From the NCBI GenBank assembly GCA_902761905.1, contig CACWMK010000020.1, positions 1 through 50,185 of the forward strand: 50,185 nt of DNA, in the 5' to 3' direction. The notes beneath the pieces were generated by a model that did no database searches, was not told the DNA's origin, and saw only the letters and a program-made list of their open reading frames with translations. Source of the DNA: an uncultured Prevotellaceae bacterium. GTDB lineage: Bacteria > Bacteroidota > Bacteroidia > Bacteroidales > Bacteroidaceae. Made by a program: the position numbers and the translations under genes. Shown piece by piece: positions 1 to 50,185 of the stretch (within the stretch, counting starts at the first letter, position 1; each line of letters starts with the position of its first letter).

Positions 1-42
1 CGCATTGCTGTACTCTTCTTCTATGGCGACTTGACGTTGCAT
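1..42 (-). CDS. Start of an unidentified gene (partial, runs off window)
   Basis: An open frame begins with ATG (complement of 40-42) and runs off the left edge: Met-Gln-Arg-Gln-Val-Ala-Ile-Glu-Glu-Glu-Tyr-Ser-Asn-Ala. A purine-rich AAGGAAG lies 5 bases upstream of the ATG, and a good Bacteroidota promoter lies about 120 bases upstream. Only 14 codons are visible, so no function can be given. Confidence 0.4.
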   Translation of the reverse strand, partial: MQRQVAIEEEYSNA

Positions 43-164
43 AAAGACTTCCTTGTGTTAAAATCGTTAAGTTAACTCACACTAAATCCTGTAGAACCTA
101 AATTTTAAATTGTTAAACTTGCTGTTTCTTGTCTCTAAGATGTCGTTTGTTCTGATTGACATTG

Positions 165-195
165 CAAAGATAAGGAAATTTTTGGCTGATTCCAA
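165..195 (-). promoter_or_regulatory. Promoter for the partial gene at the left edge
   Basis: On the minus strand TTG (complement of 193-195) is followed after 20 bases by TATCTTTG (complement of 165-172), a match to the Bacteroidota -33/-7 consensus. It would give a leader of roughly 115 bases before the ATG at 42; I see no known riboswitch in that leader. Confidence 0.5.
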
Positions 196-239
196 GAAAA
201 ATGCCAAATATTTATCGGATATCTAGTAAGAACATCGAT

Positions 240-1778
240 TTAGTTACCTGTTCGTATGTACTGCAGGGAGCGTTCTAATTGTGAATCGCGGCCAGTTGAA
301 TTGTATAAATCCATATCCAGAGGGGCCTCAATATCGGGCATTATGCCCACACCTTCCAAAATTTCGCCATCGAAAGAAACCGTGACATGCGAAGGAATAT
401 AGGCATAGAAGGAAGTCTTGCTTGGGATGCCAACAGCGCTGCCATAAGTTAGTGTATAACAAGTAGGGTCTGATAGAAGAGCGCACATTGCTCCCCAGGT
501 TTGCATACCGATAACTCGGCCATTCTCCATTTGCTTGGCACCAAGGCATGTCGCCTCTGACATACTCGCCGAATTGCAGTTCGCCAGCACTACTACAGGT
601 TCGGTGATGATGGCATGTTCCGTTGAAAGTGTTTTATATTTTCTAGGAAACAGCGACGAATAGTCGTAGCGGCCAATGCCTGTTTTGGTACGCATTGATA
701 CTGTATGGTGGCCGCCCTCGGGAAGCAACGCTCCCAATACGTACTGATAGTCATCGATATATCCACCATCATTATTACGAACGTCGATAATGACGCCCTT
801 TAACTGGCCGGCCTGATGGAGGGCTTGTATCTTGTTAAACCATAGATTCCATAAATCCTTAAAAGCCGAAGCGTAATAATCAGAACAAGGTGAACCAGAG
901 ATCCACCTATCGAAATAGGGTAAAAGATGGAAATTGCTGAGACTCAAATATACGATGCCATCACCAAAGGCGGCATAAGTGGCAGATAACTGATAATCTA
1001 GATCTATATCAAAGGGATTAAGCAAAATGCCCCATTGCTGGTATTTAATTGTCAAAACATTGTTGTAATAATTTAAGTCTTCCGGGGTCATTATCCTGAA
1101 GCCGCTAAGTTCCTGATAAGCGCTCTGATAACAAGCAAGATCATGCTCCTGTTTAGCAGTGCGATTCTCAATAGCTTCTAATTCTTGAATAGACAACAGA
1201 ATTTTTGGTAAAGCCTCTTGAATCTCTTTCTTGGCATATGAATCAGGATATGAAGAGACTAATGCATATTCTTCAAGTTTGTTTTCGCCTGCTTCGTCGG
1301 TAAAATAGTAATTAATCTCAGTTGATGCTATATTAAAATCCGGACGGGATGCATTACGGATTTCTGATGGATCTATAAGTAAGTAATTCTCTGTACAAAG
1401 ATTTTTAATTTGAAAAACGAAATGACCATCGTGAAATGGGCCTACTATCTCTTCGTACAGTTTCTGGAATTCCTCGTCAGTCACCGGGTTTGTCTCTTTG
1501 TCGCGCTTGTCAAGCTCCTGCATCTTTGGCAGATATTTGCTATAAACGGCATCCCAGTCGAGACCGAATTTCGCCTCATAATCCCATATACCATAGTTGC
1601 AGTTCAGGGCTGTCCACACTGCCTTGAACTGACCTTCAAAACATGTGTCAGATTCCAAGAAATTCAAATAATCGTCATGTCCGTACGATGGAACATAGTC
1701 TGCTTGTTCTCTACATGAGCCCACAGCCAGCATCGCGACCAAGGCTATAACCATACATATATTATTTCTCATCTTCAT
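240..1778 (-). CDS. S41 family peptidase lipoprotein
   Basis: A 512-residue protein. The N-terminal hydrophobic segment ends in LAVGSC, a lipobox, so it is probably a lipoprotein facing the periplasm or surface. The C-terminal half reads as an S41 (C-terminal-processing) peptidase: a strand with GVIIDVRNNDGG, then VVVLANCNSASMSEAT, where Ser in SASMSE is the expected nucleophile, then RVIGMQTWGAM. The N-terminal 200 residues are an acidic helical region typical of Bacteroidota S41 lipoproteins; I see no clear PDZ domain. It starts 15 bases after the barrel gene, which suggests an operon. The substrate is unknown. Confidence 0.8.
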   Translation of the reverse strand: MKMRNNICMVIALVAMLAVGSCREQADYVPSYGHDDYLNFLESDTCFEGQFKAVWTALNCNYGIWDYEAKFGLDWDAVYSKYLPKMQELDKRDKETNPVTDEEFQKLYEEIVGPFHDGHFVFQIKNLCTENYLLIDPSEIRNASRPDFNIASTEINYYFTDEAGENKLEEYALVSSYPDSYAKKEIQEALPKILLSIQELEAIENRTAKQEHDLACYQSAYQELSGFRIMTPEDLNYYNNVLTIKYQQWGILLNPFDIDLDYQLSATYAAFGDGIVYLSLSNFHLLPYFDRWISGSPCSDYYASAFKDLWNLWFNKIQALHQAGQLKGVIIDVRNNDGGYIDDYQYVLGALLPEGGHHTVSMRTKTGIGRYDYSSLFPRKYKTLSTEHAIITEPVVVLANCNSASMSEATCLGAKQMENGRVIGMQTWGAMCALLSDPTCYTLTYGSAVGIPSKTSFYAYIPSHVTVSFDGEILEGVGIMPDIEAPLDMDLYNSTGRDSQLERSLQYIRTGN

Positions 1779-1793
1779 TTATCTTAATTGTTG

Positions 1794-2477
1794 TTAGAAA
1801 ATGTAACAAATGGCCGCCTGCAGACCAATCGTGGTGTTATATTTTGGATCCTTAATCTGCATATAGTCTTTTTGAATGCTCGTGGTGCTATAGTAGCAAC
1901 GGGCCTCCACCTGTGTTGCCCAGTGCTTGGCAAAGACGTATTCTATGCCGATTCCACCCACGAGACCTGCATCCCAGCGCTGATCGCGTTCGTCGATAAA
2001 TTCCACGCTTTCATCTATATTATAAGTTGCATCAGTAACAGCGTCACAAAAAGTACCGCGGTTACGACTGCTACACCAATAACCACCATAAGCGCCCAGA
2101 TTCAGGAATCCACGAACCTGCTTGCTTCCAAAACTGAACGATGCCATCACCGGGAGTTGCAGGTAGTCGTTGCGTGTGTCATAATCTATGGAATTAAGTA
2201 GGTGTCTATACTGTCGATGATTCTTCTGAGTCCAGTTGAAATCGGCCCTTACAGCCAACCAATCATAAAAATTGTACTGTCCAGTAGCACCAATCGTTAA
2301 TCCCCATTTACCTTCATAATCCCAGTCGTCCATGTAGTGCTTATTAATAGAATAGTGGTTCCAGGCGCCGCCCATCGTTACGCCTGCCCGCCATTGTGCA
2401 TGGGCTGGACTAATATTCAGCACGGCTGCCATTATCACTATTGCTACAATCGCAAAATTCATCAATAGTTGTTTCAT
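1794..2477 (-). CDS. Outer-membrane beta-barrel protein (PorT-like)
   Basis: 227 residues. A signal peptide ends in PAHAQ, followed by alternating polar/aromatic strands (for example WRAGVTMGGAWNHYS, ATQVEARCYYS) and a C-terminal strand ending in YIF, the usual BAM-targeting aromatic end. This fits the small PorT / OMP_b-brl family of 8-stranded barrels. First gene of an operon with the S41 peptidase. A -7-like TACCTTTG lies at the complement of 2516-2523, without a clear -33. No specific function can be assigned. Confidence 0.7.
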   Translation of the reverse strand: MKQLLMNFAIVAIVIMAAVLNISPAHAQWRAGVTMGGAWNHYSINKHYMDDWDYEGKWGLTIGATGQYNFYDWLAVRADFNWTQKNHRQYRHLLNSIDYDTRNDYLQLPVMASFSFGSKQVRGFLNLGAYGGYWCSSRNRGTFCDAVTDATYNIDESVEFIDERDQRWDAGLVGGIGIEYVFAKHWATQVEARCYYSTTSIQKDYMQIKDPKYNTTIGLQAAICYIF

Positions 2478-2515
2478 ATGCTTGAAAAATACCGTTAAAA
2501 TCTAATTACCATCGG

Positions 2516-2523
2516 CAAAGGTA
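2516..2523 (-). promoter_or_regulatory. Probable -7 element for the barrel / S41 operon
   Basis: The minus strand reads TACCTTTG here, 38 bases before the barrel start codon. No TTG is found at the expected -33 distance, so this rests on one box only. Confidence 0.4.
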
Positions 2524-2643
2524 CGATTTTCTATCTAAAAAGACATAAAAAACTAATAAAAAGTTTGGAGAATCTCCAATTTTTAACAAATGGCTAGTGA
2601 GATTCGGAAATAATTTCAGTGATGCACGAACGCCATCTTTTAG

Positions 2644-2859
2644 TTATTTTTTGGAGATATGAGAAGAGGCTAGCAGTGAATGCGAGCCTCTTTTCTTATT
2701 GTATGCCAGGAACCTGTCCCTTGGCAGCTCACCATGGAATCCTAGCGCCCTGGATGCCAGTAATCTGTCTGGCATATCCTTACCAGCGCACCCTCCCGAC
2801 ACATTGTCAAGTTGCTCTTCATTGAGTTCCTCTTGCTTCTTGTTCTCTTCTTGTTTCAT
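2644..2859 (-). CDS. GG-leader peptide, 71 aa, with repeat-derived tail
   Basis: The frame is open from 2943, but the start is placed at the internal Met (complement of 2857-2859) because this ATG has the same upstream context (a TTTTTAAACATTAC-like run) as its paralogues. The leader is MKQEENKKQEELNEEQLDNVSGG and the core begins CAGKDMPDRLLASRALGFHG. From about residue 40 the protein translates the hairpin repeat at 2661-2727 (LPRDRFLAYNKKRG...), so the C-terminal part is probably recent read-through of a repeat. Double-Gly leaders are cut by C39 peptidase-type ABC exporters in other bacteria. None is nearby, so function is unknown. Confidence 0.6.
   Translation of the reverse strand: MKQEENKKQEELNEEQLDNVSGGCAGKDMPDRLLASRALGFHGELPRDRFLAYNKKRGSHSLLASSHISKK
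2661..2727. repeat. Composite hairpin repeat, copy 1
   Basis: Two hairpins in a row. The first has AAGAGGCT (2664-2671) pairing with AGCCTCTT (2685-2692), followed by TTTTCTTATT. The second is GTATGCCAGGAACCTGTCCC plus TTGGCAG, with TGCCA/TGGCA arms. The same pair in the same order recurs near 4466, 6341 and 7229. Here it overlaps the 3' end of a GG-leader peptide gene. Confidence 0.85.
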
Positions 2860-2893
2860 AATCGTAATGTTTAAAAATAATTCTACAACCCCC

Positions 2894-3007
2894 TTATAGT
2901 GCTTTTTCTTTATTTTCTTTGTCTGTTTTGAAGGAAACTCCACCTGCTACGTAGTCAAGCTGCTCGTCGTTGAGCTCCTCTTGCTTCTTGTTTTCTTCTT
3001 TTGCCAT
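2894..3007 (-). CDS. GG-leader peptide, 37 aa
   Basis: ATG at the complement of 3005-3007, stop TAA at 2894-2896. The leader is MAKEENKKQEELNDEQLDYVAGG, nearly the same as in its paralogues; the core is VSFKTDKENKEKAL, lysine- and glutamate-rich and without cysteine. It is first in its transcript, immediately behind a copy of the duplicated promoter-leader, with the 71-aa peptide 34 bases downstream. The leader type is that of Bacteroidales natural-product precursors cut after Gly-Gly; the product and its activity are unknown. Confidence 0.65.
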   Translation of the reverse strand: MAKEENKKQEELNDEQLDYVAGGVSFKTDKENKEKAL

Positions 3008-3114
3008 AATTGTAATGTTTAAAAATTAATGATTGAACTTATTTCTGCTGCAAAAGTAGGCAAAATTTCCGAAACTGATGTATCATTGCCGGAAAAAGTT
3101 GTATCAAATCAGGA
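3008..3114 (-). promoter_or_regulatory. Duplicated promoter-leader, copy 1
   Basis: About 107 bases nearly identical to 5608-5717 and 7023-7130, with a shorter copy at 4756-4806. On the minus strand TACTTTTG (complement of 3051-3058) is a good -7 box, followed by an AT-rich leader ending in TTTTTAAACATTACAATT before the ATG. The conserved upstream half (complement of about 3059-3114) has no standard -33 TTG at the right distance, so it may bind an activator. Confidence 0.65.
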
Positions 3115-3176
3115 AAAATGTCAGGTCCCTTGGCAGACTTGTATGCCAGGTACCTGTCCCCTGGCATACTTTTTTC
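3115..3176 (+). repeat. TGCCAGG hairpin repeat with T-run
   Basis: A partial repeat copy (GTCCCTTGGCAG, about 3124-3136) is followed by a perfect 10-bp stem: GTATGCCAGG (3141-3150) against CCTGGCATAC (3160-3169), loop of 9, then TTTTTT. It could end plus-strand transcription, but no plus-strand gene lies upstream. It sits between the minus-strand peptide promoter and the plus-strand kinase promoter. Confidence 0.75.
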
Positions 3177-3184
3177 GAAAATGC

Positions 3185-3215
3185 TTGGATGTTTATACTT
3201 TTTTTTCTATCTTTG
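3185..3215 (+). promoter_or_regulatory. Promoter of the STAS-kinase gene
   Basis: TTG at 3185-3187, 20-base spacer, TATCTTTG at 3208-3215: a full Bacteroidota promoter 28 bases before the ATG at 3244. This promoter decides the start, because the longer open frame from 3118 begins upstream of it. Confidence 0.65.
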
Positions 3216-3243
3216 CAAAGTGATAACTAAAAACATAAGTATT

Positions 3244-4434
3244 ATGACGCTGCAATTTACCAATAACGAAGGTCACGCCATCATTACACTTTGCGGACGA
3301 CTCGATACCTCTTGTGCCATGCAGACACAAGCCAGAATCAATCAGTTTTTGTCGGCTCAAAGCCCCATCCAGAGTGTTACCGTTAATGCCGCAGAGCTCG
3401 AATACGTGTCGAGTTCGGGCTTGCGCATCCTGCTTTCGCTGGCCAAACAATATAAGGATTTCAAACTTGTTGAGGTTAATGCCGATGTTTTCGACGTGCT
3501 TAGCATGACCGGTTTTGTGAAGATCATGCACGTAGAACGTGCCCTGCGCCAGATGAGTATCGAGGGTTGCGAGATTCTGGGTGTGGGCGGTGTGGGCACC
3601 GTTTATCGCTACAACGATGACACCATCATAAAAGTGTTCCGCGATGGTACTACCATCGACGAGGTGCGCAACGAGATTACCATGTCGAAAGAGGCCTTTG
3701 TGATGGGCATGCCCACCGCCATCTCGTTCGATATCGTCAAGGTAAGCTCGCAGTACGGTCTGGTTTACGAGCTGCTGCATGCCGACACCCTCAGTTCGCT
3801 CATCATGCACCAGCCTGAGCGTATCGCTGAGTATGCCCGTATGTATGCCAATCTGTTCCACCAACTGCATGCCATCCAGGTGCCAGCCGATAGCTGTGTG
3901 CCCAATGCCCTCGAACACGAACGCAAACAGGTGCTTCACATCCGCCGTTATTTCCCGCAAGAGGCTATCGACCTGCTGCTCCATATTATTGATGCCGTAC
4001 CAGAAGGCAATCGCTTGCTGCATCTCGATCTGCAGGCCAAGAATGCCATGGTACAGGGCGACGAACTCATGCTCATCGATATGGGCGAAGTGGGCTACGG
4101 CCACCCCGTACTCGATCTGGCACACGCCTATTCGTCGATGGTTAAGTTAATTGGCGATTACGAGGCTGTCATCGGCATGCCCCGCGAGTTAGGCAAGCAA
4201 TTTTTTGATCTTGCTATCGACTATTATTTCGAGGGTCTGCCAGCCGATGTTATTGCCCTGCGTAAACAGCAGATAGCCGCTGTGGCAAGCATCCGTAACT
4301 ACAGTTGGCTTGCCCTCAGCGACTCCTTCCCCGAGGCTGTCATCCAGCAGTGTCAGCTAGCCTTCAACGAGCGTGTCATCCCCCACCGCGATCACATCCT
4401 CAACGTCGTCAGCACCCTAAAGGATTGGGTGTAA
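3244..4434 (+). CDS. STAS domain fused to an APH-like kinase
   Basis: 396 residues from ATG 3244. Residues 1-100 form a STAS (anti-anti-sigma factor) domain: FTNNEGHAIITLCGRLDT, then EYVSSSGLRILLSLA with Ser56-58 at the position of the SpoIIAA phosphoserine. Residues 110-396 are an aminoglycoside-phosphotransferase/choline-kinase-like fold: a Gly-rich loop (GVGGVGTVYRY), Lys in IIKVF, the catalytic loop HLDLQAKN (His260, Asp262, Asn267) and a metal-binding Asp279 in LIDMGEVGYGHP. The fusion suggests self-phosphorylation or partner switching controlled by a small-molecule-type kinase; this is inference. Monocistronic, with its own promoter and a hairpin terminator. Confidence 0.75.
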   Translation: MTLQFTNNEGHAIITLCGRLDTSCAMQTQARINQFLSAQSPIQSVTVNAAELEYVSSSGLRILLSLAKQYKDFKLVEVNADVFDVLSMTGFVKIMHVERALRQMSIEGCEILGVGGVGTVYRYNDDTIIKVFRDGTTIDEVRNEITMSKEAFVMGMPTAISFDIVKVSSQYGLVYELLHADTLSSLIMHQPERIAEYARMYANLFHQLHAIQVPADSCVPNALEHERKQVLHIRRYFPQEAIDLLLHIIDAVPEGNRLLHLDLQAKNAMVQGDELMLIDMGEVGYGHPVLDLAHAYSSMVKLIGDYEAVIGMPRELGKQFFDLAIDYYFEGLPADVIALRKQQIAAVASIRNYSWLALSDSFPEAVIQQCQLAFNERVIPHRDHILNVVSTLKDWV

Positions 4435-4465
4435 TTAAATGTCAGGAGTCCCCATGGACGAACGA

Positions 4466-4531
4466 AAGAAAGGCCAGCAGTTAATGCTAGCCTTTTCTTA
4501 TTGTATGCCAGGAACCTGTCCCTTGGCAGGT
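4466..4531 (+). terminator. Composite hairpin repeat, copy 2, acting as terminator
   Basis: AAGGCCAGCA (4470-4479) pairs with TGCTAGCCTT (4485-4494), one mismatch, followed by TTTCTTATT. It is 35 bases after the STAS-kinase stop, so it is a likely intrinsic terminator. It is followed by the TGCCA/TGGCA hairpin (4506-4528) and an extra TTGTCCCTTGGCAGG (4531-4545), a partial duplication. Same composite repeat as at 2661, 6341 and 7229. Confidence 0.7.
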
Positions 4532-4548
4532 TGTCCCTTGGCAGGTCA

Positions 4549-4755
4549 TTAACCACTTGCACTAGAGAAGTCAACAGGCCAGTCAACAAAAAGACTAGAA
4601 AACAATCCTCCTCCCGACACATTGTCGAGTTCACCGTCGCTTAGTGGCCATGCACCGGCTTCCACGAGTTCGTCCCTCAACTTTTTTGCTTCTGCATCCA
4701 GTTTCTTCAACTGCTGCTTCTTCTGCTCAATCTGTTCTGCTGTAAGCGTTGCCAT
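4549..4755 (-). CDS. GG-leader peptide, 68 aa, with long helical leader
   Basis: MATLTAEQIEQKKQQLKKLD opens a charged, probably helical leader of about 48 residues, ending PLSDGELDNVSGG. The core GLFSSLFVDWPVDFSSASG is hydrophobic and aromatic, unlike the basic cores of its neighbours. The leader is longer than in the 36-45 aa peptides but has the same LD-N-V-(S/A)-G-G end, so one processing enzyme could serve both classes. It has its own short copy of the duplicated promoter-leader at 4756-4806. A single-gene transcript; function unknown. Confidence 0.65.
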   Translation of the reverse strand: MATLTAEQIEQKKQQLKKLDAEAKKLRDELVEAGAWPLSDGELDNVSGGGLFSSLFVDWPVDFSSASG

Positions 4756-4806
4756 AATTGTAATGTTTAAAAATTAATGATTGAATTGATTTCTGCTGCA
4801 AAAGTA
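4756..4806 (-). promoter_or_regulatory. Duplicated promoter-leader, short copy
   Basis: The first 51 bases match the other copies, including TACTTTTG (complement of 4799-4806) and the AT-rich leader to the ATG. The upstream half found in the other three copies is missing; the sequence beyond 4806 runs into the 3' end of the next peptide gene. Confidence 0.6.
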
Positions 4807-4823
4807 GACAGTCCATTTGACAT

Positions 4824-4961
4824 CTAGTGCTTATTTGGGCCATAACGATGCTGATTAGATAAAGGTGAATATTTATTATTCACACTAGTTCCACCACCTG
4901 CTACGTTATCAAGCTGCTCGTCGGTGAGCTCTTCTTGCTTTTTGTTTTCTTCTGTTTTCAT
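4824..4961 (-). CDS. GG-leader peptide, 45 aa
   Basis: ATG at the complement of 4959-4961, stop TAG at 4824-4826. The leader is MKTEENKKQEELTDEQLDNVAGG; the core is GTSVNNKYSPLSNQHRYGPN followed by Lys-His: polar, Asn/Tyr/His-rich, no cysteine. Last of four peptide genes read from the promoter-leader at 5608 (order 5607, 5433, 5281, 4961). The start is 17 bases after the stop of the 100-aa gene. Function unknown. Confidence 0.6.
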   Translation of the reverse strand: MKTEENKKQEELTDEQLDNVAGGGTSVNNKYSPLSNQHRYGPNKH

Positions 4962-4978
4962 AATAGTAATGTTTATAA

Positions 4979-5281
4979 TCAGTATAAACTCAAGTTACCT
5001 GTATCCGTGGTTTCTTTGGCAGTTTTTTTCGCTTGTTCCTTTACATTGTCCCAGAAAAATCCGCCATTGATTTCATTGAGTTGCTCATCGGAGAGCTCAA
5101 TGGCGCCAGCTGCTACGAGTTCGTCGTAGATAGCCTTCATCTCTCTAGTTTTCTCTATGAGCAATTGCTTCTTCTGCTCAATCTGTTGGCCTTCGGCCTT
5201 CTTCTGTCGCGACTCGGTAGAGTCGATGCAAGCATCACTCTGCTCTCGCTGCTCCATCAGTTCTGCTGTAAGCGTTGCCAT
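4979..5281 (-). CDS. GG-leader peptide, 100 aa, with long helical leader
   Basis: The leader begins MATLTAELMEQ like the 68-aa peptide but is longer, with a Gln/Lys/Glu-rich predicted helix and an end of AIELSDEQLNEINGG at about residue 74. The core is FFWDNVKEQAKKTAKETTDT followed by GNLSLY: an aromatic start and an amphipathic basic helix, the kind of core seen in unmodified class II bacteriocins. That analogy is inference. It lies between two short-leader peptide genes in the same presumed transcript. Confidence 0.65.
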   Translation of the reverse strand: MATLTAELMEQREQSDACIDSTESRQKKAEGQQIEQKKQLLIEKTREMKAIYDELVAAGAIELSDEQLNEINGGFFWDNVKEQAKKTAKETTDTGNLSLY

Positions 5282-5313
5282 AATCGAAACTTATTAATGG
5301 GTTACTATACTAT

Positions 5314-5433
5314 TCAAAAGGGAGTAGCGAAAGGGGAACCTTCTGAACTGGGTATATCTCTCAAGCCACCTGCTACGTTGTCGAGCTGCTCATCTTTGAG
5401 CTCTTCTTGCTTATTGTTTTCTTCTACTTTCAT
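5314..5433 (-). CDS. GG-leader peptide, 39 aa
   Basis: ATG at the complement of 5431-5433, stop TGA at 5314-5316. Leader MKVEENNKQEELKDEQLDNV followed by AGG; core LRDIPSSEGSPFATPF, Ser/Pro-rich and near neutral. Second gene of the transcript starting at 5607. Function unknown. Confidence 0.6.
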   Translation of the reverse strand: MKVEENNKQEELKDEQLDNVAGGLRDIPSSEGSPFATPF

Positions 5434-5475
5434 AATAGTAATGCTTTATAATTAAGGATTGAATAGAGACATTGA

Positions 5476-5607
5476 TTACTTTTTTAATAAACCGTGGATT
5501 TGTTTAGTGAGAGGGCCGCAACCGCAACCAGGGGTCTTTCCACCTGCTACTTTGTCAAGCTGCTCATTGTTGAGCTCATCTTGCTTCTTGTTTTCTTCTT
5601 TTTTCAT
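5476..5607 (-). CDS. GG-leader peptide, 43 aa, with Cys-Gly motif
   Basis: ATG at the complement of 5605-5607, stop TAA at 5476-5478. Leader MKKEENKKQDELNNEQLDKV followed by AGG; core KTPGCGCGPLTKQIHGLLKK, basic, with two cysteines in GCGCG. It is one of only two peptides of the set with cysteine in the core (the other is at 2644), and so the best candidate for a disulfide, thioether or metal-binding product. First gene behind the promoter-leader copy at 5608. Confidence 0.65.
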   Translation of the reverse strand: MKKEENKKQDELNNEQLDKVAGGKTPGCGCGPLTKQIHGLLKK

Positions 5608-5717
5608 AATTGTAATGTTTAAAAATTAATGATTGAATTGATTTCTGCTGCAAAAGTAGGAAAAAAAATCGAAATAGATGTATCACTGCTGGAAAAAGTT
5701 GTATCAAATCAGGAAAA
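5608..5717 (-). promoter_or_regulatory. Duplicated promoter-leader, copy 3
   Basis: A near-identical copy of 3008-3114 and 7023-7130. TACTTTTG lies at the complement of 5651-5658. It differs mainly at 5660-5675 (AAAAAAATCGAAATAG against AAAATTTCCGAAACTG), while the outer part, with the complement of GGAAAAAGTTGTATCAAATC, is conserved. Confidence 0.65.
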
Positions 5718-5731
5718 AATAATTAAAAATC

Positions 5732-5762
5732 TTGCAATTATCATATATTCTTTTTATCTTTG
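5732..5762 (+). promoter_or_regulatory. Promoter of the frameshifted small gene
   Basis: TTG at 5732-5734, 20 bases, TATCTTTG at 5755-5762. It points at the ATG at 5798. Confidence 0.6.
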
Positions 5763-5797
5763 CCCTCAAAATTAATCATTATCAACAAACTATCATT

Positions 5798-6294
5798 ATG
5801 AAACAAAAAGAATTTATGAATGTAAAGCAGCACGTTGCTACGCTGGCTATAGCCATACGTCGCTTGCTCAAGCAGAGAACTATTTAAAGGCCGAGTTCAG
5901 CGATTATTCACAGTGGGAAACTGACGGCGTGGGGCGTTATGATGATAGTGATGGATTTTATTACTATAAAGTTTTTTACAACGACGAATGCGCAATAAGT
6001 TTCGACTTCAGCGATGCCGACTGTAAATACTTATGCCTAGTGGGGTATAACTTCTACTCACCTATGTCGCCAGAGACTGTAATGGACGAGCTAGAGCGCA
6101 ATGGATTCAAGAATATGGGCTTAATAAGCTTTCCCGAAGACGAAGATGGCGACATTACCTATCTCTATCTTTCGGCCGACGGCACGCTAGAGGTGCAGAT
6201 CGCATTCTGGAAGTCAGACGAGAGTAATGAAGACTGCTGGAGTATCAGTTTTCAACCGCTAGACGAGAACGACTTTAAATACCTTGTAAAATAG
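5798..6294 (+). pseudogene. Small acidic protein gene, apparently frameshifted near 5820
   Basis: The promoter-proximal ATG at 5798 opens a frame that stops after 29 codons (TAA 5885-5887). The frame that codes for the rest is open from 5776 to the stop at 6292, but has no ATG before a GTG at 5929. Read in that second frame, the segment before 5929 gives protein-like sequence (CYAGYSHTSLAQAENYLKAE) that joins smoothly to GRYDDSDGFYYYKVFYNDEC. A single-base indel near 5815-5830 would join ATG 5798 to this frame and give about 165 residues. The product is acidic and aromatic, with no family recognised. Alternatively a 121-aa protein starts at GTG 5929. Confidence 0.55.
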
Positions 6295-6301
6295 TAATAT
6301 G

Positions 6302-6400
6302 AGATGCCAGGTGTCAGTCCACATGGCAGGTACCAAGAAAAAGGCCAGCAGTAAATGCTAGCCTTTTCTTATTGTATGCCAGGAACCTGTCCCTTGACAG
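6302..6400 (+). terminator. Hairpin repeats, copy 3, after the small acidic gene
   Basis: A degenerate TGCCAGG...TGGCAGG hairpin (about 6304-6330), then AAGGCCAGCA (6341-6350) pairing with TGCTAGCCTT (6356-6365) and TTTCTT, then TATGCCAGGAACCTGTCCCT with a damaged right arm (TGACAG instead of TGGCAG). The middle hairpin can terminate the plus-strand gene ending at 6294. Confidence 0.65.
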
Positions 6401-6431
6401 CCTAATCGTAATGTTTTAAAAAATTCTACAT

Positions 6432-6710
6432 CTACTTTATAACTTTTTTGCTTACTTTGCCTGCTTTGCCGGCAGCGCCTCCACCTGCTACTTTGTCGAG
6501 CTGCTCGTCGGTGAGCTCCTCTTGCTTCTTATTGTCTTCTGTTTTCATAATCGTAATGTTTAAAAATAATTCTACATCTACTTTATAACTTTTTTGCATT
6601 TTGCCTGCTTTGCCGGCAGCGCCTGCTTTGCCGGCAAAGCCTCCACCTGCTACGTAGTCAAGCTGCTCGTCGGTGAGCTCCTCTTGCTTTTTGCTTTCTT
6701 CTGTTTTCAT
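6432..6710 (-). CDS. Double GG-leader precursor, 92 aa, two leader-core units in one frame
   Basis: Unit A starts at 6710 (MKTEESKKQEELTDEQLDYV + AGG, core GFAGKAGAAGKAGKMQKSYK). It reads without a stop through the usual inter-gene spacer (VELFLNITI) into unit B. Unit B has its own ATG at the complement of 6546-6548 (MKTEDNKKQEELTDEQLDKV + AGG, core GAAGKAGKVSKKVIK). Comparison with the 36-aa gene at 6912 shows unit A lost about two bases where that gene has GTAAGC, which removes its TAG. So this is either one fused precursor or two overlapping products. The cores are Gly/Ala/Lys repeats, strongly cationic. Confidence 0.65.
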   Translation of the reverse strand: MKTEESKKQEELTDEQLDYVAGGGFAGKAGAAGKAGKMQKSYKVDVELFLNITIMKTEDNKKQEELTDEQLDKVAGGGAAGKAGKVSKKVIK

Positions 6711-6733
6711 AATAGTAATGTTTAAAAATTAAA

Positions 6734-6760
6734 GTATGCCAGGAACCTGTCCCTTGGCAG
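6734..6760. repeat. TGCCAGG hairpin repeat, single copy
   Basis: GTATGCCAGGAACCTGTCCC followed by TTGGCAG, between two peptide genes of one transcript. It lacks the AGGCC/GGCCT partner hairpin seen in the composite copies. Confidence 0.75.
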
Positions 6761-6771
6761 GCGTAGTTCCT

Positions 6772-6882
6772 TCACTTCGGGAGATCAGATTTATTGTAAC
6801 TTGTAAACTCTCCACCTCCCGACACGTTGTCAAGCTGCTCGTCGGTGAGCTCCTCTTGCTTCTTATTGTCTTCTGTTTTCAT
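6772..6882 (-). CDS. GG-leader peptide, 36 aa
   Basis: ATG at the complement of 6880-6882, stop TGA at 6772-6774. Leader MKTEDNKKQEELTDEQLDNV + SGG; core GEFTSYNKSDLPK, short and polar. Second gene of the transcript that starts at 7022. Function unknown. Confidence 0.6.
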   Translation of the reverse strand: MKTEDNKKQEELTDEQLDNVSGGGEFTSYNKSDLPK

Positions 6883-6911
6883 AATCGTAATGTTTAAAAA
6901 TAATTCTACAT

Positions 6912-7022
6912 CTACTTTATAACTTTTTTGCTGCTTACTTTGCCTGCTTTGCCTCCACCTGCTACGTAGTCAAGCTGCTCGTCGGTGAGCTCTTCTTGCT
7001 TTTTGTTCTCTTCTGGTTTCAT
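6912..7022 (-). CDS. GG-leader peptide, 36 aa, Lys-rich core
   Basis: ATG at the complement of 7020-7022, stop TAG at 6912-6914. Leader MKPEENKKQEELTDEQLDYV + AGG; core GKAGKVSSKKVIK, cationic and nearly the same as the core of unit B at 6432. First gene after the promoter-leader copy at 7023. Function unknown. Confidence 0.6.
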   Translation of the reverse strand: MKPEENKKQEELTDEQLDYVAGGGKAGKVSSKKVIK

Positions 7023-7130
7023 AATCGTAATGTTTTAAAATTAATGATTGAACTTATTTCTGCTGCAAAAGTAGGCAAAATTTCCGAAACTGATGTATCA
7101 CTGCCGGAAAAAGTTGTATCAAATCAGGAA
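7023..7130 (-). promoter_or_regulatory. Duplicated promoter-leader, copy 4
   Basis: Almost identical to 3008-3114; TACTTTTG at the complement of 7066-7073. It drives the rightmost peptide transcript (7022 to 6432). Confidence 0.65.
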
Positions 7131-7160
7131 AATGCCTGTGTCTTATACTGATATAGGTTG

Positions 7161-7288
7161 ACACATTTAGAAACTTAATAAATGTGTATGCCAGGTACCT
7201 GTCCCCTGGCAGACTGTAATTATGAAGAGAGGCCAGCAGTGAATGCTAGCCTTTTCTTATTATATGCCAGGAACCTGTCCCTTGGCAG
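7161..7288. repeat. Inverted repeat and composite hairpin repeat, copy 4
   Basis: ACACATTTA (7161-7169) pairs perfectly with TAAATGTGT (7179-7187). Then a TGCCAGG hairpin (TATGCCAGGTACCTGTCCCC + TGGCAG, about 7188-7212), the AGGCCAGCA/TGCTAGCCT hairpin (7230-7251) with TTTTCTTAT, and another TATGCCAGGAACCTGTCCCT + TGGCAG (7262-7288). The block ends 3 bases before the stop of the thioesterase gene and may form the 3' end of the ilv transcript. Confidence 0.75.
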
Positions 7289-7291
7289 CTC

Positions 7292-8032
7292 TTACTTAAA
7301 AATCACCTTGCTGCGGCAGCATTCGGTGGTGGCGTCTTTGCAGATGCGGATGCAGAATTCGTTGTCGGCTGTCTGCTCGCGATAGAACGACAGAGTGTCG
7401 CCTTGATGGGCTTCGGCTACGTATGCTATCTCGAAACGACGGATCTGATGCTGGCGATACCAGTCGAGATCCCAGAGGTCGAGCACGTGCTCGATATACT
7501 TAACGGAGTTGATATGGCCGTTGATGTCGACATCGTTGTATTTGGTCTCGACGGTAGCCACGAGTTGGGCTGCATCGCCCATCTTTACTCGCCCACCCTT
7601 GTCGATCGGGCATTCCTTGTCAGCTACTATCCAATTGTTGATGGCGCCATTGTCGATAGAGAAAATGTCGGTAGGCTGACGGCTCTCGGTATCGATCATC
7701 GCCCAGATGCTTCGGCCGTATCCATAAACCTGGCCATCCTGACCAACCACGCGGAAATTACGCGAGGTGAAGTATCGCATGGCGCTCTCAACCCAAGTCT
7801 CGACATTAAACTTGGTGTACATCTGCGGCATCTCGTCCATCTCGATAGCCAGGCGCGACAGCACCCACGAGCGATTGATGGTGAGCAGGTATTTCATACC
7901 GAAACCACGATCGGCAGAGTGGAAATCGGCAGCATTGAGCATGTGATTGCCCAGATGGCCCATGAACAGTCGCTGCGAGAAATCGCAGTGGAACGGTTCG
8001 GCCAGAAATTCGTAACAACCTATCTTATCCAT
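7292..8032 (-). CDS. Acyl-ACP thioesterase
   Basis: 246 residues from the ATG at the complement of 8030-8032, which overlaps the ilvN stop (ATGGATAA). The longer frame from 8077 is not needed. It has two hot-dog halves. The N-half has FHCDFSQRLFMGHLGNHMLN; the C-half has ETKYNDVDINGHINSVKYIE, matching the plant/bacterial FatA/FatB-type family (PF01643) with the Asp-Asn-His catalytic region (NDVDINGHIN). It releases fatty acids from acyl carrier protein in the cytoplasm. Its place behind ilvN is common in Bacteroidota and may link branched-chain precursors to branched fatty-acid synthesis; that link is inference. Confidence 0.8.
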   Translation of the reverse strand: MDKIGCYEFLAEPFHCDFSQRLFMGHLGNHMLNAADFHSADRGFGMKYLLTINRSWVLSRLAIEMDEMPQMYTKFNVETWVESAMRYFTSRNFRVVGQDGQVYGYGRSIWAMIDTESRQPTDIFSIDNGAINNWIVADKECPIDKGGRVKMGDAAQLVATVETKYNDVDINGHINSVKYIEHVLDLWDLDWYRQHQIRRFEIAYVAEAHQGDTLSFYREQTADNEFCIRICKDATTECCRSKVIFK

Positions 8033-8564
8033 TCTCACGCTCCTCCAAAAATGCACTAACCTGTTCCTGCATGCCACGCGTCACGGCGATACGGCCAGAG
8101 CGTGTGTACTGCAACACGCAACCAAAGGTGTCGAGTGCTCGATACAATGAAACAATATCCTCAGTCACACCGTGCATCTGCACGATGGTATATGTGGGAT
8201 TTACCTCGATGATGCTGGCCTGGAATCGGCGAACAGTACGCGATATCTCAGGATTCTCGAGCAGCATGGGTGTAGACAGCTTGTAAAGTCCCGACTCACG
8301 GATAAACAACTGTTCATCAGTGAAATAGTTGGCCTTTACCACGTCTATCTTCTTCTCTATCTGACGGGTAATTTTTACAATCTGATCCTCGTCGCTCCAA
8401 GCGGTGATGGTGTACTTGTGTACTCCGGGAATACTTGAAGCCGACACATTAAGGCTCTCGATATTTACCTGGCGACGGGTGAACACAGCGGTAATCTGAT
8501 TAAGAATACCAGCCACATTCTCCGAGTAAACCAGCAGTGTATATAAATTCTTCCTATTCTCCAT
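8025..8564 (-). CDS. ilvN: Acetolactate synthase small (regulatory) subunit
   Basis: 179 residues: an N-terminal ACT domain (YTLLVYSENVAGILNQITAV, residues 7-80) and a C-terminal ALS_ss_C domain. It binds the IlvB catalytic subunit and carries valine feedback inhibition in this family. It follows ilvB across an 86-base spacer made of short repeats, and its stop overlaps the thioesterase start. Length and domain order are normal. Confidence 0.9.
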   Translation of the reverse strand: MENRKNLYTLLVYSENVAGILNQITAVFTRRQVNIESLNVSASSIPGVHKYTITAWSDEDQIVKITRQIEKKIDVVKANYFTDEQLFIRESGLYKLSTPMLLENPEISRTVRRFQASIIEVNPTYTIVQMHGVTEDIVSLYRALDTFGCVLQYTRSGRIAVTRGMQEQVSAFLEERENG

Positions 8565-8567
8565 CTC

Positions 8568-8648
8568 TCAATTCTTAATTCTCAATTGTCAATTATCAAT
8601 TATCAATTGTCAACTGTCAATTATCAACTGTCAATTATCAATTTAATT
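8568..8648. repeat. AT-rich short-repeat spacer between ilvB and ilvN
   Basis: About 80 bases built from TCAATTATCAATT / TCAATTGTCAAC-type units. It separates ilvB (stop 8651) from ilvN (start 8564). A shorter tract of the same units separates ilvD from ilvB. Confidence 0.85.
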
Positions 8649-8650
8649 GA

Positions 8651-10360
8651 TCACACCTCAAGCTGCATCTTGTCGACGTCCATACCCGGAGGTGTCATTG
8701 GCAGCACATTATCCTCTTCCATGATGGCACACTCAAGCAGGAACGGGCCATCGGTGGTGAGCATCTTCTTGACCAGTCCGGGCAGATCCTTGCGGTCGAC
8801 GGCTGCTGCATAGTTGATACCATAACCCTGAGCAATGAGCTCATAGTTGGGGTTCATCATCTTGGTGAACGATTTGCGGCGCATCCAGAACATATCCTGC
8901 CACTGGCGCACGTTGCCCAGGTAGTGATTATTCAACACAATCATCTTTACAGGCTTCTGCTGCTCCATGATGGTACCCAGCTCCTGGATATTCATCTGGA
9001 ATCCACCATCGCCCATAAAGCAGCACACTGTGCGCTCAGGGGCGGCAAACGTGGCTCCGATGGCAGCTGGCAGACCGTAACCCATAGTGCCCAGACCACC
9101 ACTAGTGCACAGACTGCGCTTGTGGTGATACTTGAAGTAGCGGGTTGCAAACAGCTGATTCTGACCGACATCCGTAACAAGAACGGTATCGTCAGGTGCA
9201 GCCTGGGCTACTGCATTTACCACCTCGCCCATCTTGAGCGGACCCTCGGTGGGATGGATGGCGGGCTCGATAACCTTTTCGCGCTCCATAGCATCGAGTT
9301 CCTTAAACGAGTCGCGCCACTGCTTATGGTTGCAAGCATCGATGAGTGCGGTAATAGCGGGTAATGATTCCTTACAATCGGCTACTACTGCCACATCGGT
9401 CTTTACGTTCTTGTCTATCTCGCTGCGGTCGATATCCAAATGGATAATCTTGGCCTGCTTAGCGTAGGTCTTAAGGTTGCCTGTAACACGATCGCTGAAG
9501 CGCATACCGATGGCAATCAGCACATCGCACTGCTGCTCTTTCAGGTTGACAGCATAGTTACCGTGCATGCCAAGCATACCCACATTGAGCGGATGATTTG
9601 ACGGCAGTGCCGACAGACCAAGCATGGTGCGACCTGCGGGGATATCGGCCTTTTCGAGGAATGCCTGCAGCTCTTTCTGGGCATTACCCAGCTCCACTCC
9701 CTGACCAACCAGCGCCAGAGGTTTCTTGGCATTGTTTATCAGTTCGGCAGCTCGGCGCACTGCCTCGTGATCCAGTTTGGGATAAGGCACATACGAACGA
9801 ATGAAGTTGCACTTCACAGGCTCCCAATCGATCTCTTCGACCTGGGCGTTCTTGGTAAAGTCGAGCACCACAGGACCAGGACGACCTGTGCGGGCAATAT
9901 AGAATGCACGGCTGACGGCCCAAGCCACATCTTCGGCATGACGGATCTGATAGCTCCATTTTGAGATAGGCTGCGACACGCCAACGAGATCGACCTCCTG
10001 GAAGAAGTCGGTACCCAGTGCGCCTGTAGGCACCTGTCCGGCAATCACCACGATAGGTGTAGAGTCCATCATGGCATCAGCAATACCTGTCAACGTGTTG
10101 GTTACGCCAGGACCGCTGGTTACGAGTACCACACCCACTTCGCCACTAACGCGGGCATAGCCCTCAGCGGCATGGGTAGCAGCCTGTTCGTGGCGCACCA
10201 ATATATGGTCGAAACATTTCTTTTCGCCTCGTGTATAGTCATAAAGCGCATCGTAGGTAGGCATGATCGAACCTCCGGGATAACCAAAGATGGTCTTTAC
10301 CCCCTCGGCCTTCAGTGCCCTCATCAGCGCCTTTGCACCTGTTATTCTATCTTTCAACAT
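8651..10360 (-). CDS. ilvB: Acetolactate synthase large (catalytic) subunit
   Basis: 569 residues, full length for the family. It joins two pyruvates (or pyruvate and 2-oxobutyrate) using thiamine diphosphate, the first common step of valine, leucine and isoleucine synthesis. Visible are the N-terminal ThDP Glu region (GYPGGSIMPTYDAL, then HEQAATHAAEGYAR), the central domain, and the ThDP/Mg motif MGDGGFQMNIQELGTI at about residue 440. Second gene of the ilvD-ilvB-ilvN operon. Confidence 0.93.
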   Translation of the reverse strand: MLKDRITGAKALMRALKAEGVKTIFGYPGGSIMPTYDALYDYTRGEKKCFDHILVRHEQAATHAAEGYARVSGEVGVVLVTSGPGVTNTLTGIADAMMDSTPIVVIAGQVPTGALGTDFFQEVDLVGVSQPISKWSYQIRHAEDVAWAVSRAFYIARTGRPGPVVLDFTKNAQVEEIDWEPVKCNFIRSYVPYPKLDHEAVRRAAELINNAKKPLALVGQGVELGNAQKELQAFLEKADIPAGRTMLGLSALPSNHPLNVGMLGMHGNYAVNLKEQQCDVLIAIGMRFSDRVTGNLKTYAKQAKIIHLDIDRSEIDKNVKTDVAVVADCKESLPAITALIDACNHKQWRDSFKELDAMEREKVIEPAIHPTEGPLKMGEVVNAVAQAAPDDTVLVTDVGQNQLFATRYFKYHHKRSLCTSGGLGTMGYGLPAAIGATFAAPERTVCCFMGDGGFQMNIQELGTIMEQQKPVKMIVLNNHYLGNVRQWQDMFWMRRKSFTKMMNPNYELIAQGYGINYAAAVDRKDLPGLVKKMLTTDGPFLLECAIMEEDNVLPMTPPGMDVDKMQLEV

Positions 10361-10398
10361 AAATTGTCAATTATCAATTGTCAATTATCAATTATCAA
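10361..10398. repeat. AT-rich short-repeat spacer between ilvD and ilvB
   Basis: Four to five AATTGTCAATTATC-type units, the same family as at 8568-8648, filling the whole gap between the ilvD stop and the ilvB start. Confidence 0.8.
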
Positions 10399-12201
10399 TT
10401 AATCAATAATACGAACGCCGCCTTTGTCGGCACTCGATACGCTCTGGGCGTAGGCACGCAGAGCTTTTGAGACTACGCGATTGCGCTTTAGCGGCTGCTG
10501 TGGGCGGGCGGCCAGTTCGTCGTCGCTCAGCTTCACACTGATGCTGCGGCTTGGGATGTCGATGACGATGATGTCGCCATCCTTCACCTTGCCGATATTA
10601 CCACCATTGGCAGCCTCGGGCGAGATGTGTCCGATGCTGAGTCCGCTGGTACCGCCCGAGAATCGGCCGTCGGTAATCAGAGCGCACTCCTTGCCCAGAT
10701 GCATACTCTTAATATAAGATGTGGGATACAGCATCTCCTGCATACCAGGACCACCCTTCGGGCCCTCGTGGGTGATAACCACGCAGTCGCCGCTCTTAAC
10801 CTTGCCGCCGAGAATTCCCTCGCAAGCATCCTCCTGAGAGTCGAACACTACAGCCGGGCCCTCGAAGTGCCACAGCGATTCGTCGACACCAGCGGTCTTA
10901 ACCACACAACCGTCCTGAGCGATGTTTCCAAACAGCACGGCCAGTCCGCCATCCTTGGTGTAAGCATGCTCCAGGTCGCGGATACAACCACCAGCGCGAT
11001 CGGTATCGAGTGTACCCCACTCTTCGCTCTGCGAACCCATCTTGGTAGAGAAGCGATTACCTGGGGCTGATTGATATATGCGATTGGCTTCGGCATCGAG
11101 AGCGCCGTCGACAATACTGTATTTCTTCATGGCCTCACTAAGTGTCATTCCGTCGACACGTGGTGCGCTGCCATCAACCAGTCCGCCCTTGTTAAGCTCG
11201 TTCAGAATGCCGAGTATACCACCGGCGCGACCGCACTCCTGTACCGAGTACTTCTGGGTGTTAGGAGCCAGCTTGCACAAGCAGGGCACCTTGCGGCTCA
11301 GCTCGTCGATATCCTTCATAGTGAAGTCGGCACCAGCCTCCTGAGCCACAGCCAGCAGATGCAGCACCGTATTGGTGCTACCACCCATGGCGATATCCAG
11401 AGCCATAGCATTCATAAATGCCTTGCGGGTAGCTATATTACGTGGCAATACGCTCTCGTCGCCGTCCTCGTAGTATGCCAAAGCATTTTTTACTACTTGA
11501 CGGGCGGCAGCCTTAAAGAGTTCGATGCGGTTGGTATGTGTAGCCAGAATAGTGCCGTTGCCAGGCAGAGAAAGTCCGATAGCTTCGGTAAGCGAATTCA
11601 TCGAGTTGGCAGTAAACATGCCCGAGCAACTGCCGCAACCGGGACATGCACAGCCCTCAATCTCAGCCATTTCCTCGTCGGTAACGCTTGGGTCGGCACC
11701 CTTAACCATTGCGGTAATCAGGTCGGCATTCTCGCCGCGCCAGCGGCCTGCCTCCATTGGTCCGCCGCTACAGAACACCGTTGGGATGTTGAGTCGCATG
11801 CTGGCCATCAGCATACCTGGGGTTACCTTATCGCAGTTGGATATGCAGATCATAGCGTCGGCCTTGTGGGCATTAACCATATACTCTACGCTGTCGGCAA
11901 TGATATCACGACTGGGCAGCGAATACAGCATACCGTCGTGGCCCATAGCTATACCATCATCGATGGCGATAGTATTAAACTCGGCGGCATAACAGCCCAT
12001 CTTCTCGATTTCCTCACGTACTATCTGACCTATCTCGTGGAGATGCGTATGACCAGGCACAAACTGGGTAAACGAGTTGACGACGGCAATAATAGGTTTG
12101 CCAAACTGCTCTCGTTTCATACCCGTGGCCACCCACAGTGCGCGGGCTCCTGCCATCCTTCTGCCTTCGGTGCAAACAGCACTCCTTAACTTATGTCCCA
12201 T
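10399..12201 (-). CDS. ilvD: Dihydroxy-acid dehydratase
   Basis: 600 residues, the usual length. It dehydrates 2,3-dihydroxy-3-methylbutanoate and its homologue to 2-oxo acids. Iron-sulfur ligands are seen in [10 protein letters not shown] and in [19 protein letters not shown], and the C-terminal part has the conserved [22 protein letters not shown]. First gene of the operon, with a good promoter upstream. ilvC, the enzyme between IlvB and IlvD, is not in the window. Confidence 0.95.
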
Positions 12202-12236
12202 AACAAAAAATCTATTTAGTTGCTGAAATTTAGCCG

Positions 12237-12267
12237 CAAAAATACATTAAAAATGTCAAATAGCCAA
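12237..12267 (-). promoter_or_regulatory. Promoter of the ilv operon
   Basis: On the minus strand TTG (complement of 12265-12267), 20 bases, TATTTTTG (complement of 12237-12244), about 36 bases before the ilvD ATG. I see no obvious attenuator leader peptide. Confidence 0.55.
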
Positions 12268-12286
12268 CAAATTCGGAAAAATTTAG

Positions 12287-12294
12287 TAAATTTG
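12287..12294 (+). promoter_or_regulatory. Probable -7 box of the beta-galactosidase gene
   Basis: TAAATTTG, 33 bases before the ATG; no TTG at -33, so a weak or activator-dependent promoter is possible. Confidence 0.35.
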
Positions 12295-12327
12295 CAGCAA
12301 AATTATGATTACTAATAACAAATTGTA

Positions 12328-14778
12328 ATGAAAGCGAAACTAATATCAATGCTTTTAGCAGCCCCGCTGACTGTGCTGGCACAACAGCGGCAGGAGATTA
12401 ACCTTAGTGACAACTGGAGTTTTTCACACGACAAACAATCGTGGCAGACAGTAAGCGTTCCACACGACTGGGCCATAGCGGGTCCGTTCGACAAGAAGTG
12501 GGACCTGCAGTGTGTTGCCATCGAACAGAACGGCGAGACCGAAGCCACCGAGAAGAGTGGTCGCTCGGGTGCCCTGCCCTGGATTGGCGAAGGACACTAC
12601 AAGCGCACCATCACTATCCCAAAGGATTGTCAGCATGCAGAACTGCTGTTCGATGGAGCGATGGCCGAACCGCATGTAAGCATCAACGGCAAGGAAGTGG
12701 CCTTCTGGGCCTATGGCTACAACACCTTCCGCGTGGACATCACACCCTATGTGAATGCGGGCGACAATCAGCTGGAGGTTGACCTGCAGAATCTCGAAGA
12801 GAGCAGTCGCTGGTATCCGGGAGCAGGTATATATCGTCCCGTAAAACTGATAATCACTGGCGAAAATTGGATAGACCCATGGAAGACTTTCATCCGCACA
12901 CGTAGTCTGCGTTACGGCGACGCCAAACTGGATGTAACCATCGGCGCAGGCAGCGCTGTAGATGCAGGCCAATCGTTCGAGGTTGAGATATGCGACAAGG
13001 AAGGCCGGGTAGTAGCCAAAGCCAACAGCGGCAAAGTGGGCATTATGGGCAAAGCCGAAATGAGCATCACTGTGGAAGATGCAAAACTATGGACGCCAGA
13101 GACACCTTATTTATATACAGCCCGCATAAAGTATCTTAAGGATGGACAATTGCTCGACGCCACTACGCAGAAATTCGGTATCCGCACGGTTAAGGTATCA
13201 AAGGACGGTGGTTTCCAACTTAACGGCAAGACACGCAAGATCAGAGGCGTGTGTCTGCACCACGACTTGGGGCCGCTGGGTGTTGCAGTGAACAAAGCAG
13301 CACTAATCCGACAGATAAAGACGATGAAGGAGATGGGTTGCGATGCCATACGCACATCGCACAACATGCCTTCGCAGATGCAGATGGATATCTGCGACTC
13401 GCTGGGTATGATGGTGATGGCAGAGAGTTTCGACATGTGGGTTTACCCAAAATGCAAAAACGGCTACGCACGATTCTTTGACGAATGGTGCTATCGCGAC
13501 ATCGAGAATCTGGTGCTGGCCAACCGCAATCACCCAAGCATCATAATGTGGAGCATAGGCAACGAGATACCCGAACAAGGAAGTGAGGACGGTGCGGAGA
13601 TATCGGAATATCTGCAGGACCTCTGTCATAGTTTCGACCCTACACGTCCTGTTACTCAGGGCTTGGATCATGCCGAGAAATCGATAGCAAGCGGTGTTGC
13701 AAAGCTGATGGATGTGCCAGGATTCAACTATCGCGTACACAAATATCAGAACAGCATAAAGCAGTTGCCACAAGGATTCCTGCTCGGTTCTGAGACAGCA
13801 TCTACCGTGAGCAGTCGCGGCGTTTATAAGTTCCCCGTTGAACCAGACGACAACGCCCGCTACGCATCGTGGGCCGAGGGCTACGACCCTAAGGCTATCG
13901 AAAAGGCCGACGGACAGTGCTCAAGCTACGACGTAGAGTATTGCCCATGGAGCAATCTGCCTGATGACGATTGGGCCATGCAGGACGACTATCCATGGGT
14001 GATCGGCGAGTTTGTGTGGACTGGTTACGACTATCTGGGTGAGCCTTCGCCTTACGATGAATACTGGCCCGCTCGCAGCAGCTATTTCGGCATCTGCGAT
14101 CTGGCCGGACTGCCCAAGGACAGATACTATCTGTATCGTTCGCACTGGAACCAGAAGAAGCACACCATCCACCTGTTGCCACACTGGAGTTTCGGCAAGC
14201 AGCGCATAGGTAAGGTAACACCAGTGTATTGCTACACCGACTATCCCGAGGGTGAACTATTTGTAAACGGCAAGAGTCAGGGCCGCATCAAGAAGAATCC
14301 TGCCAGCCGACTGGATCGCTACCGTCTGCGCTGGAACAACGTGAAGTATCAGCCAGGTGTGATAAAGGTTGTGGTATACGATGCTAACGGCCAGAAAGCT
14401 GGCGAGAAGTCGATACGCACAGCGAGCAAACCTGCCAAACTGCAGCTTGACGCATGGACTCAGCATGATGCACCGAAGCTGAATGCCGACGGCAACGATC
14501 TGGCTTTTGTAACCGTATCGCTTACCGACGCAAAGGGCACGCTAATTCCTCATGCAGCTGATCAACTTCAGTTCGAGGTAACTGGCGCAGGCACTTTCGA
14601 GGCAGTGTGCAATGGCGACGCCACAAGTCTGGAATCGTTTAAGCAGCCAACTATGAGACTGTTTAATGGTCAGCTGGTAGCCGTTGTTCGTGCCGCCAAA
14701 CAACCTGGCACTGCTACACTTAGAGTAAAAGACAAGAAACTGGGAATAAGCAAGACTATCGAGATAAAAGTAGAATAG
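12328..14778 (+). CDS. Secreted glycoside hydrolase family 2 (beta-galactosidase-like)
   Basis: 816 residues. A signal peptide (LISMLLAAPLTVLAQ) suggests the periplasm. GH2 domains in order: sugar-binding jelly roll (HDWAIAGPF to about residue 180), immunoglobulin-like sandwich, TIM barrel from about residue 290 (IRGVCLHHDLGPLG), then C-terminal Ig-like DUF4982-type domains (YTDYPEGELFVNGKSQG). Catalytic residues are visible: acid/base Glu413 in SIGNEIPEQ and nucleophile Glu489 in LLGSETAS. It probably acts on a plant or host glycan; beta-galactosidase is the best guess, but other GH2 activities are possible. Its 3' end overlaps cbiB on the other strand by 23 bases. Confidence 0.85.
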   Translation: MKAKLISMLLAAPLTVLAQQRQEINLSDNWSFSHDKQSWQTVSVPHDWAIAGPFDKKWDLQCVAIEQNGETEATEKSGRSGALPWIGEGHYKRTITIPKDCQHAELLFDGAMAEPHVSINGKEVAFWAYGYNTFRVDITPYVNAGDNQLEVDLQNLEESSRWYPGAGIYRPVKLIITGENWIDPWKTFIRTRSLRYGDAKLDVTIGAGSAVDAGQSFEVEICDKEGRVVAKANSGKVGIMGKAEMSITVEDAKLWTPETPYLYTARIKYLKDGQLLDATTQKFGIRTVKVSKDGGFQLNGKTRKIRGVCLHHDLGPLGVAVNKAALIRQIKTMKEMGCDAIRTSHNMPSQMQMDICDSLGMMVMAESFDMWVYPKCKNGYARFFDEWCYRDIENLVLANRNHPSIIMWSIGNEIPEQGSEDGAEISEYLQDLCHSFDPTRPVTQGLDHAEKSIASGVAKLMDVPGFNYRVHKYQNSIKQLPQGFLLGSETASTVSSRGVYKFPVEPDDNARYASWAEGYDPKAIEKADGQCSSYDVEYCPWSNLPDDDWAMQDDYPWVIGEFVWTGYDYLGEPSPYDEYWPARSSYFGICDLAGLPKDRYYLYRSHWNQKKHTIHLLPHWSFGKQRIGKVTPVYCYTDYPEGELFVNGKSQGRIKKNPASRLDRYRLRWNNVKYQPGVIKVVVYDANGQKAGEKSIRTASKPAKLQLDAWTQHDAPKLNADGNDLAFVTVSLTDAKGTLIPHAADQLQFEVTGAGTFEAVCNGDATSLESFKQPTMRLFNGQLVAVVRAAKQPGTATLRVKDKKLGISKTIEIKVE

Positions 14779-15694
14779 CTGCGCTTTCGGCTAGTACTAT
14801 TATCACCATAATCACTTCAGCTGTACGGTTCACTCGTACAGCTGTTTTCATATCTGCCGTAGAGAGTTCGCGATCGTTTTCGCCGATGAATGGTTTATCA
14901 AACACCTCGCCGAAGTACTTATGCGGTCCACCGAATTGGCAGTCGAGTATGCTAGCCAGCGCTGCCTCAGGGTATCCGCTATTTGGCGAAGCGTGATTGC
15001 GGCCATATTTGCGGATAAAGGTGAAATGGTGAAAAGGTGAAGAGGTGAAAATTACCATCAGCAGCGCAGTTAATCTTGCTGGGATATAGTTGGCAATATC
15101 GTCGATATGCGCAGCCCAACAGCCAAAATCCAGATATCGCTCGGTGTGATAGCCTATCATCGAGTCGAGTGTGTTCACCATCTTGTATGCCAGCATGCCC
15201 GGAGTGCCTAGCAACATAAGCCAGAACAGCGGTGCTATCACACCGTCGCTCAGGTTCTCGGCCAACGTCTCGAGCGCAGCCTTGCGTACCTCTTGGGCCG
15301 ATAGTTCGCTGGTGTCGCGACCTACGATACGAGCCACCTGTGCCCTGCCCTCTTCAAGCGACCTGTCGAGCGCCACAAACACTGCCCGCACCTCGCGGAT
15401 AAGCGTAGTACCCGCTAAACAATAGAACACAACAACAGCGTCGAACACCCAAACCAGCCACAGCGTTTGCCTTATAAGCCACCATCGTATAAGCCAAGCG
15501 ACAGCAAACACAAACACTATCAGAAAAATAGCCATCAGCGCACCCTTCATTTTGCGATGCGAGCCGCGATTCAGCCGCTTCTCGCCGAAGCTAATCATCC
15601 GCCCGAACCACACTATCGGATGCGGCAGTAGCGCCGGGTCGCCGAATACGAAATCGGCTAGCCAACCTATTATGAATGCTATCGGATTAATCAT
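14756..15694 (-). CDS. cbiB: Adenosylcobinamide-phosphate synthase
   Basis: 312 residues, a membrane protein (CobD/CbiB). It attaches aminopropanol (phosphate) to adenosylcobyric acid. Family signs: the N-terminal IGWLADFVFGDPALLPHPIV, WFGRMI, AAHIDDIANYIPARLTAL and the C-terminal HASPNSGYPEAALA. Last gene of the minus arm of the cobalamin locus; it overlaps cbiP by 8 bases. An 8-bp tandem repeat (15020-15051) adds FTSSPFHHFTFI-type residues in a loop before the conserved C-terminal motif. Confidence 0.92.
   Translation of the reverse strand: MINPIAFIIGWLADFVFGDPALLPHPIVWFGRMISFGEKRLNRGSHRKMKGALMAIFLIVFVFAVAWLIRWWLIRQTLWLVWVFDAVVVFYCLAGTTLIREVRAVFVALDRSLEEGRAQVARIVGRDTSELSAQEVRKAALETLAENLSDGVIAPLFWLMLLGTPGMLAYKMVNTLDSMIGYHTERYLDFGCWAAHIDDIANYIPARLTALLMVIFTSSPFHHFTFIRKYGRNHASPNSGYPEAALASILDCQFGGPHKYFGEVFDKPFIGENDRELSTADMKTAVRVNRTAEVIMVIIVLAESAAILLLSR
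15020..15051. repeat. 8-bp tandem repeat inside cbiB
   Basis: Four units in the plus sense: GGTGAAAT, GGTGAAAA, GGTGAAGA, GGTGAAAA. It lies in a loop-coding part of cbiB and keeps the frame open. Confidence 0.85.
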
Positions 15695-17117
15695 CTGTAA
15701 GTATCTTATAAATCCGCTCTATATCAACATGCTGGCGAATGTGTTCGGCCAACTTATTGTATTGTTCTTCTTTGAACGCTTGCGGATCTTTTGTTGCATC
15801 GCTTTTTACCGCAGTATAACCAGCAAGCAAATTCTCTATAACTGGAGCATTATCAAGGAATCCGTGAATATAGGTTCCTATACAATTGTCCTTTCGCATT
15901 ATCACCTCCGACGTATCACTCACACCTTGATGTATCTCGTAGCCCTCACATTTCTTTCCATCAAACTCGAACGATACTTGCTTGGTGGTTTTCTGGGCTG
16001 TCATGGTGGTATGTATGGGCAACAAACCAAGTCCTGGCAAACTTGTAACACTGCCCTCAAATCCTTCAGGATCGTCGACCGACAGTCCCAACATCTGATA
16101 GCCGCCACAGATACCTATCACCATCTTTCCGTCGCGATGAGCTCGCTGGATAGCTTGTGCACATCCGTTTCGACGCAGTTCCATAAGATCGTCGAGTGTA
16201 GCTTTTGTTCCCGGCAGAATGATAATGTCGGCACGCTGCAGGTCGGCAATGTTGTTGGTATAAAACAGATTAACTCGCTCATCTCGTTCCAACACGTCGA
16301 AATCGGTAAAGTTGCTGATGTGCCTCAACAGCACTACTGCCACGTTTACCTTGCCTTCAACCAGTTGACGACGCTTCTGCTCAAGACTTACAGAATCCTC
16401 TTCATCTATATAGATATCACGATAGTAAGGCACTACGCCCAGCACAGGGATTCCGCATAGCTCTTCAAGCATTCGGCGCCCGTCGTCAAACAGGCGCATA
16501 TCACCACGAAACTTATTGATGATGATACCCTTAATTAGTTTTCGATCCTCGGGCGATTGGAGCGCGATACTGCCATAGACCGATGCAAACACGCCTCCTC
16601 TATCGATGTCGCCAACAAGTATCACATCAGCATTAGCATGACGGGCCATTGGCAAATTTACCAGATCCGTATCTCGAAGATTAATCTCCGAGATACTGCC
16701 AGCGCCCTCCATTACTATAGGATTAAATTTAGACGAAAGTCTGTCGAAAGCATCACAGACCTCCTTACGGAAGTCGATATCAGATGTGCCTCTACGCCAG
16801 TAATCATACGCATTCTTATTGCCGATAGGTTTACCATGCAGGATTACTTGCGACGTATGATCGCTCTGTGGTTTTAGCAGCAGCGGATTCATGTCGGTAC
16901 AGCTTGGTATGCCCGCTGCCTCAGCTTGTGTAGCCTGAGCACGACCTATCTCAAAACCATCGGGTGTGGCGTATGAGTTAAGCGCCATATTCTGCGCCTT
17001 AAATGGTGCAGGCAAATAACCATCCTGACGGAATATCCTACAGAATGCTGCAGCTATAATGCTTTTACCCACATCGCTGCCAGTACCGGCAAACATCAAC
17101 GGGTGTAGCTTCTTCAT
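15687..17117 (-). CDS. cbiP: Cobyric acid synthase (amidotransferase)
   Basis: 476 residues. It amidates four side chains of adenosylcobyrinic a,c-diamide. N-terminal dethiobiotin-synthetase-like ATPase: a modified P-loop AGTGSDVGKSIIAAAFCRIF and PFKAQNMALNS. C-terminal class I glutaminase-like domain with GICGGYQMLGL, where Cys is the nucleophile, and a late His in YIHGFLDN. It overlaps cbiB by 8 bases and the cbiH-cbiC fusion by 4, so it is translationally coupled. Confidence 0.93.
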   Translation of the reverse strand: MKKLHPLMFAGTGSDVGKSIIAAAFCRIFRQDGYLPAPFKAQNMALNSYATPDGFEIGRAQATQAEAAGIPSCTDMNPLLLKPQSDHTSQVILHGKPIGNKNAYDYWRRGTSDIDFRKEVCDAFDRLSSKFNPIVMEGAGSISEINLRDTDLVNLPMARHANADVILVGDIDRGGVFASVYGSIALQSPEDRKLIKGIIINKFRGDMRLFDDGRRMLEELCGIPVLGVVPYYRDIYIDEEDSVSLEQKRRQLVEGKVNVAVVLLRHISNFTDFDVLERDERVNLFYTNNIADLQRADIIILPGTKATLDDLMELRRNGCAQAIQRAHRDGKMVIGICGGYQMLGLSVDDPEGFEGSVTSLPGLGLLPIHTTMTAQKTTKQVSFEFDGKKCEGYEIHQGVSDTSEVIMRKDNCIGTYIHGFLDNAPVIENLLAGYTAVKSDATKDPQAFKEEQYNKLAEHIRQHVDIERIYKILTDD

Positions 17118-18514
17118 AGATCTCGTCCTGGTTTAAGTTGTGCCGCATCGTCAAAGCACAAGATTGCGTTACACAATGTAGCAGCAAGGTTTGAGCCACC
17201 CTTTCGACCCTCAACGATAATCTTTGGGATATTGCGGAACGGCTTGACCATGTGCTTCGACTCTCTGACATGAACAAATCCTACTGGAGCAGCGATGATA
17301 CCAGCTGGAGCAGCTTTGCCCTTACAAATCAAGTCGCATAGTTCCATCAGTGCCGTTGGAGCATTGCCGAAAGCAAATAGTGCATCAGGATGCTCCTCTA
17401 CAGCCAGTCGGATTCCTGCTTGGGTGCGAGTTATTCCTAACGACGCAGCCATATCAGCCACACGAGAATCAGAAAGGTAGCACTTAGCCTCAACACCAAG
17501 TCGCTCGAGTGCGCCTTTTCGTATTCCACTAGTCACCATTGTAACGTCTGTAATAATCGTTTTAAGTTCGCCGCTCTTTACTTTGTTATATAGTGTTTCT
17601 ACAGCTCCTTTGTCAGTATACAGGATGTTCTCCATATCAAAATCGGCAGTAGTGTGTATGGCATGAAGCAATGCCCACTTATGGTCAAGCGGATAATCTT
17701 TTTTACGCAGTTCGCCCGAGATAGTGCGGAACGATTCTATCATTATGTTCTGCCCTATCTTACTACCTTCAGGAGTTAAATCTCTATAGTAACCGCGTGG
17801 CGTAATTATCTTGCCATCAGCGATATACGATTGTGAGTTACCAACCAGGATAACCGTAAACATATCCACATCTTCGGGGTCGAACTCGCCTAGAGTGGTT
17901 ACCTTTATGCATTCGTCGTCGCGGCCTGCCTGACGTACATATCCTAAGGGAGTCTCGGCCGAGCGATTCTGCAAAAACAGTTCTTGCAGACGATACAGTT
18001 GCCAATATCGTCCATGCGATTTGGGATTATAGATAGCCGTAACAAAATCACCCACAGCAGCAGCTATAATCCTGCGTTCGATTACTTCCCATGGTGTCAT
18101 CAGGTCGCTAAGCGAAATCACACACATATCGTGTCCGATAGGTGCTCCAAGCAGCGATGCAGCTTTCTGGAAAGCCGATATGCCAGGTAGCGACTCTATC
18201 TCGATATCGGAGCCACGCTCTCGGCGCATCTCGTAGATAAGTGGAGTCATACCATAGATTCCGGCATCGCCTGAAGAAATCACTACTACAGTTTTTCCTT
18301 GCTCTGCCATTTCGAACGCCTGTTCAGCTCGCTGGCGCTCTTTCTTCATACCAGTATCTATGCACTCGCAACCATCCGATACGTATGGCTGGATAAACTG
18401 GAAGTAGTACTTATATCCAACTATCACGTCGGCCTGGCGTACTGCTTCGAGAACAGCTGGCGTAATATCCTGCTTGCTGCCAGGTCCGATGCCTGCTACG
18501 ATAATCTTTCCCAT
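17114..18514 (-). CDS. cbiH-cbiC: Fused precorrin/cobalt-factor C17-methyltransferase and precorrin-8X methylmutase
   Basis: 466 residues with two enzymes. Residues 1-245 are CbiH/CobJ, a SAM methyltransferase that contracts the ring: IIVAGIGPGSKQDITPAVLE, ISSGDAGIYGM, LPGISAFQKAASLLGAPIGH, TAIYNPKSHGR. Residues 250-466 are CbiC, which moves the C11 methyl to C12: HAIHTTADFDME (with the active His), TDVTMVTSGI and APAGIIAAPVGFVHV. Six bases separate it from the TonB receptor gene upstream. Confidence 0.93.
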   Translation of the reverse strand: MGKIIVAGIGPGSKQDITPAVLEAVRQADVIVGYKYYFQFIQPYVSDGCECIDTGMKKERQRAEQAFEMAEQGKTVVVISSGDAGIYGMTPLIYEMRRERGSDIEIESLPGISAFQKAASLLGAPIGHDMCVISLSDLMTPWEVIERRIIAAAVGDFVTAIYNPKSHGRYWQLYRLQELFLQNRSAETPLGYVRQAGRDDECIKVTTLGEFDPEDVDMFTVILVGNSQSYIADGKIITPRGYYRDLTPEGSKIGQNIMIESFRTISGELRKKDYPLDHKWALLHAIHTTADFDMENILYTDKGAVETLYNKVKSGELKTIITDVTMVTSGIRKGALERLGVEAKCYLSDSRVADMAASLGITRTQAGIRLAVEEHPDALFAFGNAPTALMELCDLICKGKAAPAGIIAAPVGFVHVRESKHMVKPFRNIPKIIVEGRKGGSNLAATLCNAILCFDDAAQLKPGRDL

Positions 18515-18519
18515 ATCCT

Positions 18520-20595
18520 TTAGTTTTTGAATTTCACTTTAAGTCCCACTACCAGCATTCGTCCTGGTGAGTAGAGAGCATATTTACGAGTCGACGAATC
18601 TATACGACGATCTATCTTGTCGAAGATATTATCTACACCTATGCTTGGTTCGATATAAGCCCATTTTGCGACATCAAACGAATGAGTAGTATTAAGATTC
18701 CAGATGCCAAAACCCGGAGCATCCTCATAACTACCAGTATAATAAGTCTTGGACTGAAGACGTCCGTTCAGGTTTACAGTCAAACCATACCTACCCCACG
18801 AGTGATGATAGTTGGCAGCAACAGTAGCAGCATGGCGTATGCTTCGTTCGAGCATAGACCACTCGCCATCGCTGTAGCTTCGGGCATAGGTATAAACATA
18901 ATTTGCCGACAGATTAAGTCCCTGCATCACATTAGCCGAAACATTTATCTGCACGCCTTTCACGTCGCCTTTGTCGCTGTTCTGATATAGCGCATAACTC
19001 ACCATCTTGCCGGCCTGATCCTGCGTCATCTCAGGGAACTCCGCCATCAGCATTTTTCTACTCGCATCGTCGACATCCACATTCTGCTTAACCACCATGT
19101 CATTTATGCGGTTAAGATATCCCGTCACACTTACAGCTATCATCTGTGTGCGATATTCTGCATTCAGCGAGAAATAGTTGCTCTTTTCGGGCTTAAGGTT
19201 GGGATTACCGAAACTGATCTGCGCCTTACCGCGATTCACCGAGAAATAGTGATAGTATAGTTCATCGAGTCCTGGAGCACGGAAACCAGCCGAATATGTA
19301 GCGCGGAAACGGAAGTTTCCAGGCGCATACATCAACGTAGCCTTGGGTGTGAGATGCTGGGAGAATGTCTCGTGATGAGTCAGTCGCAAACCGAGTGTTG
19401 CAGTGAAGTCATTCAGGAACTTCATCTCATGCTGAGCGTATGCAGCAACCGAATAGACATTCTGGTCGATATTGCCGCTGGTAGCAGTAAGATAGTCCTT
19501 ACGCCAATCTGCGCCAAAGATGGTAGTAGAGTTTCTGGTCAGACCAAGTATCGCCTTGAGTTGTCCCTCCATCATACGTTGTTTCTTGGACTGCACATAG
19601 TCGCCGATGGCATTGGTCTTGGTAGCCACATCATACTCCTTGCCATAGCGGAATCTGTCGACCACGAAGTCGGCCTGCAACGAGTTCTTTGACGTAAACT
19701 TATATATTCCGCCCACGTTCCAACGCAGTCCTTTGTAGCGCATCTCGTAGTCGTTGCCTCCCGTTATATCGTCGCGGGTATCGGGGCGATCGGTTATCTT
19801 GTATGAATAGTCTATGCCCGCATTCAGCGCAATATGCTGATTGGGAGCATAAGTAAATTTCTGTCCTATGATGTTCGAGCGATAGCCCGTAAACAGTGGT
19901 GCTATCGACTGTTGCGTTTCTGTGTCCGAACCCTTCACATATTCCAGATCACAGTTGCGATAGCTATCGGCTCTGTCGTGCATAAACGATGTGTACGAAC
20001 CGAACCCGTTGTTGAATATATCCAGTCCTACCGACTCGGTCAACACACCATGTCCAGACACTCTTGTATCTGACGTGACGTTGATAAGATTCTGTGTAGG
20101 TTGGTCGGTAATGATATTGATTACACCGGCGATAGCATCCGAACCGTAGAGCGACGAGGCAGCACCATCCAGCACCTCGATGCGCTTTACTCGCGACATG
20201 TTAATGCGGTTCAGGTCTACATTATTTGATATGTCGCCTGATAGTTTCTGTCCGTTTATCAGTATCAGAATGTACTTATTGCCAAGTCCGTTAAGTCGCA
20301 AAAAAGTTCCCATACTGCTGGGAGCCATCGATGCCTGTGGCATCATTCGTGTCAGTGCGCCATCAAAAGTGCTAATGCCCTGTTCGCGAATCTCCTGACT
20401 CGACAGAACACGAACGGGTGTAGCTGTGCTTTTCAGTCGTTGGTGATGGCCCGAACCGGTAACTACTACCGGGTTCAGATTATATGTACGGTTAACGGCG
20501 GAAGAGTCCTTCCGCTCCATCTTATGAATTTGCGAAAAAGCGGTACTCCCCGAAAGGAGTACCACCATGAGTGTGACAAACTTTCTATTCATCAA
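18520..20595 (-). CDS. btuB: TonB-dependent outer-membrane receptor, corrinoid/cobalt-linked (BtuB-like), second copy
   Basis: 691 residues. Signal peptide ending AFSQ, a TonB-box-like VVVTGSGHHQ, a plug domain (GTFLRLNGLGNKYILILING, SSLYGSDAIAGVINIITDQP), then a 22-strand barrel ending in VGLKVKFKN. Being inside a riboswitch-led cobalamin operon points to corrinoid or a precursor as ligand; the exact ligand cannot be read from sequence. It is a paralogue of the receptor at 21768 with the same plug motifs. Confidence 0.85.
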   Translation of the reverse strand: MMNRKFVTLMVVLLSGSTAFSQIHKMERKDSSAVNRTYNLNPVVVTGSGHHQRLKSTATPVRVLSSQEIREQGISTFDGALTRMMPQASMAPSSMGTFLRLNGLGNKYILILINGQKLSGDISNNVDLNRINMSRVKRIEVLDGAASSLYGSDAIAGVINIITDQPTQNLINVTSDTRVSGHGVLTESVGLDIFNNGFGSYTSFMHDRADSYRNCDLEYVKGSDTETQQSIAPLFTGYRSNIIGQKFTYAPNQHIALNAGIDYSYKITDRPDTRDDITGGNDYEMRYKGLRWNVGGIYKFTSKNSLQADFVVDRFRYGKEYDVATKTNAIGDYVQSKKQRMMEGQLKAILGLTRNSTTIFGADWRKDYLTATSGNIDQNVYSVAAYAQHEMKFLNDFTATLGLRLTHHETFSQHLTPKATLMYAPGNFRFRATYSAGFRAPGLDELYYHYFSVNRGKAQISFGNPNLKPEKSNYFSLNAEYRTQMIAVSVTGYLNRINDMVVKQNVDVDDASRKMLMAEFPEMTQDQAGKMVSYALYQNSDKGDVKGVQINVSANVMQGLNLSANYVYTYARSYSDGEWSMLERSIRHAATVAANYHHSWGRYGLTVNLNGRLQSKTYYTGSYEDAPGFGIWNLNTTHSFDVAKWAYIEPSIGVDNIFDKIDRRIDSSTRKYALYSPGRMLVVGLKVKFKN

Positions 20596-20608
20596 ACAAC
20601 GTTATTTC

Positions 20609-21781
20609 TTAATCTTCAGAAGCTGTAGTTGGTGTAGAGAGAGCCTCGTCGGTACCAAGCTTAGCAATAGCATCCTTGGTGTGGTTCATCCAAAGTTTGC
20701 GAACGGCACTACGCTCAGCCAGACCTGGGATATACTCTTCGCCACTCTTAATCTTTGACCAGCATGGCTCTGCGAAGTTGGTCTCATAAGCAGCAGTCTC
20801 GATACCAGCTGCATTGAACAGTGAGAACCAACTCTCATCATCCTCATCGTCGGCCATATCGTTGTGAGCGTGGTCACCAGCGATTGACATCAGAACAAAC
20901 AGCTGAGCCTTCTTGTTCTCATTGGCATCATAAGTAACAGTCTTTTTGAAGTCACCAATCTGATAGTCGAATTCACCACCAGCAATGTGCTCCAGCACAT
21001 TCTCTGCATAGGTATCATCCATATCTACTGTACCAACATAATAGTTAGGACTGATGGCACGCAGATAGCTCTCAAGCTGCAGATAGCGAACGTTTCCACC
21101 ATAGTAGTCGTAACCCTCAGGATTACCATGACCCATAAATGCTACGATACCCTGAGCCAAAGCAGCCTTAACGTCGCTCTCGCTGTTAAGTGTGGTTGCC
21201 AGAAGCTGAGCATCGCTCTCCTCGGCCATCAACGGTGTACCTACTACTACCTGATGGTCGAGACTCTTCATGTAAGCATCGGTAAAGTCGCCGTTACGGT
21301 TGTTCATAAAGTCCTTAACGTAGCTGTCGCGAACACGACGATACTCCTCACCAGGGATAACCTGCAGCGACTGAACTACAACCTGCTGATATCCAGCCAG
21401 GCCGATAGCAGTGAGCCAGTGCTCTGGATCGTAGTAATCCTTAGGATCAACATTCTCGCCAGCACGGGCGTTGTTGATACAGATGGCTGACGAGAACGAC
21501 AGATAAACATCCCAACCAGAGAAGTTTGCCTTGTAGTCATCTACCACCTTGTCGAATGTGTCGTAAGCCTGCTCCCATGTAGAACCGAAAGCAACCAGAA
21601 GAATAACCTTGTTACTCTTTTTCTGAGACTTTACTGTCTCGTTGACAGCCTGCTGATACCTCTCGTAGTTAGACTGTGTACCACCCTTGTTGTTGTCATT
21701 GTCGTCACTACTACATGCTGTAAATGTTGCACTTGCAACGAATGCCATCATAGCAAGCATCAAAAACTTAATCTGTTTCAT
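20609..21781 (-). CDS. cbiK: Lipoprotein CbiK-type cobaltochelatase
   Basis: 390 residues. The N-terminus (FVASATFTACSSDDNDN) is a lipoprotein signal with Cys after TTA-type lipobox residues, followed by an acidic linker. The body reads as anaerobic cobaltochelatase CbiK: VILLVAFGSTWEQAYDTFD, VVVQSLQVIPGEEYR, FMGHGNPEGYDYYG (His218) and MSIAGDHAHNDMADDEDD (His304/306), the expected metal-binding histidines. Cytoplasmic CbiK inserts cobalt into sirohydrochlorin; a periplasmic form is known in Desulfovibrio. Here it sits between two TonB receptors, so cobalt or tetrapyrrole handling in the periplasm is likely. A C-terminal tail (LSTPTTASED) is extra. Confidence 0.85.
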   Translation of the reverse strand: MKQIKFLMLAMMAFVASATFTACSSDDNDNNKGGTQSNYERYQQAVNETVKSQKKSNKVILLVAFGSTWEQAYDTFDKVVDDYKANFSGWDVYLSFSSAICINNARAGENVDPKDYYDPEHWLTAIGLAGYQQVVVQSLQVIPGEEYRRVRDSYVKDFMNNRNGDFTDAYMKSLDHQVVVGTPLMAEESDAQLLATTLNSESDVKAALAQGIVAFMGHGNPEGYDYYGGNVRYLQLESYLRAISPNYYVGTVDMDDTYAENVLEHIAGGEFDYQIGDFKKTVTYDANENKKAQLFVLMSIAGDHAHNDMADDEDDESWFSLFNAAGIETAAYETNFAEPCWSKIKSGEEYIPGLAERSAVRKLWMNHTKDAIAKLGTDEALSTPTTASED

Positions 21782-23882
21782 TGTTACTTGAGTTTAAATT
21801 AGACTTATATTTATTTGTAAGTTTCTTGCCTTCGTTGAATCTCACGGTAAGCGATGCATATACAGTGCGACCAGGCGATGTTGTTCCCAGATGTAGTCCG
21901 TGTGGAGTGCGGTCTACATAGTTGAAGATGTTGTCTATACCGGCATCTATGCGCCACATCTTACCTATCTGGTGGTTGGTCGACAATCGCCAGAGCTGAT
22001 AGCCCTTACCATCACCGTCTATCTGATAGTAGCGCTTGCTCGACAGGCGGCCATAAATACCCACACCGAACTTATATCGCTTTGAGAAATCGTGATTCCA
22101 TGTAGCATAGACATTTGCCTTATGGTGGGCCATACCGTCGATGGTAACCTTCTGCATAACATCGTTTTCTGAATCATACTGATTAGCCTCGGTGTCCAGA
22201 TAACTGTAACTGCCACCAGCTGTAAAGTGCTTGCCTTGGTAACGCACCGTAAAGTCGACACCATACGTCTTGGCATCCTCCATATTCTGATATTGACGCA
22301 CTCTTATCGGGTCGTACTTCGTTATCAGGTCGCCAGGAGCCATCTTGGTGGGTATTGTTACCAGCGTTATCATATCTTCCACCTTATTAATATAAGGGGC
22401 GATGGTAAGCGTAAGATTACCGATGGTATATTCGGCACTGGCACCAAAGTAGTTTGATGTCTGTGCCTTCAGGTCATCATTACCCAGATACAGGTATACA
22501 CCATTCATATTCTTGATGTACTGATAGTGCAACTCCTTGGGTGTAGGCGTCTTATAGCCTTGACTCCACGTAGCCCTCAGTCGCAATTCGCCAAGTTTCA
22601 GCATAGCCGAAACCTTCGGGGTGAGTCGTGTGCCGAAACCTTCATTTCGCGTAAGTCGCAGTCCTGCAGTGAGATACAACGGGTTTAGCAGTTCCAACTC
22701 GTCCTGCACATAAATAGCTTCTGTGTTATCTGTTGCCTTACCTCCAGCAACACGCATTGGGGCTTTCAACCAGTCGTAGCGATACTCCAGTCCGGCACTC
22801 AGTCGCTGGTCGTAAGGCAGCGTAAATATACCTTTAAGCGATACGTTAGTCAGTCGCTGGTCGCTCTGTAGTTCCTTATCGCCAGGAAAATAAGGGAAGT
22901 AGTTTGTAAACCTTCCGTTCACATAACCATCAGTCAGCGTGGTGTCGGTATAGGCATAGTTGTATGCATGCTTTTTCCAGTCGGCATCCAATGTGATTAC
23001 GTCGGTACTGTTCAGTTTCCACTTTCCGCCCACCGATACCGATGCGTTATTGTATTGCAAATCCCACGTCTTTATATCTACACCAGGATGATGTCCGCAC
23101 GGACGGTAGATGCGTTTCCAATAGATACTTCCATCGGCATATAGTTCGATAGCAGGCGTCAACTGATAAGTCAATCGTTCGGCTATCTGCCAGTTGGTGT
23201 GGCGATTCACTGTCTTGTTACGCGAATCAGTAATGTGATATTCTGTCTGCTCGATAGCTTCTTCGGATGTATTCTGCCAACCGTCAGAATGTTGCAGTTG
23301 GAAGTTGGTATAGCTAGAAAGCCTACCATAATTCAGCGCCAATCCGTTGTGTTGTCGGATGTCGCCATAACTGCCCACACGAGAGGTATTCTCGAACATA
23401 ATGCCCTGTTCGCGATGCTTCTTGGTGATGATATTGATTACACCAGCGATGGCATCGCTACCATACAGAGCACTCGATGCGCCTTTAACTATCTCTATCT
23501 TCTCGATGTTATGCGGATCGATTAGTGACAGGTCGTTCTCGCCACCATTATCGCCATGCAGTCGGCGACCGTCTATCAGTATCAGCACATACGAGTTACC
23601 CAGTCCGTTCATCTGCAAACGACTGCTCATATCATTCTCGCTGAAGTCGAAGCTGGCAGTCAGTCCGCTCAGTATATCCTCGATGCTTTTTCCTGCATAC
23701 TGCTGCAGTTGGCGATGACTTATCACCTCGGTCTGTACGGGCGCATCTTTCAGCAGGTGCTGGGTACCAGTACCTGTCACAACAACCTCCTGCAAACTAT
23801 CGGCACGCCAGATGTCTGTCTGGGCGCTTGCACCAATAGTAAGCAGCCAAAGGCCTAAAGCCATTTTCTGTTTTAGTTTCAT
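21768..23882 (-). CDS. btuB: TonB-dependent outer-membrane receptor (BtuB-like), first gene after riboswitch
   Basis: 704 residues. Signal peptide ending GASAQ, TonB box EVVVTGTGTQH, plug with MNGLGNSYVLILIDGRRLHG and ASSALYGSDAIAGVINIITK, and a barrel whose last strand reads VYASLTVRFNEG, followed by an unusual polar tail of about 16 residues. It is the first gene of the minus arm and lies directly behind a cobalamin riboswitch, so uptake of a corrinoid is the best prediction. It overlaps cbiK by 14 bases. Confidence 0.88.
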   Translation of the reverse strand: MKLKQKMALGLWLLTIGASAQTDIWRADSLQEVVVTGTGTQHLLKDAPVQTEVISHRQLQQYAGKSIEDILSGLTASFDFSENDMSSRLQMNGLGNSYVLILIDGRRLHGDNGGENDLSLIDPHNIEKIEIVKGASSALYGSDAIAGVINIITKKHREQGIMFENTSRVGSYGDIRQHNGLALNYGRLSSYTNFQLQHSDGWQNTSEEAIEQTEYHITDSRNKTVNRHTNWQIAERLTYQLTPAIELYADGSIYWKRIYRPCGHHPGVDIKTWDLQYNNASVSVGGKWKLNSTDVITLDADWKKHAYNYAYTDTTLTDGYVNGRFTNYFPYFPGDKELQSDQRLTNVSLKGIFTLPYDQRLSAGLEYRYDWLKAPMRVAGGKATDNTEAIYVQDELELLNPLYLTAGLRLTRNEGFGTRLTPKVSAMLKLGELRLRATWSQGYKTPTPKELHYQYIKNMNGVYLYLGNDDLKAQTSNYFGASAEYTIGNLTLTIAPYINKVEDMITLVTIPTKMAPGDLITKYDPIRVRQYQNMEDAKTYGVDFTVRYQGKHFTAGGSYSYLDTEANQYDSENDVMQKVTIDGMAHHKANVYATWNHDFSKRYKFGVGIYGRLSSKRYYQIDGDGKGYQLWRLSTNHQIGKMWRIDAGIDNIFNYVDRTPHGLHLGTTSPGRTVYASLTVRFNEGKKLTNKYKSNLNSSNNETD

Positions 23883-24148
23883 TAACCAATCAATTTTAAT
23901 ACGACCGCATATCCCTGTACGGCTTTCCTGTTTTCGTTTCGGCAGGTCTTGACACTTTCGCGTCGAGCCCTACCTGCGGTAGGTCTTCTGACTTTCCCTA
24001 ACCTGTTTTACCTTCCCGATTACTCAGTGGCGTTATACAAACAGATCTTTCAGCGAGGGATTACAGCTGCAGGTACAGTTCCGGACTCTCACCGGTATTC
24101 CCTTACATCGCGGCGGCATCGGCCACCGGATTACCTTGTTTTTGGCGA
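23883..24148 (-). promoter_or_regulatory. Cobalamin riboswitch and its expression platform
   Basis: On the minus strand the leader holds the standard elements in order: a GGUAAUCCGGUGGCCGAUGCC start, AGGGAAUACCGGUGAGAGUC then CCGGAACUGUACCUGCAGCUGUAA, GCCACUGAGUAAUCGGGAAGG, and the B12 box AGUCAGAAGACCUACC (complement of 23978-23993). Then follow a CCTACC-GCA-GGTAGG hairpin and a second AAGACCTGCC copy (complement of 23941-23950) that could compete with the box. The element fills the gap before the first btuB and should repress it and the five genes behind it when adenosylcobalamin is plentiful. Confidence 0.92.
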
Positions 24149-24156
24149 CAAAGATA
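24149..24156 (-). promoter_or_regulatory. Promoter -7 box for the riboswitch-led operon
   Basis: TATCTTTG on the minus strand just ahead of the aptamer; a TTG lies 22 bases upstream (complement of 24179-24181), slightly farther than usual. Confidence 0.5.
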
Positions 24157-24198
24157 CAACTTTTTTTAATGAATCGCGCAATATTTGTGGAAATTTTA

Positions 24199-24206
24199 TA
24201 AATTTG
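24199..24206 (+). promoter_or_regulatory. Probable -7 box for the cbiA operon
   Basis: TAAATTTG 18 bases before the cbiA ATG, giving a leader too short for a riboswitch. No TTG at -33. The divergent minus promoter is only 43 bases away. Confidence 0.4.
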
Positions 24207-24224
24207 CACCAAAATCATCTCACG

Positions 24225-25502
24225 ATGTCAAATAAAACGTCATTTCTGATAGCAGCACCCACTAGTGGCTCAGGCAAGACAACAATTGCCCGAGGACTGA
24301 TGAAATTGTATACAGAAAAAGGCTTCAAGGTACAGCCGTTCAAGTGTGGCCCCGATTATATCGACACCAAGTTTCATCTGGCTGTGTGCGGTCGTCCGTC
24401 CATCAATCTCGACACATTTATGGCATCGCCCGAACATGTTCGCGAGCTGTTCGCATACTATGGTGCCGATGCTGATGTGTGTATCGTCGAGGGAATGATG
24501 GGACTTTACGATGGATACGATCGCGAACTTGGTTCTAGTTACGAGATAGCCCGCACACTCGACATTCCAGTAGTGCTGGTAGTCGACGCCAAGTCGGCAG
24601 CCTACTCTATGGCAGCTCTCATTTCGGGATTCGTCAATTTCAGAAAAGATGTCCGCATTGCAGGGGTTATATTTAATAAGGTGGGATCAGAGCGACATTA
24701 CAAGATGCTCTGTCAGGTATGCGATGATTTAGGTGTTGAGTGCTTCGGGTATCTGCCTAAGTCGGCCAACCTGGAACAAGGCTCGCGATATCTCGGGTTA
24801 GACTTCTCGCAACATTCTGACAACAACGAGCTAATCAGTCTGCTCGAAAAGCATATCGATATCTCGGCAATAAGCTGTCTGAATATTCCCAACGTGGGAA
24901 TAAATCATTCCCAACGTGGGAACAAAACATTCCCAACGTGGGAACAAAATGTACTCATAGCCCGAAACGATGAAAGCTTTACGTTTATCTATCAAGAAAA
25001 CCTCGACAGATTCAGACAGAAACGATACTTTGACCCTGAAAAGGATGTTCCATCACTAGATGGCATCGACTTGCTTTATCTGCCTGGCGGCTATCCCGAG
25101 AAACATCTTGAACAACTCGTTGCAAATCAAAAATGCCGAAAGGCCATCAAGGATTATGCCGAACACAGTGGGAGGATTGTGGCCGAATGCGGAGGTATGA
25201 TGTATCTCTGCAAAGAGATTGTTACCGACGAGGGAACATATCCCATGTGCAATGTGCTGCCCTACTCGATTTCGGCATGTAAGTCTGACCGCAAGCTGTC
25301 GTTGGGATATCGCCGATTCGTGCTCGATGGCAAGGAGTATCGCGGGCATGAGTTTCACTATACCCAGTTTGCAGGCGCTGTTCCAGATAGCATCACGCAA
25401 GTTTATAATGCCAAAGGCGAACTTGTGTCAACACCCGTTTTTTGTTACAACAACGTGCTGGCCAGCTACACTCACCTTTACCAAATACCCTTAGAACCAT
25501 GA
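24225..25502 (+). CDS. cbiA: Cobyrinic acid a,c-diamide synthase
   Basis: 425 residues from ATG 24225 (MSNKTSFLIAAPTSGSGKTT); the open frame further upstream lies in the riboswitch region and is not coding. N-terminal ATPase domain with P-loop APTSGSGKTT, KCGPDYIDTKFH and VEGMMGLYDGYD. C-terminal glutaminase domain with YLPGGYPEKHLEQL and AECGGMMYL, where Cys is the nucleophile. It amidates the a and c side chains. The linker between domains (about residues 221-242) is coded by three copies of a 22-bp repeat. It overlaps the next gene by 4 bases (ATGA). Confidence 0.93.
   Translation: MSNKTSFLIAAPTSGSGKTTIARGLMKLYTEKGFKVQPFKCGPDYIDTKFHLAVCGRPSINLDTFMASPEHVRELFAYYGADADVCIVEGMMGLYDGYDRELGSSYEIARTLDIPVVLVVDAKSAAYSMAALISGFVNFRKDVRIAGVIFNKVGSERHYKMLCQVCDDLGVECFGYLPKSANLEQGSRYLGLDFSQHSDNNELISLLEKHIDISAISCLNIPNVGINHSQRGNKTFPTWEQNVLIARNDESFTFIYQENLDRFRQKRYFDPEKDVPSLDGIDLLYLPGGYPEKHLEQLVANQKCRKAIKDYAEHSGRIVAECGGMMYLCKEIVTDEGTYPMCNVLPYSISACKSDRKLSLGYRRFVLDGKEYRGHEFHYTQFAGAVPDSITQVYNAKGELVSTPVFCYNNVLASYTHLYQIPLEP
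24886..24951. repeat. 22-bp repeat, three copies, inside cbiA
   Basis: TTCCCAACGTGGGAA starts at 24886, 24908 and 24930, each followed by an A-rich 7-base spacer. Each unit has TTCCCA/TGGGAA arms. As 22 is not a multiple of 3, each copy is read in a different frame, yet three copies (66 bases) restore the frame. Confidence 0.9.
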
Positions 25503-26728
25503 AGTTTTTCGTAATCGGAATAACCGATAATCCCAATCCATTCTTCTCACCCGAGGTGCTGGATATCATCCACAGCGGGAAGGTCTTCTCTGGCGGCAAG
25601 CGTCATCATGAGATTGTAGCACCATTGTTACCTGCTGATGCAGAATGGATAGATATCACCGTACCATTGGATGCCGTTTTCAAGTCTTACAATGTTCAAT
25701 GCTCCATGCTCCATGTTCAATGTCTCATCGTCTTCGCCAGCGGCGACCCATTGTTCTTCGGATTCGCCAATACTATTCGCCGAAAGATGCCCGAGGCTGA
25801 GATTGTGGTCTATCCTACATTCAACTCGCTGCAGCTGTTGGCCCACCGACTGGTTATGCCTTATCACGATATGCGCATTGTGTCGCTAACTGGTCGCCCT
25901 TGGCCCGAATTCGACAAGGCGCTAATCCTGGGTGCTCAGAAGATAGGCATCCTTACCGATCGCGAACATACTCCCACAGCCATCGCACAGAGAGTGATTG
26001 ACTATGGCTACACCTATTATAAAATACATGTTGGCGAGCACTTGGGTAATCCCGAACGCGAGCGCATCTCGACACTATCGCTCGACGAAGCCGCCCAGCG
26101 CACCTTCGACAATCCCAACTGCGTTATTCTGGTATGCGATTCTTGTCGCAAGAAGTCTTTCGGCATACCCGACAGCGAGTTCACTCTGCTCGATGGTCGC
26201 GAAAAGATGATTACCAAGATGCCTATCCGATTGCTCACTCTGCAGGCACTCGATTTGCCTAGTCGAAAGGTAATGTGGGACGTAGGATTCTGTACGGGCA
26301 GCGTGTCTATCGAAGCAAGACTGCAGTTCCCGCATCTGCAGATTGAGGCATTCGAGATCCGTCCTGAATGCGAGGCTATCATCCACGACAATTGTCGCCG
26401 ATTCGGTGCCCCAGGCATCGGTGTCCATATAGGCGATTTCCTTGATGCCGATTTGTCTGCAATACCCAGCCCCGACGCTGTGTTTATAGGTGGTCATGGC
26501 GGCAAACTTCGTGAGATTATTGCCAAGATTCTGCCCGCTCTAGCTCCCGATGGCATCATCGTGTTCAACAGCGTAACATCGCCGATGGTACACACCGACA
26601 GCCATCAACTGTGGGATGAGGCTTGTGCCGAATTCGGATTGAAACAAGAACAACCACTAAGAATACAGTTAAACGATTATAACCCTATAGAAATACTGAA
26701 ATGCAAAAGACAGCAGTCATACAGATAA
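25499..26728 (+). CDS. cbiE-cbiT: Fused precorrin-6Y C5,15-methyltransferase / decarboxylase
   Basis: 409 residues from ATG 25499. Residues 1-205 are CbiE (FVIGITDNPNPFFSPEVLDI, FASGDPLFFGFANTI, SLTGRPW). Residues 215-409 are CbiT, a class I methyltransferase (LPSRKVMWDVGFCTGSVSIE, DAVFIGGHGGKLREI). It methylates C5 and C15 and removes the C12 acetate carboxyl. Just before the FASGDPLFFG motif, about ten residues (NVQCSMLHVQ) come from a small repeat at 25691-25722. It overlaps cbiA by 4 bases and the cbiG-cbiF gene by 28. Confidence 0.92.
   Translation: MKFFVIGITDNPNPFFSPEVLDIIHSGKVFSGGKRHHEIVAPLLPADAEWIDITVPLDAVFKSYNVQCSMLHVQCLIVFASGDPLFFGFANTIRRKMPEAEIVVYPTFNSLQLLAHRLVMPYHDMRIVSLTGRPWPEFDKALILGAQKIGILTDREHTPTAIAQRVIDYGYTYYKIHVGEHLGNPERERISTLSLDEAAQRTFDNPNCVILVCDSCRKKSFGIPDSEFTLLDGREKMITKMPIRLLTLQALDLPSRKVMWDVGFCTGSVSIEARLQFPHLQIEAFEIRPECEAIIHDNCRRFGAPGIGVHIGDFLDADLSAIPSPDAVFIGGHGGKLREIIAKILPALAPDGIIVFNSVTSPMVHTDSHQLWDEACAEFGLKQEQPLRIQLNDYNPIEILKCKRQQSYR
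25691..25722. repeat. Short direct repeat inside cbiE
   Basis: AATGTTCAATG, GCTCCAT, GCTCCAT, GTTCAATG: two copies of an ATGTTCAATG motif flank two copies of GCTCCAT. The bases are read as coding sequence in the CbiE part. Confidence 0.75.
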
Positions 26729-28479
26729 GCGAGGCAGGCAGCGATATAGCCAGTCTGCTTAAACGCGAACTTGGTGCTCAGATCATCGCCCGTACCGATG
26801 TGGGCAATCAGTGGAAGCAATACGACGCTTTCGTGTTTATCGGCGCAATGGGAATCTGCGTCCGCACCATCGCGCCATACATCAATGACAAGCACGAAGA
26901 CCCCGCTGTGGTGTGCATCGATTCGCTTGGTCAGAATGTCATCAGCGTTCTGAGCGGACATATCGGCGGAGCCAACGATCTTACCCGCGAAATCAGCGGA
27001 TTGATTGGTGCCCGCGAGGTCATCACCACACAGAGCGATAATGCCGGACTATGGGCACTCGACACTTTTGAAAAACGATTTGATTGGCCTGTAGCCAGCG
27101 ACATCGATGATATGCAAGACTGCATCTATATGTTTATTAACCGCCAACCAACAGCCTTGCTACTTGAGGCACGTGATGAAGGTACCGATTACCTCGAAGC
27201 CACAAAGCCCGACCATGTTACCATCATCAACGACATCAGCGAGGCCGACCCTATGAAATTCAGATTGCTTATCATAGTATCACCATATCTACATGATGTG
27301 CCCCGTGGCTTGCTCGAACTGCATTTTGTGCCTATGGTTGGAACAATAGGTTTCGGATTGGCGCACCATCCTGACGACTACGAGTTTATCGTCGACCAAA
27401 TTGACGAAGCATTTGCCAGTCGCGGCATACTGCCTTGCTCGCATAGGTATTGTACCATCGACGTTAAGAAGGATGAGGAATTATGCGCGATGCTACAGGA
27501 TGTTTACGAGGAGGAAGTGAAGTTCTACACAGCCGAAGAACTTGCCGCAATCAATGTTCCTAACCCAAGCGAAACCGTAGCCAAACATGTTGGTACACCA
27601 AGTGTTTGCGAGGCAGCAGCCATTCTGGGCTCTAATCACGGCAAACTGGTTATCGAGAAGGTTAAGGGCAAAAACTGGACAGCTGCGTTGGCAATCGACT
27701 ACAAGCATCTGCGCCAACAGTCTGGTCATATCGAGATAGTTGGTGCCGGTCCTGGCGATCCTGATTTGGTTTCGGTCCGTGGTCGTAAAATGCTGGAGCG
27801 TGCCGACCTTATTCTATATGCCGGTTCGCTGGTGCCTAAGGCTTTGACCGAGTGCCACAAGCCTGGAGCCGTAGTCCGTTCATCAGCCGATATGGCGCTC
27901 GAAGAGCAATGTCAACTTATGAAAGAACATTACGTTCGCGGGCATTTTATAGTACGTCTGCACACTGGCGACCCTTGTATCTTCGGAGCCATTCAGGAGC
28001 AGATGGCTTTCTTCGATCGCGAGGGAATGTCGTACCATATCACTCCGGGCATCAGTTCGTTCTTGGCAGCTGCTGCCGAGTTGCAGAGTCAGTTCACCAT
28101 CCCCGAGCGATGCCAGACGATAATCCTTACCCGAGGCGAAGGTCGCACACCTATGCCCGAGAAAGAACAACTGCATCTTTTGGCCCGCAGTCAGAGCACC
28201 ATGTGCATATTCCTATCGGCGTCGATTATAGATGATGTTCAGCGCGAGCTGCTTCAAGAGTATCCCGAAGACACCCCTGTGGCAGCATGCTACCATCTCA
28301 CCTGGCCCGACCAGAAAATCTATCGCGGCAAGCTTAAAGAATTAGCTAAGATAGTGCACGATAACCACCTGACACTCACCACAATGTTGGTTGTAGGCGA
28401 AGCTATCGGCAATCGTCAGGGATTGTCCGAATTATACAACAAACAATTCACTCATCTCTTCAGACAAGGCGAAGCATGA
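26701..28479 (+). CDS. cbiG-cbiF: Fused cobalt-precorrin-5A hydrolase and precorrin-4 C11-methyltransferase
   Basis: 592 residues. Residues 1-340 are CbiG, which opens the delta-lactone and releases acetaldehyde: FIGAMGICVRTIAPYINDKH, VISVLSGHIGGANDLTREI. Residues 345-592 are CbiF/CobM: IEIVGAGPGDPDLVSVRGRK, LYAGSLVPKA, VRLHTGDPCIFGAIQEQM, ITPGISSFLAAAAELQ, LTRGEGRTPMPE. The ATG at 26701 lies inside the end of cbiE-cbiT (28-base overlap), consistent with coupled translation. Confidence 0.93.
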   Translation: MQKTAVIQISEAGSDIASLLKRELGAQIIARTDVGNQWKQYDAFVFIGAMGICVRTIAPYINDKHEDPAVVCIDSLGQNVISVLSGHIGGANDLTREISGLIGAREVITTQSDNAGLWALDTFEKRFDWPVASDIDDMQDCIYMFINRQPTALLLEARDEGTDYLEATKPDHVTIINDISEADPMKFRLLIIVSPYLHDVPRGLLELHFVPMVGTIGFGLAHHPDDYEFIVDQIDEAFASRGILPCSHRYCTIDVKKDEELCAMLQDVYEEEVKFYTAEELAAINVPNPSETVAKHVGTPSVCEAAAILGSNHGKLVIEKVKGKNWTAALAIDYKHLRQQSGHIEIVGAGPGDPDLVSVRGRKMLERADLILYAGSLVPKALTECHKPGAVVRSSADMALEEQCQLMKEHYVRGHFIVRLHTGDPCIFGAIQEQMAFFDREGMSYHITPGISSFLAAAAELQSQFTIPERCQTIILTRGEGRTPMPEKEQLHLLARSQSTMCIFLSASIIDDVQRELLQEYPEDTPVAACYHLTWPDQKIYRGKLKELAKIVHDNHLTLTTMLVVGEAIGNRQGLSELYNKQFTHLFRQGEA

Positions 28480-30218
28480 TTCTGGTATTCGGAGGTACTA
28501 CAGAGGGGCGTAAGGCAACTGAAGTTCTTGAAGAATCTGGCAGCACTTATTACTACAGCACCAAGACTGGCGAACAGGATGTGGTGCTGCACAATGGCAT
28601 CCGCATAGATGGTGCACTCGATGCTGCAGCCATGCTGTCATTCTGCGCCGAGCACCAGATAAAACTGATAGTAGACGCTGCCCACCCGTTTGCCACGCAA
28701 CTACATCATACCATAGCCGATATAGCATCACAGACAGCTATCCCTGTAGTAAGATACGAGCGCATATATCCTGCACTCGAACCCGACATTACTCTAATTG
28801 AAAATTATTCACAGATTCCCACTGATACACATTCGCTGTTTGCAACCACGGGAGTACAGAGCATCAACAAACTAAAACCTCTTGAAGCAAAAGGCGTCAA
28901 GGTGTTTTATCGCATTTTGCCGCGCGAATCATCTATAGCGTTGGCCCACCAACAAGGCGCCACCGACGACCAACTTTGTTATTATACAGATGGCGACACT
29001 ATCGACACATATGCTGAGGCTATTCTGCTCAAGGAGAGTGGCGAGAGCGGAGGTTATAGCACCAAGGTGGCCGCTGCCCGCAAAAAGGGTATGCGTATCA
29101 TCGTACTAAAGCGTCCCACTTTGCCTCAGGCATCAATCACTGCAAACGGCCCATACGGTTTGCGACGGGCGGTCGAACATCTGTTGCCCGAGTTCTACCC
29201 GTTGCATAGCGGACTCACCACAGGCACTTGTGCCACAGCCGCTGCCGTAGCTGCAGCAACCCGACTAATTAAAGGCGAAACACCTGCCGAAGTGCCAGTA
29301 ATTCTGCCCGATGGCGAAACTATACAAGTAGCCGTTGCCTATGGCGCCGACTATGCCTCATGTACCAAAGAGGCTGGCGACGATCCAGATATCACCAATG
29401 GCATCGAAGTCCGCGCCAGCGTTGTCGAGGACGATTTCGAAATTCTTGGTGGCGAAGGCGTTGGCCGTATCACTCTACCCGGCTTCGATTATCCTCCAGG
29501 CTCGCCAGCCATCAACAAGGCACCACGCGAGATGATAAAACATAACTTGGAACAATTCGGCAAGTCCCTCAAGATCACCATCTCTGTACCCAATGGTGCC
29601 GAGATTGCACGCCGCACTTTTAACCCCCGACTTGGCATCGAGGGCGGCATCAGTATCATCGGTGTATCAGGCATCGTAAAACCATTCTCCGAAGATGCTT
29701 TTATCGATTCTATTCGCAAATGCATGACGATAGCCAAGGCTAGCGGCACAGATCGTGTAGTAATTAATAGCGGTGGAAAGAGCGAGCGATATGTTAAGGC
29801 TCTCTACCCCAACCTGCCGCAACAGGCGTTTGTAGAGTACGGTAACTATATCGGCGAGACTCTGAAAATAGCAAACCAACTCAGCATCCCAAATATCACT
29901 CTTGGCGTGATGCTGGGCAAGGCTGTAAAACTGGCTGCAGGCCACCTTGACACCCACAGCAAACGAGCCACGATGGATAAGGAGTTTATCACCAAAATGC
30001 TGAAGGAGGCTGGTACCGATATCGACATCAGTCAGATTACTTTAGCACGTGAGATATGGGATAAACTCGAGGATAAAGAGCGTTTTGCCGATGTAGTGAT
30101 TGCGCATTGTCGCGAGCACTGTGCACCATTGCTCCCCGATGGCAATCTTACTATTCTTCTGATTGCCGACGACGGAACAATACTGCCGCAATTACCGGAG
30201 CTCCAACCAGCGCAGTGA
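28476..30218 (+). CDS. cbiJ-cbiD: Fused precorrin-6A reductase and cobalt-precorrin-5B C1-methyltransferase
   Basis: 580 residues. Residues 1-245 are CbiJ/CobK (MILVFGGTTEGRKATEVLEE, VDAAHPFATQLHHTIADIA, YERIYPAL). Residues 246-580 are CbiD (LHSGLTTGTCATAAAVAAAT, SVVEDDFEILGGEGVGRITL, GEIARRT-like GAEIARRTFNPRLGIEGG, ISIIGVSGIVKPFSEDAF). Last gene of the plus arm; a 4-base ATGA overlap with cbiG-cbiF. Its last 68 bases are antisense to the end of btuC. Confidence 0.93.
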   Translation: MILVFGGTTEGRKATEVLEESGSTYYYSTKTGEQDVVLHNGIRIDGALDAAAMLSFCAEHQIKLIVDAAHPFATQLHHTIADIASQTAIPVVRYERIYPALEPDITLIENYSQIPTDTHSLFATTGVQSINKLKPLEAKGVKVFYRILPRESSIALAHQQGATDDQLCYYTDGDTIDTYAEAILLKESGESGGYSTKVAAARKKGMRIIVLKRPTLPQASITANGPYGLRRAVEHLLPEFYPLHSGLTTGTCATAAAVAAATRLIKGETPAEVPVILPDGETIQVAVAYGADYASCTKEAGDDPDITNGIEVRASVVEDDFEILGGEGVGRITLPGFDYPPGSPAINKAPREMIKHNLEQFGKSLKITISVPNGAEIARRTFNPRLGIEGGISIIGVSGIVKPFSEDAFIDSIRKCMTIAKASGTDRVVINSGGKSERYVKALYPNLPQQAFVEYGNYIGETLKIANQLSIPNITLGVMLGKAVKLAAGHLDTHSKRATMDKEFITKMLKEAGTDIDISQITLAREIWDKLEDKERFADVVIAHCREHCAPLLPDGNLTILLIADDGTILPQLPELQPAQ

Positions 30219-31173
30219 CTGAGTTTACAGGCAGTGCACCCTCAAATCCGGGCATACGAGCTATCAGATTACATATCAGTGCCAATGCAGCTCCGCACAG
30301 CATTGTGGCAGGCATCAAAACTCGATGGTCGCTACTGCTGAAGATGGCGCGAGCCAAGTGCGGCACAGCTAATCCGATAAACATAATAGGTCCGCAATAA
30401 GCCGTCACAATGGCCACCAGCACACCGCTCGACACGATCACCAACAGTCGGGCGCGACGTATGTTCAGTCCCAGGTTGGCTGCATATCTGTCGCCAAGCA
30501 GCAGCAGGTTCATCGACTTTACCAGCAGACAAGCCAACGGCAGCAGCACACACATAAGTACCACAAACAGCACCATCTCGTCGCCCGATACTCGCGAGAA
30601 CGATCCCAGTCCCCACACCACGAATGCCTTCACATCCTCCTCGGGCGACAGGAACTTCAACACGCCGATTATCGCGTTGGCCAGATAGCCTATCATCACA
30701 CCTATTATTAGTAAGGTAACGTTTCCCTTTACCTTCTGCGAAATCCATACTATCAGCATCATCACAGCCAGTGCGCCTACGATGGCTGCTACCGACATGG
30801 CTGCATCGCCCAGATAGCCCAGACGACTCAGGGCCACACCACCGATACGGCCCGACAGCAGCACCACAAACGCTACTCCGAGTGCCGAACCATTAGATAT
30901 ACCCAGCACCGACGGACCAGCCAACGGATTGCGGAACACCGTCTGCATCTGCAGTCCGCTCACCGCAAGTCCTGCACCAGCAACAATAGCTGTAAGTGCC
31001 TGTGGCAATCGCGACTTCCATATGATGTTAGTCCATATTTCGTTGGATGTGTCGCCAGCCAGAATTCTGCACACATCGCCCACAGGAATCTCGACCGATC
31101 CCAGCAGCAGGTTAACTATCGCCAACACTACTATGGCAACAAGCAGGATTATGAATATCGACGCTTTCTTCAT
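30151..31173 (-). CDS. btuC: FecCD-type ABC permease, probably for corrinoid (BtuC-like)
   Basis: 340 residues with about ten hydrophobic segments and FecCD/BtuC marks: WKSRLPQALTAIVAGAGLAV, SGLQMQTVFRNPLAGPSVLG, ISNGSALGVAF, GPIMFIGLAVPHLAR. It overlaps the substrate-binding gene by 4 bases. Cobalamin is inferred from the neighbours; siderophore or heme transporters look alike. No ATPase gene (btuD) follows: the next gene is convergent and overlaps it. Confidence 0.85.
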   Translation of the reverse strand: MKKASIFIILLVAIVVLAIVNLLLGSVEIPVGDVCRILAGDTSNEIWTNIIWKSRLPQALTAIVAGAGLAVSGLQMQTVFRNPLAGPSVLGISNGSALGVAFVVLLSGRIGGVALSRLGYLGDAAMSVAAIVGALAVMMLIVWISQKVKGNVTLLIIGVMIGYLANAIIGVLKFLSPEEDVKAFVVWGLGSFSRVSGDEMVLFVVLMCVLLPLACLLVKSMNLLLLGDRYAANLGLNIRRARLLVIVSSGVLVAIVTAYCGPIMFIGLAVPHLARAIFSSSDHRVLMPATMLCGAALALICNLIARMPGFEGALPVNSVTALVGAPVIAAVLFRRRQSEE

Positions 31174-32276
31174 TTCAGCAGTTTATAAAACACAGGCTGA
31201 TAGTCCTTCTCAACCAGTTCGGGATGGAATATTGCCACAAAGTCCTTCAGCAGTGCATCGGGCTTTACGGGCGAAATCTCGTAGTATGGTGTCTGCTTCA
31301 TGTTGCAGTATATCACCCTCTTTTCCTTGTAGGCCTTAAACAGTTCATTGCGTGGTTCCGAAGCTTTCAGTGCTTCATACGAGAACTCGTCGGGATAGCT
31401 GTTCAGTATACGCCAGTAGTCGGCATTGGCTGCTATCGAGTACATCTTTTCAAACTCCAAGTCCTCGCCGCTGGTCTCGTCATCATTGATTACATATTCG
31501 GCTCCTGCGTCGCGGAATATCTGTGCCAGATAGTTCTTACCGCCCACAGCGTGCCAATTGCCATAGTGCATTTCACCGCTTAGTACGGTTGGATGCTCCA
31601 CCACTTTCTGTGCCTTGGATTTCAACTCGTTATATCGGCTCTCTATACCAGCAAACACCTCGTTGGCCTCACGCTCCTTACCGACAAACATACCCACCAG
31701 CTTTATCCATTCTGCCTGTCCCAGCGGGTCCAGTTCCTTATATCCCAGGTGTGGTACCAGTGTTATGCCGGTCTCCTTGATAGCATCATATCCACCACGC
31801 TTTGATGGCGAAATAAATATCACTTGCGGGTTGGCAGCAAGCACCATCTCGGTGTCAAAGTTGCCCTCCATACCTATTTTTACTATTTTGCCGTCCTTCA
31901 CTCGGGCCAGTATATCCTTGTTAAAAAGATTCTTGGTACCGGTTATACCTTTCACCACGTCGTGAGCGTCGAGTATAGTAAAGTTGGATAGTTGCAGTGC
32001 GGTCATACAGATGGTTCGCTCTATGGGCACTTGCACCCTGGTATATCCCTCGGGCACATCCTCGTCGGCCTTTGTCAGCGCAAAGTGGTATTTGCCGTCG
32101 ATATCCACCAGACGTATACCGGCAGTATCCTTTACACTGAATCCTGTAGCGTACTTCACCGTGATTGCTGCGGTCGAATCTGCACTACCGTCGCCATCAG
32201 CCTGCTGCTGCGACTTGCTGCCGCCACAACCACAAAGCACTGCGGCCAAAGCAATTATCATCGTAATTTTCTTCAC
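31170..32276 (-). CDS. btuF: Periplasmic substrate-binding lipoprotein (BtuF-like)
   Basis: 368 residues from the GTG at the complement of 32274-32276 (VKKITMIIALAAVLCGCGG), a lipoprotein signal; a shorter start at the ATG in ITM is possible. The longer frame starting at 32342 begins upstream of the promoter box at 32307-32314 and is unlikely. The body is a class III binding protein: MVLAANPQVIFISPSKRGGY, HPTVLSGEMHYGNWHAVGGK, YLAQIFRDAGAEYV. Pairs with the FecCD permease. Ligand inferred to be a corrinoid. Confidence 0.82.
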   Translation of the reverse strand: MKKITMIIALAAVLCGCGGSKSQQQADGDGSADSTAAITVKYATGFSVKDTAGIRLVDIDGKYHFALTKADEDVPEGYTRVQVPIERTICMTALQLSNFTILDAHDVVKGITGTKNLFNKDILARVKDGKIVKIGMEGNFDTEMVLAANPQVIFISPSKRGGYDAIKETGITLVPHLGYKELDPLGQAEWIKLVGMFVGKEREANEVFAGIESRYNELKSKAQKVVEHPTVLSGEMHYGNWHAVGGKNYLAQIFRDAGAEYVINDDETSGEDLEFEKMYSIAANADYWRILNSYPDEFSYEALKASEPRNELFKAYKEKRVIYCNMKQTPYYEISPVKPDALLKDFVAIFHPELVEKDYQPVFYKLLK

Positions 32277-32306
32277 TTTTTTCTCATTTTTATTGGTTTC
32301 TGTCGG

Positions 32307-32335
32307 CAAAAGTACAAAAAGTTTTCGTATCTTTG
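32307..32335. promoter_or_regulatory. Divergent -7 boxes of btuF and cobS
   Basis: TACTTTTG on the minus strand (complement of 32307-32314) and TATCTTTG on the plus strand (32328-32335) lie back to back. Neither has a clear TTG at -33. No cobalamin riboswitch is present on either side. Confidence 0.45.
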
Positions 32336-32353
32336 CCCTCAAAATCGAAAATT

Positions 32354-33133
32354 ATGCAGATAAATATAGATAGAACACATTGGTACGACCGTATCTGGGC
32401 GGCGCTGATATTTTTTACGCGATTGCCGTTTTGGCGATTGCATCAGCCACCTAAGGAATGTTACGCTACGGTGGTTGAACACTGGCCGTTGGCAGGATGG
32501 ATCACCGGTGGAGCAATGGCTGCCACGCTGTATTTCGGCAGTTGGTATCTGCCGTATATGGTGGCTGTGCTGCTGGCGATAGTGGTTCGACTGCTCGTTA
32601 CGGGTGCTCTGCACGAAGACGGGTTGGCCGACTTTCTGGATGGTTTTGGTGGTGGCGGCAGCAGTCGAGAGCGAATACTCGCCATCATGAAAGATTCGCA
32701 CATCGGCACCTACGGCGTTATCGGACTGATATTCTACGAGCTGTTTCTGGCAGCTGCACTTATGTCGATGACTCCACAGCTGGCAGCACTCACCATTCTG
32801 GCTGCCGATCCATACTCAAAAATGGTTACCTCGCAACTGGTATCGATGATGCCCTACGCCCGCCACGAAGACGAGGCAAAGAACCGCACCGTTTATCGCA
32901 AGATAAGTTGGCAGGCAGGCGTATCGCTCGCCGTCCAAGGACTGCTGCCGATGGTGGCATATATATGGTACACGGGCATGCGCTGGGATCTGATAATCTT
33001 TATCCCAGCACTCGTAATGTATTTCCTCTATCTGCTCATCTGGCACAAACTGCGCGGCTATACCGGCGACTGCTGCGGAGCCGTCTGCCTGCTGGTTGAG
33101 TTGACTGTATATTTAGTAGTTTGCACACAATGA
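32354..33133 (+). CDS. cobS: Adenosylcobinamide-GDP ribazoletransferase (cobalamin synthase)
   Basis: 259 residues from ATG 32354 (MQINIDRTHWYDRIWAAL). Membrane protein that joins alpha-ribazole to adenosyl-GDP-cobinamide. Motifs: FFTRLPFWRL, HWPLAGWITGGAMAA, GALHEDGLADFLDGFGGG with the Asp-rich site, IMKDSHIGTYGVIGLI and GYTGDCCGAV. First gene of the cobS-cobU-cobT operon; a 4-base overlap with cobU. Confidence 0.93.
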   Translation: MQINIDRTHWYDRIWAALIFFTRLPFWRLHQPPKECYATVVEHWPLAGWITGGAMAATLYFGSWYLPYMVAVLLAIVVRLLVTGALHEDGLADFLDGFGGGGSSRERILAIMKDSHIGTYGVIGLIFYELFLAAALMSMTPQLAALTILAADPYSKMVTSQLVSMMPYARHEDEAKNRTVYRKISWQAGVSLAVQGLLPMVAYIWYTGMRWDLIIFIPALVMYFLYLLIWHKLRGYTGDCCGAVCLLVELTVYLVVCTQ

Positions 33134-33735
33134 AAAAGATAATTCTGATTACAGGCGGACAGCGCTCGGGCAAGAGCACCAAGGCCGAAGAGCTGGCGCT
33201 TTCGCTAAGCAGCAATCCAGTATATCTGGCCACAGCCCACGTGTGGGACGACGAATTTCGCCTTCGAGTGCAGAAGCACCAAGAGCGCCGCGGCCCAGAG
33301 TGGACTAATATCGAGGAAGAAATCCAACTTTCGAAGCACAATCTCGAAGGTCGCGTAGTAGTAATCGACTGTGTTACGCTATGGCTCACCAACCTGATAT
33401 CCATTGAACATGAAACATTCTTGGCGGAGCCAAGCGGCAGAGCAGAGCAGAACATTCTTGGCAAAGCCAAGCGGCCGCTCGACCTTTGGTCGCTTGCAAG
33501 GCAAGAAAGCCGAGCGGAACTTTATTTGGCTCAGGCCAAAGCCGAGTTCGACGCCTTTACTGCACCCGATGCCACATACATATTTGTGACCAACGAGATA
33601 GGCAGCGGCGGCACATCTACCAACGCTCTGCAGCGCCGATTCACCGACCTGCAAGGCTGGATGAACCAGTACATAGCCCAAGCTGCCGATGAGGTAATTC
33701 TGATGGTAAGCGGCATCCCCGTAAAAATAAAATAA
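33130..33735 (+). CDS. cobU: Adenosylcobinamide kinase / guanylyltransferase
   Basis: 201 residues from ATG 33130, which overlaps the cobS stop. P-loop ITGGQRSGKST, then YLATAHVWDDEFRLRVQKHQ and VVVIDCVTLWLTN; the C-terminal FVTNEIGSGG is conserved. CobU proteins are usually about 170-185 residues. The surplus is a segment of about 34 residues (FLAEPSGRAEQNILGKAKRP and on to SRAE), coded by a palindromic repeat at 33415-33517 placed after WLTNLIS. It may form a surface loop, leaving the enzyme active; that is inference. Confidence 0.92.
   Translation: MKKIILITGGQRSGKSTKAEELALSLSSNPVYLATAHVWDDEFRLRVQKHQERRGPEWTNIEEEIQLSKHNLEGRVVVIDCVTLWLTNLISIEHETFLAEPSGRAEQNILGKAKRPLDLWSLARQESRAELYLAQAKAEFDAFTAPDATYIFVTNEIGSGGTSTNALQRRFTDLQGWMNQYIAQAADEVILMVSGIPVKIK
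33415..33517. repeat. Palindromic repeat element inserted in cobU
   Basis: Two 24-bp direct repeats (33415-33438 and 33452-33475, two mismatches) each contain CTTGGC-N3-GCCAAG. They are followed by an inverted pair CCGCTCG (33475-33481) / CGAGCGG (33511-33517) enclosing CTTGCAAGGCAAG. The whole block is read through in frame. Confidence 0.8.
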
Positions 33736-33768
33736 TCCGAAAAATCCGTATAATCCGTAGGCAACATA

Positions 33769-34815
33769 ATGAAACACTTCGACATACAACCCGTAGACCA
33801 AACGATCAAGCCGAAGATCCAGGCCAAGATCGACAACCTAAACAAGCCCAAGGGCTCGCTAGGACGACTGGAGGAACTGGCCATGCAGATATGTCTGATA
33901 CAGCAATCGCTAGAGCCAAGTCTCGCCCACCCTTGCCACTTGCTTCTGGGTGGCGATCACGGCATAGAGCGCGAGGGCGTAAGTGTGTCGCCACGCTGCG
34001 TAACCTGGCAACAGATGATAAACTTTACCCATGGCGGTGGCGGCGTAAATATGTTCTGTCGCCAGCATGGTTTCAAGTTGCGTATAGTCGATGTAGGCGT
34101 GGATTACGACCTGTCGGGTGTGGATGGTATTATCGATCGCAAGATAGCCCGCGGCACACGTAATTTTCTGCACGAACCAGCGATGACCAGCGATGAGATC
34201 GACCGTGCCATCGAGATAGGTAGCGACTTGGTGGATGACTGCATCAGCGAAGGCTGCCGAGTGCTCTGCATCGGCGAGATGGGCATAGCCAACACCTCGC
34301 CATCAAGCATCTGGATGCACCTGTTTACAGGCATCCCGTTAGATGAATGTATCGGTGCCGGCGCCGGACTAGACGCCCCAGGCATTCGCCACAAATACGA
34401 GGTTCTTTCAAATGCATTAGCAAACTATCAAGCCACCACCCCAAATCCAACACCCATCACCCATATCCGCCATTTCGGCGGATTCGAGATGACAGCTGCC
34501 ATCGGCGCCATGCTAAAAGCCGCCGAAAAGCACCTGGTGATACTTGTCGACGGCTTTATTATGACGGCCTGTGCGCTGGCTGCTGTTAAGCTATATCCCG
34601 CAGCACAGGATTATATGATCTTTACTCACTGTGGCGATGAGAGCGGCCACAAACGCTTGCTCGATGCGATGGGTGCGAGTGCCTTGCTGCATCTGGGTTT
34701 GCGACTGGGCGAAGGTACTGGCGCACTCTGTGCATTCCCGATAGTTGATTCGGCTGTTCGTATGATGAACGAGATGAACAACTTCGACAATGCCCGCATC
34801 ACTAAGTATTTTTAG
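33769..34815 (+). CDS. cobT: Nicotinate-nucleotide-dimethylbenzimidazole phosphoribosyltransferase
   Basis: 348 residues, the normal length. It activates the lower-ligand base as alpha-ribazole phosphate. Motifs: LNKPKGSLGRLEELAMQIC, LLGGDHGIEREGVS, GEMGIANTSPSS, HFGGFEMTAAIGAM, and the catalytic Glu near the C-terminus (LGLRLGEGTGA). The gap to cobU holds three AATCCG units. The segment YQATTPNPTPITHI is coded by a low-complexity CA-rich run. Its stop overlaps the stop of the Tricorn-like gene by 4 bases. Confidence 0.93.
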   Translation: MKHFDIQPVDQTIKPKIQAKIDNLNKPKGSLGRLEELAMQICLIQQSLEPSLAHPCHLLLGGDHGIEREGVSVSPRCVTWQQMINFTHGGGGVNMFCRQHGFKLRIVDVGVDYDLSGVDGIIDRKIARGTRNFLHEPAMTSDEIDRAIEIGSDLVDDCISEGCRVLCIGEMGIANTSPSSIWMHLFTGIPLDECIGAGAGLDAPGIRHKYEVLSNALANYQATTPNPTPITHIRHFGGFEMTAAIGAMLKAAEKHLVILVDGFIMTACALAAVKLYPAAQDYMIFTHCGDESGHKRLLDAMGASALLHLGLRLGEGTGALCAFPIVDSAVRMMNEMNNFDNARITKYF

Positions 34816-37800
34816 CGTAGCATCTCCTGTACGGCACGCTCCAGCTGACGGTCGCGACCGCTGATATAATCCTCGGGCGTGTTGTACACTTCGATATCAG
34901 GATAGAGCGTTGAGTTCTCGCCGAACACTCCGCGCATATCGCGACAACCTACCTGTGGTATACCAAAAATCATACCGTTCTGCAGTGTCTCCCACCATAC
35001 GGCAGTCATGGTGCCGGCCACTGGTGCACCTATCAACTTACCTATCTTCAGCTCCTTGTATACCCATGGGAAACCATGACCATTACTATAGTCGTCCTCG
35101 CACATCAGTACGCACGATGGTTTTACCCACTTGTTGTATGGGTCGGAACCTACATACTTGCCATGAGGCACAAACTCCTGATACTTCTTTCCGCTCAGCA
35201 GTGTGCACAGGTCGTCGTGCAACCAGCCGCCGCCGTTATGACGCTCGTCAACTACTGCAGCCACACGATTGCGGTTCTTGTCGCTCAGCAGTTCACGATA
35301 AACCGTACGATAGCTTGGACTGTCCATAGCCTTTACGTGCACGTAGGCCAGTTTGCCACCCGACAGATTGTCGGTCATCTCGCGCTGACGATCTACCCAG
35401 CGCTTATACAGCAACTCGTTCTGTGCGCTACGGCTTATAGCCTTGATAGTCACGTCGTTACGCTTACCTGTTGAAGGGTTAAGTATGGTAAGACGTACGG
35501 GCTTACCTGCCTTGCCATCCAGCAGTGGGAAGTAGTCGTCGCCTGACTTGATGCTAACTCCGTCGATAGCCTCGATCACGCATCCAGCCACCACGCCGGT
35601 CTTCTTCTGTGCCAGTGGTGAACGCTTGATGATCTCCTCGATGCGCAGTCCGTCGCCCTGATAGTTCTGGTCGATAAACACGCCCAGCGTTGCAGTGCTA
35701 AGTGTAGCGCCGTCAGGATAATATCGGGCACCTGTGTGCGATGCATTAAGCTCACCCAGCATCTCGCTCAACATATCCTTGAAGTCGTACTCATTATTAA
35801 TATAAGGTAGGAATCGGCGGTAGTTGTCGCGATAGCCTTCCCAGTCTACATTGTGCAGATTCTCTACATAGAACTTATCCTTAACCTGGCGCCAGATGTG
35901 GTCGAACAAGTAAGCGCGCTCCTCGTATGGACGGTAGTTGAATACTGTCTCGAATTCTACATTCTTGGTCGACTTCTTGCCCAGATCCAGTTTCTTTATG
36001 CCGCCTCGCGATGCCAGGAACAGGTTGTTATACTTCTTGTCGGCAAACATTCGGCCACGGCCAACACCCTTCATCAGCAGCTCGGTCTTGTCCTCGCGCA
36101 GGTAGTGCACCCACAGGTCTACGCCACCTTCGAACGAGGCCTGATAGTACAGTGTATCGCCCTTAAGTACGGCATCGCCCATTTGGGCCGAGTTATCAGT
36201 TACGCGTATGATACGGTCGCGACAGTTGTCCAAGTCGAACGCCAGCAGTTTCTCGGCCTTTGACTTCTCGGCAGTTTTCTTCTTGCTGTCCTTCTTCTTA
36301 GCGTTCTTGGCATTCTTTGCGTCCTTATCGTCCTTCTTCTCTTTTTTCTTTGCTTCCTTCTCGGCTTCGTCCAGTCGCTCCTTGTCCTCCTTGCTCATGG
36401 TGAATCGGTCGTAAGCATCTACATCGAAGAACATCACATAGTAGTCGGACTCAGCGCCCCAGCTGCCGTGACTGCGATAGCCGGCGCGATCGCTCTCAAA
36501 GAGCATTGCCTTACCACCCAGCACCCAGCGTGCCGAACCCTCGTCGTAACCACTCTCGGTAAGATTGTGCACCTCGCCGTTACCACTGGCGTTTACCAAT
36601 GCTATGTCGCTGTTGTTCCATCCACCATTACCTATATAGCTGGCTAACAACCACTTACTGTCGGGACTCCATTCGAACCAAAGGTCGCCATCACGATACG
36701 AGAAGTTGTACTTGCCATCAAGCACCGTGCGCTCCTGACGTGTCTTAAGATTAATCACGCACAGCTCCGAACGGTTCTTGAAGTAAGCCACCTCCTTGCC
36801 GTCGGGACTGAACTGTGGCTGCAGCGATGTCTCGTTGCTGTTGGTCAGTCGCTCCTCGTCCAGTACGGTAGCATAGGTAAAGAGTTTCTCATCCTTGTTC
36901 TTCAGTTTGGTTTGATATATCTGCCACACACCGCCACGCTCTGCGCAGTACACCAGACTACGTCCGTCGGGCGAGAAGCTCACGCTGCGCTCCTGTTGTG
37001 GTGTGTTGGTTATCTGCTTGGTGGTCTTATAGTCTACCGAAGTCACAAAGATGTCGCCACGCACGATAAATGCCACCTCCTTGGCATCTGGCGACAGACT
37101 GATTTCGGTAACACCGCTCGAACGGAGCTGACGTATCAGGTCCTTATCCTGTCGGTCGGCAATGATACTTACCTTTACCTTCTGTGGCTCAGCACCTTCG
37201 CGCAGTGTGTATATTTCGCCATTCTGACTGTAGCATAGTGTTCCATCGTTGCTCACCGACAGATAGCGCACTGGATTCATCTTGTGGTGCGAGAGCTGCT
37301 TTTTGCCCGAACCGTCGATATTGCGGCGATACACGTTGAATGTGCCGTCTTCCTCGCTGGTGTAATAATACGAGTTGGCGTCGGCCCAGCGCGGTGTGCG
37401 GTCCTCGCCCTTAAAGTCGGTCAGACGTGTGTAATGTCCATCCTGTACCATCCAGATGTCGCGACAGATAGGACTCTGATGGTGCTTGCGGAAGGGATCC
37501 TCGTAGCCTTTATAATCGTGATAAAGCATACGACCATCCTTGGCAAAACTGATATCCTCCATAGGCAGGGTTGAGAACATACGTGGGCGACCACCCTTGA
37601 TGCTCACCTCGTACACCTGATTATCGCCAGGAAAGAGGATAGACTGTGCCGATGGCATCCACGAAGCCGAGAACAATACGTGCTCGTTGTCGCGCCACAC
37701 CATAGGCATCTCGTTAGTACTGTTTGTGGTCAGGCGCACTGGTTCGCTGCCCTGAGCATCCATCACATACACATCCATGCTACCCTCGCGACTCGACGCA

Positions 37801-38045
37801 AAAGCCAGTTTACTGCCATCGGGGCTCCATAACGGGCATGCATCGTAGGCAGCATTGGTTGTTAGTTGTCTTGCCTGACCACCTGTAGCAGCCACTGAAT
37901 AAATGTCGCCTTTATACGAAAAGGCTATTGTCTTGCCATCGGGCGAGATGGCGGTGTACCGCATCCATAGCGGTCCTTCTTCGGCGTACGAACTAAGCCC
38001 CGTCATCAGGAGCCCAGCAGCCAAAATCAATTTACTAGTTTTCAT
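34812..38045 (-). CDS. Tricorn-like S41 protease with WD40-like beta-propellers
   Basis: 1077 residues with a signal peptide (LILAAGLLMTGLSSYAEEG). Residues 25-540 carry repeated PD40/WD40-like blades (YTAISPDGKTIAFSYKGDIY, SPDGSKLAFASS, SPDGRSLVYCAERGG). Residues about 550-600 are a Lys/Glu/Asp-rich run. Then come the Tricorn C1 helical domain, a PDZ domain (ATLGVFIDQNYQGDGLRIEE) and the S41 core: AYVHVKAMDSPSYR, VVDERHNGGGWLHDDL, and CEDDYSNGHGFPW, where Ser is the expected nucleophile. It probably degrades peptides in the periplasm. Monocistronic. Confidence 0.88.
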   Translation of the reverse strand: MKTSKLILAAGLLMTGLSSYAEEGPLWMRYTAISPDGKTIAFSYKGDIYSVAATGGQARQLTTNAAYDACPLWSPDGSKLAFASSREGSMDVYVMDAQGSEPVRLTTNSTNEMPMVWRDNEHVLFSASWMPSAQSILFPGDNQVYEVSIKGGRPRMFSTLPMEDISFAKDGRMLYHDYKGYEDPFRKHHQSPICRDIWMVQDGHYTRLTDFKGEDRTPRWADANSYYYTSEEDGTFNVYRRNIDGSGKKQLSHHKMNPVRYLSVSNDGTLCYSQNGEIYTLREGAEPQKVKVSIIADRQDKDLIRQLRSSGVTEISLSPDAKEVAFIVRGDIFVTSVDYKTTKQITNTPQQERSVSFSPDGRSLVYCAERGGVWQIYQTKLKNKDEKLFTYATVLDEERLTNSNETSLQPQFSPDGKEVAYFKNRSELCVINLKTRQERTVLDGKYNFSYRDGDLWFEWSPDSKWLLASYIGNGGWNNSDIALVNASGNGEVHNLTESGYDEGSARWVLGGKAMLFESDRAGYRSHGSWGAESDYYVMFFDVDAYDRFTMSKEDKERLDEAEKEAKKKEKKDDKDAKNAKNAKKKDSKKKTAEKSKAEKLLAFDLDNCRDRIIRVTDNSAQMGDAVLKGDTLYYQASFEGGVDLWVHYLREDKTELLMKGVGRGRMFADKKYNNLFLASRGGIKKLDLGKKSTKNVEFETVFNYRPYEERAYLFDHIWRQVKDKFYVENLHNVDWEGYRDNYRRFLPYINNEYDFKDMLSEMLGELNASHTGARYYPDGATLSTATLGVFIDQNYQGDGLRIEEIIKRSPLAQKKTGVVAGCVIEAIDGVSIKSGDDYFPLLDGKAGKPVRLTILNPSTGKRNDVTIKAISRSAQNELLYKRWVDRQREMTDNLSGGKLAYVHVKAMDSPSYRTVYRELLSDKNRNRVAAVVDERHNGGGWLHDDLCTLLSGKKYQEFVPHGKYVGSDPYNKWVKPSCVLMCEDDYSNGHGFPWVYKELKIGKLIGAPVAGTMTAVWWETLQNGMIFGIPQVGCRDMRGVFGENSTLYPDIEVYNTPEDYISGRDRQLERAVQEMLR

Positions 38046-38098
38046 TACCTTTTTTTAAGTTTATATGTTGTGCTTGTTATCTAAAACGAAATCGGGTG

Positions 38099-38128
38099 CA
38101 AAGTTAAGAATTTATAGCGATTATGCAA
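38099..38128 (-). promoter_or_regulatory. Promoter of the Tricorn-like protease gene
   Basis: TTTG with TTG at the complement of 38126-38128, 19 bases, TAACTTTG at the complement of 38099-38106; a leader of about 50 bases. Confidence 0.55.
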
Positions 38129-38195
38129 AAAAATACGCTAATATTTCGCTTTTTACATTACTTTTCGCTACTTTTACGGCCAAAAAACATTCAAT

Positions 38196-38948
38196 ATGAA
38201 ACGATTACTCACTTTTGTATGCGCCATTTTACTGGCATCGGCACAGTTAAGTGCTCAGACTTCTACCACCGAGGTATTGCTTAAAACCACCGCGGGCGAC
38301 ATCCGTATCGCACTTTACGACGAAACTCCACAGCATCGCGACAACTTCCTGAAACTAACCAAGATGGGCAGCTACGACTCACTGCTGTTTCACCGTGTCA
38401 TCAAGGACTTTATGGTGCAGAGTGGCGACATATTCAGCAAGAATGCAAAACCTGGTCAACTGCTGGGCATGGGCGACTACGACTACACTCAGGAGGCCGA
38501 GTTCCGTCTGCCCAAGATATTTCATCGTCGCGGCACTGTAGCAGCCGCTCGCGAGGGCGACCATAAGAACCCAGAGCGCCGTTCGGGAGCCAGTCAGTTC
38601 TACATCGTGTGGGGCAAGACGTACGACGACCGGCGACTGGACTACATCCAGACTAAACTCGACTCCATCACTGGCGGAACAGTACAACTCACTCCCGAGA
38701 TGCGCGAGGTTTATAAGACCATCGGCGGCGCGCCACACCTAGACGGTCAGTACACCGTATTCGGCGAAGTGACCGAGGGGCTCGACATCATCGAGAAGAT
38801 GCAACTGGTGGCCACCGACAAGAACGATCGCCCACTTGAGGACATCCGCATCCTGAAGGCCACCGTCACCAAGGATCTGCCCGAGCCCGAAAAGCCTAAG
38901 GCTGCCCCACAGAAGAAACAAGTTAAGCGCCCCGTACGACGCAGATAA
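38196..38948 (+). CDS. Cyclophilin-type peptidyl-prolyl isomerase, secreted
   Basis: 250 residues. Signal peptide (LLTFVCAILLASAQLSAQ), then a cyclophilin fold: TTAGDIRIALYDETPQHRDN, FHRVIKDFMVQSGD with the catalytic Arg, GASQFYIVWGK and YTVFGEVTEGLDIIEKM. It helps proline isomerisation in periplasmic folding. The C-terminal tail is Lys/Pro-rich (PEPEKPKAAPQKKQVKRPVR). Shared terminator with the convergent caspase gene. Confidence 0.92.
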   Translation: MKRLLTFVCAILLASAQLSAQTSTTEVLLKTTAGDIRIALYDETPQHRDNFLKLTKMGSYDSLLFHRVIKDFMVQSGDIFSKNAKPGQLLGMGDYDYTQEAEFRLPKIFHRRGTVAAAREGDHKNPERRSGASQFYIVWGKTYDDRRLDYIQTKLDSITGGTVQLTPEMREVYKTIGGAPHLDGQYTVFGEVTEGLDIIEKMQLVATDKNDRPLEDIRILKATVTKDLPEPEKPKAAPQKKQVKRPVRRR

Positions 38949-38975
38949 ACGAATAGAATAACGAAAGAAAAAGAA

Positions 38976-39009
38976 TAGCGGTTACTTGTTCTAGCACAAG
39001 TAACCGCTA
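38976..39009. terminator. Bidirectional terminator
   Basis: A perfect 14-bp stem: TAGCGGTTACTTGT (38976-38989) against ACAAGTAACCGCTA (38996-39009), loop of six. It lies between the convergent cyclophilin and caspase genes. Confidence 0.8.
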
Positions 39010-39033
39010 ATATTATGGATTAGATAATCTCGT

Positions 39034-40545
39034 TTAGAAGCGAAGATCACGCCATACGTTAGCAATCCTATCCGAAGGATTAGTTGAAGGAGTCTGCTTC
39101 TTGTGCATCTTCAACTCTCTTGCCTGCGATGATACATTATCCTTAATGTGGTCAGACAGTTCGCCGAATGAGATAGAACCATTCGACTTCTGCAGAGCGT
39201 CGAGCAGGAAGTATGTAAACAGTCCGTGTCCCTGCTCTGGGTAACCCTGAGCGGTCTCATTGCCCTGAGCAGCAGAGAATACTACCAGTGAGCCACCTCC
39301 CAGTTCGGTATCCTCAGCGTCGATCTCGACAGCACGCAAGCCCTCGGTCACACCCTCGTTCGAACGGTTAACACCGCTGAAGCATGCATCTAGGAATACA
39401 GAAGTCTGGTTGAACTCCAGTTCGCCCAACTTAGCATAGAACTCATCCAGAGCAATACCTCTCTTAGGATTGGTACCTCTTACGTCGGTTGGCAGGATGT
39501 ATGCCTTATTCTTATTCTTTACATCGGGCACACCATGACCAGCGTAGTAAACTATCAGTTTCTTCTCCTCACGGTTATTGATATTCTTAACCCAGTCTTC
39601 CAGCTCTTCCTCCATAATCATCTGCTTTGTAGCATCTTCGGCAATATGAATGTTGCCGGCAGGGATACCAAGCACCTTCTTGCAATAATCGCCAAACACG
39701 CGAGCATCGTGGATAGCATAAGGCACGTCTGAAGCAAAGCGATAGTTCTGGTTACCGATGATAAGAGCGTACACGTCATTACGTGTGATGGTGCTTGTAA
39801 CGTCAAGTTTGTCAACCTCAGAAGTCTTATAGTCATAGTCGATCTCCACAGCGCGATTCTTGGTAAGCTTCTCTACTGCAGCGCTGGCCAGACCATACTC
39901 ATGGCTATTGTCAGGATTGATATAAGCTGGCAGACGGATAATCTCGCCGTTATACAATGCATGTCTTACCTTATTATCTACATTCACCTCGCTAGCAAAG
40001 GCGTGATGACCGATAATAGCAGTCGGACTCATTTCGATACTCTTCAGGTTGTCGCACGATACAAATGCCTGATCGCCTACACGACACTGGTCGGGGATAG
40101 TAACAGAAATAAGCGAACTACAATTTGCAAAAGCAATAGTCTCGATTATCTTAACCTGTACGGGCAGTGAGATATTACGCAGACGCGAACAGTTCAGGAA
40201 TGCACCCCATCCTATCTCTACCAGGTCAGTACCTTCGAACACAACCTCCTGCAGGTTCTGACAGTTGGCAAATGCACAAGAACCGATTCTGGTTACACCA
40301 GCCTTAATCTCAACCTTTCTGATATCCAGCTTAGCCTTGGTCCAGGGAGCAATCAGCTTTTCTACATTATACTCCTTGATGGCCACCTTCTCGCCCTTGT
40401 CGTTTACATTAGATATCACAAGTGTATATCCGTCGAACGACCACTTTGTGTCTGTACCACAATAACCTTCAGTTCTATATAACTGTGCACTTACGTATGG
40501 CACACACATGAAAGCCATCATAGCTATTACAAATAATCTTTTCAT
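39034..40545 (-). CDS. Secreted protein with BspA-type repeats and a caspase (C14) domain
   Basis: 503 residues. Signal peptide (MKRLFVIAMMAFMCVPYVSA). Residues 60-210 hold about five leucine-rich BspA/LRR_5 repeats (IGSCAFANCQNLQEVVFEGT, IGWGAFLNCSRLRNISLP). Residues 255-500 are a caspase-like peptidase: YALIIGNQNYRFASDVPYAI, LIVYYAGHGVPD (catalytic His337), SVFLDACFSGVN (catalytic Cys388). Both catalytic residues are present, so an active cysteine protease cutting after Arg/Lys is plausible (known of bacterial C14 enzymes; specificity here is inferred). Last gene of a four-gene envelope operon. Confidence 0.88.
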   Translation of the reverse strand: MKRLFVIAMMAFMCVPYVSAQLYRTEGYCGTDTKWSFDGYTLVISNVNDKGEKVAIKEYNVEKLIAPWTKAKLDIRKVEIKAGVTRIGSCAFANCQNLQEVVFEGTDLVEIGWGAFLNCSRLRNISLPVQVKIIETIAFANCSSLISVTIPDQCRVGDQAFVSCDNLKSIEMSPTAIIGHHAFASEVNVDNKVRHALYNGEIIRLPAYINPDNSHEYGLASAAVEKLTKNRAVEIDYDYKTSEVDKLDVTSTITRNDVYALIIGNQNYRFASDVPYAIHDARVFGDYCKKVLGIPAGNIHIAEDATKQMIMEEELEDWVKNINNREEKKLIVYYAGHGVPDVKNKNKAYILPTDVRGTNPKRGIALDEFYAKLGELEFNQTSVFLDACFSGVNRSNEGVTEGLRAVEIDAEDTELGGGSLVVFSAAQGNETAQGYPEQGHGLFTYFLLDALQKSNGSISFGELSDHIKDNVSSQARELKMHKKQTPSTNPSDRIANVWRDLRF

Positions 40546-40608
40546 AACCGTTTAGCTTTAAATAATACTTTTTTTAATTAATAACTCTCTTTAGTCCGTC
40601 ACATCAGA

Positions 40609-41541
40609 TTACATTCTGATCTGCAGACTGATACGATTAGTAGCATTAGTGAATTCGTACTCATTGTTACCGAAATCACTGGTATTCATAGCCTTATACT
40701 TGATTTTTCCAGTGCGGTGCTCATAAGCGATACCGATAGCCTTCCACGACAGATTGATACCGAAGCTCTGAATCATACCATGTCCCCACGACATCTTCAG
40801 GTTACTCTCCATTGCCTTATAGTCTGTATCATTATAATCTACAACTCCGCTCTGGTTCACGTCAAGCTTCTTATCGTTTGGCGAATAGATCATCGACACG
40901 TTGTATCCGATATGATAGAACACATTGACCTTAATGAAGTGCAAACCATTACCGTTCAGCAAGTTGAATGGAGCCAATGTCAACGACGGACCGAGCGACA
41001 TGCCATAGTTTACCTCATACTTCTCCATGTTCCAAGGTAGAGTGTAGAAGCTTTCGCTCTTTTTATCTCCTTCTCCTGGATGTCTGTCTCTACTATCATA
41101 CTGGCCTGTTCCTTCTGCCTTAAAATGATTCACATTCAGATCGATACCTGTATAGTCGATATTAAATGTGGCCACATTGGCAATAGGCTTCTTGTGCAGA
41201 CGATAACAGCGACCATACTGGATAGATGCGCCCCAGTCGCTCTTCATTTCGCTTACAAAACCACCCTGTCCATTGGGATAGTCGTTATCCTTTGGTGTAA
41301 GTTTTGTATTGTTGTACGAGAAATTAAAGTAACCTCTTCTTCCCCATACATCAGCAAAGTGCTGCTCGGTAGCATTTCTGTTGGTTACCTGCTGCTGTAC
41401 TTTGATAATGTCCTTGATTGTAGTGATTTCGGTAGTGTCCTCGCTCCAATCAATGCTCACTTTGTCATCTTCATTTTCTACTTGAGCAAATACCGCCGTA
41501 GAAAAGAGACAGGTCATGATAAAAATAAACTTCCTCTTCAT
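40609..41541 (-). CDS. Predicted outer-membrane beta-barrel protein, unknown function
   Basis: 310 residues. Signal peptide (IFIMTCLFSTAVFAQ), an acidic stretch, then alternating strands (YFNFSYNNTKLT, WGASIQYGRCYRL, FGINLSWKAIGIAYEHRTG) ending in RISLQIRM, as in outer-membrane barrels. One loop (DVNQSGVVDYNDTDY) resembles an EF-hand or dockerin-type calcium loop. No family recognised. Third gene of the operon that ends with the caspase protein. Confidence 0.6.
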   Translation of the reverse strand: MKRKFIFIMTCLFSTAVFAQVENEDDKVSIDWSEDTTEITTIKDIIKVQQQVTNRNATEQHFADVWGRRGYFNFSYNNTKLTPKDNDYPNGQGGFVSEMKSDWGASIQYGRCYRLHKKPIANVATFNIDYTGIDLNVNHFKAEGTGQYDSRDRHPGEGDKKSESFYTLPWNMEKYEVNYGMSLGPSLTLAPFNLLNGNGLHFIKVNVFYHIGYNVSMIYSPNDKKLDVNQSGVVDYNDTDYKAMESNLKMSWGHGMIQSFGINLSWKAIGIAYEHRTGKIKYKAMNTSDFGNNEYEFTNATNRISLQIRM

Positions 41542-41584
41542 AACTGATTGAATTTAAGATTATTATACTAAAGTTTTAGATCTT

Positions 41585-42472
41585 TTATTCTTGTTGCGAA
41601 CTCCTTTTTCTGATTTTCACCCAGCGCTTGTCTACTATCATATCACTGTCGGCTCTCTGAGCTCTCAACAACCACTTCTGGAAATCAAAGGTACTCAGCG
41701 AGTTAGGATGCTTGGCATCGCCGGTGATATCATTGCACTTGGTGAATGGGTTCGGCGAGAATATCACCACAAACTGGTTGTCCTCCATCGGATGCTTTGT
41801 GCTCAGTCTGTAGTTAAATGCCGTAGGATCTACGTCGCGATCAAAGAGTACGTACTCTTTACCTCTTTTAATCTGGAATCTGCCCGATGGGTCTTTGGGG
41901 TATGGGAGCAGACATGATGTCTCGTCATCGCCTGTAATCAGATACACTGCCACATAGCCATCGGCAGGTGCACGAAAACTAAGGTATACGCGCTCGCGAT
42001 CAAAAAATCTGTTGGTCTCTTCCATTTCGCCGTTACCCATCTTCAGTATTTTCCACTTCAGATCGGCCTTGGCTTGTTTTATCTCTCTTGCTGTACCCCA
42101 AACTTCAGCCCTGAATATCAGCTTATTGTCTACATATTCTATATTAAGCTCTGCCGGCTTGGTATCGCCCAACCAGTCGCCTTTGGCCATCGCAACGGTA
42201 TTCTCCCAGAAAAACGAACTAGTGGCTTCGCCGTTGGTCTCTACATTCGAGTCGATAACATCGGATGTTATCAACTCGCCGAATTCGGCCTTAATAGCTT
42301 CGGCCCTAGCCAGTTCCAGACACTTGCGCTTGGCCTCTCTGAATGTGATATTATCATTCTCGCCCACCTCGTAAGTGTATTCACCGTGTACCTCTACCGT
42401 CTTCTGGGCGTGCACACTCAGTGGAACGCAAACACTCGTAAGCAAGAAAACAGATAACAGTTTTAATCTCAT
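41585..42472 (-). CDS. Secreted protein with DUF4384-like domain
   Basis: 295 residues. Signal peptide (LLSVFLLTSVCVPLSVHAQ). Residues 30-125 resemble the LPP20/FlgT-type domain (FREAKRKCLELARAEAIKAE). Residues 155-255 resemble DUF4384 (RVYLSFRAPADGYVAVYLIT, LLPYPKDPSGRFQIKRGKEY), a beta-sandwich often found together with caspase or protein-kinase domains in secreted regulators. Its pairing with a caspase gene fits that pattern. Exact role unknown. Second gene of the operon. Confidence 0.65.
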   Translation of the reverse strand: MRLKLLSVFLLTSVCVPLSVHAQKTVEVHGEYTYEVGENDNITFREAKRKCLELARAEAIKAEFGELITSDVIDSNVETNGEATSSFFWENTVAMAKGDWLGDTKPAELNIEYVDNKLIFRAEVWGTAREIKQAKADLKWKILKMGNGEMEETNRFFDRERVYLSFRAPADGYVAVYLITGDDETSCLLPYPKDPSGRFQIKRGKEYVLFDRDVDPTAFNYRLSTKHPMEDNQFVVIFSPNPFTKCNDITGDAKHPNSLSTFDFQKWLLRAQRADSDMIVDKRWVKIRKRSSQQE

Positions 42473-42488
42473 CTCTTTATAGTCTTTT

Positions 42489-43019
42489 TTATTGTTTTAC
42501 AATTAAATATAAATTCACCTCGGTCTTCCCGTCAGCAGTCTGTCGGGTAAGTATCAGATTGGGCTTAAGCTTACCTATCCGCTGATTCACATTCTGTTCG
42601 AACGTCGAGTCAAAGTCCACATTGCTTTTTGCTTCATTGCCAGAAGCCTCGTTTTCTATTACCATATTTACATCACCCGATACATTCGACTTCAGCATCG
42701 ATGCGTATTGCGCCTTAAGGTTGTGCTGAGCCTTCGACATTGCCATCTTGGCATCCTTGGCCGATCCACGACCTATCAGCGTCTCAACATCTTCATTGCT
42801 GTCGGCTATCGACTGATAGTAACTGGTAAGAGCATCCTCCAGCTTCTGGGCTTTGCCATACACCTGCCAGCCCTCGGCCTTCATCTGCTTACAAATCTTC
42901 TTGCACTCCTTCATCACGTCCTTGTTCTTATTGCCAGCAAGACATGTAGAAGAAAACCCTGATACTGCTGTGCCGAGAATCAAAGCTATTAATATAAGGT
43001 AGAATCTCATCTTTACCAT
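42489..43019 (-). CDS. Secreted LPP20-like protein, unknown function
   Basis: 176 residues (or 173 from the second Met). A signal segment (FYLILIALILGTAVSG) is followed by a helical, charged region (KKICKQMKAEGWQVYGKAQK, MAMSKAQHNLKAQYASML) and a strand-rich end (LILTRQTADGKTEVNLYLIV). The pattern resembles LPP20-family envelope proteins. First gene of the four-gene operon; it has a full promoter. Confidence 0.6.
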   Translation of the reverse strand: MVKMRFYLILIALILGTAVSGFSSTCLAGNKNKDVMKECKKICKQMKAEGWQVYGKAQKLEDALTSYYQSIADSNEDVETLIGRGSAKDAKMAMSKAQHNLKAQYASMLKSNVSGDVNMVIENEASGNEAKSNVDFDSTFEQNVNQRIGKLKPNLILTRQTADGKTEVNLYLIVKQ

Positions 43020-43055
43020 AAGGTCATTGTTTTAACAATTGTTGGTATATGTGTG

Positions 43056-43086
43056 CAAAGATAAGTAAAAATTACAAAACCGCCAA
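43056..43086 (-). promoter_or_regulatory. Promoter of the caspase operon
   Basis: TTG (complement of 43084-43086), 20 bases, TATCTTTG (complement of 43056-43063), 37 bases before the first ATG. Confidence 0.65.
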
Positions 43087-43122
43087 ATGGTTTTTGCAAA
43101 AAAAACAAAAAATGACAAAAAT

Positions 43123-43154
43123 TTGCCTTGCAATGATTTTTTTTTGTAATTTTG
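43123..43154 (+). promoter_or_regulatory. Promoter of the DUF3667 gene
   Basis: TTG at 43123-43125, 21 bases, TAATTTTG at 43147-43154, only 11 bases before the ATG at 43166. This puts the start at 43166, not at the upstream open frame from 43049. Confidence 0.55.
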
Positions 43155-43165
43155 CAGCAAAAATC

Positions 43166-44044
43166 ATGAAAATCAGTGCACTATACCGTCGATTCAGAGA
43201 ATGGCAGAAAAACCCATTCCACTACCAGGATCATAGCGACCACGTGGAGCGCTGCGCCAACTGTGGTACAGAGTTTCAGTCCAATTTCTGCCCAGTATGT
43301 GGACAGAAGTCGGGCGTGGGACCTATCAATTGGCGCTCCGTACGCCAGGGGCTGATGGTAATATGGGGTATGGACTCGCGCTCGTTGTGCTTCTCGATAG
43401 TTCAGCTGCTGCTGCGTCCGGGCTACCTCATCAGCGACTACATCAGCGGCAAGCGCCTGGTATCGTTTCCACCTGTCAAGATGCTGCTGATAGTAGCCGT
43501 ATTCACGATGATGATTGAAGCGCTAGGCGGCGATAACTCCGTGACAGAAGAAGGGGCTATAAAATCTTCATTCGAACTGTATCACAATTGGGCCGATAAG
43601 AATCATGGTTGGGCCATGATGGCAGCTAGTAGCCTATTTCTGTTGCCCACGTGGCTATTGTTTCGCAATACCCCAAAGCACCGCAAGCACACGCTTCCCG
43701 AGGGTTTCTTCATTCAGGTATTCATGGCCACTCTGTTTGCTCTCATTGGTATAATCTTCACACTTTCCCAAACCTATTATGCCTTGTGTATATTACCGTT
43801 ATATTATATGATAACATATCGCCAACTGTTCGGTTACGGCTGGTGGGGAACATTCTGGCGCTTGTGTATATGCTATTGGGTAGCCGCTGACATCGTATTA
43901 AATCTGCAAGAGTTGGGCAATTACCTGCTTCATCTTGAGACGAAACCCATCAAGGCTCTTCTCTACGCCGACGGCACAACCGTATTCCTCGTTTTGATAG
44001 GACTCTTAGTCGACTACCATAAAATCAATACAGGACCGAAATAA
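43166..44044 (+). CDS. DUF3667 membrane protein with zinc ribbon
   Basis: 292 residues from ATG 43166 (MKISALYRRFREWQKNPFHY). A zinc ribbon with two CxxC knuckles (CANCGTEFQSNFCPVCGQ) at about residues 30-47 is followed by VLIWGMD-like text (GLMVIWGMDSRSLCFSIVQL), RPGYLISDYISGKR and PVKMLLIVAVF, then four to five membrane segments. This is the DUF3667 family of Bacteroidota. Function is unknown; a zinc-sensing or membrane-biogenesis role would be guesswork. Confidence 0.8.
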   Translation: MKISALYRRFREWQKNPFHYQDHSDHVERCANCGTEFQSNFCPVCGQKSGVGPINWRSVRQGLMVIWGMDSRSLCFSIVQLLLRPGYLISDYISGKRLVSFPPVKMLLIVAVFTMMIEALGGDNSVTEEGAIKSSFELYHNWADKNHGWAMMAASSLFLLPTWLLFRNTPKHRKHTLPEGFFIQVFMATLFALIGIIFTLSQTYYALCILPLYYMITYRQLFGYGWWGTFWRLCICYWVAADIVLNLQELGNYLLHLETKPIKALLYADGTTVFLVLIGLLVDYHKINTGPK

Positions 44045-44060
44045 ATAAATCCCGAAAAAC

Positions 44061-44091
44061 TTGTTTGTTACAATTTTTCTTTATATTTTTG
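44061..44091 (+). promoter_or_regulatory. Promoter of the BASS transporter operon
   Basis: TTG at 44061-44063, 20 bases, TATTTTTG at 44084-44091; ATG at 44119. Confidence 0.6.
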
Positions 44092-44118
44092 CCACAGATA
44101 ATCTAAGACAGTATAATT

Positions 44119-45108
44119 ATGGAACAAAAAATACCTATTAAGAAAAGACTTATGCAATGGGTGATGACCGCCATTCTGACTTACTGTGATTTTATAGTAC
44201 GATGGATGGGCGCGATGGTGCTGATAGTAGCAGCGCTGGCGCTTATTGTACCCGAATCGTTCTCATGGATAGCCACGTGGGCCATCAACCCGATGCTGGG
44301 CGTTATTATGTTCGGTATGGGACTGACGCTGTCGCCGGCCGACTTCAAGATAGTGTTGAGCCGCCCTAAGGATATACTGATAGGTTGCCTCACTCAGTTT
44401 ACGGTCATGCCGCTGCTGGCACTGGGGCTTACGTGGGCTTTCGCACTGCCCAAGGAGCTAGCCATCGGTGTAATCTTGGTGGGCTGTTGCCCGGGCGGCA
44501 CGGCATCAAACGTCATAACCTATCTGGCCAAAGGCGATCTGGCGTTGTCGGTGGGTATGACAGCCGCCTCTACCCTACTTGCCCCACTGCTCACACCGCT
44601 GCTGATTTGGGCGCTAGCCGGCACTATGGTAGATGTCGACGCATTGGGCATGCTGATGAGTATAGTATATGTGGTGATAGCTCCAATAGTGTGCGGACTG
44701 CTATGCCAGCGGTTTCTGCCCAAGATGACACAACGAGTAACGCCCTATCTGCCCGCATTCTCATCAGTAGTGATAGCGCTGGCGGTGGGCATCATCGTAG
44801 CTCATAATGCCGACCGACTGTTGACTGCCGGATTGCTGGTAGTAGCTGTAGTGATGATTCACAATCTGATGGGTCTCACCATCGGATTCACCGTGGGCCG
44901 ACTGCTTCGCCTGCAAAAGCCTAAGTGCACGGCGCTGAGCATCGAAGTGGGCATGCAGAACTCGGGCCTGGCATCGTCGCTGGCAGTACTGCATTTCGCC
45001 GCCTATCCGCTAGCCACCATCCCCGGCGCCGTATTCAGCGTATGGCACAACATCAGCGGTGCACTGGTAGCAAAACTGTATTCAATCAAAAATTCTATAA
45101 ATCAATGA
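44119..45108 (+). CDS. Bile acid:sodium symporter (BASS) family transporter
   Basis: 329 residues with nine to ten membrane segments. Family signs: MFGMGLTLSPADFKIVLSRP, VGCCPGGTASNVITYLAKGD and EVGMQNSGLASSLAVLHF. BASS proteins move organic anions, keto acids or vitamins precursors with sodium; the substrate here cannot be told, and bile acid should not be assumed. Its stop overlaps the start of the dipeptidase gene (ATGA). Confidence 0.88.
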   Translation: MEQKIPIKKRLMQWVMTAILTYCDFIVRWMGAMVLIVAALALIVPESFSWIATWAINPMLGVIMFGMGLTLSPADFKIVLSRPKDILIGCLTQFTVMPLLALGLTWAFALPKELAIGVILVGCCPGGTASNVITYLAKGDLALSVGMTAASTLLAPLLTPLLIWALAGTMVDVDALGMLMSIVYVVIAPIVCGLLCQRFLPKMTQRVTPYLPAFSSVVIALAVGIIVAHNADRLLTAGLLVVAVVMIHNLMGLTIGFTVGRLLRLQKPKCTALSIEVGMQNSGLASSLAVLHFAAYPLATIPGAVFSVWHNISGALVAKLYSIKNSINQ

Positions 45109-45896
45109 AAAAGACGATTCGTTGGGTGATAGCCGCCACCCTGATATGCGGCGCAAGTGTATTTACGGCATGCTTTACAAAGGAAAAGCCCAAGGTTAGC
45201 GCTACCGACGACACAAGCCAGTTTGTGACCCTGACTGACGCTGTGCCCGACGCCATACTTGAGATACGATACTTCGGTACATACAACTTTGTGGGCACTC
45301 GTATCGACGGCTATCTGGAGCCCACGGCACTGCTCACCAAGCAAGCTGCTGAGGCACTGCGGGCTGTGAGCGACGATGTGAAATCGCAGGGCTATCGACT
45401 TAAGATTTACGATGCCTATCGCCCACAGATGGGTGTTGACCACTTTGTGCGCTGGGCACAGAACGTGCCCGACACGCTGATGAAGACCTACTTCTATCCC
45501 GACCTTGACAAGAGCGTACTGTTTGAGCAGGAATACATCTACGAGAAGAGCGGCCACACACGTGGTTCTACCGTTGATCTGACGCTCTTTGACATGACCA
45601 CCGAGAAGGAACTGGATATGGGTGGAACGTTCGACTGGTTCGGACCTGAGAGTCATCCCGACTTCTGCGGCAATCCCGAGACAGGCGAGTACACGGGAGA
45701 TAATAGCAAGAGCCCACAGGGCCGCAGCATCACCGAGCAGCAGTTTAAGAACCGTATGATTCTGCGCAAGGCCATGCTTGCTCACGGATTCAAGCCGCTC
45801 GACAGCGAGTGGTGGCACTTTACACTGAAGGACGAACCATTCCCCGACACCTATTTCACCTTCCCGGTAAAGCAGCTGATACCTACAAATGATTAA
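45105..45896 (+). CDS. D-alanyl-D-alanine dipeptidase (VanX/DdpX-like) lipoprotein
   Basis: 263 residues from ATG 45105. The N-terminus (ICGASVFTACF) is a lipoprotein signal, so it acts in the periplasm. M15D zinc-peptidase motifs: IYDAYRPQMGVDHF, the SGHTRGSTVDLTL His/Asp ligands, and EWWHFTL with the catalytic Glu and the third zinc ligand His. It splits D-Ala-D-Ala from wall turnover; a vancomycin role is unlikely as no vanHA genes are present. Coupled to the BASS transporter, which may import a product (inference). Confidence 0.88.
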   Translation: MKKTIRWVIAATLICGASVFTACFTKEKPKVSATDDTSQFVTLTDAVPDAILEIRYFGTYNFVGTRIDGYLEPTALLTKQAAEALRAVSDDVKSQGYRLKIYDAYRPQMGVDHFVRWAQNVPDTLMKTYFYPDLDKSVLFEQEYIYEKSGHTRGSTVDLTLFDMTTEKELDMGGTFDWFGPESHPDFCGNPETGEYTGDNSKSPQGRSITEQQFKNRMILRKAMLAHGFKPLDSEWWHFTLKDEPFPDTYFTFPVKQLIPTND

Positions 45897-45915
45897 TCGC
45901 AATAGTAGCGCAAAC

Positions 45916-45962
45916 TAGGTGCGCAGTGCTTAAAACACTATGTTTTAGGTATTGCGCACCTA
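45916..45962. promoter_or_regulatory. 47-bp dyad: candidate operator and/or hairpin upstream of DUF2023-fldA
   Basis: Outer arms TAGGTGCGCA (45916-45925) and TGCGCACCTA (45953-45962) pair perfectly, and inner TAAAACA (45931-45937) pairs with TGTTTTA (45941-45947), centre 45939. Only three arm positions mismatch as DNA, and all would be G-U pairs in plus-strand RNA; ATTTTT follows, so it could also terminate the dipeptidase transcript. It overlaps the TTG (-33) of the next promoter. A 36-base core recurs at 49982-50017. Confidence 0.75.
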
Positions 45963-45982
45963 AATTTTTCGCCGTACCTTTG
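45952..45982 (+). promoter_or_regulatory. Promoter of DUF2023-flavodoxin
   Basis: TTG 45952-45954 inside the dyad, 20 bases, TACCTTTG 45975-45982. TTCGCCGTACCTTTG is identical in the methyltransferase promoter. Confidence 0.65.
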
Positions 45983-45985
45983 CAC

Positions 45986-46068
45986 CGGGATTCAAAATCC
46001 CGCTGCGAGGACAGGCTGCACCTCAGCATAGAGCAAGCTCTCTGCGTTCGGTTTGCACTGCCCTTGTC
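45986..46068 (+). other. Structured 5' leader before DUF2023
   Basis: A first hairpin, CGGGA-TTCAAAA-TCCCG (45986-46002), has the stem length and loop of a tRNA T-arm. A second domain (about 46010-46068) can fold with GACAGG...TGCA arms against TGCA...CTGCC...TTGTC, enclosing GCA-AGAGC-AA-GCTCT-TGC. It matches no riboswitch I know. It could be a regulatory leader or chance pairing. Confidence 0.35.
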
Positions 46069-46089
46069 ACCTAAATTTAAAATAAAGAT

Positions 46090-46557
46090 ATGACAACGAC
46101 AAGCAAGAGAATTCCTACTGAAGTCAAGGCTGCGATTAAGCGAGTGCAGAGCCAAGCTTGCTTGAGCCCTGCCGAGTGTGAGCAGGCTCGAGCATTGCTC
46201 AAAGTACTGATGAACCACATCTACGAACTGCAGAAAGGTGTGCGCCAGATGGTGCTGTTTACCTGTAATAAGAAATATGGTGATCAGACCATAGAGCGAC
46301 TGGAGAGCCAAGGCATACCATACGTGCTGCAGCCAGCCGGACGCCAGAACCTGAATGTGTATTTTGGCAAGCGCGAGTGCCTGGAAGCCATCAGGCTGAT
46401 AGTTACCCGTCCGCTCAACCAACTCACACCTGAGGAGGATTTTATATTGGGAGCCATGCTTGGCTACGACATCTGCGCACAGTGCGAGCGATACTGCAAG
46501 CGTAAAGGCGAATGTAAAGGCGAGTGCAAATGCGAAAATTGTATCAACAAGAATTAG
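46090..46557 (+). CDS. DUF2023 family protein
   Basis: 155 residues. The body ([40 protein letters not shown]) fits DUF2023, which is commonly found next to flavodoxin in Bacteroidota. The C-terminus is rich in cysteine ([20 protein letters not shown]), which suggests metal or Fe-S binding; this is inference. It lies 22 bases before fldA, in the same transcript. Confidence 0.8.
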
Positions 46558-46579
46558 TCATTAAGATAAAACATTAAAA

Positions 46580-47074
46580 ATGGAAACAACAATTGTGATT
46601 TATGGTTCCTCAACAGGAACATGCGAGGCTATCGCAGAAAAGATTGCCTCAAAACTGGGCTGCGACGCCCTAAACGTTCAGGATCTTTCGGCCGATGTAG
46701 TTGCCGCCAACGAGAATCTTATTCTTGGCACTTCTACATGGGGTGCAGGCGAACTGCAGGACGACTGGTACGACGGACTGAACACACTGAAGGGTGCCGA
46801 TCTGAACGGCAAAACCATTGCTATCTTTGGTTGTGGCGACTGCTCTACCTATAGCGACACATTCGTGGGTGGTATGGGCGAACTCTACAATGGCATCAAG
46901 GATAGCGGAGCTAAATTTATCGGCCAGGTTGAGACCGATGGTTATACTTTTGATGACTCAGAAGCCGTAATCGATGGCAAGTTTATCGGACTGCCACTCG
47001 ACGACATCAACGAGGACGACAAGACCGACACTCGTATCGATGCATGGCTGTCGGCCATCACACCTTCACTTTAA
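46580..47074 (+). CDS. fldA: Flavodoxin
   Basis: 164 residues, long-chain type. The FMN phosphate loop YGSSTGTCEAIAEKIASK, TSTWGAGELQDDWYDGL and AIFGCGDCSTYSDTFVGGMG (flavin-shielding loops) are all present. A low-potential electron carrier that often replaces ferredoxin when iron is short; iron control is plausible but not shown by the sequence. Confidence 0.95.
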   Translation: METTIVIYGSSTGTCEAIAEKIASKLGCDALNVQDLSADVVAANENLILGTSTWGAGELQDDWYDGLNTLKGADLNGKTIAIFGCGDCSTYSDTFVGGMGELYNGIKDSGAKFIGQVETDGYTFDDSEAVIDGKFIGLPLDDINEDDKTDTRIDAWLSAITPSL

Positions 47075-47122
47075 CCAAGTTTATTGTCTATTATAAAAAA
47101 GTATTTGTTTAGTTGTTTAATC

Positions 47123-47152
47123 GGGCTTGCCGTGATGGTAAGCCCCTTTATT
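47123..47152 (+). terminator. Terminator after flavodoxin
   Basis: GGGCTTGCC (47123-47131) pairs with GGTAAGCCC (47137-47145) with one G-T, followed by CTTTATTTT. Confidence 0.75.
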
Positions 47153-47186
47153 TTCTGTCGTATTCAGTAGATTTTTTTAATTAATC

Positions 47187-47217
47187 TTGGACATTTCAAA
47201 AAAATATCCTATCTTTG
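47187..47217 (+). promoter_or_regulatory. Promoter of the DUF4421 gene
   Basis: TTG 47187-47189, 20 bases, TATCTTTG 47210-47217; ATG 47251. Confidence 0.65.
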
Positions 47218-47250
47218 CCACAAAACGAATATAAATATTACGAATAGCCT

Positions 47251-48477
47251 ATGAATAAGATAGGAAAAATTACAATCTTAGGTCTGCTGTTATCTATGAA
47301 TGTAGCAGCGCAGGAACCAGCTACCACAGACAGCGTAAACACACAGCAAAGCAAGCCTACACTGATGCAGCGACTTAATCAGGTGCAGCAATACTTAGAT
47401 GAAAAAGCAAGGGCAAAGGTTGATCCGAACTACATCGAGGTGCCCAAGAAGCCTTGGAGAGTGGTATTGCGCTATAAGGAAAGCGTGTTCGTCGTGGACT
47501 ACAGCAACAGTTTAGGCGACCCGTCGGCAGGTGAAGGTGCCGAATGGAATATGTGCTTCGAGCCACCTATGTCGCCTTCGATTGGTGTGTGGGCTGGATA
47601 TCGTGGTACTGGCTTAGCTGTGGCCAAGAGTCTTGGCAAAAAGAAGGGAACTACGCTATCTTTCAGCACCACCGGCGCTAAGTATGGAGCCAACCTCCGT
47701 CTGCGTAGTTTTGATGTTACCGAAGGTACTTTCACCTCAACCATCTACGATAACGGCAAGGTAATACCTATGAATGGTGATGCCCGACTACTGGCTCCCG
47801 TAAACATTACGTCACTCTATCTTAACGGCTATTACGTGTTCAACGGCCGACGCTACTCACAGGCAGCGGCCTACAACCAGTCTGTCATCCAGCGTCGCTC
47901 GGCAGGATCATTCCTTTTGGGAGCCACCTTGTATCTGGCGGGTATGGATTTGAGCGACGACAAAAACTCATCGTTGATACTCCTTAGTAGTGGCGTGGGC
48001 CGCATCGTAATACATCAAGGGAACATCGGTGTCGGCTACGGCTACAACTGGGTACCGTTCCGTGGATTTGTTGTCAACGCAATGGCCATGCCAACCGTAA
48101 GTTTCTACAATCGCGTGAAGGTTAACAAGTACGACTGCAACTATGAGTTGGTAGAGGCTACCGGGCCTACTGACGACTACGGAACATGGAACCCCGACAC
48201 ACACACCTGGGCCAACGGGAAGACGCACAGGCCCATTCCTGATGAGGATAGTGACACTTCGTGGTACGATGGAGTTGACAGTTGGGAAACTGGTTCAGAG
48301 ACCACTTACAGCTTGCTCCGATTCAACCTCGACCTGCGTCTAGGCATAGCCTACAACTGGAGCGATTACTTTATTGGCGCTCAGGCGCAGTTCAACAATT
48401 TCTTCTTTAAGAAAGACCAATGTAAGATTAACATCTACGATGCCTACGCACGCATTTCGCTTGGTGTGAGACTTTAG
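47251..48477 (+). CDS. DUF4421 family outer-membrane protein
   Basis: 408 residues. Signal peptide (TILGLLLSMNVAAQ), a helical stretch (LMQRLNQVQQYLDEKARAKV), then many amphipathic strands (WRVVLRYKESVFVVDYSN, GIGVGYGYNWVPFRG-like VGYGYNWVPFRGFVVNAM) ending in YARISLGVRL, a barrel end. It fits DUF4421, a Bacteroidota envelope family without known function. It is convergent with the ZIP gene with one base between the stops. Confidence 0.75.
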   Translation: MNKIGKITILGLLLSMNVAAQEPATTDSVNTQQSKPTLMQRLNQVQQYLDEKARAKVDPNYIEVPKKPWRVVLRYKESVFVVDYSNSLGDPSAGEGAEWNMCFEPPMSPSIGVWAGYRGTGLAVAKSLGKKKGTTLSFSTTGAKYGANLRLRSFDVTEGTFTSTIYDNGKVIPMNGDARLLAPVNITSLYLNGYYVFNGRRYSQAAAYNQSVIQRRSAGSFLLGATLYLAGMDLSDDKNSSLILLSSGVGRIVIHQGNIGVGYGYNWVPFRGFVVNAMAMPTVSFYNRVKVNKYDCNYELVEATGPTDDYGTWNPDTHTWANGKTHRPIPDEDSDTSWYDGVDSWETGSETTYSLLRFNLDLRLGIAYNWSDYFIGAQAQFNNFFFKKDQCKINIYDAYARISLGVRL

Positions 48478-48478
48478 G

Positions 48479-49261
48479 TCATCCCATCACCACATCCAGT
48501 ATCATCATCAGTACAAAGCCGATGGCGAAACCGATGGTGCTAAGGTTGCTGTGCTTGCCGCTCGATGCCTCGGGGATAAGTTCTTCTACTACAACGTAGA
48601 ACATGGCGCCTGCGGCAAATGCCAGCATATATGGCAGCACAGGCATTATCATAGATGCAAGCAACAACACTGCAAGGGCTCCCACAGGTTCTACGGCTCC
48701 ACTGAGCGAACCTATGAAGAACGAACGCCAACGGCTATTACCAGCTGCACGCATCGGCATAGAGATGATGGCGCCTTCGGGCACATTCTGTATGGCGATA
48801 CCCACAGCTACAGCCAGCGCACTGGCTAGCGATATGTTCCCCGCGCCGCTATCGGCTCCGGCAAACACCACGCCAACGGCCATTCCTTCGGGAAGGTTGT
48901 GGATGGTTACGGCCAGCGCCAGCATAGCAGTCTTCGACAGCTTTGAGCGCAAACCCTCGGGCTTATCTGTACCTATATGCAGGTGTGGCGTAAGTTCGTC
49001 GATAAGCAGCAGAAATCCCATACCCAGCAGAAATCCTACTGCGGCTGGCAGCACGCTCCACTTGCCGTTGTCGGCCTGCATCTCCATCGCCGGGATGAGT
49101 AGCGACCATACCGATGCAGCCACCATCACACCCGATGCAAAACCCAACAGAGTCTTCTGCAATCTCGGCGACATTTCGTCGCGCATAAAAAACACAAAGC
49201 CCGAGCCGAGCATTGTGCCCAGCAGCGGTATCAGCAGTCCTATGATTAATGTCGTTGTCAT
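48479..49261 (-). CDS. ZIP family divalent metal transporter
   Basis: 260 residues from ATG at the complement of 49259-49261; the ten extra upstream codons lie over the -7 box. Eight membrane segments; signature sites VTIHNLPEGMAVGVVFAG (TM4) and GIAIQNVPEGAIISMPM (TM5) hold the metal-binding His, Asn and Glu. A His-rich loop is short (ELTPHLHIG). Likely imports zinc, or iron or manganese. Confidence 0.9.
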   Translation of the reverse strand: MTTTLIIGLLIPLLGTMLGSGFVFFMRDEMSPRLQKTLLGFASGVMVAASVWSLLIPAMEMQADNGKWSVLPAAVGFLLGMGFLLLIDELTPHLHIGTDKPEGLRSKLSKTAMLALAVTIHNLPEGMAVGVVFAGADSGAGNISLASALAVAVGIAIQNVPEGAIISMPMRAAGNSRWRSFFIGSLSGAVEPVGALAVLLLASMIMPVLPYMLAFAAGAMFYVVVEELIPEASSGKHSNLSTIGFAIGFVLMMILDVVMG

Positions 49262-49269
49262 ACTAATTG

Positions 49270-49277
49270 CAAAAATA
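49270..49277 (-). promoter_or_regulatory. Probable -7 box of the ZIP gene
   Basis: TATTTTTG on the minus strand, 8 bases before the ATG; no clear -33. It abuts the methyltransferase terminator. Confidence 0.4.
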
Positions 49278-49280
49278 CAA

Positions 49281-49318
49281 AAAAATCCCATAGCAGTGTA
49301 AATTAGCCATGGGATTTA
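49281..49318 (-). terminator. Terminator of the methyltransferase gene
   Basis: On the minus strand AAATCCCAT...ATGGGATTT forms a 9-bp stem extended by GC/GC, then TTTTTT. It is 5 bases past the stop codon. Confidence 0.75.
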
Positions 49319-49322
49319 ATGT

Positions 49323-49931
49323 TTATTTGCAACCTAGGATAGTTGCGTAAGTTGGTTTCTTGCGGTGGATTTCTGTCTGGGTAAAACCTGCATCGTCGAG
49401 TAATTTCTTCAGATCCTGTGGCGAATAGGCTGTCATTCCCTCAACTACGCTGGTCCATTTAGAATCGCTATCTACCACCTCAACCAAGATGGCGAACTTA
49501 CCACCGGGCTTCAGAACTCGACGCACCTCTTGCAGACAGCCAGGCAGATTGGGCCAGAAGTAAACAGTTTCTACAGCTGTCACAAGGTCGAATTTCTCAT
49601 CGTCGTAAGGTAACTTCTCGGCAGAGCCCTGAGTCACAAAGACTTGCTTGTCTAGTACCTCAGCGTTTACTTTTTTGGCTTTCGCCACACTCTCTTCAGA
49701 GATGTCGATGCCATATACCTGCGCATCTTCACTCTGTTTGAGCAGTCGGCGAATGGTAAAACCTCCACCACAGCCCACATCAAGCATAGTCCAACCGTCT
49801 TGGATATCCACGAGTTTTAATCCCCAGTTGGTTAGCGGACCATGTGTATAATTCATGAATCTTAGCATTACGCGTCCCAGAGCCCCCTCAGGTCGCGCAC
49901 ACTGACTGAAAAATGATTTTAATAATCCCAT
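49323..49931 (-). CDS. Class I SAM-dependent methyltransferase
   Basis: 202 residues. Motif I MLDVGCGGGFTIRRLLKQ, acidic residue in VYGIDISEESVAKAK, post-motif EKLPYDDEKFDLVTAVETVY and VRRVLKPGGKFAILVEV: a UbiE/Methyltransf_11-type enzyme. The substrate is unknown. It shares its promoter and dyad with the flavodoxin operon, so its substrate may be tied to the same stress or nutrient. Confidence 0.85.
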   Translation of the reverse strand: MGLLKSFFSQCARPEGALGRVMLRFMNYTHGPLTNWGLKLVDIQDGWTMLDVGCGGGFTIRRLLKQSEDAQVYGIDISEESVAKAKKVNAEVLDKQVFVTQGSAEKLPYDDEKFDLVTAVETVYFWPNLPGCLQEVRRVLKPGGKFAILVEVVDSDSKWTSVVEGMTAYSPQDLKKLLDDAGFTQTEIHRKKPTYATILGCK

Positions 49932-49956
49932 AATTGTTTATTATTGATTTTGGGTA

Positions 49957-50017
49957 CAAAGGTACGGCGAATAATTGAAGCGCGCAATACCTAAAACATA
50001 GTGTTTTAAGCACTGCG
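49957..50017 (-). promoter_or_regulatory. Promoter and dyad of the methyltransferase gene
   Basis: -7 TACCTTTG (complement of 49957-49964), 20 bases, TTG (complement of 49985-49987). The dyad core is the complement of 49982-50017, with AAAACA-TAG-TGTTTT at its centre (49994-50008). Thirty-six bases match 45922-45957, and the distance to the -7 box is the same as there. The outer GGTGC arms of the first copy are not kept. Confidence 0.75.
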
Positions 50018-50144
50018 GCCCTGCAAAAGTCTGCAAATCAGATTAATCAATAGTAAGTATTACTTAACCGAACTTACTGTCTTACAATGTCTTAGCCTGA
50101 AATACGTTGACTCCTGCCCAGCTTCTTAAAAGTTAAAAAGAGTT

Positions 50145-50185
50145 ATGAGAAAAGGTCAACGTTTTGCACGCGCATTCAAGCGTGC
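50145..50185 (+). CDS. Possible start of a basic protein (partial)
   Basis: ATG 50145 opens MRKGQRFARAFKR and runs off the window. No promoter box is seen; 50018-50144 holds an AGTAAGT/ACTTACT inverted pair and nothing else I can name. Weak evidence. Confidence 0.2.
   Translation, partial: MRKGQRFARAFKR

What the first reader, a model, noticed from the sequence alone, without database searches (positions are those of the whole stretch)
2644..7022. Ten-gene array of orphan Gly-Gly leader peptides
Ten minus-strand ORFs (eleven leader-core units) share a leader ending LD-(N/Y/K)-V-(A/S)-G-G or a variant, while the cores differ widely: cationic GKAG repeats, a Cys-Gly core, a hydrophobic aromatic core, polar cores. 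A conserved leader with variable cores is the mark of precursor peptides cut by a C39-type exporter. No exporter, radical SAM enzyme or other maturase is in the window, so the array relies on enzymes elsewhere. It may be an expandable set of secreted peptides.
Basis: partly seen in the sequence, partly recalled or inferred. Interest (0 to 1): 0.85.

Follow-up and report, generated by a model that had tools for sequence, protein, structure and literature searches.

The report
Orphan secreted-peptide array sharing one exporter
A bacterium of the Prevotella group carries a row of small genes that join the same delivery tag to different short peptides, and they appear to be switched on together with, and sent out through, an export machine encoded elsewhere in its genome.

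Summary
In detail: ten minus-strand ORFs at 2644-7022 carry eleven leader-core units, all with Leu at -12 and -7, Val/Ile at -4 and GG. The array is not isolated. One C39 exporter was detected in the 92%-complete genome, in an NHLM-type operon on another contig, with related GG peptides beside it. Three array operons and that exporter operon share a 21-bp direct-repeat operator: 11 sites in the genome, 0 control matches, lying exactly 20 bp before TAnnTTTG in 32 of 32 sites here and in relatives. Of 398 genus genomes, 12 have the short leader; 11 of these have the full exporter, which 31 of 398 have. Leaders are under purifying selection; cores show no detectable constraint. Against: the operator also occurs in 10 genomes without a full exporter match, and no exporter region examined elsewhere carries this exact operator. 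Radical SAM maturation is unsupported. Best reading: a co-regulated set of secreted, probably unmodified peptides exported in trans. Whether the cores are signals or toxins is open. New variant of a known kind.

The parts
6912..7022 (-). Unit P1, short leader, core GKAGKVSSKKVIK
   Evidence: leader profile E 9.4e-20
6772..6882 (-). Unit P2, short leader, core GEFTSYNKSDLPK; related cores in KHT3 and L077
6432..6710 (-). Units P3a and P3b in one frame, cores rich in GKAG
   Evidence: two leader matches, 6606-6710 and 6438-6548
5476..5607 (-). Unit P4, core KTPGCGCGPLTKQIHGLLKK
   Evidence: best TIGR04149 score 20.7 bits, below cut-off
5314..5433 (-). Unit P5, core LRDIPSSEGSPFATPF
4979..5281 (-). 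Unit P6, long leader, core FFWDNVKEQAKKTAKETTDTGNLSLY
   Evidence: E 7.7e-21; related copies in KHT3
4824..4961 (-). Unit P7, core GTSVNNKYSPLSNQHRYGPNKH
4549..4755 (-). Unit P8, long leader, core GLFSSLFVDWPVDFSSASG
   Evidence: E 3.6e-28; related copies in KHT3 and L077
2894..3007 (-). Unit P9, core VSFKTDKENKEKAL
2644..2859 (-). Unit P10; core runs into a dispersed repeat and terminator-like element, doubtful
7094..7131 (-). Operator in front of P1 (two half-sites 21 bp apart)
   Evidence: 0 mismatches
5679..5716 (-). Operator in front of P4
   Evidence: 0 mismatches
3079..3116 (-). Operator in front of P9
   Evidence: 0 mismatches
7066..7073 (-). TAnnTTTG element of P1, 20 bp after the operator
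5651..5658 (-). TAnnTTTG element of P4, 20 bp after the operator
3051..3058 (-). TAnnTTTG element of P9, 20 bp after the operator
4466..4529 (-). Terminator-like hairpin with dispersed repeat after P8; similar sequence at 2664-2727, 6337-6400 and 7225-7288
   Evidence: of these four only 4469-4495 met the scan's terminator rule; the scan found 10 sites against 4.7 in shuffles
3118..4434 (+). STAS plus APH-like kinase ORF lying between array operons; start uncertain
5798..6294 (+). Disrupted lipoprotein-like gene divergent from P4; an open relative lies at the corresponding place in KHT3
   Evidence: about 130 bp missing against L073

Best explanation
The array encodes pre-peptides of one co-regulated secretion system. 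An AraC-type regulator binds a 21-bp direct repeat in front of P1, P4 and P9 and in front of the exporter operon on contig C14, and activates the TAnnTTTG promoter 20 bp away (inferred from geometry). The leaders dock on the C39 domain of the NHLM-type ABC1 protein, are cut after GG, and the cores, mostly of 12-26 residues, leave through ABC1/ABC2, the HlyD-like and RND-type adaptors and the TolC-like channel (inferred from families). Shown here: the leaders, one detected C39 exporter, related leaders beside it, the shared operator in this genome, co-occurrence of leader and exporter, selection on leaders. Inferred: binding, activation, cleavage, export, and that the cores are unmodified. What the cores do is not shown; secreted signals or narrow-range bacteriocin-like peptides both fit.
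For: One C39 match in the genome; it is TIGR03796 at 892 bits, cut-off 853, in an operon with ABC2, HlyD-like, RND-type adaptor and TolC-like genes. GG peptides with related leaders lie beside it. In 8 of 11 exporter regions fetched from other genomes a GG-type ORF lies at the exporter, with long leaders in G323, G131 and G276. Short leader and full exporter co-occur in 11 of 12 genomes against 31 of 398 overall; long leader 8 of 10. Operator: 11 sites in this genome, 0 in the backwards control; 10 of 11 operons hold a GG-type leader ORF (the two leaders at C10 end GA) and one starts with a leader-lipoprotein chimera. Spacing to TAnnTTTG is 20 bp in 32 of 32. Of 21 operator sites in other genomes, 11 lie downstream of a homologous AraC gene (8 directly, 3 within about 1.1 kb) and 7 precede GG peptides. 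Leaders pN/pS 0.30, cores 1.33 in 10 pairs, Fisher p 0.0011.
Against: No expression, binding or secretion data. Only 4 of the 14 genomes with the operator have a full exporter match (G000, G269, G276, G292), and none of 11 exporter regions from other genomes has the TGAKACA operator at the exporter within 4 mismatches: the operator goes with the regulator more than with the exporter. In KHT3 the exporter carries TGGCACA half-sites and the arrays TGAKACA. In relatives the operator also precedes lipoprotein or small membrane-protein genes. The assembly is 92% complete in 100 contigs, so a second exporter may be missing. G255 and G396 have long leaders but no full exporter match (82% and 89% complete). 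Core pN/pS is not distinguishable from neutral (p 0.29). Relatedness of genomes is not corrected for in the co-occurrence tests.
Confidence: 0.72

Rival explanations
1. The cores are peptide signals: exported peptides are sensed by the membrane AraC-type regulators, giving a feedback loop and strain-specific communication. (A sub-reading of the best explanation.)
For: Short cores; a one-component regulator with apparent membrane segments beside the exporter; regulator recognition segment changing with operator class; families of cores shared between genomes.
Against: No ligand or sensing test. The C14 regulator has only 232 residues with no recognised sensor domain. Many different cores per genome would need many receptors or a broad one.
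Confidence: 0.3
2. The cores are bacteriocin-like toxins against related Bacteroidales. (A sub-reading of the best explanation.)
For: GG leader and C39 exporter; TIGR01847 cut-off passed by 3 of 10 ORFs; variable cores; bacteroidetocins come from the same order (PMC6671954, passages seen).
Against: Cores are mostly 12-26 residues and polar; only P4 has two Cys; no immunity gene was recognised beside the units (inspection of ORFs, not a family search); mature bacteroidetocins have 42 residues and their own transporter in the locus.
Confidence: 0.35
3. The peptides are post-translationally modified (RiPPs) by enzymes elsewhere, for example glycosylated.
For: Three similar ORFs follow two GG peptides behind the same operator at C22; the first is Glyco_transf_8 by Pfam, the third has the same best NCBIfam hit, far below its cut-off, the second only resembles them.
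Against: No modifying enzyme was recognised beside the array; no radical SAM near the GG loci found except a sulfatase maturase. LanC, YcaO and other maturase families were not searched.
Confidence: 0.15
4. The array is a decaying duplicate array without function.
For: A fused pair (P3), a core running into a repeat (P10), a disrupted lipoprotein-like gene, seven dispersed repeats in and next to the array.
Against: Leaders keep strong silent-site bias, operator and promoter spacing are intact at three operons, related units recur in other genomes.
Confidence: 0.1

Closest known systems
NHLP/NHLM precursor and export system (TIGR03793-TIGR03798; PMC2887384, passages seen)
   Same: Same exporter family (TIGR03796 met, TIGR03797 just below cut-off), GG cleavage, paralogous precursors with hypervariable cores, precursors that may lie far from the export genes
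   Different: Leaders score below the NHLP and Nif11 cut-offs, no TOMM or LanM genes recognised beside the array (not searched as families), shared AraC-type operator
Pneumococcal rtg system (PMC7018657, abstract and one section read)
   Same: [quoted passage not shown] leader positions -15, -12, -7, -4 matter for related PCATs
   Different: Gram-positive, Rgg/SHP-like regulation, peptides encoded in the rtg locus
Bacteroidetocins (PMC6671954, passages seen)
   Same: GG peptides and C39 ABC exporter in Bacteroidetes, including Prevotella
   Different: 42-residue Cys-containing cores, leaders of 15-16 residues, four-gene locus with transporter next to the peptide
Bacteroidales RiPP clusters with GG precursors (PMC10352776, passages seen)
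   Same: GG precursors; two clusters (BGC3, BGC5) lack a PCAT in the locus
   Different: Clusters with rSAM or LanC-like enzymes; the passages seen describe no maturase-free array tied by an operator to a distant exporter
TIGR04149 rSAM-modified precursors (NCBIfam)
   Same: Bacteroidetes GG leader; P4 comes nearest
   Different: Below cut-off, no radical SAM partner found

Membership tests
C39 double-glycine leader peptides | GG at -2/-1 with hydrophobic residues at -4, -7, -12 | tested here: met
   11 of 11 units; -15 is Q or A, not hydrophobic; positions from PMC7018657, section read
C39 double-glycine leader peptides | Curated score for TIGR01847 or PF10439 | tested here: inconclusive
   TIGR01847 passed by 3 of 10 ORFs (P2, P3, P6), PF10439 by none
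C39 double-glycine leader peptides | Cut and exported by a C39 exporter | not testable with these tools
   Exporter present and co-occurs; cleavage and export need an experiment
NHLM export system | TIGR03796, TIGR03797 and TIGR03794 together | tested here: inconclusive
   892.4 against 853.3 met; 699.9 against 709.4 and 99 against 156.2 not met; gene order HlyD-ABC1-ABC2
NHLP / N11P precursors | TIGR03793 or TIGR03798 score | tested here: not met
   Best 32.3 of 50.9 and 21 of 32.3 bits, both from the doubled ORF P3
TIGR04149 rSAM-modified RiPP | Curated score | tested here: not met
   Best 20.7 of 25 bits, P4
TIGR04149 rSAM-modified RiPP | Radical SAM maturase beside the precursors | tested here: not met
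   None of 15 radical SAM matches in the genome lies in the window
Bacteroidetocins | At least two Cys in the core and transporter in the same locus | tested here: not met
   Only P4 has two Cys; no C39 in the window; features from passages of PMC6671954
CTB family bacteriocin NF038167 | Curated score of 32 bits | tested here: inconclusive
   Only the doubled ORF P3 passes (35.4); the other 9 ORFs are below

The most novel reading that the evidence does not exclude
A modular secreted-peptide communication system in Prevotella: membrane AraC-type regulators of several specificities, each with its own 21-bp direct-repeat half-site at a fixed 20 bp from the promoter, control dispersed, expandable cassettes of GG peptides that share one NHLM exporter, and the exported cores feed back on the regulators. 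It would be a GG-peptide signalling network in Gram-negative Bacteroidales with regulator and operator co-varying.
Probability: 0.2. Interest if true: 0.85.

Novelty: new variant of a known kind. Interest (0 to 1): 0.62.

Why it matters
Genome mining usually looks for precursor peptides next to their exporter or maturase. Here the link runs through a shared promoter operator, which assigns orphan peptides to a distant exporter and gives a search handle for more. It makes secretion and function testable in P. ruminicola KHT3, where related units occur, and bears on how Bacteroidales compete or signal.

Tried and rejected
Phage or plasmid origin: the 4.7-kb array region has one 78-base match at 81% in each of the phage and plasmid collections, both to window 5185-5262 inside P6 (not followed up); among viral contigs 333 stretches matched a leader pattern and none was confirmed. 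Radical SAM maturation: unsupported. RNA families: no Rfam match in window 1-9000 at gathering score. Cassette-like recombination sites: TGCCAGGNACCTGTCCC lies 7 times in and next to the array and nowhere else in the window at up to 2 mismatches, but has 41 copies genome-wide at up to 1 mismatch, so it is read as a dispersed repeat. Positive selection on cores: 15 overlapping pairs gave core pN/pS 3.45; 10 largely independent pairs give 1.33, bootstrap 0.76-9.9, p 0.29 against neutral, so it is not claimed. The sigma-70 scan is uninformative (13 sites, 9.1 in shuffles). Ten paper searches listed no report of this regulon; they cover open-licence PMC papers, and one search listed 15 of 6,816. 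The exporter threshold of 847 bits was set after seeing the list; at the curated cut-off 28 of 398 genomes qualify and the leader counts become 10 of 12 and 7 of 10.
Full report
Observation. The window is contig C20, bases 1-50185, of a 3.45-Mb genome in 100 contigs, 92% complete. Ten minus-strand ORFs between 2644 and 7022 hold eleven leader-core units. Nine leaders are short (consensus MKxEENKKQEELTDEQLDxVAGG) and two long (MATLT...EAGA...). All eleven have L at -12, L at -7, V or I at -4 and GG, positions that earlier work ties to PCAT recognition (PMC7018657, one section read). One ORF (6432-6710) fuses two units; the core of the last unit (2644-2859) runs into a dispersed repeat and a terminator-like element and is doubtful.

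Operons. By operator and layout the array falls into P1-P3 (operator 7094-7131), P4-P8 (5679-5716) and P9-P10 (3079-3116); co-transcription is inferred. A 62-base piece of the same promoter region, without an operator match, also precedes P8. A STAS-APH ORF (3118-4434) and a disrupted lipoprotein-like gene (5798-6294) lie between the operons. The latter matches an open gene at the corresponding place in KHT3, with about 130 bp missing in the window.

Exporter in trans. PF03412 has one match in the genome, C14:10392-10778, in a 713-residue protein scoring 892 bits to TIGR03796 (cut-off 853). Beside it lie an ABC2 protein (699.9 bits, cut-off 709.4), a HlyD-like protein (99 bits to TIGR03794, cut-off 156.2), an RND-type adaptor and a TolC-like protein. 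The same locus holds GG peptides with related leaders: short ones at C14:9395-9499 and 7960-8139, and a long one ending at 7662 with its leader from 7904. The short leader has 13 matches in the genome at E <= 0.001, nine of them the array; the long leader has 10 at E <= 1e-5, two of them short partial matches. Other leaders sit on C6, C10 (two, ending GA rather than GG), C22 and C48.

Operator. TTTCC-N5-TGAKACA-N3-TTTTSC-N5-TGAKACA has 11 matches in the genome with up to 3 mismatches (eight with 0, one with 1, two with 2) and none read backwards. The sites precede three array operons, the C14 exporter operon, the divergent C14 peptides, C6, C10, C48 and three places on C22. Ten of the eleven operons hold a GG-type leader ORF (in the exporter operon it is the second ORF); the eleventh starts with an ORF that begins like a long leader and continues as a lipoprotein. 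At C48 a GG peptide is followed by a C10 peptidase with a Spi inhibitor domain. At C22 two GG peptides, the second with a shortened leader, are followed by three similar ORFs, the first of which is a GT8 glycosyltransferase by Pfam. The regulator gene (C14:8317-9015, 232 residues, HTH_18) lies between the two C14 operators; its membrane segments are read by eye.

Operator in relatives. With up to 1 mismatch 14 of 398 genus genomes, this one included, have the site. Only 4 of these 14 have a full exporter match (G000, G269, G276, G292). Of 21 sites in other genomes, 11 have a homologue of the C14 regulator upstream on the same strand: 8 directly (L052-L056, L060-L062) and 3 within about 1.1 kb (L065-L067). 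Seven precede GG peptides (L051, L058, L063, L064, L068-L070). Three show neither: L057 begins at a contig end, L059 and L071 lack both. Several sites precede lipoprotein or small membrane-protein genes. In all 32 sites (11 here, 21 elsewhere) the first TAnnTTTG starts exactly 20 bp after the operator; 20 shuffled patterns gave 0 matches in 159 kb of this genome. TAnnTTTG as the Bacteroidetes -7 element is recalled. The fixed spacing fits an activator contacting RNA polymerase (inference).

Second operator class. TGnnACA-N14-TGnnACA-N20-TAnnTTTG has 38 distinct matches in 776 kb of held loci (these overlap and were picked for leaders, exporters or operators) and 0 for the reversed control. Exporter operons of KHT3-like G269 (L111) and of G292 (L112) carry TGGCACA half-sites; a long-leader pair of G292 (L110) does too, and the long-leader pair at C22:52123 of this genome has TGACACA/TGGCACA (L017). 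The regulators printed beside such sites carry CGLSRRTFYRLF in 4 of 4 (L111, L112, two in L124). Beside TGAGACA-first sites 6 of 8 printed regulators carry GIPSRATLARLF (C14, L053, L054, L055, L056, L061); L052 and L060 differ. This suggests that regulator and operator change together. It also speaks against one universal operator: none of 11 exporter regions fetched from other genomes has the TGAKACA form at the exporter within 4 mismatches, and in KHT3 arrays and exporter carry different half-sites.

Comparative evidence. In genome contigs the short leader confirms 7 loci of 393 candidate stretches: two of P. ruminicola KHT3, four of uncultured Prevotella or Prevotellaceae, one labelled Clostridiales. 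In 398 genus genomes the short leader occurs in 12; 11 of these have a full-length NHLM_ABC1 match of at least 847 bits, which 31 of 398 have (p 1e-12; 10 of 11 against 30 of 397 without this genome). The exception is G255 (82% complete). The long leader occurs in 10, 8 with the exporter (p 2e-8); exceptions G255 and G396. Relatedness is not corrected for. In 8 of 11 exporter regions fetched elsewhere a GG-type ORF lies at the exporter: long leaders in G323, G131 and G276, a short one in G292, membrane-segment GG ORFs in several. G265 and G150 showed none; in G103 my pattern found only spurious ORFs, but the leader profile matches 1.7 kb from its exporter. G292 has a larger array: 14 GG peptides in 6.5 kb on one strand, with two leader-lipoprotein chimeras and one more ORF, and no TGAKACA operator within 5 mismatches.

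Selection. Ten largely independent pairs of related units give leader pN/pS 0.30 (p 1e-7 against neutral) and core 1.33 (p 0.29); core and leader differ (Fisher p 0.0011). In three pairs (P1 and two of the IPLFD family) the core has no substitution although the leader has. An earlier set of 15 overlapping pairs gave a core ratio of 3.45, which I do not rely on.

Maturation. TIGR04149 is not met (best 20.7 of 25 bits). Of 15 radical SAM matches in the genome none is in the window; the one near a GG locus found here (C14:17999) passes TIGR03942, sulfatase maturase, and lies beside a sulfatase-like ORF. LanC, YcaO and other maturases were not searched.

Known context. The NHLM exporter paper notes precursors located far from modification and export genes (PMC2887384, passages). 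RtgAB secretes a set of coregulated GG peptides (PMC7018657, abstract and one section). Bacteroidetocins (PMC6671954, passages) and a Bacteroidales RiPP survey (PMC10352776, passages) are the nearest Bacteroidales cases. Ten paper searches listed nothing on this regulon.

Conclusion. The array is a co-regulated set of secreted-peptide precursors, most likely served by one NHLM-type exporter in trans. Export and regulation are inferred from sequence; the function of the cores is open between signal and bacteriocin-like toxin.

Noticed in passing
L133 (G292:C46) 362-6911: A larger array in another genome of the genus: 14 GG peptides on one strand with two lipoproteins whose N-terminus is a GG-type leader.
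   Followed up: partly
L025 2064-2666 (C22) and L133 1976-2836, 3024-4007: Leader-lipoprotein chimeras: ORFs that begin as a GG-peptide leader and continue as a lipoprotein, in two genomes.
   Followed up: no
L111 9911-10135, L112 5699-5923, L113 4456-4818, L116 11082-11471: Exporter operons hold a small protein with one apparent membrane segment and coiled coil that ends in a GG motif and short tail; a membrane-anchored exporter substrate is possible.
   Followed up: no
window 3118-4434; L117 9446-9751; L071 1023-1430: STAS or HATPase (anti-sigma type) proteins recur: STAS-APH in the array, STAS next to HlyD in G103, HATPase_c_2 behind an operator in G255.
   Followed up: partly
L049 8325-10751; L113 1230-3752; L122 7396-9867: C10 peptidase beside GG peptides in three genomes (Pfam domains tested for L049 only; the others by tblastn at 82-83% identity).
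   Followed up: partly
window 2704-7281 (7 copies): Dispersed palindromic repeat, 41 copies in the genome, in this window only in and next to the array.
   Followed up: yes
window 5185-5262: A 78-base part of P6 matches one phage record and one Phocaeicola plasmid record at 81%.
   Followed up: no
many genomes: ABC proteins of about 584 residues matching TIGR03796 from about position 133 on, without the C39 part, in many genomes of the genus.
   Followed up: no
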